Assembly: GCF_009674825.1 (NCBI RefSeq)
Contig: NZ_WKJH01000002.1
Location: 496,001-560,000, forward strand
From: Maribacter luteus
GTDB lineage: Bacteria; Bacteroidota; Bacteroidia; Flavobacteriales; Flavobacteriaceae
Reading direction: 5' to 3'
DNA length: 64,000 bases
In this document: positions 1-64,000 of the stretch, in pieces
Layout of the letters: the number at the start of each line of letters is the position of its first letter
Position numbering within the stretch: position 1 is the first letter of the stretch
Translations under genes and position numbers: made by a program
The notes under the pieces: generated by a model
Seen by the model: only the letters and a program-made list of their open reading frames with translations
Told to the model about the DNA's origin: nothing
The model's database searches: none

Positions 1-1123
1 GGGTTTCCCATGCTAAATTTCCTGAGGCATCTAACTTTACCGCCCAATAGTCCCTTTCGCCATAATTACCTCCCACATCACCATCTGGAGACTCTGAATA
101 TCCTGCAACAATATAGCCTCCGTCCGATGTTTGCTCTATCGATTTTGCAATGTCGAACCCGCTGCCTCCAAGGGTTGTTTCCCACACCAAGGTTCCGTTA
201 GCGTCCAGCTTAAGTATCCAATAATCCAATCCTCCATTATTGTCTTCTACATCACCATCTGAAGAGCCTGTGAAACCTGCAACAATATATCCGCCATCTA
301 CAGTTTGCCTAACAGCATTGGCTTCGTCACCGGATCCGCCCCCATAATTGGTTTCCCAAACCAAATTTCCAGATCCATCAAGTTTAACGATCCAAACATC
401 GGCAGAAGAGGTGTCTCCACTAATATCCTGATCATTGGAATCGGTCATTCCTACTACGATATATCCGCCATCTGCGGTTTGTTGTATATCATTTCCGCCC
501 TCGTCACTTGATCCACCAAGGTTGGTTTCCCACATTAAATCCCCTGAATGGTTCAATTTAATGATCCAAAAATCACCTCCTAGATATCCTTCAGCGTCAT
601 TGTTGCCGCCTACATCGCCATCATCGGAGTCGGAAGTGCCTGCTATGATATACCCGCCATCGACCGTTAGTTGCAAGGAATTGGCCATGTCAATTTTAGA
701 ACCCCCGAAGGATTTTTCCCAGGCTATGGAGACGCCATCGGCGGCCCCCTCTTCATCTTCTTCTTCCGTTGTAAAATCAAATGTGTTTTCAGAGGTGTTT
801 CCATTACCGTCGGAAGCAGTTACTTTACCGTTATAATCGGTTTGGGCGGTTAGGTTTTCTAAAAGAAATTCGGTGGTCTCCAGATTTGCCTGCACTTCGT
901 TGTCTCCCAGAAATACGGTATAGGTTACTTTGTCCTTGTCGGGGTCTACGGCTGCATTCCAGGTCAGTACTGCGCTATTAGCGGTAATTTGAGTGACTTG
1001 CACCGTGAAATTCCCGGGCTTTTCATTTTTTGGTTCTGTAGTTCTATTGTCGTCATCATTGTTACACCCAATAACGAGAATGCCAATAAGGGTTAAAGCG
1101 GATAAAAAAAGTGTCTTTTTCAT
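1..1123 (-). CDS. Lipoprotein with FN3 domain and ~60-aa propeller-like repeats, C-terminus cut by window edge
   Basis: Reading the minus strand from the ATG at 1123 gives one open frame to position 1, so the 3' end lies outside the window. Residues 1-18 form a signal peptide with a lipobox ending in Cys (LVIGC), so an outer-membrane or surface lipoprotein is expected. Residues about 37-115 look like a fibronectin type III domain (TWNA, GKVTASDGNGN). After an acidic linker come at least four repeats of 57-62 residues, each with the core DGGYI(V/I)AG, then DGDV, then WI(V/I)KLD..G.L.WE. These resemble the delta-60 / WD40-like repeats of secreted Bacteroidota proteins. Function is unknown; surface display is inferred from the lipobox and repeats. 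It is the most downstream visible member of a run of exported proteins on this strand. Confidence 0.85.
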   Translation of the reverse strand, partial: MKKTLFLSALTLIGILVIGCNNDDDNRTTEPKNEKPGNFTVQVTQITANSAVLTWNAAVDPDKDKVTYTVFLGDNEVQANLETTEFLLENLTAQTDYNGKVTASDGNGNTSENTFDFTTEEEDEEGAADGVSIAWEKSFGGSKIDMANSLQLTVDGGYIIAGTSDSDDGDVGGNNDAEGYLGGDFWIIKLNHSGDLMWETNLGGSSDEGGNDIQQTADGGYIVVGMTDSNDQDISGDTSSADVWIVKLDGSGNLVWETNYGGGSGDEANAVRQTVDGGYIVAGFTGSSDGDVEDNNGGLDYWILKLDANGTLVWETTLGGSGFDIAKSIEQTSDGGYIVAGYSESPDGDVGGNYGERDYWAVKLDASGNLAWET

Positions 1124-1318
1124 AGTCGATATTTTTTACCCGCAGGTATTTGTTCGGGGTGTTATAAAAATAGAAGTGGGGAATCGTTTTAGTGTCCCGA
1201 AAGTTTGGGTTTCAAAGAATCTGGACTTGCTTGGGCGGTTTTCTTTAGAGCTTTATTTCCGGTATGGAAGATGTCAAAATTTTGTCTTGGTGAACAATGG
1301 TCGATGCCGTGGCATAAT

Positions 1319-2008
1319 CTATTGTTGTATGAGAACATTAAGTTCAAATGCAACAGTTAGGAATTCGGCAGGATATTGTCCTGTGAGTTTTCCTTGTTGA
1401 TCCAGGTCCGCGTCAAAGGGGTAGGTAGATTCACCATCCTCGTATTCGAACGTGCCCTCCATTTTAGTTTCCAAAAGCACATAATTGCCACTAAAATAAT
1501 TAGGTCCCAATAGGGTGCCATCGTCCAATTCTGATTGGGTATAGCCGCTTAGGGTACCATCAATATTAAAATTTATTTCCATTGTTCTATTAACTATATT
1601 GCTAAAAGTAGTACTTGGTAGATAGGTCCCCTTAAAGGTTCCTTGAAATGGGTTATTGATGGTGAGCGATGCCAAATCTTTACCAGCCTCGTTGTATGCA
1701 AATAGTATTACGGTATGTACGCCAATGGGCAATGAAGGGTCCCACGATAATTGTCCGGTTTCTGAATCAATTGAAAGTCCTTGGATCGTATTTTCCAATC
1801 CAAACTTGCCTCGGTCACCATTCCATTGTACTTCTGGTATAGGGCTTTCACCATGTTGGAAATAACTGGCAGTGAGATTTGGTGTAACACTAAGTACGGG
1901 CGCCTCAACAACGGGGGCATCATCCTTGTTACAAGATTGTAGCGAAGCTATAAGGATAAAAAAAGCATAATTGACTTTTAGTATGTGGTGGGTTTTTATC
2001 GTTTTCAT
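1319..2008 (-). CDS. Ig-like putative lipoprotein of unknown function
   Basis: The frame extends further upstream, but the methionine at 2008 starts a typical signal peptide (MKTIKTHHILK...) ending in the lipobox LQSC before NKDD, giving 229 aa. The N-terminal half (about residues 35-115) resembles a putative Ig / cadherin-like module (LSVTPNLTASY... GLSIDSETGQLSWDPSLPIGVHTV), similar to He_PIG repeats. The C-terminal half is beta-rich (GTFKGTYLPSTTF, GTLSGYTQSE, GTFEYEDGES) and may form a small barrel or lipocalin-like fold; I do not recognise it. It follows the next lipoprotein gene by 49 bp in the same direction, so co-transcription is likely. Confidence 0.75.
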   Translation of the reverse strand: MKTIKTHHILKVNYAFFILIASLQSCNKDDAPVVEAPVLSVTPNLTASYFQHGESPIPEVQWNGDRGKFGLENTIQGLSIDSETGQLSWDPSLPIGVHTVILFAYNEAGKDLASLTINNPFQGTFKGTYLPSTTFSNIVNRTMEINFNIDGTLSGYTQSELDDGTLLGPNYFSGNYVLLETKMEGTFEYEDGESTYPFDADLDQQGKLTGQYPAEFLTVAFELNVLIQQ

Positions 2009-2057
2009 TTGAGTTATGTAATAACGTTTGTATTTACTGTTTAAAAGGGGTCTTTGC

Positions 2058-2861
2058 TCAATATTCCTTGTAGCTAATGGTGTAGCTAATGGTACCGGCC
2101 AGAGGGTCGTCGGCAATCATTTTGAATGCGATCAGGTTTCCGTCGCCATCACGTACCTTCTCCCCATAATCGTAATAGAAGTCGATGGTCTCAAAACGGT
2201 CCAGGTCTTTTTGGTGGAAAAAATAAAGCTCATAGGGGGACAAATAGAAAAGCAATCCATACCATATGGTCAATGCCGGTTGTGGGTCTAGATTTTGGAA
2301 AACGCCTTTTTCGTTTCCTGAAGAGGTCAATTGGAAATAATTGTCACTGATAACCATTTCCGTTAGTTGGTTATCGGAGTCAAACCCCCAACCCATTGGA
2401 AAGTTACCTAAATCCCCGTCAAGTTTATAAATATGGTTGTCGGAGTCAAATTCATACATGGTGGGTTGCACATCTCCATTTATCATGAACTCTATATCAG
2501 AAATATCATTATTTGGGTCGTAGTCAAAAGTGGTTGCAAAATTTAAATCGTTACTTACATCCCCTACATTTATTGTTGAGATCAAGCCTGTTTCATTATA
2601 GTGTATTTCCGTTTCCAAAGCATTTTCCCCATCATCCGTCTTATATGATATATCTATTGTTGTTAATTGAAGGGAATCATTATAATCCATGGTATACACT
2701 ACCGTTCGGCCATAACTGTATACCAAAGAAACAATAGTGGGCATGGGTGTAAGGGTTTTGACCGGTACCTCAGGGGCCGGACTATCCTTGTCCTTAGAGC
2801 ATGCCACTAGCAATATGGCCGCCAGCAGTATGATAACGATATGTTTTGACTTCTTTTTCAT
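2058..2861 (-). CDS. Lipoprotein of unknown function
   Basis: Two in-frame ATGs exist, at 2885 and 2861. I chose 2861 because it begins directly with the signal peptide (MKKKSKHIVIILLAAILLVAC) and avoids overlap with the upstream gene. The lipobox is LLVAC followed by SKDKD. The mature part contains LYSYGR-type, Y-D/N-rich strands (FDYDPNNDISDIEFM, YEFDSDNHIYKLDG, WGFDSDNQLTEM) reminiscent of the YD-like DUF4595 lipoproteins of Bacteroidota, but this assignment is tentative. It lies between the SIMPL-like gene (10 bp upstream) and another lipoprotein gene, so it is probably in one transcript with them. Confidence 0.7.
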   Translation of the reverse strand: MKKKSKHIVIILLAAILLVACSKDKDSPAPEVPVKTLTPMPTIVSLVYSYGRTVVYTMDYNDSLQLTTIDISYKTDDGENALETEIHYNETGLISTINVGDVSNDLNFATTFDYDPNNDISDIEFMINGDVQPTMYEFDSDNHIYKLDGDLGNFPMGWGFDSDNQLTEMVISDNYFQLTSSGNEKGVFQNLDPQPALTIWYGLLFYLSPYELYFFHQKDLDRFETIDFYYDYGEKVRDGDGNLIAFKMIADDPLAGTISYTISYKEY

Positions 2862-2871
2862 ATGATTTCCT

Positions 2872-3504
2872 TTATTGGATTTCATAGGTCACTTCCATGT
2901 CATAATAAAATTCGCCCGGTGGTCTGTCGTAATATAGGCTCACCTTATAAGGCTTATTAAAAAGTGCCCCATTCTCTTTTATTGCAACAATGTCACCTAA
3001 TTTCTTTTTTGCATTTTTTGCCAGTAACGTAGCTTGTTTAAAAGATTTGTCAAGCGCCATTTGAGTAATTTCTTCCACTTCTTTATCATCGATTACAATG
3101 GCCGAACTCATATCTAAAACTTGAAGAATAGGCAGTTTAATGGTAAGGAACTGTTTCATCTCTTCTACAGATTTTGTTTCGTATAGATACAGGATTCCCT
3201 CTTTGTTATACCTCATGGTTTCATAACCAAAAGTAAAGGGGTGTTCCTTTATACTGCTCCATGAAAGTCCACTTTCCTCAACTCTTTTCTTAAAACGCTC
3301 CTTTAATTCGGTAAGACTCACGGAGTCATAATCATAATTTGAGGGATTGCTTAAGGAAATGGTTGCTTTGTATGTGGGATCGGGGTCTATATAAATTATC
3401 CTAGAGGTTACCTTGATCGTATTGGGCATTTGCTGTGCAATTAATGGGAAGCAGGTCAATAAGCAAGTATATAAAAAGAGTGCTGTTATGGTTGATGTTT
3501 TCAT
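2872..3504 (-). CDS. Exported SIMPL-like (DUF541) protein
   Basis: Residues 1-23 are a cleavable signal peptide ending LIAQQ, without lipobox Cys. The mature protein (about 187 aa) has the layout of SIMPL/DUF541 domains: an N-terminal strand (NTIKVTSRIIYIDPDPTYKATI), two Tyr-rich central strands, a long helix with Ala/Lys repeats (MALDKSFKQATLLAKNAKKKLGDIVAIKENG) and a final strand (YDMEVTYEIQ). The helix followed by LG.IV.I.E is the most characteristic segment of the family. SIMPL proteins are periplasmic and mostly of unknown role. It is likely to be transcribed with the lipoprotein genes downstream. Confidence 0.65.
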   Translation of the reverse strand: MKTSTITALFLYTCLLTCFPLIAQQMPNTIKVTSRIIYIDPDPTYKATISLSNPSNYDYDSVSLTELKERFKKRVEESGLSWSSIKEHPFTFGYETMRYNKEGILYLYETKSVEEMKQFLTIKLPILQVLDMSSAIVIDDKEVEEITQMALDKSFKQATLLAKNAKKKLGDIVAIKENGALFNKPYKVSLYYDRPPGEFYYDMEVTYEIQ

Positions 3505-3550
3505 AGCATTGTTTTAATTTGTTTGTAACAATTAGGAACCATGGATTGTG

Positions 3551-4180
3551 TTATTGTGGAATATTAAAATGGGTACAGATTTCTTTATAGCTCATGGTGC
3601 TATAATCCATAGACGATTTTCCACTCGCTGGAATACCCCCTGGGATAATGACATATCTATACTCTTCAAAAAAAGGTTCGCCAATAGGACTGCCGTCCAT
3701 AGACCGTAGACTAATAAAAGCTCTCTCAGAATTTGTAGCCGGAGGAGTTGAAAAGCTAAGGCTGTAAAATTGATTTCTTTCAAAAAAACTAAAGGGTAAT
3801 TGTTCAACTACACGAATATCGGCTGACGTGGGCGAGGTGTAACGACCATACCCGATAACCACACCATTTTCAACAATTTCATCGGTTAGATCAGGAGCAT
3901 TTACGCTAAAAGTATAATTCGTAGATGTGATATCATCAGGAAATAGAGAAGAAAACCAATCAGAATAAATCACATTAGCGGTACCGGTTTCCCCTTGTTC
4001 ACCTTGGGGACCCTGTTCTCCATTTTGACCGTCTACCCCGTCGGTTCCATCTACCCCGTCAGTTCCAGGTTCACCCTGTTCTCCTTGTGGTCCTATTGGC
4101 CCTGGGTCCCCGTCTTTGGAGCATGCCAATACCAGTAAGCCACATAAAGTCAGACAAACGATGTATTTAATTGTTTTCAT
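3551..4180 (-). CDS. Collagen-like triplet-repeat lipoprotein (paralogue 1)
   Basis: The 209-aa protein has a signal peptide with lipobox LVLAC (Cys20), then about 14 Gly-X-Y triplets at residues 24-66 (GPIGPQGEQGEPG, DGVDGTDGVDG, GEQGPQGEQGETG), then a C-terminal globular domain that starts with TANVIYSDWF. The end (GKSSMDYSTMSYKEI..HFNIP) is nearly the same as in the paralogue at 4359-4967, while the middle of the globular domain differs. Collagen-like lipoproteins of this architecture form trimers in known families; here a trimeric surface stalk is inferred. The paralogue is immediately upstream on the same strand, with an inverted-repeat element between them. Confidence 0.8.
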   Translation of the reverse strand: MKTIKYIVCLTLCGLLVLACSKDGDPGPIGPQGEQGEPGTDGVDGTDGVDGQNGEQGPQGEQGETGTANVIYSDWFSSLFPDDITSTNYTFSVNAPDLTDEIVENGVVIGYGRYTSPTSADIRVVEQLPFSFFERNQFYSLSFSTPPATNSERAFISLRSMDGSPIGEPFFEEYRYVIIPGGIPASGKSSMDYSTMSYKEICTHFNIPQ

Positions 4181-4207
4181 ACTTGATATATAGGGTTGAT
4201 AATGTAA

Positions 4208-4347
4208 AAAAGAGGCTGTCTAAAAAGTCCTTAATGGCTATCTTTGCTTGGTAGGAAGCAATCTCCAAGTTGATGGTCATCACGTAATGGATCACTTCAC
4301 TTCGTTCGTAATGACCACTTGTCTTAACTTTCTAGACGGCCTCTTAG
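4208..4347. mobile_element. MITE-like non-coding element with terminal inverted repeats
   Basis: The arms 4210-4228 (AAGAGGCTGTCTAAAAAGT) and 4327-4345 are inverted repeats matching at 17 of 19 positions. Inside is a second stem GGTCAT(C)ACG / CGT(A)ATGACC (4275-4284 and 4307-4316) around a REP-like core. ATGTAA occurs just outside both ends (4202-4207, 4348-4353), a possible 6-bp target duplication. No reading frame for a transposase is present, so it would be non-autonomous. It could also act as an RNA hairpin between the two collagen-like genes. Confidence 0.55.
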
Positions 4348-4358
4348 ATGTAATGCAA

Positions 4359-4967
4359 CTATTCAGGAATATTAAACAGTGCCGTTATTTCTTCGTAGCT
4401 CATTTTTGAATAGTCCGTTGAGGATTTTCCGGTAATACCCCCAATTCCATTACTAGCTTGAACACCACCAGGAATAAGTATATATCTGTAGGAAGAAAAA
4501 AGAGGACTCCCAATATCCGATCCATCTATAGTTGTCAATCTTATATTGATAACTTCAAGGTTATGATAGTAATAGTAGGAAACGCCTTGATTGCCAATAT
4601 AGGGCAAAGAATATACATTGCCGTTAGTTTCAATTCTTCCATAAAGAAGCACAACTCCTTGATCAACTATTTCTTGGCTTAAACTGGGTGCTGCAATGTC
4701 TGCATTGGTTGATTCGAGTGCAATATTTTCTGCTAGTGGAGAGTCTAACCATTCCGAATAAATAACATTTGCGGTACCTGTTTCCCCTTGCTCCCCTTGT
4801 GCACCATCTTCCCCGTCTGCACCGGCTTCACCTTGAATGCCCTGTTCCCCTTGTGGCCCTTGGGGTCCTATAGCCCCATCTTCACCATCATCCTTGGAAC
4901 AGGCGACAAACAGACTTGCGATAAACAGTAAGCCAAGTAATTGATTTGTAAATTTAAAAGTTTTCAT
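4359..4967 (-). CDS. Collagen-like triplet-repeat lipoprotein (paralogue 2)
   Basis: The 202-aa protein has a signal peptide with lipobox LFVAC (Cys23), Gly-X-Y triplets at about residues 28-64 (GEDGAIGPQGPQGEQG, GEAGADGEDGAQGEQGETG), the shared junction TANVIYS(E/D)W, and a C-terminal domain ending GKSSTDYSKMSYEEITALFNIPE. Compared with its neighbour at 3551-4180, both ends are conserved and the central 80 residues are divergent, including a Tyr-rich YYYYHNLE stretch. Probable role is as a trimeric surface protein; ligand unknown. The tandem arrangement indicates duplication followed by divergence of the exposed part. Confidence 0.8.
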   Translation of the reverse strand: MKTFKFTNQLLGLLFIASLFVACSKDDGEDGAIGPQGPQGEQGIQGEAGADGEDGAQGEQGETGTANVIYSEWLDSPLAENIALESTNADIAAPSLSQEIVDQGVVLLYGRIETNGNVYSLPYIGNQGVSYYYYHNLEVINIRLTTIDGSDIGSPLFSSYRYILIPGGVQASNGIGGITGKSSTDYSKMSYEEITALFNIPE

Positions 4968-4997
4968 AATTGTATTTTTTTAGAAATATTATTAGTG

Positions 4998-5005
4998 CAA
5001 ACCTA
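4998..5005 (-). promoter_or_regulatory. Candidate -7 element before the collagen-like lipoprotein pair
   Basis: On the minus strand this reads TAGGTTTG, an exact fit to the Bacteroidota -7 consensus TAnnTTTG, 31 bp before the ATG at 4967. I see no good -33 TTG at the expected distance, so support is partial. Confidence 0.35.
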
Positions 5006-5098
5006 ATTGTTATGTGAAGTGTGGAAGTCCTAGATATTTTGATTTTAAAGAATCAGGACAAAAAACAGGACCAGTAGCCTTTTTTAGCCTTAAAGCAA

Positions 5099-5980
5099 TT
5101 AAGACATCGTGTATAAACTGTTCTTGTATTGCACCGGGGTGAGGCCCGTATGTTTTTTAAAAGCGGAATAAAAGGCCGATTTGGAATTGAACCCTGCTTC
5201 TAGACCTACGGAAACAACGGTGTAGTGGTCAAAAGCATTGGAGCTTAAGTTTCGCTTTACATCGGCGATTCTATATTCATTGATAAAATCGATAAAACTT
5301 TTATTTAAAAGGCTATTTATCATACTTGATAGGTAACAGGCCGAAATACCCAAAACGTCCGCAACCGATGAAAGGCTCAGGCATGGGTTTCGATATAGTT
5401 TTTTAAAACGCATCAACTCTTCCAATTTCTTAAAATACTTATGGGCTGTACTGAACTGTATTTTTGACTTCGTATGTAGTTCTTTGATTCGTTGCGCGCA
5501 TAGGGCCGCTATAATATTCAATAAACACAAGTGTTTCTCCGTAAAAAAGCCTGCCTCGGGATGTTCGGAGTCGATAATACCAAAAAGATTGCTATTGATT
5601 AGAATGGGGACACATATTTCTGAGAGGCGGGGCTCGTCATCCACAATGTACCTAGGGTCTTTGGAAGTGTCGTTAATTATTTCCGCACATTTTGAGATGG
5701 CGACACTACCAACGATACCCTCGCCCAGGTCCAGTCTTATTTGATTATAAATGCGCTCATCGCTTGGGTTTTTAGTGCCATAAGCGGCATGTTGTACCAA
5801 TTCAAATTTGCTAGGGTCATAAGTATATATAACACAGTCGACAAACCCTAAACGGTGAATCACATTTTTGGTAATGCCCCAAAGGATCTCGTCAATGGAT
5901 TCCTTAGTGCTTAATGAGGTTGAAAAAAAACTAATAGCCCTAATTTCCTCTAGGGTACTTAAGGTATTGTAATCTTGCAT
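5099..5980 (-). CDS. GAF-domain AraC-family transcriptional regulator
   Basis: I start at the ATG at 5980 (MQDYNTLSTL, 293 aa); the two codons before it (TTG GTT) lie in a palindrome AACCAATTGGTT (5981-5992) that may be an operator. Residues about 25-160 form a GAF domain (VDCVIYTYDPSKFELVQHAAYG, LGEGIVGSVAIS, EICVPILINSNLFGIIDSE), which would bind a small molecule or sense redox. Residues about 190-290 are an AraC/XylS double helix-turn-helix (SLSSVADVLGISACYLSSMI ... AGFNSKSAFYSAFKKHTGLTPVQYK). It is separated from the collagen-like lipoprotein genes by about 130 bp on the same strand. Targets are not evident. Confidence 0.85.
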   Translation of the reverse strand: MQDYNTLSTLEEIRAISFFSTSLSTKESIDEILWGITKNVIHRLGFVDCVIYTYDPSKFELVQHAAYGTKNPSDERIYNQIRLDLGEGIVGSVAISKCAEIINDTSKDPRYIVDDEPRLSEICVPILINSNLFGIIDSEHPEAGFFTEKHLCLLNIIAALCAQRIKELHTKSKIQFSTAHKYFKKLEELMRFKKLYRNPCLSLSSVADVLGISACYLSSMINSLLNKSFIDFINEYRIADVKRNLSSNAFDHYTVVSVGLEAGFNSKSAFYSAFKKHTGLTPVQYKNSLYTMS

Positions 5981-6228
5981 AACCAATTGGTTTTAAATTA
6001 AAGGTGTAAGGGGCACCTACTGGGTATGGGTTGGATTTGACTCCAATTAACCGGTCAGATAAGGTCGGGGAAATACCTATCTGTCACGGTCGTTGACAAA
6101 ACTATTGGGATTACAAAAAACGGGTGGGTAGAATTGTTGCCGATGTTTGGACTATTCCCTTCGGCGATCTTTTAATTCTTGGAGTATTGTTGCATTTGGC
6201 CTAAAACAAATCAATATAACAGGCTGTT

Positions 6229-9200
6229 TTACTGATTTTTACGTGTTTCACTAGGCGGATACCCGAACGTCTTCGAAAACAAACGTGAAAAGTAGGCGGG
6301 ATCGTCATATCCGACCTCATAAGCTACTTCCGAGACATTCTTTTCGGTGATTTTCAATAGTTGCCGCGCTTTTTGAAGTTTAACCATCTGTATGAATGCG
6401 CTAGTAGACAAATCAGTTAGGGCTTTTAACTTGCGGTGAAGGTTGCTTCGACTAACACCTAAAGCCCTACAAAGTTCAAGAATTCCAAACCTGCTATCAC
6501 CGATATTATCCTCGATGATTGCCCGAGCTTTGATAATGAACGCATCGGTTTCCTGGGTGACCTTGGCATCATTCTGTTTCCAAAAGTCAGGATTTCGATA
6601 TTTTTTACGCAAAGTTTCCCTCTGTTCCAGCAATTTGGCTATGCGGATGGTAAGCTCCTTTTCATCAAAGGGCTTTTCCAAATACGCATCGGCACCAAGC
6701 TTCAATCCTTCCAGTTTCGATTCGGAATCCGATTTTGCGGTAAGCATGATTATGGGAATATGGTCGGTAATTGGATTGGATTTTATTTCATTACATACCT
6801 CAAATCCATCTTTACCAGGCATCATCAAATCAGTTAAAACCAAGTCCGGCACAGTTTCAAAAACGTTTTTCACCCCACTATCGCCATTGTGGTCGAAATT
6901 CAGGTGGTACTCATGTTTTAAAATAGATTCCAGATAAGAACAGATATCCAAATTGTCCTCAATAATCTGAACGATAGGAAGTGTGATGGCCATTTCATTA
7001 CTGTTCGGTCGAAGCTCCCTTCTATCCAGATGAATAGTTTGGTATTCCTTATCAAATAGGATCTGTTCCGTAGCTTTATGTACTATGGGGAGAATCACTT
7101 TAAAGCTAGACCCCTGTCCAACCGTACTTTTAGCGCTGATCGTACCGTTCATCAGATGTACCAATTCCTTTGTGAAGGACAGACCGATACCCGTGCCCCC
7201 CATGTGCCCCTTAACCTGATGGTAGCGTTCAAAAACCAATTTTAAATCTTCTTTTGAAATACCGATACCATTATCCTTAACAACAAATTCGGCCTGCAAA
7301 TCACGATGTGATATCTGTAGGTAAATATCCCCCTTTACAGGTGTATTTTTAATGGCATTCGAAAGAAGATTGGAGAAGATATATTTTATTTTTTGGGCAT
7401 CGAAATCCATATAAAGTGTTTCTACGCTGCTTAGAAAATGCAGGCGTATTTCTTTTGCAGCGGCCAAAGAACCAAATGAACCCAATATATATTTTAGATA
7501 AACAATGATATCGCCATGGGCGAGGGTAAGGTTCAATGCACCAACATCGAGTTTGGAAAGATCCAGTATCTGGTTCACAAGATCATTCAGCTCATCACTA
7601 TTCCTGATTATGGTTTTTGCCGAATGGTCGATCTCTTTATTTCCTTTTTTCCGAAGGGTATTGGCCATACCTGAAATAACGGCCAAGGGTGTTTTAAACT
7701 CATGGGCCACATTGTTGAAAAAAGTCGTCTTAAAAACATCAAGTTCTTGAAGCCTTCTTTTTTCAGCGATATCGAGATTTCTACGGAGTATATATTTATG
7801 TACACCAAAGAATAGGGATAACAGTAACAAGAAATAACAACTATAGGCCAGCTTTGTTTGCCACCAAGGTGGGGTAATGGTTATTTTCAAACAAAGTCTA
7901 TCGGTAATGAAATCGAGATCGGGATTCATGGCAACAACTTCGAGTTCGTAGCCTCCCGGGGGCAGACTATTAAAGGTCACCCAACGTTCACTACCGTTAT
8001 TTTGCCATGCATCGCTAAGGTTTTCGACCCTATATTGGTACTTTGTTTTTTCCGCCAAATGGTAATTAAGGGTTGTATAATTGATAATGAATGAGTTGTG
8101 TTCATAATCCAGAATAATTTCATCTTGTTGTGGATTTATTTTTCGTACCGTTTCTTCACTTGCCTGTGGAACCAATTGGGCATGGGTGAAGAAAAAATCG
8201 ATTTTTGGCTTAACGAAATCCTTAAAAAGTTTGGGGTTGACTACCTCCATTCCGGCATCAGTCCCAAAAAAAAGCAGCCCCTCGGCATTCTTATAGGCAG
8301 AAGACAATAGGAAATTACTGCTATTCAAGCCATCCTCTTGTCCAAAAAAATTAAAGGCGCCCGTGTTATTATCCAATTGAAAGATACCATTGCCCACAGT
8401 ACTGCCCCAGATATTTCCAAAATCATCTTCGGCCAGCGCCATAATTTTTTCATCTTTGAGTCCGTCTTTCTTAAGATATCTCTTGACTTCAAAAGTCAAA
8501 GGATCTACGGCATTCAAGCCTGCATCGGTACCGACCCAAATAGTTCCATCGGAAGCTTCCAATAGCGATGTGGCCAAGCGATGCGAAAGACTTTTTTTAT
8601 CTCCCGATATGTAATTGATATTACGGAATTGGGGCTCCCCCCCCGATTTTAGTTCTTCCGGATTTTCCAAAACGTACACCCCAGAGGACAAGGTACACAG
8701 CCAAAGCCGGCCTTGGGTATCGATCAATAGATCAATTCGCGGTACATCGTGCAATGCTGGCATCTTCGTGATGTCAAAGGTTTGGAACACCCCTGACTCT
8801 TTTCGATAACAAATCAGGTTTCCTGCAGTGACCATCCATAAATCACCGATGGCGTCCTCCGCTATGGACCAACCTCCCTTAAAATAGGAAGACGATAATA
8901 CTTTCACCTTGAAAGAAGTGGTGTCTATCTCATAAAAACCATTCCCGATGGCATAAATATGACCCGAATCGGATAAGTGCATGCCATAGATTTTTTTAGT
9001 AAGGATGCTTTGCACCTGTTTTTCTTCATTGACGCGAAATAGACCTTCATTGGCGGCTATCAATAAGGTGCCGTTCACTTGGTTAAATTCCCTGATATCA
9101 TGCAAATCAGTGCCAATAGGGGGTATATTTTTTGATTGGAACCGATTTGAAAAAGTGGAGATCAGCGCCAACCCCTTGTTAGTCCCAATCCACATATTTT

Positions 9201-10125
9201 TATGTATATCCTCAAAAAAACTAAGGGCCTGAACGCCTTCTAAATCTTTTTCAAACAAGTTAACGTAGGAGTGGAATTCAATAGCATTTCTATTTTTATC
9301 CACAATGGAAATACCCTTTTCACCACCGATCCAAATTCTGTTTTCCGAATCCTCAATGATCGGGTTATCGGCAAAACGCAATGAAACCAAGGCATTAAGT
9401 TCAAGTTTTCTGGAAATCGTGTAGGTACCATTAGAATTACCGTAGATTGAGAGTATCTCATTTTCCAGACCGAAAATCCGATTCCCTGAATCGATAAAAA
9501 TATTATTTATCCGTTCTTTGGAATTATCGATAACCTTTTTAAAACTGCCCCTTTGGGCATTAAAAGCAAATATGCCCGAGGAAGAAAGAAAGAAAATATC
9601 CCCATCGGTATTTTTTAAAAGGTCGATGACCTTTCCGCCAAATACCCTTTCAAAACCATTCGTGTCGCTTGTTTTTTTGAAAAGTCCACCATCAGTCGCT
9701 ACATACAAACTCCCATTTTGGTCGGTAAGCAGTTTATTGATCGATGTAATCGTATCGTTTTGATAAACAATTGCCAGATGTTCGAATTCATTTTTTGCTA
9801 TATCGTATGAATCAAGACCCCCATAGTCAACCCCTAACCATAGTTCATTTTTAGATTTTTTGGCAATCCGTTTCACCCAATTGGCAACGGGACTATTGCT
9901 ATCTTCAGGGTTGTGGGTTATACTTTCAAAGGTATAGCCGTCAAAACGGTTAAGACCATATTGGGTTGCCAACCAGATGTAGCCTTTATCATCCTGTGAA
10001 ATATCAGAAATCCAATTATTGGAAAGTCCATCACGGGTATCCCAAACCCTTGGCTTATTCTGGGCTCCTATACCACAGAGGGAAAGCATAAAGAGTACTA
10101 TACAAATCTTAGTATTAAAACGCAT
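6229..10125 (-). CDS. Hybrid two-component system sensor/regulator (HTCS) with AraC output
   Basis: A 1298-aa one-protein signalling system. Order: signal peptide (1-22), Reg_prop beta-propeller repeats (about 25-630; WDTRDGLSNNWISDISQDDKGYIWLATQYGLNRF), Y_Y_Y domain (about 680-765; YRVENLSDAWQNNGSERWVTF), one membrane helix (about 775-797), HisKA with phospho-acceptor His808 (VAHEFKTPL), HATPase (about 915-1030; NAIKNT, DNGIGI, GGTGIGLS), receiver with phospho-Asp1099 (LVLTDLMMPGKDG), and AraC helix-turn-helix (about 1195-1295). In Bacteroidota such proteins sense oligosaccharides in the periplasm and switch on polysaccharide utilisation genes. No SusC/SusD pair is next to it, so its regulon is remote or consists of other genes here. 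Confidence 0.95.
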   Translation of the reverse strand: MRFNTKICIVLFMLSLCGIGAQNKPRVWDTRDGLSNNWISDISQDDKGYIWLATQYGLNRFDGYTFESITHNPEDSNSPVANWVKRIAKKSKNELWLGVDYGGLDSYDIAKNEFEHLAIVYQNDTITSINKLLTDQNGSLYVATDGGLFKKTSDTNGFERVFGGKVIDLLKNTDGDIFFLSSSGIFAFNAQRGSFKKVIDNSKERINNIFIDSGNRIFGLENEILSIYGNSNGTYTISRKLELNALVSLRFADNPIIEDSENRIWIGGEKGISIVDKNRNAIEFHSYVNLFEKDLEGVQALSFFEDIHKNMWIGTNKGLALISTFSNRFQSKNIPPIGTDLHDIREFNQVNGTLLIAANEGLFRVNEEKQVQSILTKKIYGMHLSDSGHIYAIGNGFYEIDTTSFKVKVLSSSYFKGGWSIAEDAIGDLWMVTAGNLICYRKESGVFQTFDITKMPALHDVPRIDLLIDTQGRLWLCTLSSGVYVLENPEELKSGGEPQFRNINYISGDKKSLSHRLATSLLEASDGTIWVGTDAGLNAVDPLTFEVKRYLKKDGLKDEKIMALAEDDFGNIWGSTVGNGIFQLDNNTGAFNFFGQEDGLNSSNFLLSSAYKNAEGLLFFGTDAGMEVVNPKLFKDFVKPKIDFFFTHAQLVPQASEETVRKINPQQDEIILDYEHNSFIINYTTLNYHLAEKTKYQYRVENLSDAWQNNGSERWVTFNSLPPGGYELEVVAMNPDLDFITDRLCLKITITPPWWQTKLAYSCYFLLLLSLFFGVHKYILRRNLDIAEKRRLQELDVFKTTFFNNVAHEFKTPLAVISGMANTLRKKGNKEIDHSAKTIIRNSDELNDLVNQILDLSKLDVGALNLTLAHGDIIVYLKYILGSFGSLAAAKEIRLHFLSSVETLYMDFDAQKIKYIFSNLLSNAIKNTPVKGDIYLQISHRDLQAEFVVKDNGIGISKEDLKLVFERYHQVKGHMGGTGIGLSFTKELVHLMNGTISAKSTVGQGSSFKVILPIVHKATEQILFDKEYQTIHLDRRELRPNSNEMAITLPIVQIIEDNLDICSYLESILKHEYHLNFDHNGDSGVKNVFETVPDLVLTDLMMPGKDGFEVCNEIKSNPITDHIPIIMLTAKSDSESKLEGLKLGADAYLEKPFDEKELTIRIAKLLEQRETLRKKYRNPDFWKQNDAKVTQETDAFIIKARAIIEDNIGDSRFGILELCRALGVSRSNLHRKLKALTDLSTSAFIQMVKLQKARQLLKITEKNVSEVAYEVGYDDPAYFSRLFSKTFGYPPSETRKNQ

Positions 10126-10149
10126 ACATTTTTAAGTAGCCATTGTATT

Positions 10150-10157
10150 CAAAGTTA
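10150..10157 (-). promoter_or_regulatory. Candidate -7 element of the HTCS gene
   Basis: The minus strand reads TAACTTTG, fitting TAnnTTTG, 25 bp before the ATG at 10125. No clear -33 TTG is found at 17-23 bp, so this is weak. Confidence 0.35.
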
Positions 10158-10546
10158 CTATTGATTGAAGCAAGATCTGGTATAAGATATTCTATTTAAA
10201 GGTACTTAGAAAATAAAGCATACTTCACCCTCTTTGTATGAATGACCACTACCACTGTTTCAATGGCCGTTTACCCAATTTAAATGGTGATCGTTTATTT
10301 TTCATAGGTTAGAAAACCAACCTAGTTCTCCCTTAATAAAAAGAATCTTTTTTTGAACATGAACACCCCATTGTATTACTCCCTCTATATGTGATTTTTG
10401 ATACCATTTTCCCACTTTGACCATGCTGTATGCACGAAACATAAAATTCGATGAATACCGATGTGAAATACGCCCCGGGAGGATAAATAAATGGGACCAA
10501 CCCAGACGTTGTTAGTAAATTGGAAAAAGAAAGCATAAACAATCTA

Positions 10547-10573
10547 CACTACGAAGTCACAGACTTCGTAGTG
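10547..10573. repeat. Perfect 12-bp hairpin in a gene-free stretch
   Basis: CACTACGAAGTC (10547-10558) and GACTTCGTAGTG (10562-10573) are a perfect inverted repeat with a 3-nt loop. No U-tract follows on either strand, so it is not a standard terminator. The surrounding stretch 10158-10629 contains no credible gene; its only open frame on the minus strand (10333-10542) has atypical composition and no recognisable features. Confidence 0.5.
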
Positions 10574-10629
10574 CGATTTACTGTCCCTATCTATGAACCA
10601 TTCGTAATATTTCTTCTTTTGTCCAAAAT

Positions 10630-10656
10630 AAAAAAAGCCCCCAATTTCTTGAGAGC
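10630..10656 (-). terminator. Rho-independent terminator after tRNA-Asp
   Basis: Immediately past the tRNA 3' end the minus strand forms GCTCTCAA-gaaa-TTGGGGGC, an 8-bp stem with two G-U pairs and a GAAA loop, followed by seven T. Confidence 0.8.
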
Positions 10657-10660
10657 TTTG

Positions 10661-10734
10661 CGGTCTGGACGGGACTCGAACCCGCGACCCCCTGCGTGAC
10701 AGGCAGGTATTCTAACCAACTGAACTACCAGACC
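10661..10734 (-). tRNA. tRNA-Asp (anticodon GTC)
   Basis: The 74-nt minus-strand sequence folds as a cloverleaf: acceptor stem GGTCTGG/CCAGACC plus discriminator G, D-arm AGTTCAGTTGGTTAGAAT, anticodon loop CTGTCAC with GTC (positions 10700-10698), and T-arm with GGGTTCGAGTCCC. The CCA end is not encoded; the sequence after the discriminator is CAAAGC. Its own promoter lies upstream and a terminator directly downstream, so it is a single-tRNA transcription unit. Confidence 0.97.
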
Positions 10735-10751
10735 GTGGCGTTTAGCGAGTG

Positions 10752-10782
10752 CAAATATACATTGCTTATTCAATTGCACAAA
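10752..10782 (-). promoter_or_regulatory. Promoter of tRNA-Asp
   Basis: On the minus strand: TTTG (10782-10779), 19-bp spacer, TATATTTG (10759-10752), a perfect match to the Bacteroidota sigma-ABfr consensus. The -7 element ends 17 bp before the tRNA 5' end. Confidence 0.85.
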
Positions 10783-10809
10783 CATTTTTTTAAAAAATAT
10801 TTTGCAACA

Positions 10810-11739
10810 TTAAAGGAATTTCTGCCGTTCTCCCATAAAAGTGTTCAAGACCTTTGAGAAATCGCCCCGTACATCGACCTCAACATACTTTATCTTATAT
10901 TGGGCACATTTTAATTTTAAGCTATCGAAATAGGTTTTTATGGCTTTTTCGTACCCTTCTTTCACTGTGTCGGAAAACAAATCTATATGTTCCCCGGTCT
11001 CTACATCCAAAAAACGCTTGGGGGCATTACTGAAATCGAAATGCAATTCCTTATCCGCATCCAACAGATGAAATAAAACCACCTCGTGCTTATTGTACTT
11101 TAAATGCCTTAGCGCATCGAATATACGTTCATCATCCGTAGTGGTCTGGAACATATCGGTAAATAAAAAAATAAGGCTCCTACGTTTTATCTTTTCGGCG
11201 ATTAAATGCAAATAGGTATAAATATCGGTTTGTTTTGCCGGTTTGGTATCCAAACTGATCTCACTTAATTTGGATAGGAGCATTTGATGGTGGCGCTCGC
11301 TTCCCTTTTCCGTGGAATAAAAACTATAGCTATCTGAGAAAACACTGAGCCCAACTGCATCACGCTGCCTTTTAAGTATATTCATGATCGCTGCAATGGC
11401 CAATACCCCGAACCCTATTTTGTTCAGATTATCAATGGTCGGGTTCGCGATTTCTGGATAATACATTGAGGCGGAGTTATCCAAGATCATATGGCACCGT
11501 AGATTGGTCTCTTCTTCATATCGCTTGGTATACAACTTATCGGTCTTGGCGAACAGCTTCCAATCTATATGCTTTGTACTTTCCCCTTTGTTATAGATCT
11601 TATGTTCGGCAAACTCGGCCGAGAAACCGTGAAACGGACTCTTATGTATACCACTGATAAACCCCTCAACGACTTGTTGCGCCAAAAGTTCCAAATTCTG
11701 GAATAAGCTTGCCTTGTCTAACTCCGATCTTAGATCCAT
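10810..11739 (-). CDS. DUF58 / vWA-like protein
   Basis: The 309-aa protein has the DUF58 signature around residues 35-75 (FHGFSAEFAEHKIYNKGESTKHIDWKLFAKTDKLYTKRYEEETN) followed by a von Willebrand factor A-type fold with an incomplete MIDAS motif (MILDNSASMYY, about residues 84-94) and LIFLFTDMFQTT (about 193-204). No signal peptide or membrane segment is visible. Family members usually sit in MoxR-ATPase / BatA-type clusters that act on envelope stress or protein maturation, but no moxR gene is near here. The stop lies about 75 bp from the tRNA gene on the same strand, and the gene follows trxA across a strong terminator, so it probably has its own promoter. Confidence 0.85.
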   Translation of the reverse strand: MDLRSELDKASLFQNLELLAQQVVEGFISGIHKSPFHGFSAEFAEHKIYNKGESTKHIDWKLFAKTDKLYTKRYEEETNLRCHMILDNSASMYYPEIANPTIDNLNKIGFGVLAIAAIMNILKRQRDAVGLSVFSDSYSFYSTEKGSERHHQMLLSKLSEISLDTKPAKQTDIYTYLHLIAEKIKRRSLIFLFTDMFQTTTDDERIFDALRHLKYNKHEVVLFHLLDADKELHFDFSNAPKRFLDVETGEHIDLFSDTVKEGYEKAIKTYFDSLKLKCAQYKIKYVEVDVRGDFSKVLNTFMGERQKFL

Positions 11740-11768
11740 ACTTGATTTTTGTACCTCTAATATAAAAC

Positions 11769-11797
11769 AAAAAGACCCTGACGATGTCGTCAGGGTC
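11769..11797 (-). terminator. Rho-independent terminator after trxA
   Basis: GACCCTGACGA-TG-TCGTCAGGGTC (11774-11797) is a perfect 11-bp stem. On the minus strand it is followed by TTTTT, so it fits the end of the trxA transcript. Confidence 0.85.
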
Positions 11798-11821
11798 CTT
11801 TAAATACAAGAAATTTTCTTT

Positions 11822-12139
11822 TTACAATAGTGCATCAATAGCATCGGTATAGACTTTCTTAGGTGAAACACCTACTTGTCTATTTACGATCTCACCATCT
11901 TTGAACACTAATACGGTCGGGATATTACGTACCCCATATTTTGCTGCGAACTCTTGATTAGCATCAACATCCACTTTGCCGATAACGGCTTTTCCTTCAT
12001 ATTCGGTACTTACCTCATCGATGATAGGACCTACCATTCTACAAGGACCACACCAAGCTGCCCAAAAATCCACTACTACTGGTTTATCACTTTTTAAGAC
12101 TACTTCATCAAAAGTAGCATCTGTTATTTCTAATGCCAT
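11822..12139 (-). CDS. trxA: Thioredoxin
   Basis: A 105-aa cytoplasmic thioredoxin of normal length with the redox-active motif WCGPCR (about residues 29-34) in the context VVDFWAAWCGPCRMVGPII, the buried Asp at DFWA, and the cis-proline loop NIPTVLVFKDGE (about 73-84). It reduces disulfides in client proteins using electrons from thioredoxin reductase, which is not in this window. The gene is monocistronic: a -7 element lies upstream and a perfect terminator hairpin downstream. Confidence 0.97.
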   Translation of the reverse strand: MALEITDATFDEVVLKSDKPVVVDFWAAWCGPCRMVGPIIDEVSTEYEGKAVIGKVDVDANQEFAAKYGVRNIPTVLVFKDGEIVNRQVGVSPKKVYTDAIDALL

Positions 12140-12161
12140 GTCTGTATGTTTAATTATTATG

Positions 12162-12169
12162 CAAATTTA
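12162..12169 (-). promoter_or_regulatory. -7 element of the trxA promoter
   Basis: The minus strand reads TAAATTTG followed by C, a full TAnnTTTG match, 23 bp before the trxA ATG. The expected -33 region has only GTTA, so the upstream element is poor. Confidence 0.55.
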
Positions 12170-12241
12170 GTCAATTATTTTGCCTTAACCTTACTAACGT
12201 AATATACATTTTACCTATTGCCGTATCGAAGGAATTTATCG

Positions 12242-15200
12242 TTAATTTAACTTATAATGTACTTCTTGGGCTTCCAACCGATGTAACAAGTCACTGGTTA
12301 TCTGTACTTTTTGTTTTCTGCTGGATAGGTTCACCTTTATTTCCTCCTCCATTTCATATACGACAAAATTCAATGGATGGTTTCCTTTATGTGCGACCAA
12401 GGTATTCTTTAGATCCTCTATACTTTCCTCCCGTAACTCGTCTATGTTCAATTTAATGGTCAGTTTCTTGGCAAAGGTTTCCATTACATCTTGAAGCAAC
12501 ATGAAATTATTGAACTGCATCCTCGGATCGCCTTTTTTCCCCGTATCCCTATTGACCCATCCTTCACGAATGAATATTTTGATATATACAAAGGAATTGA
12601 TCATAAGAAAATGCCTGAACTTGAGGTACTCTTCCCCGAAAATCCTAAACTCAAAAGAATCGGTATAATCTTCAATGGTGAACATGGCCCATCCTTTCCC
12701 GTTCTTCGATACACGGTGCTGTACATCGGACACTACCCCTGCTATTGAGATTTCACGGTTTACGATTTCCTCTAAATTCTGGACATTGGCCACACTGGCA
12801 TTACAGAATGCATTGATCTCGGTCTTGAAATCATCTAAAAGATGACCGGAAATATAGATTCCCACCACTTCTTTTTCCCTACGGAGTTTTTCCATGGTCC
12901 CCCATTCTTCACATGGCGGAACCTCAGGTTCGGGAATCTGCACCTCACTGGCTTCACCGAACAGACTTACTTGTGAAGAGTTCTGGTTTTCCTGAAATTT
13001 TGAACCATACTTGATTACCTTTTCCAGAAAGGTAACCCCATCACCGTCATGATGAAAATATTGTGCCCTATGGGTGGTACCGAAAGAATCGAATCCACCG
13101 GCAACGGCCAAACTCTCGAAAGCCTTTTTATTCGAGGCCCTTAAGTCTATTCGCTTGGCCATATCGAAAACCGATTTGTAAGGCCCTTCTTCTTTCCTGT
13201 TTTCCACTATGGTTTCAACAGCTCCCCTACCGACGCCCTTGATAGCACCCATTCCAAAACGAACGGCCCCCTCTTTGTTCACGGCGAATTTATAGTAAGA
13301 TTCATTCACATCAGGACCTAAAACATCCAAGCCCATTCGCTTACACTCTTCCATAAAGAAGGTAACCTGCTTAATGTCGTTCATGTTGTTAGAAAGTACC
13401 GCCGCCATGTATTCAGCAGGGTAATGTGCCTTACAATAAGCTGTCTGGTAGGCAATCCATGCATAACACGTAGAGTGACTCTTGTTGAATGCATAGGAAG
13501 CAAAGGCTTCCCAGTCTTTCCAGATTTTTTCGAGAACATCTTCAGGGTGCCCTTTGGCCGCAGCTTGCTTAATGAACTTAGGCTTCATCTTATCAAGCAC
13601 ATGCTTCTGCTTTTTCCCCATCGCTTTCCTCAAAACATCGGCCTCACCTTTGGTAAAGTCCGCCAGTTTCTGGGAAAGTAGCATCACCTGCTCTTGATAA
13701 ACCGTAATACCATACGTTTCGGCCAAATATTCCTCACAGGCATCAAGGTCATAGATAATTTCTTCGGTACCGTGTTTACGGGCAATGAAACTAGGTATGT
13801 ATTCCATCGGACCTGGACGGTACAAAGCGTTCATGGCAATAAGGTCGGCAAATACGGTAGGCTTTAACGACCGCATGTGTTTTTGCATACCAGGGGATTC
13901 ATACTGGAACACCCCTACCGTTTCACCCCGTTGGAAAAGTTCGTAGGTTTTTTCATCATCCAAAGGAAAGTTCTCCGGATCTAGCTCAATACCATGTTTG
14001 GCTTTTACGATCTTAACCGTATCCTTAATAAGGGTCAAGGTCTTCAATCCCAAGAAATCCATCTTCAACAGTCCGGCACTTTCAACGACCGAGTTGTCGA
14101 ACTGCGTGCAATACATGTCAGAATCCTTGGCCAAAGCCACGGGTACGAACTTGGTTATATCATCAGGGGTAATGATCACCCCACAGGCATGGATTCCCGT
14201 ATTACGAACCGAGCCTTCCAATACAAATGCTTGGTTCAAGGTTTCCGACTCCAAGCCCTGACCTTCCGATATGTTCAACAACTCATTGATCTTGAGCAGT
14301 TCTTCACTGTTGAATTTTTTCTTTAAAACAGCTTCATCGACCCCAATGATCTTTTTGAGTTTGGACATGTTGGGAATCAACTTAGCCATACGATCGGCAT
14401 CTCCCAAAGGTAAGTCCAAGGCACGGGCGGTATCCCGAATAGATGATTTTGCCGCCATAGTACCATAGGTGATGATCTGCGCCACCTGATTGGCGCCATA
14501 TTTATCGATCACATAATCCATGACACGCCCACGACCTTCATCATCAAAATCGATATCGATATCGGGCATTGACACACGATCCGGATTCAAGAAACGCTCA
14601 AAAAGCAGATCGTACTTAATAGGATCCAAATTCGTGATCCATAAACAATAGGCAACTACCGAACCTGCTGCCGATCCACGGCCCGGACCTACTGATACAT
14701 CCATTTTACGGGCCGCACGAATAAAATCCTCAACAATCAAGAAATAGCCGGGATATCCGGTTTTCTCAATGACCTCCAACTCAAAATCTATGCGTTCCGC
14801 GATTTCAGGTGTAATTTCACCATATCGTTTTTTAGCACCCTCATACGTTATATGTCGCAAGAATTTATTTTCCCCGCGTTTACCTCCATCCACTTTATCC
14901 TCTTCGAACTGAAATTCCTCGGGAATATCAAAAGCAGGTAACAATACGTCCCGGGCCAGGGTATAGGTTTCAATCTTATCTATTACTTCCTGTATATTAA
15001 TAATAGCTTCAGGAATATCCTTAAAGAGCTCTTTCATCTCTTCGGAGGACTTAAAGTAATACTCCTGATTGGGTAGTCCGTATCTATATCCACGCCCACG
15101 ACCTATAGGTGTTGCTTGCTTTTCACCATCTTTTACACACAAAAGAATATCATGCGCATTGGCATTTTCTTTTTTGGCGTAATAGGTATTGTTCGACGCT

Positions 15201-16678
15201 ATTAATTTAATGTCGTGTTTTTTGGCAAATTGGATCAATACCTGATTAACACGGTTTTCATCTTCTTGACCATGGCGCATCAGCTCAATGTAAAGATCAT
15301 CGCCGAATGTCCCTTTCCACCATAACAAAGCTTCTTCTGCCTGTTTCTCACCAACATTCAGCACCTTGCTCGGCACCTCGCCATACAAGTTACCGGTAAG
15401 TACAATGATGTCTTCCTTGTACTGTTCAACAATTTTTTTATCAATCCTCGGAACATAGTATTTCCCGTCTACAAATGCGATGGAAGACATTTTAGCCAAA
15501 TTATGGTAGCCATTTTTGTTCTTGGCCAGCATCACGATTTGATACCCGTTATCTTTTTGGGTTTTATCAGCGTGATTTTCACAGACCTGGAACTCGCATC
15601 CTACAATAGGGGTTATTTCTTTTTCCAATTTCGGCAACTCATTCAAAGGCTCTTCCCCTTCTTCCAAAGTGTCGTTTTGGGTCGCCTCAAACCTTCTTTT
15701 CAGCTCCTTATTTCTTGAAACGACCCCCTTATTGTGGTTAATGACCCCGTTCACAAAATGAAAGGCACCCATCATATTCGCATGATCGGTCATGGCAACG
15801 GCGGGCATATTGTTCTTCGCTGTCGCCTGGATCAAATCGGGCACACTGATTGTTGATTGCAATATGGAGAACTGGGTATGGTTGTGAAGGTGTACGAACT
15901 CCGCCGACTCCAATGATGCAAGGTTTTCCTGAATTTCTTCATGTGTTGCACCACCAGTATCTTTTTTCCAAAGGGCATCGGCAATTTTCTTGGAAGCCTT
16001 CTTTAGATTGATGTGTTTTAGCCCAATAAGCTCTATCTCCTTAGGGTTGGCTTCGGAGAATTGTCGAAAATAATCGGGTTGCACATCGAGTTGCTCTTGG
16101 GTATAATGCCCTTGGCGCACCAATTCCAAGAAACACCGTGTAGTTGCCTCCACATCGGCAGTGGCATTATGCGCCTCTGCAAATGGCTGGTTAAAAAGAT
16201 ACTCATGGAGTTCTGTCAGTGTAGGCAACTTGAATTTTCCCCCACGACCTCCCGGTATCTTGCATAGTAATGCCGTCTCCTCGGTACAGGTATCCAAAAC
16301 CGGTAGTTCTTGTAAGGGGTTCGCAACATCCAGTCGGTGATACTCAGCCCCCATGATATTCACATCGAACCCTACATTCTGCCCCACAATGAATTTTGTT
16401 TTGGACATGGCAACATTGAACTTTTCCAAAACCTCGGCCAACGGAATCCCTTTTTGGGCGGCAAGCTCGGTAGAAATACCATGGATCTGCTCTGCATCAT
16501 AGGGTATGTTGAATCCGTCGGGTTTCACCAAATAATCCTGACTTTCGACCAAATTACCCATGGCATCATGCAATTGCCAAGCAATCTGAATACAGCGTGG
16601 CCAGTTATCAGTGTCGGTAATGGGTGCATCCCATCGCTTGGGCAAACCAGTAGTCTCAGTATCAAAAATAAGGTACAT
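12242..16678 (-). CDS. dnaE: DNA polymerase III alpha subunit with fused DnaQ-type 3'-5' exonuclease
   Basis: A 1478-aa replicative polymerase. Residues 1 to about 190 are an RNase T/DnaQ-like DEDD exonuclease (FDTETTGLP with Asp6/Glu8; GQNVGFDVNIM; HNATADVEAT). Then a PHP domain begins near residue 265 (FVHLHNHTQFS, AMTDHANMMGAFHF), followed by the C-family polymerase core with the catalytic acidic motif PDIDIDFDDEGR (about 704-715), helix-hairpin-helix (GVGRGAVETI) and an OB domain (ISIAGVVSDVQHRV, about 1320). It copies the chromosome; the fused exonuclease would provide proofreading in cis, as in other Bacteroidota. The divergent gene is rpsP with 226 bp between them. A second, shorter alpha subunit (37207-40137) is in this window. 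Confidence 0.95.
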   Translation of the reverse strand: MYLIFDTETTGLPKRWDAPITDTDNWPRCIQIAWQLHDAMGNLVESQDYLVKPDGFNIPYDAEQIHGISTELAAQKGIPLAEVLEKFNVAMSKTKFIVGQNVGFDVNIMGAEYHRLDVANPLQELPVLDTCTEETALLCKIPGGRGGKFKLPTLTELHEYLFNQPFAEAHNATADVEATTRCFLELVRQGHYTQEQLDVQPDYFRQFSEANPKEIELIGLKHINLKKASKKIADALWKKDTGGATHEEIQENLASLESAEFVHLHNHTQFSILQSTISVPDLIQATAKNNMPAVAMTDHANMMGAFHFVNGVINHNKGVVSRNKELKRRFEATQNDTLEEGEEPLNELPKLEKEITPIVGCEFQVCENHADKTQKDNGYQIVMLAKNKNGYHNLAKMSSIAFVDGKYYVPRIDKKIVEQYKEDIIVLTGNLYGEVPSKVLNVGEKQAEEALLWWKGTFGDDLYIELMRHGQEDENRVNQVLIQFAKKHDIKLIASNNTYYAKKENANAHDILLCVKDGEKQATPIGRGRGYRYGLPNQEYYFKSSEEMKELFKDIPEAIINIQEVIDKIETYTLARDVLLPAFDIPEEFQFEEDKVDGGKRGENKFLRHITYEGAKKRYGEITPEIAERIDFELEVIEKTGYPGYFLIVEDFIRAARKMDVSVGPGRGSAAGSVVAYCLWITNLDPIKYDLLFERFLNPDRVSMPDIDIDFDDEGRGRVMDYVIDKYGANQVAQIITYGTMAAKSSIRDTARALDLPLGDADRMAKLIPNMSKLKKIIGVDEAVLKKKFNSEELLKINELLNISEGQGLESETLNQAFVLEGSVRNTGIHACGVIITPDDITKFVPVALAKDSDMYCTQFDNSVVESAGLLKMDFLGLKTLTLIKDTVKIVKAKHGIELDPENFPLDDEKTYELFQRGETVGVFQYESPGMQKHMRSLKPTVFADLIAMNALYRPGPMEYIPSFIARKHGTEEIIYDLDACEEYLAETYGITVYQEQVMLLSQKLADFTKGEADVLRKAMGKKQKHVLDKMKPKFIKQAAAKGHPEDVLEKIWKDWEAFASYAFNKSHSTCYAWIAYQTAYCKAHYPAEYMAAVLSNNMNDIKQVTFFMEECKRMGLDVLGPDVNESYYKFAVNKEGAVRFGMGAIKGVGRGAVETIVENRKEEGPYKSVFDMAKRIDLRASNKKAFESLAVAGGFDSFGTTHRAQYFHHDGDGVTFLEKVIKYGSKFQENQNSSQVSLFGEASEVQIPEPEVPPCEEWGTMEKLRREKEVVGIYISGHLLDDFKTEINAFCNASVANVQNLEEIVNREISIAGVVSDVQHRVSKNGKGWAMFTIEDYTDSFEFRIFGEEYLKFRHFLMINSFVYIKIFIREGWVNRDTGKKGDPRMQFNNFMLLQDVMETFAKKLTIKLNIDELREESIEDLKNTLVAHKGNHPLNFVVYEMEEEIKVNLSSRKQKVQITSDLLHRLEAQEVHYKLN

Positions 16679-16802
16679 TCAGTGTGTTTTAGTAACAAGA
16701 AAATAGCTTATAAAAATATACAAAAAGGGGCTTTAGGCAAATATCTAGTTATCATGAGTTATTAACCTCACCCCAATTCAATACAAATAACAACAAAACC
16801 TA

Positions 16803-16832
16803 TTGTGCATTTCAAGAATTGAAGTATATTTG
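16803..16832 (+). promoter_or_regulatory. Promoter of rpsP-rimM
   Basis: TTG (16803-16805), 19-bp spacer, TATATTTG (16825-16832): a perfect Bacteroidota -33/-7 promoter. Transcription should start near 16839, leaving a leader of about 65 nt before the ATG at 16905. Confidence 0.85.
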
Positions 16833-16873
16833 CAGCCCATTTTAAGGGACAAATAAAAAAGAATTAATAACCG

Positions 16874-16888
16874 AGGGTCGGGCACCCT
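16874..16888 (+). promoter_or_regulatory. Small hairpin in the rpsP leader
   Basis: AGGGT-CGGGC-ACCCT forms a 5-bp stem with a 5-nt loop, 16 nt before the start codon of rpsP. It could be a protein-binding site for translational control or just a chance stem; evidence is limited to the pairing. Confidence 0.3.
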
Positions 16889-16904
16889 ACAAAATTAATG
16901 TGAT

Positions 16905-17483
16905 ATGCCAGTAAAGATTAGATTACAAAGACACGGAAAAAAAGGAAAACCTTTCTATTGGATCGTAGCCGCTGATTCCCGTGCAAAGAGAGATGGTAAA
17001 TTCTTGGAAAAACTAGGAATCTACAATCCCAACACCAACCCAGCAACCATTGAATTAAAAATAGACAATTCCGTAGAGTGGTTGAACAATGGGGCACAAC
17101 CCACTGATACCGCCAGAGCAATACTTTCTTATAAAGGTGTTCTTTTAAAGCACCATTTATTAGGTGGTGTTCGTAAAGGAGCCTTGACAGAAGAGCAAGC
17201 TGAAGAAAAATTCAATGCTTGGATCGCTGAAAAAGAACAGGCCGTTGCATCTAAAGTAAGTGGATTGGATAAAGAAAAAGCAGATGCTAAATCTAAAGCA
17301 TTGGCTGCTGAAAAAGAAATCAACGAAAAACGTGCTGCTGAAGCAGCCGCTGCCGCTTTACCTGAACCAGAAGAAATAGTTGAGGAAGCACCTGTAGTTG
17401 ACGAAGCACCAGTTGAAGAAGTTTCCGCCCTTGATGCTGCTGTAGAAGAAGCAAAAGGAGAAGCTCCTAAAGAAGAAAAGTAA
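16905..17483 (+). CDS. rpsP: 30S ribosomal protein S16 with long C-terminal extension
   Basis: Residues 1 to about 80 are a normal S16 core (MPVKIRLQRHGKKGKPFYWIVAADSRAKRDGKFLEKLGIYNP ... WLNNGAQPTDTARAIL). The protein is 192 aa, about twice the E. coli length. The extra C-terminal half is a Lys/Glu-rich helix (about 105-150) and then an Ala/Glu/Pro-rich, acidic tail (EEIVEEAPVVDEAPVEEV). Extended S16 is common in Bacteroidota; the tail's role is unknown. S16 binds 16S rRNA early in small-subunit assembly. The gene is followed 14 bp later by rimM, which is the usual rpsP-rimM pairing. Confidence 0.97.
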   Translation: MPVKIRLQRHGKKGKPFYWIVAADSRAKRDGKFLEKLGIYNPNTNPATIELKIDNSVEWLNNGAQPTDTARAILSYKGVLLKHHLLGGVRKGALTEEQAEEKFNAWIAEKEQAVASKVSGLDKEKADAKSKALAAEKEINEKRAAEAAAAALPEPEEIVEEAPVVDEAPVEEVSALDAAVEEAKGEAPKEEK

Positions 17484-17497
17484 AATAACCCGAAACG

Positions 17498-18025
17498 ATG
17501 GACAAGTCTTCTTGTTTCTACTTAGGTAAGATCGTTTCAAAATATAGTTTCAAAGGTGAGGTACTCGTTAAACTCGATACCGATGAGCCTGAGATTTACG
17601 AAAACATGGAATCAGTTTTTGTTTCATTAGGAAACAATCTGGTTCCATTTTTTATTGACAAATGCCGCCTGCACAAGAGCAGTCTTCTGCGTATAGATTT
17701 TGAAGAGGTAAAAACCGAAAGTGATGCGGACCGTATCATGGGTTCCGAACTTTACCTTCCCCTTTCTTTTCTTCCCAAACTTAGCGGGGATAAATTCTAT
17801 TTTCATGAAGTAATCGGTTTTACACTTATAGATAGTGTGCATGGAGATATCGGAATTATCAAAAGCGTTAATGACAACACTTCCCAGGCCCTTTTTGAAG
17901 TAGATAAGGAGGGAAAGGAATTGTTGATCCCCATCAATGACGAAATCATTACCCAAGTAGATCGGGAAAACAAGACCATTCATGTAAGTACTCCGGAAGG
18001 TTTGGTAGACCTCTATTTAGGGTAA
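17498..18025 (+). CDS. rimM: Ribosome maturation factor RimM
   Basis: A 175-aa protein with the two-part RimM layout: an N-terminal beta-barrel (YLGKIVSKYSFKGEVLVKLDTDEP, about residues 8-90) and a C-terminal PRC barrel (YFHEVIGFTLIDSVHGDIGIIKSVNDN ... LLIPINDEIITQVDRENKTIHVSTPEGL). RimM helps 30S head assembly by binding S19 during 16S rRNA maturation. It is 14 bp downstream of rpsP and shares its promoter. trmD and rplS, which complete the operon in many other bacteria, do not follow here. Confidence 0.95.
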   Translation: MDKSSCFYLGKIVSKYSFKGEVLVKLDTDEPEIYENMESVFVSLGNNLVPFFIDKCRLHKSSLLRIDFEEVKTESDADRIMGSELYLPLSFLPKLSGDKFYFHEVIGFTLIDSVHGDIGIIKSVNDNTSQALFEVDKEGKELLIPINDEIITQVDRENKTIHVSTPEGLVDLYLG

Positions 18026-18113
18026 GTCAATATTCAACCCTAAAACTAAATTCAAAAATCAGGTTTGGCTTTTATTAGTGTTATCTTTAGGGTATAATCG
18101 AACCAAAACCCTT

Positions 18114-19541
18114 ATGTACAGAATACTACTCCCTCTACTGTTTTTATGCTTTTGCTCGTGCCAAAATAAGGCAACAAAAAAATCCGGGCCCAACACTCCA
18201 CCAAATATTGTTTTGATTCTCACAGACGACCAAGGCTACCAAGATGTGGGCGTATTCGGGTCTCCGAATATAGAAACACCCCATTTGGACCAAATGGCCT
18301 CAGAAGGTGTAAAATTAACGAATTACTATGCCGCCCAAGCCGTATGCTCGGCATCACGGGCCGGTTTATTGACAGGGTGCTATCCCAACCGAATAGGAAT
18401 ACACAATGCTTTGGGACCAGACAATACCCATGGCATAAATAGTGAAGAAACCACCATTGCGGAAATGCTAAAGACCAAAGGGTATAAAACTGCAATTTTC
18501 GGAAAGTGGCATTTAGGCCATTATCCAGAATTTATGCCAAATCGCCATGGTTTTGATGAATATTTCGGTATTCCGTATTCCAACGATATGTGGCCTTACC
18601 ATCCCCAACAAGGTCCTATTTTCAATTTTCCGGACCTTCCCCTTTATGAAAATGAAACGGTCATTGATACCTTGACCGAGCAGTCACAATTAACTACCCA
18701 AATTACTGAGCGCAGCGTTGATTTCATTAACAGAAACAAAGAAAATCCATTCTTTTTATATGTACCCCATCCGCAACCCCATGTACCTTTGTTCGTATCG
18801 GACAAATTCAAAGGGAAATCAAAAAGGGGTTTATATGGTGATGTGATTATGGAAATTGATTGGTCAGTGGGGCAAATAATGGATGCTTTAAAAAAGAATG
18901 GACTGGAAGATAACACTATCGTAATTTTCACCTCTGACAATGGTCCTTGGCTATCTTATGGTAATCATGCGGGCAGTGCATTGCCGCACCGTGAAGGCAA
19001 AGGAACTGCCTGGGAAGGCGGTCAGCGCGAACCTTTCATAATTAAATATCCGGATAAACTGCCGGCAGGAAAGGTTGTTGACGTTCCCGTGATGGCCATC
19101 GACATGTTACCTACCCTAGCCTCACTTACACAATCCAAACTTCCAGAATTGACCATTGATGGCAAGGATGTCTGGCAGGTTATTTCAGGACAAACAACTA
19201 AAAGTCCTCAAAAAGCCTATTTCTTTTATTATCGGGTCAATGAACTTTTCGGGGTACGTTATGGCAAATGGAAAATGTACTTTCCCCATCGCTATAGAAC
19301 CATGGAAGGACAGGACCCCGGAAAAGATGGTCAACCCGGCGAATACCGAATGGTCGACTTGGAAGAAATTGAGTTGTACAATGTGGAGAACGATGAGAGT
19401 GAGACCCAAAATATTGCCGATCAGCACCCTAACATCGTAACCGAAATAAAATTACTTGCCAATGATATGCGGTCAAGATTGGGAGACTCATTATTGGAAT
19501 TGGAAGGTAGCGAGACACGGCAACCTGGAAGGCTTGACTAA
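18114..19541 (+). CDS. Type I (formylglycine) sulfatase, lipoprotein
   Basis: I start at the ATG at 18114 rather than the in-frame GTG at 18078, because MYRILLPLLFLCFCSCQNK is a complete lipoprotein signal with lipobox. The 475-aa protein has the sulfatase fold: metal-binding NIVLILTDDQGYQDVG, the formylglycine motif with Cys78 (VCSASRAGLLTG; C-x-A-x-R form), GKWHLGH, and FTSDNGPW for the second metal site. Cys78 must be oxidised to formylglycine by an FGE or anSME enzyme that is not in the window. It likely removes sulfate from algal glycans at the cell surface. It is alone among housekeeping genes, with no neighbouring glycosidase on the strand. Confidence 0.92.
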   Translation: MYRILLPLLFLCFCSCQNKATKKSGPNTPPNIVLILTDDQGYQDVGVFGSPNIETPHLDQMASEGVKLTNYYAAQAVCSASRAGLLTGCYPNRIGIHNALGPDNTHGINSEETTIAEMLKTKGYKTAIFGKWHLGHYPEFMPNRHGFDEYFGIPYSNDMWPYHPQQGPIFNFPDLPLYENETVIDTLTEQSQLTTQITERSVDFINRNKENPFFLYVPHPQPHVPLFVSDKFKGKSKRGLYGDVIMEIDWSVGQIMDALKKNGLEDNTIVIFTSDNGPWLSYGNHAGSALPHREGKGTAWEGGQREPFIIKYPDKLPAGKVVDVPVMAIDMLPTLASLTQSKLPELTIDGKDVWQVISGQTTKSPQKAYFFYYRVNELFGVRYGKWKMYFPHRYRTMEGQDPGKDGQPGEYRMVDLEEIELYNVENDESETQNIADQHPNIVTEIKLLANDMRSRLGDSLLELEGSETRQPGRLD

Positions 19542-19601
19542 AATCACGGTAAACCCAAACCTCTAAACAGGTCTTATAGAATCACCTAACACAATGAAAT
19601 C

Positions 19602-20333
19602 ATGAAGCCTTTTAAATTCAAACAATTCACAATAAAACAAGATCGTTGTGCCATGAAAATAGGCACTGACGGTGTACTATTAGGGGCTTGGACAGCAATA
19701 AATAACAACACTTATAACATTTTGGATATTGGCGCTGGCACAGGGATAATAGCATTGATGCTGGCACAACGTAGTTTCGCGGAGAACATTGAAGCCATAG
19801 AATTAGATGGAGACGCTTTTGAACAATGCACGGAGAATTTCGAAAATTCGCCTTGGGGAGACCGGTTGTTTTGTTTTCATGCCGGTTTTGATGAATTTGT
19901 TGATGAATACACAGAAGAAAAACCTGATGAATCTGAACTATACAACCTGATTGTATCGAATCCTCCTTTCTATAAAGAAGAAGTTACCAGCGGGGATTAT
20001 GCTAGGGATTCAGCAAGACAGAATACATCCCTACCCTTTAATGAATTAGTAGAGGGTGTTACCAAATTATTAACAAAAGACGGTTCATTTTCTACGATTA
20101 TCCCTTTTAAAGAAGAAAGCCAATTTTTAAACTTGACCAGGCAAAACGGACTTTACCCTTCACGAATCACCCGTGTTAAAGGAAATTCAACAACCGATGT
20201 AAAAAGGAGCCTTTTACAGTTTTCATTTTCTGAACAAAAAATTGAAATCAATGAACTGGTAATTGAGAAGGAAAGACACCAGTATACTGATGATTATATT
20301 GCCCTGACAAAAGATTTTTATTTAAATATGTAA
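19602..20333 (+). CDS. trmN6: tRNA1(Val) (adenine(37)-N6)-methyltransferase
   Basis: A 243-aa SAM-dependent methyltransferase of the YfiC/TrmN6 type. Motif I is NILDIGAGTGIIALML (about residues 39-54), the acidic loop is IEAIELDGDAFEQC, and the N6-adenine catalytic motif IV is IVSNPPFYKEE (about 113-123). The N-terminal FKFKQFTIKQDRCAMKIGTDGVLLGAW is the typical family start. It methylates A37 next to the anticodon of a tRNA. It begins 60 bp after the sulfatase stop; the next gene has its own promoter overlapping this gene's 3' end. Confidence 0.9.
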   Translation: MKPFKFKQFTIKQDRCAMKIGTDGVLLGAWTAINNNTYNILDIGAGTGIIALMLAQRSFAENIEAIELDGDAFEQCTENFENSPWGDRLFCFHAGFDEFVDEYTEEKPDESELYNLIVSNPPFYKEEVTSGDYARDSARQNTSLPFNELVEGVTKLLTKDGSFSTIIPFKEESQFLNLTRQNGLYPSRITRVKGNSTTDVKRSLLQFSFSEQKIEINELVIEKERHQYTDDYIALTKDFYLNM

Positions 20334-20342
20334 CAATATGCT

Positions 20343-20374
20343 TTTGATATGTTATATTTCTTTATCTATATTTG
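20343..20374 (+). promoter_or_regulatory. Promoter of the glutaryl-CoA dehydrogenase gene
   Basis: TTTG (20343-20346), 20-bp spacer, TATATTTG (20367-20374) fits the Bacteroidota consensus. The -7 lies 15 bp before the ATG at 20390, so the leader would be under 10 nt, and the in-frame TTG at 20372 inside the -7 cannot be a start. Confidence 0.7.
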
Positions 20375-20389
20375 AGAAAAACAAGCGCT

Positions 20390-21565
20390 ATGAAACCTGA
20401 CCTATTTGAAGCTCCCGATTACTATAATTTAGATGAACTTTTCTCTGAAGAACATCTGTTGGTTCGCGACGCAGCCCGCCAATGGGTAAAGCGTGATATT
20501 ACCCCGATTATTGAAGAATATGCCCAAAAAGCAGAGTTTCCCAAGCAAATCTTAGGTGGTTTGGCAGAAATCGGGGCTTTTGGCCCTTATATTCCTGAGG
20601 AATATGGTGGGGCTGGTTTGGATCAGATCAGTTACGGACTCATTATGCAGGAAATAGAACGTGGGGATAGTGGCGTGCGCTCTACGGCCTCTGTACAATC
20701 TTCATTGGTGATGTATCCTATTTTCAAATATGGGACGGAAGAACAACGTAAAAAGTACTTACCAAAATTGGCCTCTGGCGAATTTATGGGCTGTTTTGGA
20801 CTTACTGAACCCAACCATGGATCCAATCCAGGGGGAATGGAAACCAAATTCAAGGATATGGGCGATCATTTCCTTTTAAATGGGGCGAAATTATGGATAT
20901 CTAACTCCCCTTTCGCCGACATTGCCGTAGTATGGGCCAAAAATGAAGAAGGCCGTATACACGGTTTGATCGTTGAGCGTGGTATGGAAGGTTTTTCCAC
21001 CCCTGAAACCCATGGCAAGTGGTCTTTGAGGGCATCGGCAACCGGAGAACTCATTTTTGACAATGTAAAAGTGCCCAAAGAAAATCTTTTACCGGGCAAA
21101 AATGGTCTTGGTGCACCTTTAGGATGTTTGGATTCTGCCCGTTATGGCATTGCATGGGGTGCAATCGGAGCTGCGATGGATTGTTACGATACCGCCTTGC
21201 GTTACGCCAAGGAACGTATTCAATTTGGTAAACCTATAGCCGCCAAACAATTACAACAGAAAAAATTGGCCGAAATGATCACTGAGATCACAAAAGCTCA
21301 ATTATTGACTTTTCGCTTGGGACAATTGAAAAATGAAGACTGCGCAACTTCAGCGCAAATTTCCATGGCCAAACGTAACAATGTGGACATGGCCTTACAT
21401 ATAGCCAGGGAAGCAAGACAAGTATTGGGGGCGATGGGGATAACGGGTGACTACAGTATTATGCGGCATATGATGAACCTTGAGAGTGTTATCACATACG
21501 AAGGCACCCATGACATTCACCTTTTGATTACAGGGGCCGATATCACAGGACTATCCGCGTTCTAA
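20390..21565 (+). CDS. gcdH: Glutaryl-CoA dehydrogenase (acyl-CoA dehydrogenase family)
   Basis: A 391-aa flavoenzyme starting at ATG 20390. It carries the glutaryl-CoA dehydrogenase pattern rather than a generic one: RSTASVQSSLVMYPI, GCFGLTEPNHGSNPGGMET, KLWISNSPFADIAVVWAK, GKWSLRASATGELIFDNVKVP, LDSARYGIAWGAIGA, and TYEGTHDIHLLITGADITG at the C-terminus; the Glu of YEGTHD is the catalytic base position. It oxidises and decarboxylates glutaryl-CoA to crotonyl-CoA in Lys/Trp catabolism, passing electrons to ETF. It is monocistronic, with its own promoter. Confidence 0.93.
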   Translation: MKPDLFEAPDYYNLDELFSEEHLLVRDAARQWVKRDITPIIEEYAQKAEFPKQILGGLAEIGAFGPYIPEEYGGAGLDQISYGLIMQEIERGDSGVRSTASVQSSLVMYPIFKYGTEEQRKKYLPKLASGEFMGCFGLTEPNHGSNPGGMETKFKDMGDHFLLNGAKLWISNSPFADIAVVWAKNEEGRIHGLIVERGMEGFSTPETHGKWSLRASATGELIFDNVKVPKENLLPGKNGLGAPLGCLDSARYGIAWGAIGAAMDCYDTALRYAKERIQFGKPIAAKQLQQKKLAEMITEITKAQLLTFRLGQLKNEDCATSAQISMAKRNNVDMALHIAREARQVLGAMGITGDYSIMRHMMNLESVITYEGTHDIHLLITGADITGLSAF

Positions 21566-21689
21566 CACAATCGAATCTATCAGTTTTATAAGTAAACGGT
21601 TCGTTTTGGTATATTTTAACACCACATTAGAACCTAATTTTACACTTAAAACACAAAATAGCAGGTATACACCACAACTTTCACTAGGT

Positions 21690-21716
21690 ACACATCATTT
21701 GTTTTCAATGATGTGT
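21690..21716. repeat. Perfect 10-bp hairpin in a convergent gap
   Basis: ACACATCATT (21690-21699) pairs with AATGATGTGT (21707-21716) around a 7-nt loop. There is no U-tract, so it may be an RNA processing or 3'-protection structure after gcdH. Confidence 0.45.
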
Positions 21717-21784
21717 TGCTTAGGGTACATTTACCATGTAATAAAAACGAAATAAAATTTTTCATTTTCATATAGTGTTCTCGT

Positions 21785-21822
21785 AAAAGAGTCCGGTCTT
21801 TATTGATCGGACTCTTTTTAGT
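21785..21822 (+). terminator. Terminator between gcdH and the GH2 gene, probably bidirectional
   Basis: AAAAGAGTCCG (21785-21795) pairs perfectly with CGGACTCTTTT (21808-21818), followed by TTTTTAGTTT on the plus strand; the A-run on the left gives a U-run for the minus-strand GH2 transcript too. It lies 31 bp from the GH2 stop and 220 bp from the gcdH stop. Confidence 0.8.
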
Positions 21823-21853
21823 TTAACACCTTTCTATATGTTAGGGCCTTGGA

Positions 21854-24295
21854 TTACAAAGGCTTTTTAGAAGACAAACCGATTTTAGCACTTTTCAATC
21901 CTTTACCTGTTACGGATAATTCAATTGAACCGGCCTTTTCGGTAGTTGTTACCAAAACGACCAGTTTTCCACTAAACAATTTCATGGTCGGATGATGGAA
22001 CATCTCTAAGGATGTAGGATCACCGTTGCACGCAGCCCTATACTTACCTTCGCCCTTGACCTTAAACTTTAATTGGTTTGTAGCAGTCGGGCATAAAATC
22101 CCATGTTTATCTACTACAGAAACGGTAACGAATGCCAAATCTTCGCCATCGGCATTCAATTCGGTCCTGTCGGGGTCAAGTATTATTCTATAAGGCTTAC
22201 CTGCAGTGACCATCTCTTTCTCCGCCGCTACTTTACCCTGGCCGTCAAAAGCAACGACTTTTAAAGAGCCGGGTTCGTATTGAACATCCATCCACATAAG
22301 GCGATATCTATTCTTCGCTGTTCCAGAATGCTTTTTCCGAACACCCATACTTTTCCCATTTATGAACAACTCTGCGCTGTCATAACTAGTATAAACGAAA
22401 ACCGGTGTGTTTTCCCCTTCACGCCCTTCCCAGTTCCAATGGGGCAGTATATGTAATGTTTCCTCCTCGGTATTCCATCGACTACGATACAAATAATAAC
22501 GGTCTTTTGGTAGCCCTGCCAAATCATTGATGCCAAAATATGAACTGCGCGATGGCCACTTTTCGTCATATGGTGTAGGCTCTCCCAAATAATCAAAACC
22601 TGTCCATACGAACTCACCAATGACCCAAGACTTATCATCTTGCCAAACAAAATCGTCATCCGGTATATTCGACCAACTACAGGTTTCCAAATCATAGGAA
22701 GAACTTTGATAGTCCTTGTATTGTTTCATTTTAGCCTCGACCACGGGAAATTTGTAAATTCCACGTGAACTTACCGTTGAAGCTGTCTCTGACCCCAAAA
22801 TGAACCCTTGGGGAAATTTTTCATAGGCTTCCTCGTATAACGGCAAACGATAATTAAGTCCTGGGATATCGAGAATGGCACCAAAGCCGGATTCCATCGA
22901 ATTCTGTACTTGATCCATACCCACCGTAACCGGTCGCGTTGGATCCTCACGATGAAAAATGTCCTGTATCCATTTTGCCCTTTTTACCCCAATTAGGCCA
23001 TATTGGTCGGGTACTTCATTCCCGGTACTCCACATTACGATACTTGGGTGATTACGGGTTGCCCGAACCAAATTGACAATATCTTTCTCAGCATATTCTT
23101 CGAAAAAACGATTATATCCGTTTTCAACCTTAGGTTTTGCCCATTCATCAAAGCTTTCAGCCAAGAACATAAAACCCATCTCATCACACAACTCCAGTTG
23201 TTCCAACGACGGCATATTATGTGAACTTCGAATGGCATCACAACCCATATCTTTTAATATCCGCAATTGTCTTTTTAACGCTGAACGGTTAACAGCGGCA
23301 CCAAGAGGCCCTAGATCGTGGTGCAGACAAACTCCTTTGAACTTCCTGGTTTTACCGTTTAAGCTAAAACCGGTTTTTGAATTATATTTAATATCACGTA
23401 TTCCAAAACGAGTGGTTACTTCATCTTTCAATTCGTCACCAACAAACAATTGAGAAACTGCCGTATAGAGATAAGGTGACTCGGGACTCCATAATTTTGG
23501 ATCAGGCACTGCAATGTTCTGATCGAATTCATTACCGAATTTTAAGTGGGTTATATCGGTGGAAAGGGTATCACCTGCCGCATCGATTATCCGGGTTACC
23601 AAATGAACACCATCGCCGGATGCTTTTGTCTTAATGTTCACTTTTGCCATTTCGGGGGAAATAAACGGTGTGGTTATATACGTACCCCATAGATCGATAC
23701 TCTCATTATTCTTGACGATTACGCGAACATTCCTGTATAGTCCAGCTCCTGGATACCAGCGCGATGAAGATTCAACATTCGTAAGTTGTACCGCAATCGT
23801 ATTTAACTTATCGGCCAAAACCTTCTCTGTAATATCAAAATGGAAATAACTGTATCCATAGCCCCACTCACCTACCTTGTTGCCGTTTACGTAAACTTTA
23901 GGTTCACTCATGGCCCCTTCAAAAAGCAAGATTACCTTTTGCCCTTTTTTATACTGGGGAATCCTGAACTTGTTTCGATACCAACCTTGGCCAACATAAG
24001 GCAAAGCTCCGGTTCTCCCGGTTTTCTCAGTGGCCACAGTCTCATTATTCTGTTCAATTGCAACCACCTGCTTATCTATTTCCTTATCAAAAGGACCATA
24101 AATAGCCCAATCATGGGGAATGGTCACCGATTGCCATTTAGAATCGTCGAAAGCCATCTTATAAGCCATACTATCCTGGCCATTGTGGAATTTCCAATTT
24201 TTTTTAAGGGTCAAAACACTACGAACTTGGCCTAGAACGATGGCGGGAATACATAAGAACAGAAAAAAGAGAGGGCGAAATCGGTTTAATACCAT
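21854..24295 (-). CDS. Secreted GH2 beta-galactosidase-like glycoside hydrolase
   Basis: An 813-aa enzyme with signal peptide (1-22, VLGQ). Domains: GH2 sugar-binding jelly roll (about 30-200; WKFHNG, VTIPHDWAIYGPFD, RWYPGAGLYRNV), Ig-like domain (about 200-295), TIM barrel (about 300-600), and C-terminal beta domains (about 610-800; the last resembles the Ig-like / DUF4982 modules: DGEDLAFVTVSVVDKHG). The acid/base is Glu427 (WSTGNEVPD) and the nucleophile Glu561 (IGEFVWTGFDYLGEP). The probable reaction is hydrolysis of beta-galactosides or a related beta-glycoside of algal or plant glycans in the periplasm. No SusC/D is adjacent; GH43 and an epimerase-like gene lie on the same strand beyond icmF. 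Confidence 0.92.
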   Translation of the reverse strand: MVLNRFRPLFFLFLCIPAIVLGQVRSVLTLKKNWKFHNGQDSMAYKMAFDDSKWQSVTIPHDWAIYGPFDKEIDKQVVAIEQNNETVATEKTGRTGALPYVGQGWYRNKFRIPQYKKGQKVILLFEGAMSEPKVYVNGNKVGEWGYGYSYFHFDITEKVLADKLNTIAVQLTNVESSSRWYPGAGLYRNVRVIVKNNESIDLWGTYITTPFISPEMAKVNIKTKASGDGVHLVTRIIDAAGDTLSTDITHLKFGNEFDQNIAVPDPKLWSPESPYLYTAVSQLFVGDELKDEVTTRFGIRDIKYNSKTGFSLNGKTRKFKGVCLHHDLGPLGAAVNRSALKRQLRILKDMGCDAIRSSHNMPSLEQLELCDEMGFMFLAESFDEWAKPKVENGYNRFFEEYAEKDIVNLVRATRNHPSIVMWSTGNEVPDQYGLIGVKRAKWIQDIFHREDPTRPVTVGMDQVQNSMESGFGAILDIPGLNYRLPLYEEAYEKFPQGFILGSETASTVSSRGIYKFPVVEAKMKQYKDYQSSSYDLETCSWSNIPDDDFVWQDDKSWVIGEFVWTGFDYLGEPTPYDEKWPSRSSYFGINDLAGLPKDRYYLYRSRWNTEEETLHILPHWNWEGREGENTPVFVYTSYDSAELFINGKSMGVRKKHSGTAKNRYRLMWMDVQYEPGSLKVVAFDGQGKVAAEKEMVTAGKPYRIILDPDRTELNADGEDLAFVTVSVVDKHGILCPTATNQLKFKVKGEGKYRAACNGDPTSLEMFHHPTMKLFSGKLVVLVTTTEKAGSIELSVTGKGLKSAKIGLSSKKPL

Positions 24296-24419
24296 GCTGA
24301 TTGTTTAAAGTCAATATCAATACATATGCCTGAATCTAACACTATTATCAAATCGGGCCTTTCACTAAAAATGTACTTTTTCCTAATTCGCATCTAACGA
24401 TAAATTAAGGAAAGTCACA

Positions 24420-24788
24420 TCAGCATTGCCCTGCCTTGGGATTCGGATATTTATCCGTCTGGTCTTCATGGGTGTTATCCAAACAAGCGAAGTCTTTCTC
24501 CAATAAAAGAAAGAATGTACCCCCATCATCAAGTGATTCACGATGGTCAATACCCACCACGTCATTTTCATACCATTCTTTAGCAAAACTTTCGGGCACG
24601 TAAAGTGTAATGGTATTACCGTTGAAATCTACCTGTAAATTCTCAATATTTTTCTGCTTTACCCCATAATTAAAGGTGGTTGAACTAAATCGGGTAGATT
24701 CCTCAATGGAGCCTTCAGTACAAAACCTTTTCACCTCAGTGGGTGTTAATCGAAACCGCACAGAATTTTCTTTGATTCGTATTTTCAT
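24420..24788 (-). CDS. Conserved small protein of unknown function next to icmF
   Basis: A 122-aa protein that I do not recognise with confidence. It has no signal peptide or membrane segment. The N-terminus (MKIRIKENSVRFRLTPTEVKRF) and LQVDFNGNTITLYVPESFAKEWYENDVVGI are the best-structured parts, and the C-terminus has three Cys (FACLDN and a final GQC). It begins 51 bp after the icmF stop and is read the same way, so it is probably co-transcribed with icmF. A role connected with the cobalamin enzyme is possible only by context. Confidence 0.75.
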   Translation of the reverse strand: MKIRIKENSVRFRLTPTEVKRFCTEGSIEESTRFSSTTFNYGVKQKNIENLQVDFNGNTITLYVPESFAKEWYENDVVGIDHRESLDDGGTFFLLLEKDFACLDNTHEDQTDKYPNPKAGQC

Positions 24789-24839
24789 ATCCTTTATTTG
24801 TAGTATTCCAAAGATAATGATTTTGGATACTAAAAACCC

Positions 24840-27800
24840 TTACATATTCCTGCGATATTGCCCCCCGACCTTGAACAAGGCGGAAGTAATCTGGCCTAAG
24901 GTACAGTACTTGGTCACTTCCATCAACCTTTCAAATAGGTTGTCATTGTTTATGGCCGCCTGTTGCAAAGATTTGACCTGAGCTTCAACTTGGTCAGCAT
25001 TGGCCTTGTTCAGGTTTTCCTTGGTTTTGATCTGTAATTGCTTTTCTTCCTCGGTAGCCCGAATGACCTCAGCAGGCATAATGGTCGGTGAGCCCTTGGA
25101 GCTCAAAAAGGTATTTACACCGATAATAGGGTATTCCCCTGTGTGTTTCAGTGTTTCATAATGCAAACTTTCTTCCTGAATCTTACTCCGTTGGTACATC
25201 GTCTCCATAGCCCCCAATACACCTCCACGTTCCGTGATGCGGTCAAATTCCTGAAGTACGGCATCCTCTACCAAATCGGTCAACTCCTCAATGATAAAAG
25301 CCCCTTGAATAGGGTTTTCGTTCTTGGCAAGACCCAATTCTTTATTTATGATCAATTGAATGGCCATCGCCCTACGAACGGATTCCTCGGTCGGGGTAGT
25401 GATGGCTTCGTCATAGGCGTTGGTATGTAAGGAGTTGCAATTGTCATATATGGCATACAATGCTTGCAGCGTTGTGCGAATATCATTAAAATCTATCTCT
25501 TGCGCATGCAAACTTCTTCCCGATGTTTGAATATGGTATTTAAGCATCTGAGCCCTTTCGTTCGCCCCATATTTTTCTTTCATTGCTTTTGACCAAATTT
25601 TTCGGGCCACACGACCGATCACCGCATATTCGGGATCAATACCGTTACTGAAGAAAAAGGAAAGGTTAGGGCCGAATTGGTTTATGTCCATCCCCCTTGC
25701 CAAATAGTACTCCACATACGTAAATCCGTTAGCCAATGTAAATGCCAATTGGGATATGGGATTGGCACCGGCCTCAGCAATATGATAGCCCGAAATTGAG
25801 ACCGAATAGAAGTTACGCACCTTTTCGCGAATAAAATATTCTTGCACATCACCCATTAGACGTAGGGCGAATTCCGTAGAAAAAATGCAGGTATTCTGCG
25901 CTTGGTCTTCCTTTAAAATGTCTGCTTGTACCGTTCCCCGCACTTGGGAAAGGGTCTTCGACTTAATCTTTTCATAGGTTTCCTTTGGTAGTACCTGATC
26001 ACCAGTGACACCAAGTAAAAACAGGCCTAGCCCATTATGGCCGTTAGGAAGATCTCCGTTGTACTTTGGCCGATCTATACCTTTCTTCTTATAAATGGAT
26101 GCAATCTTGGTCCCCACTTCTTTTTCGAGTTCATTTTCTTTGATGTACAACTCACATTGTTGGTCAATGGCCGCATTCATGAAAAAGCCGAGGAGCATAG
26201 GAGCAGGACCATTGATCGTCATACTAACCGAGGTCATCGAATTTGCCAGATCAAAGCCGGAATAAAGTTTCTTGGCATCATCCAAACAACAGATTGAAAC
26301 ACCGGCATTACCTATTTTACCATAAATATCAGGACGATGGTCTGGATCGCTGCCATATAGGGTTACACTATCAAAGGCAGTGGAAAGTCTTTTAGCTGGC
26401 ATACCCATACTCAGATAATGAAACCGTCTATTGGTTCGTTCGGGACCACCCTCACCAGCAAACATGCGCGTTGGATCTTCACCTGTTCGTTTAAACGGAT
26501 ACAAACCTGAAGTAAACGGGAATTCCCCAGGCACATTCTCTTGCAACATCCATCGTAAAAGATCGCCCCAAGCCTGGTACTTTGGTAATGCCACTTTAGG
26601 AATACTGCTATGCGAAAGGGAATTGGTATGTGTCTGGATCTTTATTTCTTTCCCTCTTACCTTGAAACTATAAACCGGATCTTTGTATCTCTTGACCTTT
26701 TGGTCCCATTGCACCAACATTTCCCAATAATAGGGGTCAAAATCCATTTTTATACGACTGAATTCCTTGAACAATAATTTTAATAGGTGTCCTTTTTCTT
26801 CATCATTCCGGACATGTTTCAGAATTTCCTCCTCGTTCAATCCAACCATTATCAGGTAAGAGGTCTCAACCCTATTTGGAGCAATATCCGAAATGGTTTC
26901 AATCGTTTTAAAAACACCATAAAGCCTCTGGGCCAATTGCACTTGTTCATTGACCTTTTTATCGTATGCCCGGTTACTTTCGGCAATTTCAGAGAGATAA
27001 CGTGTCCTGGCCGGAGGAATGACAAAAACCTTTTCCGATTGTTCCTCTGAAGCGGTAAAGGTAGAATTCAAATCTACATTGGTTTTTTCTACCAGTTGGT
27101 TCATGACCGCCTTATAAAGGGTATTCATCCCCGGGTCATTGAATTGTGAGGCTATGGTACCGAAAACCGGAAGGTCGTCTAGGCTTGTCTCCCACAAACC
27201 ATGGTTCCTCATATACTGTTTCTTAACATCACGAAGAGCATCCAGGGCACCTCGTTTGTCGAATTTGTTGATGACCACCAGATCCGCAAAATCTAGCATA
27301 TCTATCTTTTCAAGTTGGGTGGCGGCCCCAAATTCGGGTGTCATTACATATAACGAAACATCGCTATGTTCTATGATCTCGGTATCGGATTGCCCAATTC
27401 CCGAAGTCTCCAGGATGATCAAATCAAATTGGGCGGCCTTTAATATACCAACAGCTTCATGTACATGTTTTGAAAGGGCCAAATTACTTTGACGGGTGGC
27501 CAAACTACGCATATAAACCCGAGGATCGTTGATGGCGTTCATTCGAATACGATCACCGAGCAATGCCCCGCCTGTCTTACGTTTTGAGGGGTCGACCGAA
27601 ATTATACCAATCGTTTTATTAGGGAAATCAATTAAGAATCGACGTACCAACTCATCCACTAAGGAAGATTTGCCGGCACCCCCAGTCCCGGTAATCCCAA
27701 GTACGGGAAAAATACCAGCATCAGATGCACTTAAATGGGCAAAAATATTTTTGAACTCTTCAGGCCTGTTCTCAGCCAAACTGATGCCACGTGCAATGGT

Positions 27801-28304
27801 TTTCACATGTTTCCCTTGAAGAAGCTGTTCTATTCCCTTTCCTTCAGGAAGTACCAATGGAGGATTGGGAAAATCTGACTTTTGCACCAAATCATTGATC
27901 ATACCTTGAAGGCCCATGGTGCGCCCATCATCAGGCGAATAAATTTTCGTGATACCATAATCCATCAAAGCCTTTATCTCTTCTGGAAGGATTACACCTC
28001 CTCCTCCACAAAAAATCTTGATATGATCTGCTTTTTTTTCCTTGAGCAAATCATACATATATCTAAAATACTCATTATGCCCGCCTTGATAGGAGGTCAT
28101 GGCAATGGCGTTCACATCTTCCTGAATGGCAGTTTGCACCACTTCTTCCACACTACGATCGTGACCTAGGTGAATGACTTCGACCCCGGTAGCTTGGATA
28201 ATGCGTCGCATAATATTTATAGATGCATCGTGCCCATCGAAGAGGGAAGCTGCCGTAACGATACGTACTTTATTCTTGGGTTTATAAGGAATAACTTGTT
28301 TCAT
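24840..28304 (-). CDS. icmF: Fused isobutyryl-CoA mutase (IcmF)
   Basis: A 1154-aa adenosylcobalamin enzyme in the IcmF domain order: N-terminal B12-binding domain (about 1-145; [14 protein letters not shown] with lower-ligand His25, [18 protein letters not shown]), MeaB-like G-protein chaperone (about 165-430; Walker [13 protein letters not shown] at 203-214, [35 protein letters not shown]) and the mutase TIM barrel (about 560-1150; [59 protein letters not shown]). It interconverts isobutyryl-CoA and n-butyryl-CoA (and possibly isovaleryl/pivalyl-CoA); the G domain gates cofactor loading. This fits branched-chain acid metabolism alongside gcdH. It is full length, and no cobalamin riboswitch was recognised upstream. 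Confidence 0.92.
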
Positions 28305-28487
28305 CTGTAATAAACACTCTTTATTTGAGTGGTAATTTACGGATTATTCAACAAAAAGGTGATGATTTTTAGAATACCTCAAAAATATTTGAATACACTA
28401 ACACCGTTAAACCATAAAATCGCAAGAATCGCTCGCTCAGCCGACCATATCAATCCTACTTACTTTTGATTTATTACGAACAAGAGA

Positions 28488-30125
28488 TTATTTCCCCTCA
28501 TATTCAAACCAATCAAAAAAAGCTATTTCTTTACTTTTTTTACCGTTACCCGTTGCATACATGCCTACATACACCCCTGTGAACCAGCCAACAGTTTCCG
28601 AACTCAGAAACTTAGCATCAACCGATTCGATATCTGTGAATTCCCCATTGCCCTGGGAATAAGAAAATTTAAATGATGTTCGCTCCCCTTTGACCCTTAA
28701 TGTAACCGGACCAGGTTTCAGTTCAAACGTTTTGGATGAGTAGTTCGTAGAACCAAATTGAAGATTTACCTGAAGTATTCGTTTCCCGTTTTTCCTATGG
28801 ATCAAAAGATCAAAGTGCGAATCGTTGTTCAGAAGAATCACACCTGCTTCTTCATTTTCATTTTTGGGGTCAAAATCGACCTTAGTGCTTGCTGTGAAAT
28901 CCAGATGCTGCAACCTACGGCCAACAAAAGTCGGGGAACCTTCATCCCCAATCACCAGATCGGATCCCTTTAACCGTAAGACGCCCTTACGGGAATCCAA
29001 CGTATAATTAGCTTCTTGGGGCATATGTAAGTAATTGAATTCGAGCCCAAGTTTGTCATTATTAAAATCAGTCCTTTTGGGTTTCTCGGGAAAAGGCTTC
29101 AATGGCAAGGTAGGTACGGTCATGTTCACGTTTACGGTACCATTTCCATTTATAACAGGCCACCCATTCTTAGGCCATGTTACAGGTGCCAAACATGTCT
29201 CCCGTCCCAATATATGATGTACCCCACCTGCCATTCCCGATATATCGCGATACCCATGAAAGACCACCCATCGTGATCCGTCATGTGCTTCAATCATATC
29301 GGCATGCCCAACACCCTGAATAGGATTTCCTTGACCCGCTGCATTGGCATGTGCCAAAATTGGGTTAGCAGGGTTATCGGTATATGGGCCCCAGATATCA
29401 TGACTGCGCGCAATGGTTTCCGAATGCGCTTCTTCTGTGCCCCCTTCGGCTCCCATTAAATAATAGAAACCATCTTTTTTGTAAATATGTGGACCTTCGG
29501 AATACCTACCACCGGTTCCGTTCCAGACTTTTCGACCTTCTGTCAATAGTTTGCCTGTAGACAAATCTATTTCATATAGAATAAACGGAGATGAAATGAC
29601 GTAAGACTTTCCGTCCCCATCAAAAAACAAATCGGGATCTATTCCCGGAATATCAACCCAAATTGGATCTGACCACGGTCCCGCCGGATTTGTAGATGTA
29701 ACATAAAAATTACCTCCATTCACCACATTAGTCGTAATCATATAAAAAATACCCTTATGGTAACGGATCGTGGCGGCAAAAATATTAATTCCATTGGGCA
29801 ATTGCTCTTTTCGATGAATGCAGTGACCTATCTGTTCCCAATTCACCAAGTCCTTACTATGGAAAACAGGTACGCCTGGAAAATATTCAAAAGTACTTGT
29901 GATCAAATAATAATCCTCTCCTACCCTACATATACTTGGATCAGAGTAAAATCCGGGTAGTACAGGATTCTTATAGGTTATTGGGTCATTGGGATTGGGA
30001 TGTGCCGCAAAGGGATTGGTTCTGTGTATATCTTGTACAGTGGTTTTTATGGAATCGTTTTCCGTATTCTGGGCAACTCCCGAAAATTGGGCAATCACCA
30101 GTAATGACAATAATATCCTCTTCAT
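28488..30125 (-). CDS. Secreted GH43 glycoside hydrolase (xylosidase/arabinofuranosidase type)
   Basis: A 545-aa protein with a signal peptide (1-19, GVAQN). Residues about 50-350 are a five-bladed GH43 propeller with the three catalytic acids: Asp62 (GFYSDPSI, base), Asp163 (IPGIDPDLFFD) and Glu210 (RYSEGPHIY, acid). Residues about 355-545 are a concanavalin-A-like beta-sandwich seen in beta-xylosidase C-terminal regions (VGRRLQHLDFTASTKVDF, EEAGVILLNNDSHFDLLI). The substrate is probably xylan or arabinan-type side chains; specificity cannot be read from sequence alone. It lies downstream of the epimerase-like gene (83 bp gap) and before icmF, all on the minus strand. Confidence 0.92.
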   Translation of the reverse strand: MKRILLSLLVIAQFSGVAQNTENDSIKTTVQDIHRTNPFAAHPNPNDPITYKNPVLPGFYSDPSICRVGEDYYLITSTFEYFPGVPVFHSKDLVNWEQIGHCIHRKEQLPNGINIFAATIRYHKGIFYMITTNVVNGGNFYVTSTNPAGPWSDPIWVDIPGIDPDLFFDGDGKSYVISSPFILYEIDLSTGKLLTEGRKVWNGTGGRYSEGPHIYKKDGFYYLMGAEGGTEEAHSETIARSHDIWGPYTDNPANPILAHANAAGQGNPIQGVGHADMIEAHDGSRWVVFHGYRDISGMAGGVHHILGRETCLAPVTWPKNGWPVINGNGTVNVNMTVPTLPLKPFPEKPKRTDFNNDKLGLEFNYLHMPQEANYTLDSRKGVLRLKGSDLVIGDEGSPTFVGRRLQHLDFTASTKVDFDPKNENEEAGVILLNNDSHFDLLIHRKNGKRILQVNLQFGSTNYSSKTFELKPGPVTLRVKGERTSFKFSYSQGNGEFTDIESVDAKFLSSETVGWFTGVYVGMYATGNGKKSKEIAFFDWFEYEGK

Positions 30126-30207
30126 TGGTACGGGTTATTTAAGACCCTTAAAGATATCACTAATTACAAGGCCGGATTTCAATTATTAAACCATTTTTAC
30201 ATCCAAT

Positions 30208-31092
30208 TCAATCTAAATCGTACACCTTATAGGTTCTGGACCATTTTGCCGATTCCCCTGAACGTATGGAAATTGAAAAAAACAATTCTGGACTGATCAC
30301 ATGCCTCCAGCCCCAAAGATTTATTTTATCGGTTTTAAAATTACCCGTTTCACAAATACCGATCCTGCTTTCTTGATGATGCAATTCCCAAGTGGCATTC
30401 ACTTCTTCCCCACCTGAAAGGTTACTAAAAAAGAACTGCTCGTTGGGTGTACCGTTAAAGCCAAAACCTTTTGTTCCTATAACAACCTTTTGTTCCGGGT
30501 TCAAAGTTTCCCCAAACTTTTCGGGTTGCAAGGCAAAAGGGAAATTCAAAACATAACCCTTACCCATCAATGCTTTGTCCAGCGCCATAAAATTATGTAC
30601 ATACTCATCGGTATAAATATCTTTACTCCCCTTATTAGTCAGGGTATAATCAATTGTAAAACCACTTTCATTAAGTGTAACCACTTTTTTCAAGGTATAG
30701 GCATACCCATTAACCAATTCCGATATACAATTGAACGTTAAGACATTAGGACTTTTCGTTATCTTAAATTCGGCCGGTTTGATCTCGTATTTTTCATGAA
30801 AGAGATATTGACCACTCTTTTTCTTAAGTAAGCCTATGCCTATTTTATGAAACCACCCTCCTATTTCGGTATCGGTGAAACCCAAGGCAGAATCGATACC
30901 GAATTCATTATAAAATCCTTTACCCAAAAATCCATCGTTTTTATAATCGGTCCTTTCTAACCCAGTAATCGAACGGCTTTTAAACTTTACTTTGGTAATT
31001 TTCCCCGACCAGTCAAAACGTGCCGAATTATATCCTTCGTTGGGATAATCTATTTGAAGCTCTAGGTTTTTGTTCTTTAAAATCAGCGGCAT
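30208..31092 (-). CDS. Aldose 1-epimerase-like (galactose mutarotase fold) protein
   Basis: A 294-aa protein with no signal peptide. It has a galactose-mutarotase-like beta-sandwich layout: GYNSARFDWSGKITKVKF near the N-terminus, central FTIDYTLTNKGSKDIYTDEYVHNFMAL, and SAKWSRTYKVYDL at the end. The usual catalytic His/Glu arrangement of GalM is not clearly present, although EYVHNFM places a His near the expected site. A sugar-binding or mutarotase role in glycan breakdown is inferred from the fold and the GH43 neighbour. It lies 83 bp upstream of GH43 on the same strand, so the two are probably a bicistronic unit. Confidence 0.75.
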   Translation of the reverse strand: MPLILKNKNLELQIDYPNEGYNSARFDWSGKITKVKFKSRSITGLERTDYKNDGFLGKGFYNEFGIDSALGFTDTEIGGWFHKIGIGLLKKKSGQYLFHEKYEIKPAEFKITKSPNVLTFNCISELVNGYAYTLKKVVTLNESGFTIDYTLTNKGSKDIYTDEYVHNFMALDKALMGKGYVLNFPFALQPEKFGETLNPEQKVVIGTKGFGFNGTPNEQFFFSNLSGGEEVNATWELHHQESRIGICETGNFKTDKINLWGWRHVISPELFFSISIRSGESAKWSRTYKVYDLD

Positions 31093-31398
31093 AAGATGTA
31101 AATTGATGTTGTCGGATTATCAAGTAAAAAGTCGGTTGTTTTAAATTAAACCCACGGATATATATTACAGCACATATACAAATCTGAAATTTTTTGATTC
31201 TTCAAACTTATTAAACTGATAAGGATTTCGACCAAAACATTTTTTTTCACTTGAGGACAATTTATTAAGAAATCGGATAGGAAAACCCCTTTACCACCAC
31301 CAACTTTCACCTAAGCCCCAATTAATGTTAAAAAACCATAAAAAGAGCCAAAAACTACAAGAAAAGTGCATTTCAACCGTTATTTAAGCAATTCATCC

Positions 31399-31406
31399 TA
31401 TTTTTG
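31399..31406 (+). promoter_or_regulatory. Candidate -7 element of the serine hydrolase gene, within a 347-bp divergent gap
   Basis: TATTTTTG fits TAnnTTTG 34 bp before the ATG at 31440, but I find no TTG at the right distance upstream. The gap 31093-31439 is AT-rich and otherwise shows no gene, RNA or repeat that I can support. Confidence 0.3.
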
Positions 31407-31439
31407 TTCTACCTCTAATCTATAAAGAAACGTTCTTCT

Positions 31440-32744
31440 ATGCAGAAACATAAAATATTAATCGCATCGGCGCTCGTTATCCTTACATTATCGATTTTTG
31501 CTACGGGCCCATTTCATTCGAAATCTTCTGAAATTCCAAAAAAAATAGAGACCGCGATAACCAAAACTGAGAATTCTAAGAGCAATAAAAAGGATGCTTT
31601 ACGCTACACCATTAGACAAAGAACAATACAAACAGCATTAATTGACTATTTTAATAAAGCCATCGCCAACGGGGATATCGTAGGAGCCGGAGTGAGTATT
31701 GTAAAAGGGGATTCTATTCTAATCTCTGAAGGTTTTGGCAAAAAGAAGAGTTTTGAAAATAGTCAGGTAAACGGAGAAACCGTTTTTAGATTAGGATCAT
31801 TGTCCAAAGGTTTTGCGGGCATACTGGCGGCAAATATCAAAAATGAAGGTAAATTGAATTGGACGGATAAAGTGAGTGATTACCTTCCTGAATTTCAATT
31901 AGGTGATGGCACGAGCACAAATAATATTACCCTAGCCAATATTTTATCCCACACTTCGGGTACTCCATATCACAGTTTTACCAATCTTGTAGAAGCTGGT
32001 TTGCCCCTGAAAGATATAGCCAAACGTTTTAAAGAAGTAATGCCGATTAGCAAACCGGGCACCATGTACAGCTATCAAAACGCCATGTTCGCCCTTTGTG
32101 GTGAAATGATGCGCAAGGCAACTGGAGAAAAAATAAATGCACTGTTAGACGATAGATTTTTTAAGCCTTTGCACATGAGTGCCACTACTACGGAATATGA
32201 AACTTTGACACATGAGTCCAATATTGCCATGCCCCATGTTAAATCCCATAATGGTTGGAAAGCGGGACTTATCAGGGACAATTATTACAATGCCGTAGCA
32301 GCTGGGGGTATCAGTTCCAATGCCCATGATATGGGTTTATGGATGCGTTTTTTACTAGGACACAATCCTGATGTCATGAAAAGTACCGCTATAGGCGAGG
32401 CATTTAATCCTTTTATCGAGATTTCGGGACATAGTAAATATTATCAACGTTGGCCCGGCCATACAGGGTCGTATTACGGCTTTGGATGGAGGATTCATAA
32501 ATTCATCGAAACGGATTCAACTGCTGAAAAAACCATATGGCACCACGGTGGAAGTGTAAATAATTATAGAAATGAAATTGCCCTTTACCCAGAATCCGAT
32601 CTAGGTATTTGTGTACTAATGAACAACAATTCACAAATAGCGAAGACGGTAATTCCGGATTTATATGAAATTGTCCAGAAGGTTTATCGTGAAACCGCTA
32701 TTGCCCCTAAAGAAATACACAAGATCGCCGTTAACTCTTTATAG
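31440..32744 (+). CDS. Beta-lactamase-related serine hydrolase (class C / PBP-like)
   Basis: A 434-aa protein with an N-terminal signal or anchor (residues about 5-24). The serine hydrolase motifs are SLSK (Ser120 nucleophile, Lys123), YQN within MYSYQNAMF, and HHGG within TIWHHGGSVNNYRNEI, in the usual order for class C beta-lactamase/esterase/DD-peptidase relatives. Length and motifs indicate an active enzyme. Substrate is unknown: such proteins act as peptidases, esterases or transferases in the periplasm, and only a few are true beta-lactamases. Not visibly linked to its neighbours; the next gene is 399 bp away with its own promoter. Confidence 0.88.
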   Translation: MQKHKILIASALVILTLSIFATGPFHSKSSEIPKKIETAITKTENSKSNKKDALRYTIRQRTIQTALIDYFNKAIANGDIVGAGVSIVKGDSILISEGFGKKKSFENSQVNGETVFRLGSLSKGFAGILAANIKNEGKLNWTDKVSDYLPEFQLGDGTSTNNITLANILSHTSGTPYHSFTNLVEAGLPLKDIAKRFKEVMPISKPGTMYSYQNAMFALCGEMMRKATGEKINALLDDRFFKPLHMSATTTEYETLTHESNIAMPHVKSHNGWKAGLIRDNYYNAVAAGGISSNAHDMGLWMRFLLGHNPDVMKSTAIGEAFNPFIEISGHSKYYQRWPGHTGSYYGFGWRIHKFIETDSTAEKTIWHHGGSVNNYRNEIALYPESDLGICVLMNNNSQIAKTVIPDLYEIVQKVYRETAIAPKEIHKIAVNSL

Positions 32745-33088
32745 AATCCTATTCAACTAAAACCGCCATTCCATATTACATACCGCCAAAAACGTCCATT
32801 TTCATTTAAACAGATTAAAACGGTAAGTTTTTAGAAATTGAATGAATTATTCTGGTTTGAAATTTTCTCTACTAAAAATTTACCTCATTATTTCAAGGTA
32901 ATTATGATATTCTGTTCAGCGTGTTATTTTTAAAACAATTAAGCCCAAAAACATACCTAAATTTACCTCAGATCAATACAGGAGAACAATTATTTTTAAC
33001 ACACCTTTGCATTTTCTTGATTCTTTTTATAAAATCCACATTGCAAATACCATAAAATCAGAAGAATAATGGAAAATCAAATGAAGAT

Positions 33089-33123
33089 TTTGTAAGGAAA
33101 AAGAATCGTTTTTGTTAGATTTG
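33089..33123 (+). promoter_or_regulatory. Promoter of the outer-membrane receptor gene
   Basis: TTTG (33089-33092), 23-bp spacer, TAGATTTG (33116-33123) fits the Bacteroidota consensus at the long end of spacing, 20 bp before the GTG start at 33144. The rest of the 399-bp gap 32745-33143 is AT-rich with nothing else that I can identify. Confidence 0.55.
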
Positions 33124-33143
33124 ATGTGTAATAAAAATGTTAA

Positions 33144-35555
33144 GTGAAGTACATTCCCCTCATTTTAGTGACCTTATTCTCCTTTACCCTTCAATTGAAT
33201 GCCCAGAATTTCGAGGTTTCCGGCACTATTAAAAATGGAGAAGACCAAATTATCCCCTTTGCATCGGTGTTCTTATTAAAAGTCTCTGATAGTACAATGG
33301 TAAGGGGGGTATCAGCCGATGATAATGGAATGTTCACTTTTAAAAATGTTACGCCCAGCACCTATTTAATCAAAGCCAGTTATATTGGTAGATCTTCCAA
33401 TTTAATAGGGTTAGATGTTTCAAAGGACATTGTCCTAGGGGCGTTGATCATTGACCAAAGCACTGAAAACCTAGATGAGGTCATAGTAACCTCAATGAAA
33501 CCGAAAATAGAACGACTAACAGATCGTTTGGTCTTCAATATAGAAAATTCCGTGGTGTCCCAAGGTAGTTCTTGGGATGTTCTTAAACGTACTCCCGGGG
33601 TTATTGCCATGCAGGAGAATTTAATGATCCGCGGACAAGCGGCAACCGTCTACATTAATGATCGAAAAGTACAATTGTCCTCAGATGAAATCCGTGAACT
33701 CTTGGAGAACTATTCAGCCGGTCACATTAAACAAATTGAGGTAATCAGTAATCCTCCCGCAAAATATGATGCCGAAGGCGGACCTGTATTGAATATCGTG
33801 ACCAACAAGAATATCTCAATGGGGTACAAAGGCAACATCAGTAGCACCTATACCCAATCCATTTTTCCTAAATACACTTTAGGAACCTTGCATTTTTATA
33901 AAACCGAAAAATTAAACTTGTTCGCCTCATATATTCATGGGCCTCGAAAAGATTTTAAAAATACCGAAAGTGCCATAAATTTTATCGACGACACCGGGGT
34001 TTTTTCTCGATGGCTAACCGATTACGATAAAACCACAAAGGCAAAAAGCCATACTGCTCAACTCAACCTTGATTATGCAATCAATGATAGGAATACGATC
34101 ATTCTTGCTTCTAGTGCATCTATTTCCCCTAATAAGACATTCGACAACATGCAATTTACAGAAATGCGAAATGGACAAGGGCAATTAGATTCGACTTTTG
34201 TAACCCAAAGTGACTTACTTGAGAATAAAAACAATTTTTCAACGGACCTAACGTATGAATACAGTTTTAAGGAAGAAGGAAGCTTGGTCTTAAACGGTCA
34301 TTTTACAAAATACAAAGGTGACAATACCCAAAATGCGCAATCTGACTATTTTAATGTGGATAACGAATTTATGAGAACCTTCGGTTTTTATACGGATGCA
34401 GACCAGGACATTGAAATCTTTACAACACAATTGGACCTAACGACTACCATTGGCATTTTCGATTTTGAAACTGGATTGAAAGGATCTTTTATCAACTCGG
34501 ATAGTGGCATCGCTTATTACAATACCACCAATGACGAAAAGGTGCTTATTTCAAACCTGTCAGATGATTACCGTTACGAAGAGCAGGTATATGCAGGTTA
34601 CTTCAGTTTGTCCAAAGATTGGGAAAAAACAAGTTTCAAAGCTGGGTTACGTGCAGAACAGACCAAAAGCACCGGTTTTTCAACATCCCTTTCCGAAATA
34701 AATGATTTAATGTATTTTGAACTGTTTCCTACAGTACACCTCAACTATAAACCACACGACAACCATAGTTTCGCTTTTAATTATTCCCGAAAATTAACCC
34801 GCCCACGATATGAGGAATTGAATCCGTTTCGATATTATATCAATGAGAATAATTTCAGTGAGGGCAACCCGAATTTAAGTCCATCTTTCAGCCATAATTT
34901 TAATCTGAACTATACCTTAAACGAGGAATTTTATTTTGACCTTTACTATCGCGATAATGGCAAATACATCTCTTCACTTCTCTTTCAGGACAATCAAAAC
35001 CTCGTTCTTCGCGACATTACCCAGAATGTCCTCGAAAGTACATCTTACGGATTAGATTTCACTTATGGCAAGTCTGTGATGAATTGGTGGTACCTCTATA
35101 CTTATATTTCCATCTTTCATGAAGATGAAACCTTTATTGCCCTTGAAAGTAATGACCAAACCGTTACCAATGAGGTGAATGGCGCCTACATAGACCTTAC
35201 GAATTATCTGAACCTCTCTAAGGATGGCACTTTTAAAGGAGAAATTGGGTTGACTTACTTATCCGGATTTTTAGAAGGGTCCTATACCCAAGAAGAAAGA
35301 ACCAACCTTACACTTGGTTTACGCAAAACACTTTGGAATAAAAGAGCAGTACTCAGTTTACAGGCCAATGACCTTTTGAACAAAGTGAACAGCCGCATCT
35401 CATCGAAATACCTAAATCAAGACAACAGCTATCTTACGCGCCCAGAGACACAATATGTGCGATTAGGGTTCACCTTCAACTTTGGTAATTTTAGATTGGA
35501 GGACAATAAACGGGACATTGATAAGATCGAACGTGATCGCCTTAGTGACAACTAG
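33144..35555 (+). CDS. Outer-membrane beta-barrel receptor with carboxypeptidase-like N-terminal domain
   Basis: An 803-aa protein starting with GTG at 33144, where the signal peptide begins (MKYIPLILVTLFSFTLQLNAQ); the nearby ATG at 33137 is out of frame. Residues about 22-110 are a CarboxypepD_reg-like domain (FEVSGTIKNGEDQIIPFASVFLLKVSDSTMVRGVSADDNGMF). A plug-like domain follows (about 120-220; LKRTPGVIAMQENLMIRGQAATVYINDRKV, NPPAKYDAEGGPVLNIVTNK), then an OMP_b-brl_3 barrel ending RLGFTFNFGNFR. This is the TonB-receptor-like family that has no SusD partner. Ligand is unknown; it may import a peptide, siderophore or small glycan. Confidence 0.9.
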   Translation: MKYIPLILVTLFSFTLQLNAQNFEVSGTIKNGEDQIIPFASVFLLKVSDSTMVRGVSADDNGMFTFKNVTPSTYLIKASYIGRSSNLIGLDVSKDIVLGALIIDQSTENLDEVIVTSMKPKIERLTDRLVFNIENSVVSQGSSWDVLKRTPGVIAMQENLMIRGQAATVYINDRKVQLSSDEIRELLENYSAGHIKQIEVISNPPAKYDAEGGPVLNIVTNKNISMGYKGNISSTYTQSIFPKYTLGTLHFYKTEKLNLFASYIHGPRKDFKNTESAINFIDDTGVFSRWLTDYDKTTKAKSHTAQLNLDYAINDRNTIILASSASISPNKTFDNMQFTEMRNGQGQLDSTFVTQSDLLENKNNFSTDLTYEYSFKEEGSLVLNGHFTKYKGDNTQNAQSDYFNVDNEFMRTFGFYTDADQDIEIFTTQLDLTTTIGIFDFETGLKGSFINSDSGIAYYNTTNDEKVLISNLSDDYRYEEQVYAGYFSLSKDWEKTSFKAGLRAEQTKSTGFSTSLSEINDLMYFELFPTVHLNYKPHDNHSFAFNYSRKLTRPRYEELNPFRYYINENNFSEGNPNLSPSFSHNFNLNYTLNEEFYFDLYYRDNGKYISSLLFQDNQNLVLRDITQNVLESTSYGLDFTYGKSVMNWWYLYTYISIFHEDETFIALESNDQTVTNEVNGAYIDLTNYLNLSKDGTFKGEIGLTYLSGFLEGSYTQEERTNLTLGLRKTLWNKRAVLSLQANDLLNKVNSRISSKYLNQDNSYLTRPETQYVRLGFTFNFGNFRLEDNKRDIDKIERDRLSDN

Positions 35556-35575
35556 AAATTTATGAGTTTTGAACC

Positions 35576-36184
35576 TTATCCGATTTTCTTCCCAATAAAT
35601 CGGATCACCTTACTCATACCGTTATGAAAATTACCTTCATTCAGTTCAACATGGGCCTCTTCAAGTTGTATGATCTCGAAATTCGGAAAATCCCTTTGTA
35701 TCGTTTCTTCCGAATACAACATATCTATATGGCCCGGACCACCAACTTCCGGATTCAACTTTCTCAATGCCAAATGCCCAACACTGAACCCTTCAATGAT
35801 CATTAGTCCGCCCGGTTTTATTAAATCAGCGATTTTATGATGGTATTTTGATGCGATTTGGGGTGGAAAATGTGCAAAAATAAGGGCTGCCGCATCATAT
35901 TCTTTATTAACCAATGACAGATTAAAAAACTCCCCAACTTCATAATTTATTCTTACCATTTCTTTCTCGGCCAATTTCATGGCCTTGTTTTTACCTTCTA
36001 TACTTATATCAAAAGCACTTACCTCTAAACCCGTTTTTGCCGCATATACCGCATTTCGACCTTCACCTTCGGCTGGCAATAAAATACTACCACCAAGGCT
36101 CTGTTGAGCTATTACATTCTTAAAAAAAGTATTGGGTTCCGTGCCGTAGGCGTATTCTTCATTGGCATATCGTTCGTCCCACAT
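35576..36184 (-). CDS. Class I SAM-dependent methyltransferase (TehB/thiopurine-like)
   Basis: A 202-aa protein with the N-terminus MWDERYANEEYAYGTEPNTFF, typical of TehB-like small-molecule methyltransferases. Motif I is GGSILLPAEGEGRNAVYAAKTG, with PAEGEGRN in place of the classic GxGxG; the acidic residue follows in VSAFDIS. A later strand has YDAAALIFAHFPPQIASKYHHKIADLIKPGGLMIIEGFS. The substrate is unknown (tellurite, thiol or another small molecule in relatives). It is convergent with the receptor gene, whose stop is 20 bp away. Confidence 0.82.
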   Translation of the reverse strand: MWDERYANEEYAYGTEPNTFFKNVIAQQSLGGSILLPAEGEGRNAVYAAKTGLEVSAFDISIEGKNKAMKLAEKEMVRINYEVGEFFNLSLVNKEYDAAALIFAHFPPQIASKYHHKIADLIKPGGLMIIEGFSVGHLALRKLNPEVGGPGHIDMLYSEETIQRDFPNFEIIQLEEAHVELNEGNFHNGMSKVIRFIGKKIG

Positions 36185-36258
36185 ATGGTTCTGTTAATTC
36201 TTGTTAGACACTCCCAATGTATTCCTGACATTGGTTTAATGGCATAAAAGGCCTTGAC

Positions 36259-36266
36259 CAAATATA
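36259..36266 (-). promoter_or_regulatory. Candidate -7 element of the methyltransferase gene
   Basis: The minus strand reads TATATTTG, a perfect -7, 75 bp before the ATG at 36184; the nearest -33-like TTG is too far (28 bp). The remaining gap 36185-36551 is AT-rich and shows no gene or repeat that I can support. Confidence 0.35.
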
Positions 36267-36551
36267 CGTAGTCTATATTGTTATCTAATCCTTACAATCA
36301 GATGACTTTAGCTCGACCTAATGCTTAAACCATTTTTTTCACCTAAACCAAAGACTCAATTCATTTCCCCAAAAACTGTATTACAATTTTTATCATAACG
36401 TTCTGTCTTTAATTTGGAGCATAACCCTAATACGCCATTTCAGTAATAAAAAGGAACTAAAATACGCGAAACTTAACATTTTCGTAATATTTAAAATACA
36501 CGTTATATAAGTCGATTTTCTATCTTATGGACTTTTAAAGTCCCCCCGACT

Positions 36552-37199
36552 ATGTATTTAGCACTTACTCAAACAAGTTTGATGAGCCTTTCTGTCTCTA
36601 TCCAATCCTTTATTTTGGATATTGGCCCTATATTGCTGGTTTCATTTTCCCTTTCCTTATTTCTTTTTTTAAACTGGTATTTCGCCTATGACCGCATCAA
36701 GCAGAAAAAAGAGAAAAGATTATGGTTAACCCGAAATATGCGATCACTTGTCAGGTATGGGGATTTGATGGAGCAACTTGAACATCTGGGACAGACGACT
36801 CCAGTATGCAAACAGTGTAATGACTTTAAAATGCAATTATGGAACCATCAACACGACGAATTGTTAGTGGTTCGTTGTAGATCTTGTAAAATAAACTATA
36901 CCTTGACAAAGGACCATAGTGATTGTACCAGATTAATTCTTTCGAATATGGAGTGGGCCATTGAACTCATAAACATACTGATTAAAAATAGGCATAAAGC
37001 CTTAGGTAAGTTTTTAATTCGAAAATTGGCTCTAGACCCTTCATGTATAAAACCCGGTATTAACCCTTTGGAAGTTTTTTGTTTCTCAGCAAAAAAAGAA
37101 GATGAATTTATTATTGACCCCGTGTTCGAAATAGTTTTGAATGAATGGGAAGAAGTATTACCCTTGGGCGATTATGGCATTAGAACGCATGTAGCATAA
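36552..37199 (+). CDS. Membrane-anchored zinc-ribbon protein of unknown function
   Basis: A 215-aa protein that I do not recognise. One long hydrophobic segment is at about residues 17-45 (SIQSFILDIGPILLVSFSLSLFLFLNWYFA), followed by a basic stretch (YDRIKQKKEKRLWLTRNMR) that would sit inside the cell. Residues about 86-118 contain two Cys pairs, VCKQCNDFK and VVRCRSCKIN, which fit a four-Cys zinc ribbon; a further DHSDC follows. The C-terminal part is helical and acidic. No ribosome or polymerase partner is evident. It converges on the dnaE2 gene with 7 bp between stops. Confidence 0.7.
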   Translation: MYLALTQTSLMSLSVSIQSFILDIGPILLVSFSLSLFLFLNWYFAYDRIKQKKEKRLWLTRNMRSLVRYGDLMEQLEHLGQTTPVCKQCNDFKMQLWNHQHDELLVVRCRSCKINYTLTKDHSDCTRLILSNMEWAIELINILIKNRHKALGKFLIRKLALDPSCIKPGINPLEVFCFSAKKEDEFIIDPVFEIVLNEWEEVLPLGDYGIRTHVA

Positions 37200-37206
37200 G
37201 GTTACC

Positions 37207-40137
37207 CTATTTTTTATTTGAGAATACCTTATTCGCTGTCTTCATATCGGCATATCTTGGATCCTGTATATAATCCTGTTTCAACATTTTAATGACTTCG
37301 ATACTCAAAAACCCAAATTCGCTGACGACCTTACCATAAAAACGATATACTCCCCTACCCCTAAAATGGTATTTGGCCGCTACGGGTGGAAACAATACCG
37401 TATCGAACACTTCCCCGTGTTGATCTAACAACGTGGCAAAATGCATACGTTTCCCGTTATGGGTGCTAGTGTTCTTGACCGTGACCAAATAACCGTAAAT
37501 ATCGATATGGTTACCCAAATAGCGTTCCAAATCCTTACTGCCATGGTCGTTCTTTAGTGGTTCTTTCAAGAGTTCAAAGGGGCTGCACAGGCAAAAACCT
37601 AAAAGTTCCAATTGAGTAAAGGCCATCTCAAGATCGGTGGTATGCATCTTGGGAATGCTGAATTTTTGATGTCGCGGGGGAAACAACTTTGGATGCTCTA
37701 CCAACATCCCCTTGGATAGGAACAAATGAGCTTGCCACAACAATTCGTGCTGGTTGACCTGGGTAAACCGAAAGGCATCGATACGGATAAGAATGCTTAC
37801 CTGTTCTATGGAAATGACCACCCGATCCAGGAAATCGGCCAAAGAGGTAAAAGGTCCGTTCGCTGTCCGTTCCTTAAGGATACGATCCATAACCCGACTT
37901 TCCAACTCCTTTAGATACATAAGTCCCAGATACAGCTGTGTGCCGTAAAGACAATTGGCAGGTTGACTTTTATTTACACAAGGAGCATGAATAGTGGCCC
38001 CCAACATACGGGCTTCATGAATATAGCTTTCAGCACGGTAAAATCCGCCTCCGTTATTGAGTACGGCGACCATATATTCCAACGGATAGTATGTTCTTAA
38101 AAAAAGGCTCTGGTAACTTTCCACAGCATAGGAAGCCGAATGCCCCTTGGCAAAGGCATAACCCGCAAAACTGGCAATCTGCCCCCAAATCTCAAAAATA
38201 AGCTTATCATCATAACCCTTTTCCCGACAATTACCAATGAACTTGTCCTTTACTTTTTGAAATTCCTCCCGTGAACGGAATTTACCGCTCATCCCCCTTC
38301 GAAGTACATCGGCCTCACCCAGATCCAAACCTGCGAAACAATTGGCCACTTTGATCACATCTTCCTGATAGACCATAACGCCATTGGTCTCGGGCATAAT
38401 ATCCAACATTACCGGATGTGCTTTCTCTTCGGCCCGCCCCGGATTGCGATGTCGTAATATATACTCCCGCATCATTCCACTTTTGGCCACTCCAGGGCGT
38501 ATAATCGAGCTTGCCGCCACCAGGCCCAAATAACTGTCTACCTGCAATTTTTTGAGCAACATACGCATGGCGGGTGATTCTACGTAAAAACACCCCATAC
38601 ATTGTGCACTCTTTATCATGTTATTGATATTGGGGTCGTTCTTAAAAGCTTTGATATCATGAATATCGAACTTAGCGATTTCCTCGGGGCGACTTGCTTC
38701 CAGGATCTCCATGGTCTCTTTTATTTTTGCCAAACCCCGCTGCCCTAAAATATCGTACTTATACAGTCCGACATCCTCGGCAATGACCATATCGAACATA
38801 ACCGTAGCAAATCCCTTGGGAGGTAAATGGGTCGCGGAAAAATAATGTGCCGGTTTTTCGCTGATCAGGATTCCACTGGCATGAATGCTCAAATAATTGG
38901 GCATGCCCTTGATCAATTCCCCATACTTCAGGACCAAATTCGAAACCTCATCCAACCGTGAAGGTTGATACCGCCCATCGGCCAATAAATCGATTTCGTT
39001 TTTAGGCAGTCCGAACACCTTCCCCAACTCACGCACCACACCACGATGCTTAAAGGTGACGTAGGTTCCCAAAAGCACCACATTCTTGAACGTGTCAAAA
39101 ATATACTGGGTCATTTCCTCCCGGTCACGCCATGAAAAATCGATATCGAAGTCGGGGGGATTCACCCGATAAAGATTGATGAAACGTTCAAAATACAGAT
39201 CCAACTCTATGGGATCCACATCGGTGATCCGTAATAAATAGGCCACGATGCTATTGGCCCCACTACCCCGGCCTACATAGAAAAAACCCTTCTTTTGGGC
39301 ATGGGAAACAATATTCCAATTGATAAGGAAATAAGAAACGAACCCCATTTTCTTAATCAATCCCAACTCTTTCTCCAGCCGATTCAAAATCGTATCGTTC
39401 ATCTCGGGATAGCGATACGGCAACCCTTTTCGACATAGTTCCTCGAGCAATCTTTCATCCTCTTCCTTAGACTGTAGATACGTCTTTTGATTCTGGGGTT
39501 CGCGTCCTTCCGAAAAATCAAAATGTATGCTACAGGAGTTCATCAACTTCTCGGTATTCTCCAAAATAAAGGGATATTCCGAAAAGGCCGCCGCCAGATT
39601 CTGTACGGGAAACATCTTTTCATCCTCATGGGCTTCCTCAGTCTTAGGTAATTTACTCAGCAACGTGTTATTATCAATGGCACGTAAAAGGCGATGTGCA
39701 TTGTAATCACGCTTATTCCTAAAGGTTACAGGTTGTAACACTACCAATTTTGACTTGAGCTCCACCAATTTGGAAAAAGGCAATCGCCGTAGATCGGCAA
39801 TCGAAATACCGATATATTCATCTTCGGAAAAGGTAATCTGGTCATTGAGCAACACCTTCTCAAAGGGATAAATAATATAGGCATTATCAAAATGTGGGGC
39901 AATGGCGGGTAATTTTTCCTCTTTATGCAGGTGCCATGATAAAAAGGCATTCAATTCTTGATAGCCTTCATTATTCTTGGCAATACCCACAAAACAACAA
40001 TCTACCCCATTCCTAAAATCGATGCCCAAAATAGGCCGTATATTAAATTGCTTGGCCTTACGTACGAAATTGAGTCCGGCCGAGGTATTGTTGATATCGG
40101 TCAGGGCCAATTGGGTCACATGGTTGGTTTGGGCCAA
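37207..40137 (-). CDS. dnaE2: Second DNA polymerase III alpha subunit (DnaE2-like, translesion type)
   Basis: A PHP plus C-family polymerase core of at least 976 aa without exonuclease. Visible: ALTDINNTSAGLNFVRKAKQF (PHP), GRGSGANSIVAYLLR, the catalytic acidic motif PDFDIDFSWRD (about 325-335), YQEDVIKVANCFAGLDLGEADVLRRGM, FAGYAFAKGHSASYAV, and a C-terminal OB domain. It is likely the error-prone polymerase that acts with DinB at lesions. The first standard start codon is TTG at 40137, but clear family homology continues in frame to 40206 (YLNCHTYYSLRFGTFSELELLQL), where an ATC codon stands in the position of the expected ATG. The true start is therefore uncertain. It follows dinB on the same strand. 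Confidence 0.88.
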   Translation of the reverse strand: MAQTNHVTQLALTDINNTSAGLNFVRKAKQFNIRPILGIDFRNGVDCCFVGIAKNNEGYQELNAFLSWHLHKEEKLPAIAPHFDNAYIIYPFEKVLLNDQITFSEDEYIGISIADLRRLPFSKLVELKSKLVVLQPVTFRNKRDYNAHRLLRAIDNNTLLSKLPKTEEAHEDEKMFPVQNLAAAFSEYPFILENTEKLMNSCSIHFDFSEGREPQNQKTYLQSKEEDERLLEELCRKGLPYRYPEMNDTILNRLEKELGLIKKMGFVSYFLINWNIVSHAQKKGFFYVGRGSGANSIVAYLLRITDVDPIELDLYFERFINLYRVNPPDFDIDFSWRDREEMTQYIFDTFKNVVLLGTYVTFKHRGVVRELGKVFGLPKNEIDLLADGRYQPSRLDEVSNLVLKYGELIKGMPNYLSIHASGILISEKPAHYFSATHLPPKGFATVMFDMVIAEDVGLYKYDILGQRGLAKIKETMEILEASRPEEIAKFDIHDIKAFKNDPNINNMIKSAQCMGCFYVESPAMRMLLKKLQVDSYLGLVAASSIIRPGVAKSGMMREYILRHRNPGRAEEKAHPVMLDIMPETNGVMVYQEDVIKVANCFAGLDLGEADVLRRGMSGKFRSREEFQKVKDKFIGNCREKGYDDKLIFEIWGQIASFAGYAFAKGHSASYAVESYQSLFLRTYYPLEYMVAVLNNGGGFYRAESYIHEARMLGATIHAPCVNKSQPANCLYGTQLYLGLMYLKELESRVMDRILKERTANGPFTSLADFLDRVVISIEQVSILIRIDAFRFTQVNQHELLWQAHLFLSKGMLVEHPKLFPPRHQKFSIPKMHTTDLEMAFTQLELLGFCLCSPFELLKEPLKNDHGSKDLERYLGNHIDIYGYLVTVKNTSTHNGKRMHFATLLDQHGEVFDTVLFPPVAAKYHFRGRGVYRFYGKVVSEFGFLSIEVIKMLKQDYIQDPRYADMKTANKVFSNKK

Positions 40138-40202
40138 TTGCAGGAGTTCGAGTTCGGAAAAAGTTCCGAAGCGCAGACTGTAATATGTGTGACAATTGAG
40201 AT

Positions 40203-40233
40203 AGATAGACGTTAGATTTTAGATGTTAGACAT
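40203..40233 (-). repeat. Heptamer tandem repeat at the dnaE2 start region
   Basis: Reading the minus strand from 40233: ATG, then TCTAACA, TCTAAAA, TCTAACG and a diverged TCTATCT. The ATG is in frame with dnaE2 but is cut off by a TAA inside the second repeat (40221-40219). The repeats end at the ATC codon where the family start Met would be. Confidence 0.6.
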
Positions 40234-40270
40234 TCGATTTTGGTATTCTTAATCCGTGTTCCGAGCTAAG

Positions 40271-40329
40271 AGATCACTTCGTCACAGGCTCCCCGTGAAG
40301 ACGTCATCGCGAACGCAGTGAAGCGATCT
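40271..40329. repeat. REP-like palindromic element between dinB and dnaE2
   Basis: AGATCACTTC (40271-40280) and GAAGCGATCT (40320-40329) are inverted repeats matching at 9 of 10 bases. The right half reads GTCATCGCGAACGCAGTGAAGCGATCT, closely matching the core of the element at 4277-4316 read on the minus strand (GTCATTACGAACGAAGTGAAGTGATC), so it is a dispersed family. Confidence 0.55.
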
Positions 40330-40421
40330 CAACGATATCGTCCCAAGCAAAGAGATTACCAGAAAAGTCAAACCCTATATAAAGCATTGGAACCTACATC
40401 CCTCAATACTTAATACCACCC

Positions 40422-41636
40422 TTACTGTTTCCGATGTGCCAACACAATCGGTGGTTGCCCATTGAACGGGTTATGCATTCTACCTATGGTCTTTGCCCCC
40501 ATGGCCGAAGCCCTCACCACACTTTTATCCCCATAGCGTTCCCGCATACGATCCATGGCCGCATAAAGGTTCAACGCTTCTTCGGTATCTTCAAAAAGGT
40601 TGATCTGATAATTACCGGACACCAAATGACTGAACCGTATGCCGACCAAGCGCACCAATAACCTTCTGTTGTACAATGTTTTGAACATTTCCAAAATCTT
40701 AGGAATGAGAATATGGTCGGCACTCGTATACGGAATGCGCATTTGCTTGGAATACGTATTAAAATCGGAATAACGGATCTTGACGGCAATACAGGCTGTC
40801 AGTTTTTCTCCCCTACGTAATTGAAAGGCCAGATTCTCGGTCATCGCGATAAGAATGCCCCTCAGTTTTACCACATCAATAGTATCCTTATCAAAAGTAC
40901 GTTCGTTGGAAATGGATTTTCGCTCGCAAAAAGGGATTACGGGTGTATGGTCTACCCCATTGGCACGCTTCCAGATGACCTCCCCGTTCTTTCCCAATAC
41001 GCGTTGCATCAGATCCATCGGCATTTCTTGAACCGTCTTTACTTTCCGTAATCCGAGATTGCGAAGGGTCTGATAGGTCTTATCGCCCACCATGGGTATT
41101 TTTTTTATCGACAGGGGAGCTAAAAAAGGTTTTTCATACCCCAAATCTATTTTCAGTTGATTGTTTGGCTTGGCCTCACCAGTAGCGACTTTGGAGACTA
41201 CTTTATTTGCCGAAAGTCCAAAAGAAATCGGCAACCCCGTTTCTTTACTTATTCTTTGTCGGAGTTCGGAAGCATATTGGTAACAGCCAAAAAAACGGTC
41301 CATTCCAGAGAGGTCTGCATAAAATTCATCAATACTCGACTTCTCGAACAAGGGCACCTGCTCCTTTATGATATCGGTGACCATATCGGAATGTTTACTA
41401 TAGGTACCCGCATTGCCCCTAATGACGACTGCTTCAGGACATAATTCCTTTGCCATTTTCATGGGCATTCCCGAATGCACCCCAAAACCACGAGTCTCAT
41501 AACTACAGGCCGCTACCACTCCGCGATCACTAGTACCACCCACCAATAAGGGCCGATTTTGCAACTCGCTGTTCAAGAGTCGTTCCACGGATACAAAAAA
41601 AGTATCCAAATCTAAATGAAGTATGGTCTTTTGCAT
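40422..41636 (-). CDS. dinB: DNA polymerase IV (Y-family)
   Basis: A 404-aa Y-family polymerase. The catalytic motifs are HLDLDTFFVSVER (Asp8/Asp10 region), ACSYETRGFGVHSGMPM, and SSIDEFYADLSGMD (second acidic pair). The helix-hairpin-helix and little-finger regions follow (KKIPMVGDKTYQTLRNLGLRKVKTVQEM, about 180-205; RLVGIRFSHLV, about 345). It performs translesion synthesis and is not proofreading. Upstream lie a hairpin touching the start codon and two direct repeats that may be a damage-response operator. It is followed by dnaE2 with 215 bp containing a REP-like element; the pairing of dinB with an alpha subunit is known from inducible mutagenesis cassettes. Confidence 0.93.
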   Translation of the reverse strand: MQKTILHLDLDTFFVSVERLLNSELQNRPLLVGGTSDRGVVAACSYETRGFGVHSGMPMKMAKELCPEAVVIRGNAGTYSKHSDMVTDIIKEQVPLFEKSSIDEFYADLSGMDRFFGCYQYASELRQRISKETGLPISFGLSANKVVSKVATGEAKPNNQLKIDLGYEKPFLAPLSIKKIPMVGDKTYQTLRNLGLRKVKTVQEMPMDLMQRVLGKNGEVIWKRANGVDHTPVIPFCERKSISNERTFDKDTIDVVKLRGILIAMTENLAFQLRRGEKLTACIAVKIRYSDFNTYSKQMRIPYTSADHILIPKILEMFKTLYNRRLLVRLVGIRFSHLVSGNYQINLFEDTEEALNLYAAMDRMRERYGDKSVVRASAMGAKTIGRMHNPFNGQPPIVLAHRKQ

Positions 41637-41638
41637 AA

Positions 41639-41662
41639 CTATCCCTCTAAAAAACGGGATAG
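41639..41662 (-). promoter_or_regulatory. Hairpin immediately before the dinB start codon
   Basis: CTATCCC (41639-41645) and GGGATAG (41656-41662) pair over 7 bp around a 10-nt loop, 2 nt from the dinB ATG at 41636. Such a stem would hide the ribosome entry site and could dampen translation. Confidence 0.4.
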
Positions 41663-41667
41663 CTAAA

Positions 41668-41701
41668 TTATGGAATATTTCCTATTTTATGGATTATTTC
41701 C
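41668..41701 (-). promoter_or_regulatory. Candidate operator: direct repeats upstream of dinB
   Basis: TTATGGAATATTTCC (41668-41682) and TTATGGATTATTTCC (41687-41701) match at 14 of 15 bases, with starts 19 bp apart (near two helical turns). Outer arms ATTATGGAA (41667-41675) and TTCCATAAT (41698-41706) also form an inverted repeat. They are 32-65 bp before the dinB ATG, the place for a repressor site. Confidence 0.5.
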
Positions 41702-41834
41702 ATAATAATATTATCAACATTTTTGATATGACCACAAAGAAATCTGGTAAAGATCTAATGAAAAACAGGTGTGGCTCCAAATAATCTGATTAAAGAAAAT
41801 GAAATGGATATGATTTAAATCAACCGGATATAAT

Positions 41835-42782
41835 CTAAAAAGGAAGATTCTTAAGATCTACATTCCCTCCAGAAATAATGATTCCTACTTTTTTATTCTT
41901 GAACAGCTCCTTTTCACGAAGCACTGCGGCAAAAGCCACCGCACTTGAAGGCTCTATAATGATCTTCATACGCTCCCAAACCAATTTCATGGCCGCTATT
42001 ATTTCATCCTCGCCAACACGAACAATACCTTCCACATATTTTTGGATCAGCGGAAAGGTATTATCCCCGAGCTCGGTCTTGAGTCCGTCTGCGATGGTAT
42101 TCGTAGTGTCATTCGATTCTATTTTACCGCTTTTCAAGGAGCGGTAAGCATCATCGACCTCAAAAGGTTCCGCACCGATCACGGTACAATCATCCCCAAA
42201 ATAATGTGCTGCAAGTGCTGTCCCGGCAATGAGTCCGCCACCCCCAACAGGAACGACCACTATATCAAAGTCGGGATGTTCCTGCAATAATTCCATACAG
42301 GCGGTACCTTGCCCTGCGATTACATCCAAATCGTTGGATGGGTGTATAAAAGTGGCCCCTTTTTCATCTTCAATCTTTTTGGCCATTGCCTGTCTGGCTT
42401 GGAGCGTAGGTGCACATTCAATAATATACCCCCCATATTCCTTAACGGCTTCTTTCTTAACCCGAGGTGCCGATGAAGGCATTACAATATAGGCTTTGAC
42501 CCCTAGACTTTTTGCCGCCAATGACAAGGCCTGTGCGAAGTTGCCCGAAGAATGGGTGACCACCCCTTTTCCTTTTTGTTCCTTGGTCAATTGCAGAATG
42601 GCATTCGTAGCTCCCCGCATTTTATATGCCCCCATCCTTTGAAAATTCTCACACTTGAAGAAAACCTCGACCCCAGCGATTTTATTCAATAAATGGGAAG
42701 TGAGTACCGGGGTCCTATGAATGAAAGGGGTGATTCTTTGGTGACATTCTATCAATTGTTTTTTTTGCATCTCACTATTCAC
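41835..42782 (-). CDS. PLP-dependent threonine/serine dehydratase or serine racemase
   Basis: A 315-aa fold-type II PLP enzyme with no regulatory ACT domain. The Schiff-base lysine is Lys54 (FQRMGAYKMRGATNA), the substrate loop is SSGNFAQALS, the phosphate-binding glycine loop is VVPVGGGGLIAG, and the cofactor N1-binding end is IISGGNVDL. The short single-domain form fits a catabolic threonine ammonia-lyase or serine racemase / 3-hydroxyaspartate dehydratase; these cannot be separated from sequence alone. The gene is about 200 bp upstream of dinB on the same strand. Confidence 0.88.
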   Translation of the reverse strand: MNSEMQKKQLIECHQRITPFIHRTPVLTSHLLNKIAGVEVFFKCENFQRMGAYKMRGATNAILQLTKEQKGKGVVTHSSGNFAQALSLAAKSLGVKAYIVMPSSAPRVKKEAVKEYGGYIIECAPTLQARQAMAKKIEDEKGATFIHPSNDLDVIAGQGTACMELLQEHPDFDIVVVPVGGGGLIAGTALAAHYFGDDCTVIGAEPFEVDDAYRSLKSGKIESNDTTNTIADGLKTELGDNTFPLIQKYVEGIVRVGEDEIIAAMKLVWERMKIIIEPSSAVAFAAVLREKELFKNKKVGIIISGGNVDLKNLPF

Positions 42783-42954
42783 TTTAACAAGTATCTGAAA
42801 AAACTACGCTTAAATCTACGAAGAAATCCATGACACCCATAATACACGTATACAAATATGAAGCATACCAAATATTTATGCTGTATCTTCGTGAATATAG
42901 GGATTGGCATAGACTTTGATTCTTGTTAACCGTCAAATCGGATTAGGTTTTTAT

Positions 42955-43902
42955 ATGCGTATTATTTTTTTATTCAGTACTTTTTTGTTGTGTCAATGCA
43001 TACAGGGGCATACCTATGGATTTGATTTGGCACCGACCCACAATGATTTTATAGCTTCTTATAAGGCACTTACCACTTCAAACCTTTCAGAGACCATTGG
43101 GGAGACCCAAGAATTCGATATTCTGAAATCGACCATCAATATTACCTCCCCGAACAGAAATACCATATGGACCATACCCGGGCCGGCAGAACTGGAATGG
43201 AATACGAAGAATATCGATGCGACAAAATCCATCCGTTTTTTCCTTGCAAAGGATGATATGGTAGTACAGGAACTGGGGACTTTTAAAAATACAGGTAAGG
43301 CCGACGGAATCATTTTGGCCAAGAACATTAGCTCTGGGGATAATTATCAAGTTGTGGGCATTGAGATGTTTCCCGATGACAAGTTTCATATCGCAAAAGT
43401 ATCGACACCTTATTTTTCTATCCGGAATAAAGAATCGGATGCTCGCAAAGAACAATATCGTCTTTTGAACGCATCAAAAAACAATACTGGGTCAAAGCCA
43501 GAAACACCTAAGAAACCTGAAGCGCCAAAAACCGATGAAGCTCCCAAGAGAATGGAGTTCGACGGGCGCAATATTACGTACGTGAAGGAATTGACCTTTA
43601 AAAACGAGAAAATTAAAATAAGTGTTTGGGACCATGGCCGCCAAGATGGTGATATTGTTTCCATTTATCTTAATGGGTATACTATAATTTCAAAACACCT
43701 ATTGACCTATTCCAAGAAGCAGATAGAAATCACTTTAGACCCCAATAAGAAAAACGACCTGTTCCTCTATGCCCATAACTTGGGAAAATACGCCCCCAAT
43801 ACCGTTTCTGTCGAGATTACCGACGGAACGACCTCTGAGAACATTATCCTGAATTCCGATCTTAAAAGCTGTGAGGCGGTAATGATCAGCGTAAATAAAT
43901 AG
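42955..43902 (+). CDS. Secreted Kre9/KNH-like two-domain protein
   Basis: I start at ATG 42955 because it opens a signal peptide (MRIIFLFSTFLLCQCIQGHTYG); the upstream in-frame TTG at 42916 adds a polar tail. The protein is 315 aa. Residues about 48-150 resemble the Kre9/KNH Ig-like domain of Ser-Thr-rich proteins (TINITSPNRNTIWTIPGPAELEWNT ... KNISSGDNYQVVGIE). A Lys/Pro/Glu linker follows (KPETPKKPEAPKTDEAPK, about 180-197), and then a C-terminal beta domain (KISVWDHGRQDGDIVSIYLNGYTI). Function unknown; carbohydrate or cell-surface binding is a guess from the Ig-like fold. It converges with the oxidoreductase gene by 13 bp. Confidence 0.8.
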   Translation: MRIIFLFSTFLLCQCIQGHTYGFDLAPTHNDFIASYKALTTSNLSETIGETQEFDILKSTINITSPNRNTIWTIPGPAELEWNTKNIDATKSIRFFLAKDDMVVQELGTFKNTGKADGIILAKNISSGDNYQVVGIEMFPDDKFHIAKVSTPYFSIRNKESDARKEQYRLLNASKNNTGSKPETPKKPEAPKTDEAPKRMEFDGRNITYVKELTFKNEKIKISVWDHGRQDGDIVSIYLNGYTIISKHLLTYSKKQIEITLDPNKKNDLFLYAHNLGKYAPNTVSVEITDGTTSENIILNSDLKSCEAVMISVNK

Positions 43903-43915
43903 TTTTCAGAAATTT

Positions 43916-45022
43916 TTATAAATCAACTTTTCCCCCTGTTTTAACGGCCTTATAAATAGCGTCGATAATTTTCATATCCCTTAATCCTTCCTCCCCATCA
44001 ACAGGGACCAAGGGCTGAACATCTTCAAAAATGAGTTGGGCCATACCATCCATCTGCAACGTTTGATGTGTAATATGGGGCTGAAGTAGTTCCCCTTTAT
44101 GTGTTCGTCCTTTGATAGGACCATACCCCGTGGAGGGTCTCATTTCTACCCAACCTTTTTCTCCGGTCATATAAAAACGATCCAAATGGTTCATGGCATA
44201 GGTTGAAAGACAAGATGCCACCGCACCGCTGGGGAAGCCCATTTGAAATGTTATGGTCTCATCAATACCTTCCTTGAACTTTACCGGATCGGTTTTGGTT
44301 TCTTGGGCGGTTATCCAAATAGGCTCCTCACCCAACATATATCGCGCGCCATTGATTGAATAGATACCAATATCCATCATGGCACCGCCACCTGATAATT
44401 CTTTATCCAATCGCCATTGGTTCGGATTACCCATTACGAATCCCGATTGTCCTTGAAAAAATTTAGGTTGCCCAAATTCACCCGCTTGGCGCATTCGAAT
44501 AACCTCAACTGTTTTAGGTTCAAAATGCATTCGGTAACCCACCAATAGTTTCACCTTGGCGTCTTTACACGCATTGACCATCCGCTCTGCTTCTTCAGCA
44601 TTGATCGCCATGGGTTTTTCACAGATTACATGCTTGCCTGCCTTGGCAACCCGAATGGCCTGCTCGCAATGAAGTGCATTGGGAGTTATAATATAAACCG
44701 CGTCGATATCGGGATTATCCTTTATGGCGTCAAAATCATCATAGTTATAGCAGTTTTTTTGTGGAATGTCATATGTAGCTTGCCATTTAAGGATTTTTGA
44801 AGGCGTACCACTGATCACCCCCACCAATTTTGCCCGCTTACAATCTACCATTGCCTTTGCCACCCTGGTCCCATAGCTACCCAAACCCATGATCGCGACC
44901 CTTAACATGGGACCGTCATAAGGTTGTTCGCAGGCAGCAAAAAGACTGGTTGGACTATATAAAATCGGTAAGCTTAGCGCGGTAAGCGACATTTTTCCGA
45001 GAAAATCCCTTCGTGTTCCCAT
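43916..45022 (-). CDS. Tat-exported Gfo/Idh/MocA-family oxidoreductase
   Basis: A 368-aa protein with a twin-arginine signal (TRRDFLGK then a hydrophobic run to LFAAC). The Rossmann domain starts at about residue 40 (LRVAIMGLGSYGTRVAKAM) and includes the family EKP motif (HVICEKPMAINAEEAERMV, about 132-150). The C-terminal domain carries GGGAMMDIGIYSINGARYMLG, where Asp and His/Tyr positions of the family would bind substrate. It probably acts on a sugar or sugar alcohol in the periplasm with tightly bound NADP. Divergent from the next gene by 126 bp. Confidence 0.9.
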   Translation of the reverse strand: MGTRRDFLGKMSLTALSLPILYSPTSLFAACEQPYDGPMLRVAIMGLGSYGTRVAKAMVDCKRAKLVGVISGTPSKILKWQATYDIPQKNCYNYDDFDAIKDNPDIDAVYIITPNALHCEQAIRVAKAGKHVICEKPMAINAEEAERMVNACKDAKVKLLVGYRMHFEPKTVEVIRMRQAGEFGQPKFFQGQSGFVMGNPNQWRLDKELSGGGAMMDIGIYSINGARYMLGEEPIWITAQETKTDPVKFKEGIDETITFQMGFPSGAVASCLSTYAMNHLDRFYMTGEKGWVEMRPSTGYGPIKGRTHKGELLQPHITHQTLQMDGMAQLIFEDVQPLVPVDGEEGLRDMKIIDAIYKAVKTGGKVDL

Positions 45023-45148
45023 TCTGAATTTGATTTGTATTAAAATTACGCTTTAATACCGAAAGCCAAAAACGAGAACCGAAGCATTATAAAAAATACT
45101 TCAAGTTTTTGTATCTTTCAATCAAACAGGCATTTAAACCATCGGGAT

Positions 45149-46033
45149 ATGAAAAAATTAAAAAAAGAGGATATTAAACAAGAAGTGTTCGACCTCTATG
45201 ACGATTACGCCCATAATAGGGTAAGTAGAAGACTGTTCCTTGATAAATTATCGACCTATGCAGTTGGTGGGCTCACCCTTCCATCTTTATTAAGTTTCAT
45301 TTCCCCCGATTATGTCAAAAAAATACAGATCAAGCAAGATGACCCCCGATTAAAATCGGAGTACATCCATTACGATTCCCCTAATGGAGGGGGATCCATA
45401 AAAGGATTACTTTCAAAACCTTCGGATGCCACGGGAAAACTTCCGGGCATTGTCGTGGTACATGAAAATCGAGGATTGAATCCGCATATCGAGGATGTTG
45501 GTCGGCGTGCGGCCTTGGCCGGATTCATATCCTTGGCACCTGATGCCCTTACGCCCTTGGGCGGATACCCCGGGAACGATGACGACGGACGTGAATTGCA
45601 ACGTAAACGTGATCGGGACGAAATGCTGACCGACTTTATAAATGCCTTCCTCTATTTGAAAAACCATCCTGACTGCAATGGCCATGTTGGTGTCGTGGGA
45701 TTTTGTTTTGGAGGATGGATATCGAATATGATGGCCGTTGAGGTTGCTGATCTAGAGGCTGCCGTTCCTTTTTATGGGGGACAACCTACCGAGGATATTG
45801 ATAAAATAAACGCTCCCCTCCTATTGCATTTTGGTGCATTGGACAAACGGGTGAACGCGGGGTGGCCCGCCTATGAGGCTGCGTTGAAAGCACACGGCAA
45901 AAGGTACGAAGCCTATATCTATGAAAAGGCCAATCACGGGTTTCACAACGACACTACCCCAAGATATGATAGGGAAGCTGCAGAATTGGCATGGGATAGG
46001 ACCATTGCCTTTTTCAAAAAAGAACTGCTGTAA
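45149..46033 (+). CDS. Dienelactone-hydrolase-family alpha/beta hydrolase, probably Tat-exported
   Basis: A 294-aa protein with a Tat-like segment near residues 26-50 ([22 protein letters not shown]). The hydrolase core (about 75-292) has the DLH pattern: [25 protein letters not shown], nucleophile Cys186 in VVGFCFGGW, Asp in [11 protein letters not shown], and His in NHGFHND. The natural substrate is unknown; many relatives act on small esters or lactones rather than on dienelactone. It converges on the histidine kinase gene with 30 bp between stops. Confidence 0.88.
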
Positions 46034-46063
46034 CGGCTGTACTTAAATAAACCTCGGATAACA

Positions 46064-47395
46064 TTAATCCACCTGATCCTTGAATGTCAATTTAAATGTG
46101 GTTGATTGCCCATTGGAATGGAAGTTGATCGTCCCATAATGTGCGTTCATGATATTCCTGCTCAGGCTAAGGCCAATACCAGAGCCATTATTTCGGGTCG
46201 TGAAAAAAGGAACGAAAACCTCCTTTTTGATCGAATCCTTTATACCATGGCCATTATCGCTTACTTCGATGACCGTTGACGTATTTGCCCGATAGGCTTT
46301 CAACGAAATTTTGGGATGTTCGCTGTTTTGCAGTGCATAAACACTATTCGTCATTAAATTGATTAACACCTGCTCCAACTGGTTTTTATCTGCATACAGA
46401 CGTAAAGATTTTGTCACTAAATCAATCTCGACTTGGATTCCCTTTTCTTTCAATAATCCGGAGAGGAACGTCTTGCTATGCCTAAAAAGTTCCTCTATAA
46501 CGAACCAAGTGGGCTTGGGTGTTGGCAGTTCTGCCAAGAGTCGGTAATTCTCAATGAAATCCAGAAGATGTAAAGTTCTTTTTTTTATGGTCAATAGACT
46601 CTGCTCTATATCCTTTTGGTGCTCCCCCACTCCTTGACTTTCTTCCCCAATCAAAAATTCAAGGTTATTGGTCAAGGATGTTATTGGGGCTATGGTATTG
46701 ATGATCTCATGACTCATTACCTTCATCAGATTAAACCAAGCTTCCTTTTCCGTGCGATCCATGATATTTTGAATGGGATCAAGATTTACGACGAGATAAC
46801 GGTTGCCATAAATTTCGGAAGTATAGGTTCGCAAACTAAAAACTTCCTCTTTATCATTTATTTTCAATGTGATAACATCCCTTAAATTCCGCCAACTTTC
46901 TTCATTCAAAAATTTTTCAAAGGCATTTAAATATTTCTTGGCCATTGACCAATTGGTATACTGTGGTAATTCAAGTATTTCGAAAAATGCTTTGTTCGAA
47001 AAAAATATCCGTTCCGAATCTTGCTTCAAAATCAATATCCCTGTATCCATCGACCCGATAATCGATTCGTATACCAACTTCATTGATTCTGACTGGGCCC
47101 TTGTCTCCTGCGATTGCACCAAGAGTTCCTGTAATGGTTTCGCGATGTTCTTGGTGAGCTTGCTTTTAGGGATCTTTACTGAGAGATCCTGCTGTACCAT
47201 TGCCTGTAAAGTCTGTGACGTTCGAAGTAAGGTTTCCTTGGTTTTATCGAAAAACGAATAGGCTGCCGAAATGGCCAATACAAAGACCAATAAGGCCACG
47301 AATGGATATCCTTTCATGACCAAGATCGTTCCACAAACGGTAAGTGCAAGGGATAACCCAACCAATAAAATAAATGAAATACCTAGTTTTCGCAT
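46064..47395 (-). CDS. Membrane sensor histidine kinase of the sigma-54 pair
   Basis: A 443-aa kinase with two membrane helices near the N-terminus (about 6-27 and 31-50) separated by only a few residues, so sensing is probably through the membrane or the cytoplasm. A PAS-like domain is at about 105-215 (SIIGSMDTGILILKQDSERIFFSNKAFFEILEL), the phospho-acceptor is His229 (KVMSHEIINTIAPIT), and the ATPase has NLMTNSVYAL, DNGHGI and GSGIGLSLSR. It is an NtrB-like architecture. The gene lies 6 bp after the sigma-54 activator and so is co-transcribed with it; the two form a cognate pair. Confidence 0.9.
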   Translation of the reverse strand: MRKLGISFILLVGLSLALTVCGTILVMKGYPFVALLVFVLAISAAYSFFDKTKETLLRTSQTLQAMVQQDLSVKIPKSKLTKNIAKPLQELLVQSQETRAQSESMKLVYESIIGSMDTGILILKQDSERIFFSNKAFFEILELPQYTNWSMAKKYLNAFEKFLNEESWRNLRDVITLKINDKEEVFSLRTYTSEIYGNRYLVVNLDPIQNIMDRTEKEAWFNLMKVMSHEIINTIAPITSLTNNLEFLIGEESQGVGEHQKDIEQSLLTIKKRTLHLLDFIENYRLLAELPTPKPTWFVIEELFRHSKTFLSGLLKEKGIQVEIDLVTKSLRLYADKNQLEQVLINLMTNSVYALQNSEHPKISLKAYRANTSTVIEVSDNGHGIKDSIKKEVFVPFFTTRNNGSGIGLSLSRNIMNAHYGTINFHSNGQSTTFKLTFKDQVD

Positions 47396-47401
47396 GGTAG
47401 G

Positions 47402-48766
47402 TTACAGCTTAAATTTATCCATGCGGCGATAAAGTGCTGCACGTGTTATACCTAAATCCCTTGCGGCATTGGTGACATTGCCCTGGTGCTTTTCAAGTGC
47501 CATTTCCACCAACATTCTTTCGGTCTCCTCCAAATTAAGGCTTGCAATTAAATTTTCCTTTTTTCTTTGGGGGCCAAAATGCAGATCGGATTCCGATATC
47601 TCATTTTCATCACAAAGAATCACCGCCCGCTCAACCATATGCTCGAGTTCCCTAACGTTTCCCGGCCATCTGTAATTCTTTAATGCCTCAATGGCCTCGG
47701 GTGAAAATTGTAACTTCCCCTTTTGATATTTTTTCTTATTCCTTTCCAAGAAAAAAGTGGCCAATAACGGAATATCATCCACACGATCCCTAAGGGGCGG
47801 CACAAGTATCTCCATGGTATTGATGCGATACAAAAGGTCCTGACGGAATTCTTTCTGTTCTACCATAGCATGTAGATCCATATTGGTCGCACAGATTATC
47901 CTGACATCGATCGCTCGTTCCCGAGACTCCCCTAAACGTACCACTTTCCTGTTTTGAAGTACTGCCAATAGTTTGGTCTGCAAGTGTATGGGCAAGTTAC
48001 CGATTTCATCTAAAAAAAGGGTTCCTTCATCAGCCAATTCAAATCGTCCTATACTATCCTCTTTGGCATCGGTAAAAGCGCCTTTTGCATAACCGAACAA
48101 TTCACTCTCGAAAAGATTACCGTTCAATGACCCAAGATCAACATGTGCGAAAATCTTATCCCTTCTCGAGGATAGGTTGTGCAACATCTTGGCAACAACG
48201 TATTTCCCTGTTCCATTTTCCCCCAACAGTAGTACATTGGCATTGGTGTCAGCAACTTTTTCAGCCATATTTACCACTTCCTTAAATGTCTTTGATGTTC
48301 CGATTACCCTATGGCCATCAATATCTAACGAGGTGGTTATCTTTTTGAACTTTTCCCCTTGTTTCTTGGATTTTCTCTGGGCAATACCCCCATCAATGGT
48401 CACCAAAAGTTTATCATTGTCCCATGGTTTCAACAAAAAATCATATGCCCCTAGTTTAATCCCTTCAACAGCCAGACCAACACTGGAATAGGCCGTCATA
48501 AGAACAACTACCGTTTCCGGGGAAACTTCATTGATACGTTTTAACCAATAAAGCCCTTCGTTTCCCGATTGTTCCCCCCTTCTAAAATTCATGTCCATCA
48601 ACACCAAGTCTACCACCGATTGACTTAAGGTCGACATAATCTTCTTGGGATCTGACAGGGTAATAACCTCACTGTAGAAACGACCTAAGAATAGCTTTAG
48701 GGAATAAAGGATGTCCGGGTCATCATCGACCAATAACAATGTATGTTTCTTTTTTCCCATATTCAA
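47402..48766 (-). CDS. Sigma-54-dependent response regulator (NtrC family)
   Basis: A 454-aa activator. Receiver domain 1-125 with phospho-Asp58 (VDLVLMDMNFRRG), AAA+ domain about 150-390 (Walker A LLGENGTGKYVV at about 180-191; Walker B GTLFLDE at about 248-254), and a Fis-type helix-turn-helix at the C-terminus (ALEKHQGNVTNAARDLGITRAALYRRM). The sigma-54 contact loop reads GAFTDA (229-234) instead of the canonical GAFTGA. It is divergent from the HlyD-ABC-permease genes, and the intergenic palindrome and -24/-12 promoter are its probable targets. Histidine kinase gene follows 6 bp downstream. Confidence 0.93.
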   Translation of the reverse strand: MNMGKKKHTLLLVDDDPDILYSLKLFLGRFYSEVITLSDPKKIMSTLSQSVVDLVLMDMNFRRGEQSGNEGLYWLKRINEVSPETVVVLMTAYSSVGLAVEGIKLGAYDFLLKPWDNDKLLVTIDGGIAQRKSKKQGEKFKKITTSLDIDGHRVIGTSKTFKEVVNMAEKVADTNANVLLLGENGTGKYVVAKMLHNLSSRRDKIFAHVDLGSLNGNLFESELFGYAKGAFTDAKEDSIGRFELADEGTLFLDEIGNLPIHLQTKLLAVLQNRKVVRLGESRERAIDVRIICATNMDLHAMVEQKEFRQDLLYRINTMEILVPPLRDRVDDIPLLATFFLERNKKKYQKGKLQFSPEAIEALKNYRWPGNVRELEHMVERAVILCDENEISESDLHFGPQRKKENLIASLNLEETERMLVEMALEKHQGNVTNAARDLGITRAALYRRMDKFKL

Positions 48767-48790
48767 TTTTAATGATATGTTCGATATCGT

Positions 48791-48824
48791 ACAAATAAGT
48801 GTCCGAAAACGGACACTTATTTGT
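48791..48824. promoter_or_regulatory. Perfect palindrome, probable upstream activator site for the sigma-54 regulator
   Basis: ACAAATAAGTGTCCG (48791-48805), AAAA, CGGACACTTATTTGT (48810-48824): 15-bp arms match perfectly. Its centre is about 98 bp upstream of the predicted sigma-54 start site near 48906 and about 42 bp from the regulator's own ATG. This is a typical enhancer position for an NtrC-type activator. Confidence 0.75.
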
Positions 48825-48879
48825 CTGTTAAAAAATTTTATATACTGATTTACAACTACTTAACAGCTTCTTCTTCCTT

Positions 48880-48894
48880 TGGCATGATATACGC
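48880..48894 (+). promoter_or_regulatory. Sigma-54 promoter (-24/-12) of the efflux operon
   Basis: TGGCATGATATACGC contains GG (48881-48882), ten bases, then GC (48893-48894), the invariant spacing of sigma-54 promoters; TGGCATG matches the -24 block and the -12 block is ACGC instead of TTGC. The predicted start site is about 48906, 16 nt before the ATG at 48922. Confidence 0.65.
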
Positions 48895-48921
48895 TAAAGA
48901 TAAGTTGAAAAAATTACCTTA

Positions 48922-50166
48922 ATGGACAGAAAGATCGAACATAAAAAAAATCCTCTCAAACGCATACTCCTGTATACCCTACTTGCCATTTTATTATGCC
49001 TGTTATTATGGTCGGCATTAGCGGCCGGCAACAAAGTAACGATTGACAGGGATAGGGTAAGTATAAAAACCGTGGAATATGATTCTTTTGAGGATATGGC
49101 CCTCTTCAACGGAAAGGTACAACCCCTGAACACCCTTCAAATAAACACTATTGAGAGTGGCACGGTCAAAAAGATACACGGGCAAAATGGTGCACTTATC
49201 AAAGAAGGGGAACTTTTACTGGAACTTTACAACCCCAATACCGAACTTAGTTATCTCACCCAGGAAACAGCGATAATCGAACAGATCAATAATCTCAGAA
49301 ACACCCGGATATCGATTAAGAACCAACAAATGACCCTGGACAAGGACCTTATTCAAATGTCGTACAATTTCAACAATGCTGCACGACAATACCGTATGGA
49401 CACCACATTGTACCGAAAAGGGGTAATATCAAAAAATGATTATCTAAAATCAAAGGAGACTTTCGAATTCCAAGGAAAACAACAAGAGAATACCAAAAAA
49501 TACATGCAAAATGAACAAAAGGATAGGGAAACCCAGTTACGATTGATCAATGCCTCTATAGAAAAAATGGAAAAAAGCCTGGAACAATTGCGAGAGAACA
49601 AAGAAAATTTCATTGTTAAAGCCCCCGCAACCGGACTATTATCTTCATTCAACCCTTTACTGGGAAAGAGCTATAACAAAGGGGAACTTATTGGAAAAGT
49701 AGACATGCAGGATGGATATAAACTTTTGGTTCGGGCCGATGAGTATTACTTCAATCAATTGAAAACAGGAAAAATGGCCCTCTTGGAATTTAACGATAAA
49801 CAATATCATCTAAAGGTTGAAAAAGTAGTAGCCGAGGTCATCAATGGCAAATTTGATATTGAACTCGTTTTCGAGGATAGAGCACCCGAAACCATACAAC
49901 AGGGAATGACACTGCCCATTAAGATCTATTTATCCAATAAAAAAGAAAAGGCACTTTTGCTTCCCAAGGGCTCATTTTACCAATCATCGGGCGGACAATA
50001 TGTCTTTGTGTTAACCAATGACAATACTGCGAAGAAGCGGAAAATAAGCATTGGAAAGGCCAATGCCAACTTTTACCAAGTACTGGAGGGCCTTGTTGAA
50101 GGCGACAGGGTAATTACCTCATCCTATGACGACTTTAAGGACAAAGATGTACTGGCATTAAACTAA
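48922..50166 (+). CDS. HlyD/MFP-family periplasmic adaptor
   Basis: A 414-aa membrane-fusion protein with one N-terminal helix (about residues 15-36, ILLYTLLAILLCLLLWSALAAG). Then a lipoyl-like barrel half (LQINTIESGTVKKIHGQNGALIKEGELLLELYNP), a long coiled coil (about 100-215, with RNTRISIKNQQ and KEKNFEFQGKQQENTKKYM-type repeats), the second lipoyl half (ENFIVKAPATGLLSSFNPLLGKSYNKGELIG) and a membrane-proximal domain (LPKGSFYQSSGGQYVFVLTN). It would link the ABC permease to an outer-membrane channel, which is not encoded here. It is the first gene of the sigma-54-controlled operon and is followed by the ATPase gene after 52 bp. Confidence 0.93.
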   Translation: MDRKIEHKKNPLKRILLYTLLAILLCLLLWSALAAGNKVTIDRDRVSIKTVEYDSFEDMALFNGKVQPLNTLQINTIESGTVKKIHGQNGALIKEGELLLELYNPNTELSYLTQETAIIEQINNLRNTRISIKNQQMTLDKDLIQMSYNFNNAARQYRMDTTLYRKGVISKNDYLKSKETFEFQGKQQENTKKYMQNEQKDRETQLRLINASIEKMEKSLEQLRENKENFIVKAPATGLLSSFNPLLGKSYNKGELIGKVDMQDGYKLLVRADEYYFNQLKTGKMALLEFNDKQYHLKVEKVVAEVINGKFDIELVFEDRAPETIQQGMTLPIKIYLSNKKEKALLLPKGSFYQSSGGQYVFVLTNDNTAKKRKISIGKANANFYQVLEGLVEGDRVITSSYDDFKDKDVLALN

Positions 50167-50218
50167 GAAACCAAAAAACAGTATAAAACATTCATCAATC
50201 AGTTAGAACCATTCAATT

Positions 50219-50914
50219 ATGATACACCTTAAAAATTTAAGTAAAACCTACAGCACGGAGGAAGTAGAGACCACAGCCGTAAATGATATTTCCCTCGAAG
50301 TCAAAGAGGGTGAATTTCTGGCCATTATGGGTCCCTCGGGATGTGGAAAATCCACTTTATTGAACATTATAGGTCTCTTGGATTCCTTTGACACGGGTAG
50401 CTATTCTTTTTTAGAAAAGGAAATGTTCGGATTAAAGGAAAGGGACCGTGCCATGTTCAGAAAGCAGAACATTGGTTTTGTGTTCCAGAATTTCAATTTG
50501 ATCGACGAACTAAGTGTTTATGAAAATATTGAACTGCCCCTTGTTTACAATAAAATTGGCAAGGCAGACCGTAAAATCAGGGTTGAAGAAGCTATGGAAC
50601 GTCTTAATATTTCACACCGAAGCAAACATTACCCACAACAGCTATCAGGGGGCCAACAACAACGCGTCGCGGTAGCCCGAGCATTGGTGAACAGACCCAG
50701 ACTCATTTTGGCAGACGAACCCACGGGTAACCTTGACAGTAAGAACGGCAATGAGGTTTTGGAATTAATGACTGAGCTGAACACGCAAGGTGCTACCATC
50801 ATTATGGTGACACACTCAAGTTACGACGCTGGCTTTTCAAGTAAAATCATAACACTGCGTGATGGCATAATCGTTGGCGAAAAAGTAAATCAACGTCAAA
50901 TAGAAATCATCTAA
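50219..50914 (+). CDS. ABC transporter ATPase (MacB/LolD type)
   Basis: A 231-aa ATPase. Walker A is MGPSGCGKSTLL (about residues 38-49), the Q-loop is FVFQNFNLIDELSVYENIELPLVY, the signature is [15 protein letters not shown], Walker B is PRLILADEPTGNLD, and the switch His lies in MVTHS. The sequence pattern is that of the MacB/LolD exporter class, in which the ATPase drives mechanotransmission rather than direct transport. It sits between adaptor (52 bp) and permease (22 bp) on one transcript. Confidence 0.95.
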   Translation: MIHLKNLSKTYSTEEVETTAVNDISLEVKEGEFLAIMGPSGCGKSTLLNIIGLLDSFDTGSYSFLEKEMFGLKERDRAMFRKQNIGFVFQNFNLIDELSVYENIELPLVYNKIGKADRKIRVEEAMERLNISHRSKHYPQQLSGGQQQRVAVARALVNRPRLILADEPTGNLDSKNGNEVLELMTELNTQGATIIMVTHSSYDAGFSSKIITLRDGIIVGEKVNQRQIEII

Positions 50915-50936
50915 ATCAATCAAAAAACGAACATTC

Positions 50937-53366
50937 ATGATTAATTCCTGGCTTAAGATCTTCCTTTGGAACCTAAAAAAAAGACCGCTCTACCCGCTCA
51001 TCAATACCCTTGGACTTACCTTGGGAATCACCTGTTTTATCATGGTCATTCTTTTTGTGAGCAAAGAATTGAGTTATGAAAAATGGAATCCCAACCTAGA
51101 GCATATCTACAGGCCCATTCGCCTATTCGACAATGGGGAAGTATGGACCACCTCACCAGGCATCATGGTAAAAACGGCCAAAGAACAACTCCCTGAATTG
51201 GAAGATGCCATGATGATGAATTGGATGGGAAGCATTCTCTTTAATTCCGATGGAAAAAAACTGATGAAAGGAGCCATGGGTACCACTCCCAATTTCTTTG
51301 ATTTTTATCCTTATCCTTTTAAATATGGGACAAAAGAGAACCTTTTCAAAAATGAGAATGAACTTGTCTTAAGCGATACATTCGCCTTTGAACTTTTTGG
51401 GGACACCAATCCCGTTGGCAAAACAATAGAAGCCCTCTTCAGAAACGAACCTATAACGTACCTCATAACCGGGGTGTATACGACCAAAGGTTATCCCAGT
51501 GAAACCCAGCCTGCAATCTTAAAGTTGATAAAGAAAACCGACAATATGGACCATTGGGGCAACTTCAACTATACGGCCCTATTCAAGTTACATCCCGGCA
51601 TCGATATCAGTACCTTCATTTCCAAATTCGATAAATTCTATGATGAAAACACCTATAAATCTTGGGGGATTTCTTGGGAAGAATACCTAAAAGGGAAGGA
51701 AGAACGAATGTCGATAGAAAATTTAGGGGATATCCACTTATTCTCAAAGGCCCATAAGGGCAAAGGGGCAAATACCATTTTCATTCTTTCCTTATTGGCA
51801 TTCCTTATCTTGGTAATATCTTCGATCAACTTTATAAACCTGAGCATATCCGGTTCAACACAAAGGGCCAAGGAAGTTGCGGTTCGAAAAACCTTAGGCA
51901 CCAGTAAAACAAAAATCGTATTGCAGTTTATCTTTGAAGTTACCCTGCAATGCCTGTTCGCCATCATAATCTCTTTGGCGCTGGTAGAAATTCTTCTACC
52001 CATGTTCAACAGCCTAATGAACACCGAATTGGAAATCCTTGACCCGTACAACAAGTGGTTCTGGGCGTTAGGCATTATTGGGTTACTCGTCTTTATCGCC
52101 GGCATTTTCCCTGGGATGCACCTTTCAAACTTCAATCCGGTAAAAGTGTTGAAAGGCAATTTTGGGCGTTCAAAAAGCGGAAACACCCTCAAAAAGACCA
52201 TGATCATCTTCCAATTTTGTATTTCCGCGATCTTTCTGATTTCCGCATTCATCATAAAATCACAATTGGATTACATGAACAATAAGGATCTGGGGTTCCA
52301 AAAAGACCAAATGCTATTCGTACGCATTCAGAATGGGGGGGAAACCTGGAAAAAGATGGAAACATTCAAACAGGAACTCACCAAACTGAACGGAATTGAA
52401 AGGGTGGCCACTACCACAAGGCCCCCAGGTACCTATGCAGGAAATGGCTCAAACTCAAATGTTGATTACCGTGAAATAAGCTATCAGACCGATATGCATT
52501 TTATCGATGCCGACTATTTTCCCACCATGGACATAAAACTTTCTGAAGGAAAAAACTTCATTCAAGATTGGATGCAGACAGATCGATCAAAATTCATAAT
52601 GGATTCAGATGGGGATACCTTACTCTTGAATGAAATCATTGTGAACAAAAAATTGGTGGACAAATTCGGATTTGAAAACCCTATTGGCACAGAGGTTTCC
52701 TATTGGGGCTATAAGGGCACCATAATTGGCGTAGTCGATAACTATATCTCCAAAGGGTTTGACGAAGGCGCCTACCCTGCCTTATATATGAACTATCTTA
52801 AAGGTGATAATGGGGATTGGGGCAAACCGTCCTTTGTAATGATAAAATTGAACAACCAGGACGTGAAAATCACCTTGAACGAAATCGAAAAATTCTGGAC
52901 TACTCGTATCGAACCCCGTTTTCCGTTTAAATATGAGTTTCTTGACCAGAATTTTGCCGAACTATTCTCCAAGCACGAACGATTGGAAAAACTGGTGACC
53001 GGACTCTCCATACTGATGATTTTTATCTCATTGCTTGGGTTGTTCGCAATTGCCTCGCACACCGTTCAACTGCGTTATAAGGAAGTGGCCATTAAAAAAA
53101 CCTTGGGAGCCTCGGAAAAAGAGTTGGTGTTCGGACTCATCAAGGACTTTATTCTAATCACCATAATCGCATTATTCATTGCCCTCCCCATCTCATTTTA
53201 CCTATCGAATAGATGGCTGCAAGATTTTGCCTATCGCATCGATATTCCACTGGCACCCTTTCTTATTACCCCTATTATCATGCTGACTTTGACCATAGCC
53301 ATCATTCTGGCCCAAGCGGCAAAAGCCCTAAAGTTGGATCTGGTTTCCCATCTCAAATATGAATAA
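50937..53366 (+). CDS. ABC transporter permease (MacB/FtsX type, two modules)
   Basis: An 809-aa membrane protein. Helix 1 is at about residues 20-42 (LINTLGLTLGITCFIMVILFV). A MacB_PCD periplasmic domain follows (about 45-270), then three FtsX helices (about 280-400, LLAFLILVISSINFINLS ... ISLALVEILLPMF), helix about 425-445 (IIFQFCISAIFLISAFII), a second periplasmic domain (about 450-680) and the last three helices (about 690-800, LSILMIFISLLGLFAIA). This duplicated form is the common large permease of Bacteroidota. With the adaptor and ATPase it forms a tripartite exporter; substrate unknown, possibly antimicrobial compounds, lipids or peptides. Confidence 0.93.
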   Translation: MINSWLKIFLWNLKKRPLYPLINTLGLTLGITCFIMVILFVSKELSYEKWNPNLEHIYRPIRLFDNGEVWTTSPGIMVKTAKEQLPELEDAMMMNWMGSILFNSDGKKLMKGAMGTTPNFFDFYPYPFKYGTKENLFKNENELVLSDTFAFELFGDTNPVGKTIEALFRNEPITYLITGVYTTKGYPSETQPAILKLIKKTDNMDHWGNFNYTALFKLHPGIDISTFISKFDKFYDENTYKSWGISWEEYLKGKEERMSIENLGDIHLFSKAHKGKGANTIFILSLLAFLILVISSINFINLSISGSTQRAKEVAVRKTLGTSKTKIVLQFIFEVTLQCLFAIIISLALVEILLPMFNSLMNTELEILDPYNKWFWALGIIGLLVFIAGIFPGMHLSNFNPVKVLKGNFGRSKSGNTLKKTMIIFQFCISAIFLISAFIIKSQLDYMNNKDLGFQKDQMLFVRIQNGGETWKKMETFKQELTKLNGIERVATTTRPPGTYAGNGSNSNVDYREISYQTDMHFIDADYFPTMDIKLSEGKNFIQDWMQTDRSKFIMDSDGDTLLLNEIIVNKKLVDKFGFENPIGTEVSYWGYKGTIIGVVDNYISKGFDEGAYPALYMNYLKGDNGDWGKPSFVMIKLNNQDVKITLNEIEKFWTTRIEPRFPFKYEFLDQNFAELFSKHERLEKLVTGLSILMIFISLLGLFAIASHTVQLRYKEVAIKKTLGASEKELVFGLIKDFILITIIALFIALPISFYLSNRWLQDFAYRIDIPLAPFLITPIIMLTLTIAIILAQAAKALKLDLVSHLKYE

Positions 53367-53421
53367 TACGGTTTTATGAATCAACCCTAATTCTGTAGCC
53401 GACTTTTTTAGCGTATGTATT

Positions 53422-53460
53422 AAATAAAGGGACGCAAATTAGCCTCCCTTTATTTATTCT
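53422..53460 (+). terminator. Terminator of the exporter operon, probably bidirectional
   Basis: AAATAAAGGGA (53422-53432) pairs perfectly over 11 bp with TCCCTTTATTT (53445-53455), followed by ATTCTTTTTG. It lies between the convergent permease and rubredoxin-like genes, 55 bp after the permease stop. Confidence 0.7.
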
Positions 53461-53498
53461 TTTTGAGATATTAAATGTTAAAATCTGTTAGATGATAC

Positions 53499-54944
53499 TT
53501 ACACCCCTTCCATCTGAAGTTCAACAACATCAAACTCTTTTTTTGGGGCTTCACATACAGAACAATGGTAGTCTTCGGGTAAATCAACAAAGGCCGTGTC
53601 CTTGGGTATTCCAGCTTTTTCATCTCCATAGAATTCGTCATAAACTGTAAAACATGAGGTGCACTGGTATACGGATCGGATTATTTTCTCTTCTTTCTTT
53701 TCCTGTGGTTCTTTTTGAACATTGGCCTTTCCTAGTTGTTCAAAATACTTTTTACTCAGTTCCATGAGTAGTCCGGGTAGTTCAATTTTATCAACATCTT
53801 GGGCATAAGCATGATATTTTTGACTGTTAGGATCAAAATTTTCGAAGTGAAGTACATTATAAGTCGGCCTGATCTCAAAATCCTTTACTAGGGTCGGAGC
53901 ACTATTCTTTTCAATGATAATCGACGCAAAATGTGAACGTTTCCCTACATCGTTACTTATACCGAAAGTAAGTCCGTAAGTACTAATATCATTTTGGTCG
54001 AAGCTACGTACCAGGAATTTCTTGAGCTCCAAGGCTTCAGAATCATCTACCGGCACATGCCAGTTCATCTCTAATTGTGAATGCCTTATATTTATTCCCC
54101 ATTGGCCCAAAAAACGTTCCAATTCAGGTCGACTACCCTGTTTGATTCCTTTTACAATGAACGATTTCCATGGGGTAATACAAATTTTCCCTATGCTATT
54201 GTCCAAGCAAAATCCGCAAAACTCTTTTAGGAAAGAAAGATCGTATTTATTATTCCGCCAGTATAATCCCAACCAATACTGATCAATTCCCATCCGGTTC
54301 ATACCCTCATAATAAGGGAAGGTAAGATAGGGTACGATCAATGGTTTGTCCACTGTTTTATTGTTTGTGTCTATTTTCTTGCTCAACACATAGAATAGTT
54401 CGTCTACATCAGAAATATCCTCATAAATAGTTTCAATGGTTTTGGAAATGGTGACCATATCCCAACTATAGACCAAAACGGGATAATAGGCCGAGCTCTG
54501 CCAATGCGGTAGTTTTACATTCAAATACCAATAATCCTCACTTTCGGAAGCAATGAAATTAAGGTTGCCGCTAAAAAGTGGTACCAAACGTTGTTTTGGG
54601 TCGGTAATATTGATCTTTAATTGGGGCAGGTAATCAAATCCCTCTAAAATATATAAGTATGTAGAGCCTTTTAACCAATAGGTCATGTCGAATACATCGG
54701 CGGAAACATAGGAACTCACGATATTCTGATACCCCCTATCAACAACAATATCCGTATTGAATTTCGATAGATTCTCTAGTTTTTCCCCCTCCTTATATTC
54801 TTTTAAAGGGAACAACAGGTCTTGCCGTGACCCAAAATGTACTTCTTTTAAACCAGCGGTTTCAAGCATTGATATAATGTCTTTCAACTCTCCTGGGGAT
54901 GTAACCCCTCCTTTTAAAAGTACGCGATGCAGATCGTCTTTCAT
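53499..54944 (-). CDS. Rubredoxin-tailed, sulfite/nitrite reductase-like protein of the nitrate locus
   Basis: A 481-aa protein. The C-terminus (about 428-478) is a rubredoxin domain with both Cys pairs (YQCTSCFTVYDE and YHCSVCEAPKKEF), binding one Fe. The rest resembles the ferredoxin-like half-domains of sulfite/nitrite reductases (LLKGGVTSPGELKDIISMLETAGLKEVHFGSRQDLLFPL near the start; ICITPWKSFIVKGI near residue 265), but the siroheme/[4Fe-4S] Cys motif TGCxxxC is absent; only FCGFC...IC clusters in the middle. It may be an electron carrier or an unusual partner for nitrite handling. It starts 28 bp after the reductase stop and is co-transcribed with it. Confidence 0.75.
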   Translation of the reverse strand: MKDDLHRVLLKGGVTSPGELKDIISMLETAGLKEVHFGSRQDLLFPLKEYKEGEKLENLSKFNTDIVVDRGYQNIVSSYVSADVFDMTYWLKGSTYLYILEGFDYLPQLKINITDPKQRLVPLFSGNLNFIASESEDYWYLNVKLPHWQSSAYYPVLVYSWDMVTISKTIETIYEDISDVDELFYVLSKKIDTNNKTVDKPLIVPYLTFPYYEGMNRMGIDQYWLGLYWRNNKYDLSFLKEFCGFCLDNSIGKICITPWKSFIVKGIKQGSRPELERFLGQWGINIRHSQLEMNWHVPVDDSEALELKKFLVRSFDQNDISTYGLTFGISNDVGKRSHFASIIIEKNSAPTLVKDFEIRPTYNVLHFENFDPNSQKYHAYAQDVDKIELPGLLMELSKKYFEQLGKANVQKEPQEKKEEKIIRSVYQCTSCFTVYDEFYGDEKAGIPKDTAFVDLPEDYHCSVCEAPKKEFDVVELQMEGV

Positions 54945-54972
54945 GTTTCTTCCCTTTAGGTTTACACTTTTT

Positions 54973-57900
54973 TTACTTTAGACTCAATTCCTTATCCAAT
55001 AGAGCTTTTATTTCGGGTTTACAACTTCCACAGCCCAACCCTGCTCCGGTTTGCGAACATATTTCCTTAAAATCGGAACACCCGCCCAAAATGGCATCGA
55101 CAATGTTACCTTCACCCACTTGGCTGCAAGAGCAGACCAATTTCCCTTTTAAAGAAACGGTATTCGTCGCCCCTCTAAGAAGTTCGTTCCTCTTTTCCGA
55201 AAGTTCAATTTCCTCTTCAATCAATCTTTTAAATTCGGGAAACTCGTTTTTATCCCCCATTAAGATAGCACCCTTCAAAGTATCGTCTTTTACGATACAT
55301 TTTTTATAGAAGCGCTTACTAACATCCATTAAGATTATTTCCTCGTAACCGGGATCTTCTTTTGGGGCATTCACCATACCTATGCTGCACAGATCAAGGT
55401 TTTCGAACTTTAGGATGTTCATCAGCACGGAGCCTTTATAAATACTACTGAAATCGCCTAAAATATAATTCGCGGCAATATCTGCCTGTTGTTCTACCGC
55501 AGATGTGATTCCGAAAAGTGAATTCTCGAACTCCGCGATTTCACCAAGTCCGAAAATGTTGGGATCACTGGTTTGTAAATAGGAATTTACCACAACCCCC
55601 CTTCTTGTGTTTAATTTGGCGACCTTAGCCAACTCAATATTCGGTCGTGTTCCTATGGCATATACAATGGCATTACATTGTAAGGTTCTACCTGTTTTAA
55701 GATTTACAAGTAGATTGAACGCATTCCCTTTTTCCTCAAAAACAGTACTGACTTCATTGTCGAAATATAGATTGATGTTCCTTTCCGAAACATCTTCGGC
55801 CAAAAGTCTACTGGCCACACTATCCAGTTGCCGCTCCATTAATCTCGGTGCACGCTGAACAATACTGATATTTATATTTATTTTCTTAAGGGCCGCAGCT
55901 AATTCCAGACCCAACAAGCCACCACCTACGATTACAACGTGCTGTTTTTCTGCCGGAAGCCCTGTATTCTGCAAATATTGCCTCAACCTATCGGCATCAG
56001 TACGTTCGCGCATGGTAAATCGTCCGGGCCTATCCATTTGTACATCATTGGGCACAAAAGCACGACTACCCGTAGCCATGACCAGAATATCATAATTATG
56101 CTTTTCATTATTAGAGTCGGTAACCGTTTTATCCGTAGCGTCTATGTCGATAATTCCAACTCCTGAATGCAAGGTGACCCCCAATTTTGCAACTTCCCCT
56201 TTTTTTAGTTTTTCCAAAGCTTCCCATGAAAGTTCCTCGCTAACATATTCGGGTAATAATACCCGATTGTAGAACGGGTCTTTCTCTTTTGAGAACACAC
56301 GCACCTCATCATGCGAATCTTTCTCCCGATACGATTGAATAAAGCGATAGGCCGCAGCACCGGCACCTACAACGACTATCTTTTGTTTTGGTTTTACAAA
56401 ACTTGAAACTTGAACGGCACAGTACTTAAAATCCGGTTCTTTTGAGATGGGATCCACAATATCGTTCGTTATGTTATTTGCCCTACCGAAATCATTGTTC
56501 AATACTTTTCCCCAATGCATGGGTAAGAAAACCACATTTTCCCTGATATCATAATTGACCTTCACTTTTACCTGTACTTGTCCCCTTCTACTCTTTATTA
56601 CGGCAATATCCCCCTCCTTTAAATTACGCAAATAGGCATCTACTTTATTCATTTCCAAATACGGTTCCGGAATATGTGTAAGGAGACGTTTGACTTTTCC
56701 TGTTTTCGTACGTGTATGCCATTGATCCCTAACCCTACCTGTAGTCAATACCAACGGATAGTCCGCATCGGTTTCTTCGGAAGTATTATAAAGCTTTTTC
56801 GGAGCATTGAAATGTGCTTTTTTATCATTTGTATGAAATTGAAAGTCTGTAAACAGTCTTGGCGTACCCTTGTGCGTCGCATGGGGTACGGGCCATTGAA
56901 AACTCCCGTCGTTCTTTAATCTATCATACGATAAACCGGAGATATCGATATTCGTGCCCTTTGTAAGTAGACAATGCTCATCGAACACCTCACCGGCATT
57001 ATTGTAATCGAAACCTTCAAAACCCATGGCTTTCGCAAAACGCCATAGAATTTCTACATCTGCCATTGCTTCACCCGGAGCGTCTATTACTTTAGGCAAG
57101 TGACTTATCCTTCTTTCCGAATTGGTCATGGTCCCTTCTTTTTCCAACCAGCCGGCAGCTGGCAAGAGCAAGTCCGCATATTTGGTTGTCTCCGCGTTAT
57201 GTGAAATATCCTGAACAACCACAAAACTGGCCTTTTTCAATGCCTTTTCTATTTTATGGGCATTGGGCATACTCACTACAGGATTGGTACAAATGATCCA
57301 AATTGCTTTTAGTTTACCTTTTTCAAGGGCATCGAACATTTCAGTGGCCGTATAGCCCGGTTCTTGTTTAATATCCTTACCTCCCCAAAATTCGGCAACT
57401 TCCTTTCTATGACTGGGATTACCCAGATCTTTATGTGCCGCCAAAAGACTGGCCATACCCCCAACTTCCCTTCCTCCCATGGCATTGGGCTGCCCGGTCA
57501 ATGAAAAAGGGCCAGAACCTGGTTTTCCGATCTGCCCGGTCAATAAGGACAGGTTCATTAAGGCTACATTTTTATCAACCCCTATAACGCTTTGATTTAA
57601 ACCCATGGTCCACATACTGATAAACTTACCTGCGTTTCCAATATAATCAGCAGCTTTCCGGATATCGGATATGGCAACACCACATTTTTCAGCTGCTTGG
57701 CGTATGGAAAGGGTAAAGGCACTTTGCTTACATGCCTCGAAATTGACGGTATGCTTTTTTATGAAATTTTTATCGATTTTTCGTTTTTCAATCAACCATC
57801 GGGCAATGGCATTGAACAAAATAACGTCGGTTCCTGGAAGAATTTGCAAATGCAGATCCGCAGCGGCGGCTGTCTGGGTCTTCCGCGGGTCGACCACGAT

Positions 57901-58500
57901 TACCTTTACCTGCGGGTTATCCGCTTTTCGTTGTTCCAATCTACGATATAAGATAGGGTGGCACCATGCGGGATTTGCCCCAGCGATCAAAAAGCAATCG
58001 GCAAGCTCAATGTCTTCATAGGAAATGGGTACGGAATCTTCCCCAACGGTTTTTTTATAACCTACCACTGCCGAGCTCATACACAGGCGGGAGTTGGTGT
58101 CGATATTATTCGTTCCTATAAAACCTTTGGTGATTTTATTAGCCAGATAATACTCCTCGGTCAAACATTGACCCGAAACGTAAAAACCAACACTATCGGG
58201 ACCATGCTTTTGGATAATACTTTTAAAAACTGCCGCTGCACGCTCAAAAGCCGTATCCCAAGAAATTCTCTGCATGGGATGGTTCCTGCTCCATCGCATT
58301 TCAGGATAAAGTATGCGATCAGTAGTATCTTGTGCTACATAATTTAGATTTCTCCCCTTTGAACACAACATACCCTTATTAGCTGGGTAATCGGGATTTC
58401 CCGTTACCGATATGGTACCCTTGGCATCAACATCAACCAAAATACCACAGCCTACTCCACAATAGGAACAAATGGTCTTTTCTGTCTTCTTTTTTCGCAT
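54973..58500 (-). CDS. Fused assimilatory nitrate reductase: Mo-bisMGD + FAD/NAD(P)H reductase + BFD
   Basis: A 1175-aa cytoplasmic enzyme of three parts. Residues 1 to about 690 are the molybdopterin reductase, with a [4Fe-4S] site from Cys11/14/18/46 (CSYCGVGC...LCSKG) and the Mo-ligand Cys140 (NSRLCMSSAV), ending in the molybdopterin dinucleotide-binding domain (FLPMHWGKVLNNDFGRAN). Residues about 700-1040 are a pyridine nucleotide-disulfide oxidoreductase (IVVVGAGAAAYRF, VVIVGGGLLGLELAAAL, GLGEIAEF). Residues about 1120-1165 are a BFD [2Fe-2S] domain (VCSCSQVGEGNI, GAGLGCGSC). The fusion allows NAD(P)H-to-nitrate electron flow in one chain. It lies below a NarL-type palindrome and is followed by the rubredoxin-like gene. 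Confidence 0.92.
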   Translation of the reverse strand: MRKKKTEKTICSYCGVGCGILVDVDAKGTISVTGNPDYPANKGMLCSKGRNLNYVAQDTTDRILYPEMRWSRNHPMQRISWDTAFERAAAVFKSIIQKHGPDSVGFYVSGQCLTEEYYLANKITKGFIGTNNIDTNSRLCMSSAVVGYKKTVGEDSVPISYEDIELADCFLIAGANPAWCHPILYRRLEQRKADNPQVKVIVVDPRKTQTAAAADLHLQILPGTDVILFNAIARWLIEKRKIDKNFIKKHTVNFEACKQSAFTLSIRQAAEKCGVAISDIRKAADYIGNAGKFISMWTMGLNQSVIGVDKNVALMNLSLLTGQIGKPGSGPFSLTGQPNAMGGREVGGMASLLAAHKDLGNPSHRKEVAEFWGGKDIKQEPGYTATEMFDALEKGKLKAIWIICTNPVVSMPNAHKIEKALKKASFVVVQDISHNAETTKYADLLLPAAGWLEKEGTMTNSERRISHLPKVIDAPGEAMADVEILWRFAKAMGFEGFDYNNAGEVFDEHCLLTKGTNIDISGLSYDRLKNDGSFQWPVPHATHKGTPRLFTDFQFHTNDKKAHFNAPKKLYNTSEETDADYPLVLTTGRVRDQWHTRTKTGKVKRLLTHIPEPYLEMNKVDAYLRNLKEGDIAVIKSRRGQVQVKVKVNYDIRENVVFLPMHWGKVLNNDFGRANNITNDIVDPISKEPDFKYCAVQVSSFVKPKQKIVVVGAGAAAYRFIQSYREKDSHDEVRVFSKEKDPFYNRVLLPEYVSEELSWEALEKLKKGEVAKLGVTLHSGVGIIDIDATDKTVTDSNNEKHNYDILVMATGSRAFVPNDVQMDRPGRFTMRERTDADRLRQYLQNTGLPAEKQHVVIVGGGLLGLELAAALKKININISIVQRAPRLMERQLDSVASRLLAEDVSERNINLYFDNEVSTVFEEKGNAFNLLVNLKTGRTLQCNAIVYAIGTRPNIELAKVAKLNTRRGVVVNSYLQTSDPNIFGLGEIAEFENSLFGITSAVEQQADIAANYILGDFSSIYKGSVLMNILKFENLDLCSIGMVNAPKEDPGYEEIILMDVSKRFYKKCIVKDDTLKGAILMGDKNEFPEFKRLIEEEIELSEKRNELLRGATNTVSLKGKLVCSCSQVGEGNIVDAILGGCSDFKEICSQTGAGLGCGSCKPEIKALLDKELSLK

Positions 58501-58510
58501 TGCAAATTAT

Positions 58511-58529
58511 TTTGATGATAAACATCAAA
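58511..58529. promoter_or_regulatory. Inverted repeat next to the nitrate reductase start
   Basis: TTTGATG (58511-58517) and CATCAAA (58523-58529) are perfect 7-bp arms around ATAAA, 11-29 bp before the ATG at 58500. It may be a regulator site or a leader hairpin. The spacing does not fit an FNR box. Confidence 0.4.
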
Positions 58530-58553
58530 TTTCACGAAGCAAAATACAAAAAA

Positions 58554-58569
58554 TACGTATTAATACGTA
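58554..58569. promoter_or_regulatory. NarL-type 7-2-7 palindrome before the nitrate reductase
   Basis: TACGTAT-TA-ATACGTA is a perfect 16-bp palindrome, 54 bp upstream of the reductase ATG. It has the layout of NarL-family 7-2-7 sites (TACnnnT heptamers, 2-bp spacer). A NarL/LuxR-type response regulator is encoded immediately upstream, and its own start region carries the same heptamer at 59344-59350. Confidence 0.65.
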
Positions 58570-58661
58570 GTTTTTATAATAAAAGTACGGACTTATTCTA
58601 AGGGTTTGATAATAATATAGGCTTAGAATAGACTATTCCTTAACGGATGAAGAAAATGAGT

Positions 58662-59330
58662 TTAAACTAAATTGTATGCTTTGGCCTTTTTGGACAAGTC
58701 CATCAAATTTTTAACTTCCATCTTTCTCATTAAATTAAAACGATGGGTTTCAACAGTACGCTTGCTATTCTGCAATTTTTCGGATATCTGTTTGTTGGTA
58801 AGCCCGGAAAGCACCAATTCCAATATTTGGATTTCCTTATTGGTCAAATCAAAAGGATTACTTGTGCGAACTGCTTTCTTGGGACTTTCCAAAATCTTGG
58901 CCGTAGGGTTCAGTAGATTGTTCACCAAAACATTGGAAATATCACCACTATAGTATTTACCACCATCACGAACCGTATGGATAGCTTTTATGAACTCTGC
59001 CTTTCCTGTGTCTTTAAGTAAATAGCCCTTTGCCCCGGCAGCCACAGACTGTAATATATATTCCTCAGAATCATGCATGGAAAGTATAATACATTTTACA
59101 TCGGAATTCAACTTATTAAGTCTTTCAACAGCTTCGATACCTGTCATTTTGGGCATGCGTATATCCACGACGAGTATGTCCGGCTTCTTCTGCTCTACCA
59201 ATGTTATGGCTTCGGTACCATCAGCACCCTCACCGATAACCTTAAGATCTTGTTCACTTTCCAGAAGAGCCTTTATGCCGTCCCTGACCAAAGAATGGTC
59301 GTCTACTAAAACTATGGTTGTTTGATTCAA
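58662..59330 (-). CDS. NarL/LuxR-family response regulator of the nitrate locus
   Basis: Start chosen at TTG 59330 (reads Met-Asn-Gln-Thr-Thr), giving 222 aa beginning just before TIVLVDDHSLVRDG, the normal family start. In-frame ATGs upstream lie at or before the predicted promoter, so they cannot be used. The receiver has acidic pocket DDHS and phospho-Asp (DILVVDIRMPKMTG), then conserved LSMHDS and LLKDTGKAE. The output is a LuxR/GerE helix-turn-helix (LTNKEIQILELVLSGLTNKQISEKLQNSKRTVETHRFNLMRKMEV). No kinase gene is adjacent. The promoter is its own, after a terminator. It probably activates the reductase operon through the palindrome at 58554. Confidence 0.9.
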   Translation of the reverse strand: MNQTTIVLVDDHSLVRDGIKALLESEQDLKVIGEGADGTEAITLVEQKKPDILVVDIRMPKMTGIEAVERLNKLNSDVKCIILSMHDSEEYILQSVAAGAKGYLLKDTGKAEFIKAIHTVRDGGKYYSGDISNVLVNNLLNPTAKILESPKKAVRTSNPFDLTNKEIQILELVLSGLTNKQISEKLQNSKRTVETHRFNLMRKMEVKNLMDLSKKAKAYNLV

Positions 59331-59350
59331 TATGCAAGTAGTTATACGTA

Positions 59351-59385
59351 CAAAGATAAGAAATGTTCGCATTATGGTAATCAAA
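59351..59385 (-). promoter_or_regulatory. Promoter of the response regulator gene
   Basis: On the minus strand: TTTG (59385-59382), 23-bp spacer, TATCTTTG (59358-59351). Transcription would start near 59343, leaving a 13-nt leader to the TTG start at 59330. TACGTAT (59350-59344) overlaps the start site and may give autoregulation. Confidence 0.65.
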
Positions 59386-59430
59386 CTACTTCCAATTAAA
59401 TAAGTGTGGTAACAGATAGGATAGTTATTC

Positions 59431-59469
59431 AAAAAAAAAGCTACCACAACCAAAAAAGGTCATGATAGC
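59431..59469 (-). terminator. Strong terminator after the outer-membrane channel gene
   Basis: On the minus strand GCTATCATGACC pairs with GGTTGTGGTAGC (three G-U pairs) around a T6 loop and is followed by nine T. It lies 34 bp after the channel gene stop, so the transporter transcript ends before the response regulator. Confidence 0.8.
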
Positions 59470-59502
59470 CTATCGAATCAAAATAATTAAGGTTCTCCTA
59501 TC

Positions 59503-60807
59503 TTAATCTTTTTTGGTCGTATTCAAGAATTTAGGTTTTACGGTCAATTGTACCCAAGCCCAATTTTGACTTCCTGCTGCAGCATCCTCGGTAACACCTT
59601 TTAATTCATACATACCATCGCTTGCGAACATCTGAGAATACCCTATTGCCAATCCAAAACCCTTGAAACCTTGGGAATACACCAAATCGAGCTCTGTTCC
59701 CAATGATTTTTCACCACTTGGTAATTCTTGGTCCCCACTAAAATTCAACACTTTGACCAACAAACTGGATTTTTCGCCCAAAGTAAATTTGGCACTAGCA
59801 TGAACGTCGGTCAATCCTACGGAATTCGCATGGTTACCTACGTAGAAATAATCCATAAAACCATTGAATTTATGGTTGGTGCCAAAAAGAGGGAAAAATG
59901 CCTCGGTCTTATCCGTGGTACCCGTATCGTTACCACTTATCAATTCAGCCCCCAATCCCAAAACAACTCCTTTAGAAACTTTATAGTTAAGATCCAGTCC
60001 CAACAAATATGCTCCGCCCACATCAACGCTGTTTTGACGTTCACCACTCTGTAGATAACCATTGAAAGCTGCTCCGAAAGCACCTTTTTTATAATTTAAG
60101 TGTGTTCCTACTGTTAAAAGGTTACTGACCCCATCAGCAACTTGGGCTTCATCACCAGTAAAGTTCTGATACCCATTGTTCATGATCAACGCACTGGCCG
60201 AAAATGTATCCCATTTTTGCTTCAAATAAAGGTATTGCATGGTTTTATAGGAAAAGAACCCTGTGGTATTATAGGCCGTGCCCACTGATTGGAAACCTCC
60301 TGGATTACCGGTCGTAGTACTGAAATCCTGATTGAAGGCCAAAGCAGCATCCATCATAAAATTTCCTTTGTTATAACGCAAGAGAGCCGCATCGTGATTA
60401 CGTGCTTGCTGGGCCCAACCGACCGAACCTAAGATACGCTGATCATCATATACCAAAGTTTGGCGCCCAAGTTTGGTAGAGAATCCTTCACCCAATTTTA
60501 TATCGGCCCAAGCTTCAAATACTGAAAAAGAGTTATTACTGTCTTCTGGTTTCAACTGTCTATTTTCTCCCCAAACCATAACATCCTGTAAGCTCATGTA
60601 AAACTTATAGGATTCGAATTCATATCCTGCATTCAACCGTAATCTGCTTGAAATTGCGAAACCCGCGTCGGCCGCATCAGGAATTATACTTCCAAAACCA
60701 TGTCTGTATTCCGCACGTGGCCTAAACTCCCCGTCTAAAGTAAACTGGGCCATAGTAAATTGAACCGATAGGAATAATAGGAATATAAGAGTGTACTGTT
60801 TTTTCAT
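59503..60807 (-). CDS. Outer-membrane channel of the alginate-export family, probably for nitrate
   Basis: A 434-aa beta-barrel with signal peptide (1-20, TMAQF). The sequence alternates hydrophobic and polar residues throughout, with features of the alginate_exp/OprE-like family (FRPRAEYRHGFGS, ISSRLRLNAGYE, FEAWADIKLGEGFSTKLGRQTLVYDDQRILGSVGWAQQARNHDAALL). Despite the family name, the position directly after the nitrate ABC genes (33 bp) in the same direction argues for a nitrate/nitrite or related anion porin. This role is inference. A strong terminator follows. Confidence 0.85.
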   Translation of the reverse strand: MKKQYTLIFLLFLSVQFTMAQFTLDGEFRPRAEYRHGFGSIIPDAADAGFAISSRLRLNAGYEFESYKFYMSLQDVMVWGENRQLKPEDSNNSFSVFEAWADIKLGEGFSTKLGRQTLVYDDQRILGSVGWAQQARNHDAALLRYNKGNFMMDAALAFNQDFSTTTGNPGGFQSVGTAYNTTGFFSYKTMQYLYLKQKWDTFSASALIMNNGYQNFTGDEAQVADGVSNLLTVGTHLNYKKGAFGAAFNGYLQSGERQNSVDVGGAYLLGLDLNYKVSKGVVLGLGAELISGNDTGTTDKTEAFFPLFGTNHKFNGFMDYFYVGNHANSVGLTDVHASAKFTLGEKSSLLVKVLNFSGDQELPSGEKSLGTELDLVYSQGFKGFGLAIGYSQMFASDGMYELKGVTEDAAAGSQNWAWVQLTVKPKFLNTTKKD

Positions 60808-60839
60808 AATCTTATTTTATTAAAAAGTTAGGTTGTTGG

Positions 60840-61664
60840 TTAATGTTCTAAAAAGTCGATCAAGTGCTTTCTATAGCTATAGTAATCGTCGTGTTCCAAA
60901 ACGGATTTTCGAGTACGTGGCCGCTCAAAATCAATATTCAATATATCACCGATTTTTGCTCGTGGGCCACTGGTCATCATTACGACCCTATCTGCCAAGA
61001 ATATGGCTTCATCCACATCGTGTGTGATCATAACGGCGGTTATCTTTTCTTTGTTCCAAATTTCAATCAAAATATCCTGTAACTCCCCTCGGGTCAAAGA
61101 ATCGAGCATACCGAAAGGCTCGTCCAATAACAGCACTTTAGGTTTGATCGCAAATGCCCTGGCAATACCTACCCGTTGCTGCATACCTTGAGAAAGTTCA
61201 ATGGCTTTCTTATCGAATGCGCCTTCCAGACCCACCTTATGCAAATAATATTTGGCAATATCTTTTCGTTGTGTTTTAGTGGCATGTTTAAAGACCTGGT
61301 TTACGCCTAAAAGAACATTTTCCAAGGCAGTCATCCAAGGCATTAAACTGGGGGATTGAAAAATAACCCCTCTATCCGGACCTGGGCCTTTTACAGGGTT
61401 TCCCAATACTGCTATGTTACCTCCAGAGATAGGATTAAGTCCTGCAATCATTGATAGCATCGTAGTTTTTCCACAACCTGAATGACCTATTATGGTAACA
61501 AATTCTTCCTTCATGATTTGAAGGTCCAAATCTTCCAACACCACATAGTCTCCCTTTGGGGTAGGATATACTTTTTTTAATTTAGCCAGATCCAACATAA
61601 CTTGGGAAGAATAAAAAATACCATTCTGAACCGTTCCTGTCTCGAGGGTGTTTTCTGTACTCAT
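60840..61664 (-). CDS. nrtD: Nitrate ABC transporter ATPase, NrtD-like
   Basis: A 274-aa ATPase of the NrtD/SsuB/TauB type. Walker A is [13 protein letters not shown] (about 57-69), the Q-loop is [19 protein letters not shown], the signature is [15 protein letters not shown], Walker B is [13 protein letters not shown], and the switch is [16 protein letters not shown]. An extra N-terminal stretch of about 30 residues precedes the domain. It powers nitrate/nitrite uptake with the paralogous ATPase upstream (17 bp gap). There is no C-terminal solute-binding domain of the cyanobacterial NrtC kind here. Confidence 0.9.
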
Positions 61665-61681
61665 CTTATTTTTTTTAAATT

Positions 61682-62521
61682 TTAGGCTACAAAACTTTTT
61701 GGACTGATATCCGGCAACACATACTCCTTTTGTGAAACCGACTTACGCTCATTCCCGATATCCATCAGATATTCTATGATGGCATTTCTTGTTTTCTTGA
61801 AATTGGGATTGTCATTCAATGCCGTCTTATCCCGTGGACGTTCTATATCGATCTTAAACTCCGGCCCCAATGTTGCATTAGGCCCTGGTTTCAACGGAAT
61901 TATGCGGTCGGCCATATAAATACCCTCATCCACATCATTGGTTATCAATAATGCAGTACGCTTGTCCTGACTCCAAATATTCAATATTTCATCTTGTAGG
62001 TTTCCTCTTGTCAAAGCATCCAGGGCCCCTAAAGGCTCATCCATGATGATCATCTCGGGATTCATTGCCAAAGCCCTGGCAACAGCAACACGCTGTCGCA
62101 TTCCTCCCGAAAGTTCTTTCGGCCTTTTATTAATGGCCGGAGACAAACCAACCATCGCTACATAGTCACTTACCCGTTGTTTCAAAAAAGTCTTGTTTTC
62201 TTTTGGAAAGGCTTCCTTTACCGCCATAAATACATTTTGACCAACGGTCAACCAAGGCAGTAAAGAGTAATTCTGAAAAATAACCCCACGTTCATGACTC
62301 GTATCTATCACGGGTTGTCCTTTGAACAAGACCTCCCCGCTTGTAGGTTTTAAAAGTCCATTGATCAGATTCACCAATGTTGTTTTTCCACTTCCCGTAA
62401 AGCCGACGATAGCAACGAATTCACCTTCCTCAATAGATAGGTTAATGTTAGACAGTACCTCTGTACTGCTATCCCCCTCCCCATAGGTTTTATATATATT
62501 ATTCAGTTCTAAATAGGCCAT
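61682..62521 (-). CDS. nrtC: Nitrate ABC transporter ATPase, NrtC-like (no binding-domain fusion)
   Basis: A 279-aa ATPase. Walker A is [14 protein letters not shown] (about 36-49), the Q-loop is [20 protein letters not shown], the signature is [15 protein letters not shown], Walker B is [13 protein letters not shown], and the switch region reads [16 protein letters not shown], with Asn in place of the usual switch His. The second ATPase at 60840 has His there, so the two sites are probably not equivalent. It is shorter than cyanobacterial NrtC, lacking the C-terminal nitrate-binding domain. It follows the permease gene by 20 bp. Confidence 0.88.
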
Positions 62522-62541
62522 TTGAATATTGTTTATAAGGT

Positions 62542-63642
62542 TTAAACTGATTCGTTCTTATTGAAAGAGACCATGTTCTGAATGGCCAACATCAATCGAT
62601 CCAACAGAAAACCGATAATACCTATGACGAACATGGCCACGATTATCTTGGAGTTGGAATCATTGGCCCCATTTTGGAATTCTTCCCACACAAAAAGTCC
62701 CAGTCCTTGACTTTGTGCCAAAAGCTCAATGGCGATCAACACCATCCATGCCACGGAAAGGGTTATCCGTAATCCCGTAAATATCAATGGTAATGAAGAT
62801 GGCAAAATAACCTTGAATATCTTTTGGAAAGTACCCAACTTCAAGACCTTTGCTACATTGATATAGTCTTTGTCAACCGTAGAAACGCCCATGGCCGTAT
62901 TGACCAATGTTGCCCACATTGCACATAAACCTACGCTTATAAACGAGATTACGAAGGCATTGTCAGAGCTGTCACCTATGTACAATGTTTTTACGATCAT
63001 AAAAACCAACAGATACCATACAACAGGGGAGACTGGTTTAAAAATCTGGATAAACCAGTTAAAGGCGCTCCGCAAAGACGGACTCAAACCGATAACGATT
63101 CCGATAGGGACCGCAATCAAAAGTGCCAACAAGAACCCTGCGAATACCGTTTTTATACTTGTCAGAACAATATCAACAAACGATGCCCTTCCCGTATAAA
63201 CAATAGCGTCCTTACCTTGGGCAATTAATTGTGCGTTCCTTTCCGACATCTTTTCAACGAAAGCCGCTTTATCGGCAGTTATCACCTTATGGTCAGCGAT
63301 CAAAGATTGCAAAGAAGCCCACACCTGTAGTGGAGAAGGCAATGTATTTGGCTGACAACTACTATCACCGGAAGCTATACAGGCCCGTTCCGCTTCGGCG
63401 GCTACAGCGCCTTGTTCATTCAAGGCTTTCTCTATTTTGAAATTGGCCTCTTTATTGTAAAGTGCCTTAGATCCCAAATGCCATAAACCTAAAAACACAA
63501 GTACGGAGAATATGGTAATTACGGTTTTCTTGAGAGACCCCATGATATCCATTCTCTGAAAATTAGGGGTAAACTTACCTACCAAAGGTTTCAAAAATGC
63601 CAGGAACTGCCCTTCTCTCTTTAAAGTGATGTCTTGTTTCAT
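62542..63642 (-). CDS. nrtB: Nitrate ABC transporter permease, NrtB-like
   Basis: A 366-aa inner-membrane permease. One helix lies at about 36-55 (VITIFSVLVFLGLWHLG), followed by a large loop (about 60-160) that contains two Cys (ACIASGDSSC) and is unusual for this family, then five or six helices (about 165-360). The BPD_transp_1 core includes the EAA-like loop (VAKVLKLGTFQKIFKVILPSSLPLIFTGLRITLSVAWMVLI) that contacts the ATPases. It is placed between nrtA and the ATPases as in nrtABCD operons. Confidence 0.9.
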   Translation of the reverse strand: MKQDITLKREGQFLAFLKPLVGKFTPNFQRMDIMGSLKKTVITIFSVLVFLGLWHLGSKALYNKEANFKIEKALNEQGAVAAEAERACIASGDSSCQPNTLPSPLQVWASLQSLIADHKVITADKAAFVEKMSERNAQLIAQGKDAIVYTGRASFVDIVLTSIKTVFAGFLLALLIAVPIGIVIGLSPSLRSAFNWFIQIFKPVSPVVWYLLVFMIVKTLYIGDSSDNAFVISFISVGLCAMWATLVNTAMGVSTVDKDYINVAKVLKLGTFQKIFKVILPSSLPLIFTGLRITLSVAWMVLIAIELLAQSQGLGLFVWEEFQNGANDSNSKIIVAMFVIGIIGFLLDRLMLAIQNMVSFNKNESV

Positions 63643-63685
63643 AATATTATACTTTTGATTCGATTTGTCCGACTATGGGTAAGTC

Positions 63686-64000
63686 TTAATCCTTATTTCC
63701 GATGGAAAAACTGTTGATGTAACCTATAGGATCTTTGGCATCGAAAGTGGTGCCATCGATAAAATCCGAAGTTGCTGGTTTAAATCCGTCGGTATCTGGA
63801 ATATCAGTAGCAGGAATCTGCCCTTCGGCCACTAACAAATCCGCCGCTTTCTTCCAAATATCGGGTCTGTAAATATCTTTAATCGTCTCACCATACCATG
63901 CTGCCGATTTTGTTTCAGGTATCTGTCCCCATCTTCTCATTTGTGTCAAGAACCAAATACCATCGGAATAGAAAGGATATGTGGCATTGTACTTGTAGAA
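63686..64000 (-). CDS. nrtA: Nitrate ABC transporter substrate-binding protein, NrtA-like (C-terminal part)
   Basis: Only the last 104 residues are in the window; the frame is open to the edge. The visible part ([31 protein letters not shown] ... [23 protein letters not shown]) matches the C-terminal lobe of NrtA/CmpA-type binding proteins, with the family pattern [12 protein letters not shown](R/K)RWGQ. The N-terminal signal and nitrate-binding residues lie beyond 64000. It precedes nrtB by 43 bp. Confidence 0.88.

Follow-up and report, generated by a model that had tools for sequence, protein, structure and literature searches.

A divergent NtrC-type two-component pair and predicted sigma-54 control of a tripartite exporter in Maribacter luteus

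Within a 64,000-nucleotide stretch of the Maribacter luteus genome (the window), a sensor kinase and an NtrC-type activator lie back to back with an operon for a tripartite exporter. The question raised by this locus is whether the activator drives the neighbouring operon through sigma-54, and, if so, what the exporter may carry.

The two-component pair and its divergent operon

Gene calls and the matching Pfam domains confirmed the gene set and the divergent arrangement given in a preliminary description of this DNA: the two-component pair (K and R) and the exporter (H, A and P) form a genuine module. On the reverse strand, K (46064-47395) is a sensor kinase with a transmembrane hairpin, a PAS-like region (by homology), the His229 box SHEIINTIAPI and a HATPase_c domain, and R (47402-48766, with the ATG at 48760 as its likely true start) is a response regulator with receiver residue Asp58, an AAA+ domain and a Fis-type helix-turn-helix. 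On the forward strand follow H (48922-50166), a DarC-like periplasmic adaptor with a HlyD-type domain; A (50219-50914), an ABC ATPase (ABC_tran) of the DarD/MacB/LolD type; and P (50937-53366), a duplicated FtsX/MacB_PCD permease resembling ADOP and DarB, with two stretches of each domain and eight predicted transmembrane helices. The operon consists of H-A-P alone, and a profile scan of its genes found no TolC gene (OEP domain). Elsewhere, the OEP domain has 30 matches in the Maribacter genome, and rpoN is present as a single copy.

The gene order and intergenic regions were compared across relatives, as the preliminary description had proposed, and the layout proved to be common to them. Among 59 relatives, window counted, 53 have R divergent from an exporter gene, and four of the six exceptions are truncated by contig ends. 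For the promoter analysis 139 loci were collected, of which 97 were kept; the 42 dropped for want of an assignable divergent exporter gene comprised 26 that were not divergent, 10 at an edge, four with another neighbour and two without R. Removal of three duplicate loci left 94 promoter regions.

R scores above the cut-offs for Response_reg, Sigma54_activat (PF00158) and HTH_8, which places it in the NtrC family, and the Asp58 column holds D in 94/94 R proteins. It also matches TIGR02915, the regulator model of the PrsK/PrsR PEP-CTERM system, over its full length with 406 bits; however, this is under the cut-off of 503, and the kinase and targets differ. The AAA+ loop of R reads GAFTDA instead of GAFTGA, which taken alone is a point against a sigma-54 reading. 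Across the 94 R proteins the loop is GAFTDA in 70, GSFTDA in 17, GAFTGA in three, GSFTGA in two and GAFTNA in one, with none found in the last. The literature divides on GAFTDA: it is listed among the tolerated GAFTGA variants (PMC4641369), and a pull-down with a GAFTDA protein, as given in the available text of PMC10714721, recovered no sigma-54.

K has two predicted transmembrane helices separated by a very short loop. Exactly two transmembrane windows were predicted in 51 of 59 kinase homologues (median loop 4 aa), and H229 is invariant across the 59 aligned kinases. Intramembrane-sensing kinases of the BceS type are defined by two transmembrane helices, a loop shorter than about 25 aa and no further sensor domain. 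The hairpin of K fits this description, and with it the earlier suggestion of sensing within the membrane, yet a PAS model matches 29/59 homologues, and sensing may therefore not rest with the hairpin. The BceRS-BceAB systems of Bacillota likewise pair a short-hairpin kinase with an adjoining FtsX-type ABC transporter, but BceR is of the OmpR type, whereas the present module has an NtrC-type regulator and sigma-54, an adaptor, and two periplasmic domains per permease.

Relationships and possible substrates of the exporter

The nearest curated exporter to H-A-P, as judged from profile scores below the cut-offs, is the darobactin exporter DarBCD. H is aligned along almost the whole of the DarC model, A along almost the whole of DarD and P along part of DarB, and the NCBIfam scores are 174 (cut-off 450), 289 (375) and 90 (700) bits, respectively. 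H-A-P differs from DarBCD in adjoining a two-component sigma-54 switch, and darA and darE were not recognised among the few neighbours of the module scanned. With MacAB-TolC the exporter shares the MacB_PCD and FtsX domains and a HlyD-type adaptor, and the best PDB sequence match of P is MacB (5lil). MacB carries a fused N-terminal ATPase and four transmembrane helices and works with TolC, whereas here the ATPase is separate, the permease is duplicated in a single chain with its eight predicted helices, and the operon lacks TolC, which sets H-A-P outside that family. Residues 13-809 of P align with the full ADOP model (TIGR03434) at 202 bits, and the permease of a sister class of the module reaches 275 bits, but P stays under the 622-bit cut-off and outside ADOP. 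The ADOP permeases are described as ATPase-less orphans of Acidobacteria; here, ATPase and adaptor are adjacent.

In the preliminary description the kinase was taken to sense a membrane stress or compound that the exporter removes; the exporter may remove an antimicrobial, and the kinase may sense it. An unlikely alternative is that the exporter serves in signalling or in envelope repair, with a permease that takes part in sensing damage to the envelope and transports lipids or lipoproteins. Such a role would suit the short-hairpin kinase adjoining a transporter, the closeness of A to LolD (211 bits) and the proposal, in the available portion of PMC3162934, that sigma-54 controls the bacterial exterior. 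However, lolCE scores only 22 bits, permease and adaptor score instead with DarB/DarC, MacB/MacA and RND_mfp models, and in the sister class a TolC-family gene opens the operon (both of the two first genes scanned were OEP).

Equally improbable is secretion of a self-made peptide, either RiPP-like or a signal peptide, in place of foreign compounds. The darobactin exporter subunits as nearest curated relatives point in this direction, as do an aspartyl protease and further extra genes within some operons of relatives, but the window operon holds no such additions. Neither a precursor nor a maturase was recognised, a result that weighs weakly because the scan covered three genes, the two flanking ones and one more neighbour.

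Promoter and operator architecture

Between the divergent genes, the GG-N10-GC element reported previously is present as TGGCATGATATACGCT at 48880-48895 on the forward strand, a predicted -24/-12 promoter of the TGGCAC-N5-7-TTGCT type whose start would lie at about 48905. Of 97 exporter operons, 63 have TGGCA(C/T) in the upstream 150 nt, compared with 10/198 control regions. At the 55 sites picked from the 94 regions by TGGCA(C/T) alone, the unselected -12 positions are T in 80% and G in 84%; the -12 GC is often degenerate, with C in 40%. GG-N10-GC by itself was set aside as weak evidence (34/97 versus 29/198 controls). Against sigma-54 control stand three sigma-70-like sites within 48700-49000, where 1.5 are expected.

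The upstream element first described as a perfect 34-bp palindrome is not perfect over that length; rather, 15-nt arms (48791-48805 and 48810-48824) flank AAAA. The core of this inverted repeat (48791-48824) is a predicted proximal operator dyad, TGTCCGAAAACGGACA (48800-48815), and a predicted distal dyad that had been overlooked, TGTTCGATATCGTACA (48778-48793), is centred 22 bp away. The exact motif TGTNCGN4CGNACA occurs just three times in the 4.65-Mb genome, and these dyads account for two of the occurrences. With one mismatch allowed there are 68 sites, whereas the reversed control has 54, and loose matches therefore carry little weight.

Tandem dyads 21-23 bp apart are present in 55/94 exporter promoters, and in 0/198 shorter control upstream regions, 24/1,880 dinucleotide shuffles and 8/1,880 randomly chosen real pieces, matched in length, from the same loci. 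The first controls were 150 nt long against a mean of 288 nt for the promoter regions; equal-length controls came later, and the result stands. The same 94 regions served both to derive the dyad rule and to count its matches, because the half-site and fixed-spacing signal was found only afterwards. Of the 39 promoters without tandem dyads by this rule, seven carry the full pattern outside the scanned stretch and 32 do not. Generic inverted-repeat strength, scored against dinucleotide shuffles, showed no excess (15/87 promoters versus 14/90 controls at p<=0.05); the predicted operator signal thus resides in half-sites and fixed spacing, not in generic inverted-repeat strength.

The proximal dyad lies 62-65 bp (13 loci) or 72-76 bp (39 loci) from the -24 element in 52 of 54 promoters measured, and the two classes differ by about one helical turn; outliers at 13 and 96 bp (2/54) were retained in the counts, and one more locus had no -24 call. 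Moreover, all 16 R proteins paired with TGT-N11-ACA operators have the recognition helix RQTLYN, which occurs in none of the 27 TGT-N10-ACA rows, from which it follows that the recognition helix of R tracks the predicted operator class. Changes on the tree are few (operator class four, distance class two, TolC-first one), so that these sequence counts overstate the number of independent events. Constant spacing between the distal dyad and the R start would argue for autoregulation of R, and was not seen among the 55 promoters (12 at 25-26 nt, the others from -32 to 795).

A predicted IHF-like site on the reverse strand (48838-48850) has one mismatch to the IHF consensus WATCARNNNNTTR. Exact matches were found in 23/52 promoters of the family and 0/198 controls, and matches with at most one mismatch in 46/52 and 38/198, respectively.

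The whole pattern was matched against 198 genomes, and the specificity of this search is independent of how the dyad rule was derived. All 16 matches fell at loci of the module, largely already known, and the reversed control gave none. In one genome (G029), permease promoters located by protein homology, likewise independent of that derivation, carried the paired pattern in 9/19 cases, four of which had surfaced earlier in the genome-wide search, compared with 8/950 shuffles. Comparison therefore supports the predicted operator-promoter pattern as locally specific to the module. That the inverted repeat is a shared terminator or repressor operator, with a chance -24/-12 match, is very improbable: generic inverted repeats are indeed no commoner here than in control upstream regions, as this would allow, but the pair spacing, phasing and specificity hold across genomes, and the terminator reading was rejected, with no terminator called in 48700-49000. 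Since the -24/-12 elements of relatives, paired dyads, spacing and local specificity agree, the earlier proposal that the divergent activator R controls the exporter through sigma-54 is well supported at the level of sequence comparison.

A probable locally wired switch and possible permease repertoires in a sister class

The locus as a whole is probably an exporter switch that is self-contained and wired locally. Comparison supports the order of the genes, the promoter, the paired operators, the rule for their spacing and the local specificity, and the course from signal to substrate given next is inferred. K, held by its two-helix hairpin, may respond to a disturbance at or in the inner membrane and, by analogy with its family, would phosphorylate R at Asp58. 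R would bind the tandem dyads on one face of the DNA, a bend at the IHF-like site would bring it to sigma-54 RNA polymerase at -24/-12, and its AAA+ domain would open the H-A-P promoter. The resulting MacB/DarBCD-like exporter would act from periplasm to outside, most likely on peptide-like or amphipathic compounds, and presumably borrows a TolC encoded elsewhere.

In the sister class, the paired-operator pattern also occurs upstream of extra permease genes. Permease matches number 2 to 47 per genome in the 12 sister-class genomes examined, some of them arrayed (27 in one), and there are none in 13 genomes selected as kinase-less. The tandem score is passed by 14 of 25 permease upstream regions, two of them (L301 and L303) with unconvincing N10 dyads; one orphan permease (G000:C18:43792-46125) has no TGGCA/CGGCA in about 510 nt upstream, and unconvincing tandem dyads. 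Tentatively, and at slightly less than even confidence, the window may represent, within a family of modular exporters run by sigma-54, the form with a single permease. In its sister class a single K-R pair, together with one TolC, one adaptor and one or two ATPases, would serve as many as 46 divergent permeases in each genome, some arrayed and others encoded separately, and some with a paired-operator promoter of their own.

A literature search on the module and its operators, which did not extend to permease arrays, found no paper, and no experimental work was found on this Bacteroidota exporter family. The statement that sigma-54 has rarely been tied to antimicrobial export should be toned down: the available text of PMC12316311 (2025) reports that COG0577 permeases of Bacteroidia show an enrichment for sigma-54, and terms this first evidence. 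That text concerns the same permease class as P, but as a COG-level statistic; operator architecture and a kinase-activator module were not seen in it. The activator filter it describes demanded exact GAFTGA, and a filter of this kind would miss 91 of the 94 R proteins compared here.

The operator grammar, with two dyads about 22 bp apart, two -24 distances about one helical turn apart and an IHF-like site between, is precise and testable, and permits target prediction from sequence alone. For duplicated permeases with none of their own, it also suggests a regulator and a partner ATPase. If the modular reading is true, a common pump base would accept permeases whose coupling regions are conserved and whose periplasmic domains diverge, and a single signal would deploy a whole repertoire of substrate specificities.

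The module and its divergent gap

The genes and domains of the module are as the preliminary description stated: a sensor kinase (K) and NtrC-type activator (R) lie divergent from a HlyD-type adaptor (H), ABC ATPase (A) and duplicated FtsX permease (P). The gap between them runs from the likely start of R at 48760 to the start of H at 48922, and contains in this order a distal TGT-N10-ACA dyad (48778-48793), a proximal dyad (48800-48815), an IHF-like site (48838-48850) and a predicted -24/-12 promoter (48880-48895). A perfect 34-bp palindrome had been claimed here; an inverted repeat is indeed present at the proximal dyad, but it consists of two 15-nt arms flanking AAAA and is not perfect over the full 34 bp. 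The distal dyad had not been noticed.

The kinase carries a membrane hairpin, a PAS-like region assigned by homology and an invariant His229. H passes the RND_mfp subfamily model (118 against a cut-off of 95), whereas the scores with the closest curated exporter models, of H with DarC (174 bits), A with DarD (289 bits) and P with DarB (90 bits) or ADOP (202 bits), all fall under the model cut-offs. DarBCD is described as a tripartite pump that exports darobactin, with tolerance also higher when it is present (PMC11559228). By sequence comparison MacB is the best solved relative of P. No TolC gene is found in the window operon; the 4.65 Mb genome contains 30 OEP domain matches. The closest named relative among the matches listed is Maribacter aquimaris (kinase 95% identical; locus L120).

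Beside the module, on the reverse strand, 53499-54944 encodes a protein of 481 aa that combines a nitrite/sulfite reductase half domain with a C-terminal rubredoxin, and 54973-58500 encodes a protein of 1175 aa in which a nitrate-reductase-like molybdopterin oxidoreductase is fused to a pyridine nucleotide reductase, a rubredoxin-reductase C-terminal domain and a BFD iron-sulphur domain.

Conservation of gene order, promoter and operators

The kinase was queried against 198 genomes and the top eight candidates per genome were scored. The best 59 matches, in 50 genomes (E <= 6.3e-29), each span at least residues ~100-425, and those ranked below match in the C-terminal half only. Comparison of gene order and intergenic regions, as the preliminary description had proposed, upheld the arrangement. 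In the first set of 59 loci (the window and 58 retrieved) R is divergent from an exporter gene in 53; four of the others are truncated by contig ends, one is not divergent and one has a different neighbour. A second set comprised 80 named loci, the best 80 of at least 565 confirmed relatives, chiefly Bacteroidota with a few records from other phyla, including Latescibacterota, Zixibacteriota, KSB1 and Aminicenantes. Here 44 have a divergent exporter, 25 are not divergent, six lie at an edge, three have a different neighbour and two lack R.

Some loci of the Algoriphagus/Lunatimonas group place K-R homologues in a non-exporter context. At L157:1944-9851 these adjoin FtsH, metallophosphoesterase and multihaem cytochrome genes, with no adjacent exporter; gene order at L136, L162, L166 and L176 resembles that of L157, the one locus given a domain scan. 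In two operons (L067:11656-13863 and L070:11918-15075) aspartyl-protease, LRR, DUF2807 and DUF4932 genes are inserted between adaptor and ATPase.

TGGCA(C/T) occurs within 180 nt upstream of 69/97 exporter operons (reverse strand, 2/97) and in 10/198 control upstream regions, each 150 nt long and taken from these loci; in equal 150-nt windows the operons still give 63/97. At 55 sites picked by TGGCA(C/T) alone, the unselected -12 columns are T in 80% and G in 84%. Just 40% have the C expected in the classical GC, which makes GG-N10-GC a poor test (34/97 operons versus 29/198 controls).

Two dyad spacings are enriched, N10 (35/94 regions versus 13/198 controls) and N11 (41/94 versus 7/198), with little excess at the remaining spacings from N4 to N21 (at most 10 versus 5 for N6 and 16 versus 8 for N13). 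Dyad pairs 21-23 bp apart were found in 55/94 regions and in none of the 198 controls, which are shorter; equal-length controls gave 24/1,880 shuffles and 8/1,880 pieces drawn at random from the same loci. With the sole position condition that the -24 lie downstream of the dyads, 52 of 54 measured distances fall into two classes, 62-65 bp (13) and 72-76 bp (39), which differ by approximately one helical turn. Between dyads and -24, the IHF-like consensus WATCARNNNNTTR is exact in 23/52 (1.5% of mononucleotide shuffles; 0/198 controls) and present with at most one mismatch in 46/52 (25.5% and 38/198, respectively).

The recognition helix of R follows the operator class. RQTLYN is found at all 16 loci with a TolC-first exporter operon (T-H-A), every one N11, and the 27 N10 loci all have other helices, chiefly RAALYRR (20), which is also found in 3/28 N11 loci. 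On an R tree built without the HTH, operator class requires a minimum of four changes, distance class two and TolC-first order one, and therefore few independent events.

In 198 whole genomes the full pattern with N10 dyads gave 16 matches, one apiece in 16 genomes and all at K-R loci from the kinase search, with none in a reversed control. Seven of these loci are absent from the paired-dyad count because gene starts or gap lengths placed the sites beyond the scanned stretch. In the window genome the full pattern occurs once, and two of its three exact single dyads lie in the window gap. This confinement and uniqueness suggest that R of the N10 class most likely regulates one operon.

The loop motif of the window R is GAFTDA. 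Among 94 relatives the loop is GAFTDA/GSFTDA in 87, GAFTGA/GSFTGA in five and GAFTNA in one, with none found in one. GAFTGA is termed invariant and used as a filter in PMC12316311, GAFTDA is among listed variants expected to retain function in PMC4641369, and PMC10714721 leaves loss of contact through GAFTDA undecided. The -24/-12 promoters conserved beside GAFTDA activators argue that this loop would be functional in the R family.

Permease batteries of the TolC-first class

The full pattern with N11 dyads gave 39 matches distributed over 23 genomes, against two in the control. Seventeen of the 39 coincide by position with K-R loci of the kinase search; on annotation, 12 of the remaining 22 lead to further P genes, two to TolC-H-A operons near contig ends, six have no such target and two are the same dyads read in mirror image.

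One of these further P genes served as query in 12 of the 16 genomes having a TolC-first locus. Matches, a few of which are fragments of one gene, range from 2 to 47 per genome: 47 (G029), 17 (G003), 15 (G118), 13 (G112), 12 (G087), 10 (G096), 9 (G085), 8 (G060, G114), 4 (G009) and 2 (G012, G022). None was found at E <= 1e-15 in 13 genomes picked for absence of a long kinase match.

In G029, 27 duplicated FtsX permease genes stand head to tail after T-H-A, next to a K-R pair (G029:C2:754170-821657); some neighbours in this row are separated by two small ORFs, and a second ATPase gene closes the array. Similar arrays, each after one TolC-adaptor-ATPase set with K-R adjacent, hold 15 permeases in G118 (C1:731645-770734; again closed by a second ATPase gene) and 13 in G112 (C1:671818-704503). 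A further 19 permease genes lie elsewhere in G029. An N11 pair is found upstream of nine of these (8/950 shuffles) and was not found upstream of the other 10; seven of the nine have TGGCA or CGGCA at 72.5-73.5 bp. Mean pairwise identity among 24 permeases of the G029 array is 24% in both periplasmic domains, while the two presumed coupling regions reach 48% and 59%, as would be expected if many permeases shared one ATPase.

The window genome gave two matches to this query. Its second duplicated permease (G000:C18:43792-46125; L306:7793-10129) scores 420 bits, against 258 for the window P, adjoins a VapE-like gene and has an upstream region without TGGCA.

Significance for the family

A 2011 paper (PMC3162934) proposed that sigma-54 controls the cell exterior, and in 2025 an enrichment of sigma-54 at COG0577 permeases was put forward as first evidence (PMC12316311). 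In searches of the open-licence PubMed Central literature, no description of the kinase-activator-exporter module or its operators was recognised. The window module is a compact member of the family, and what would surprise a specialist is the family-level operator rule together with the permease batteries.
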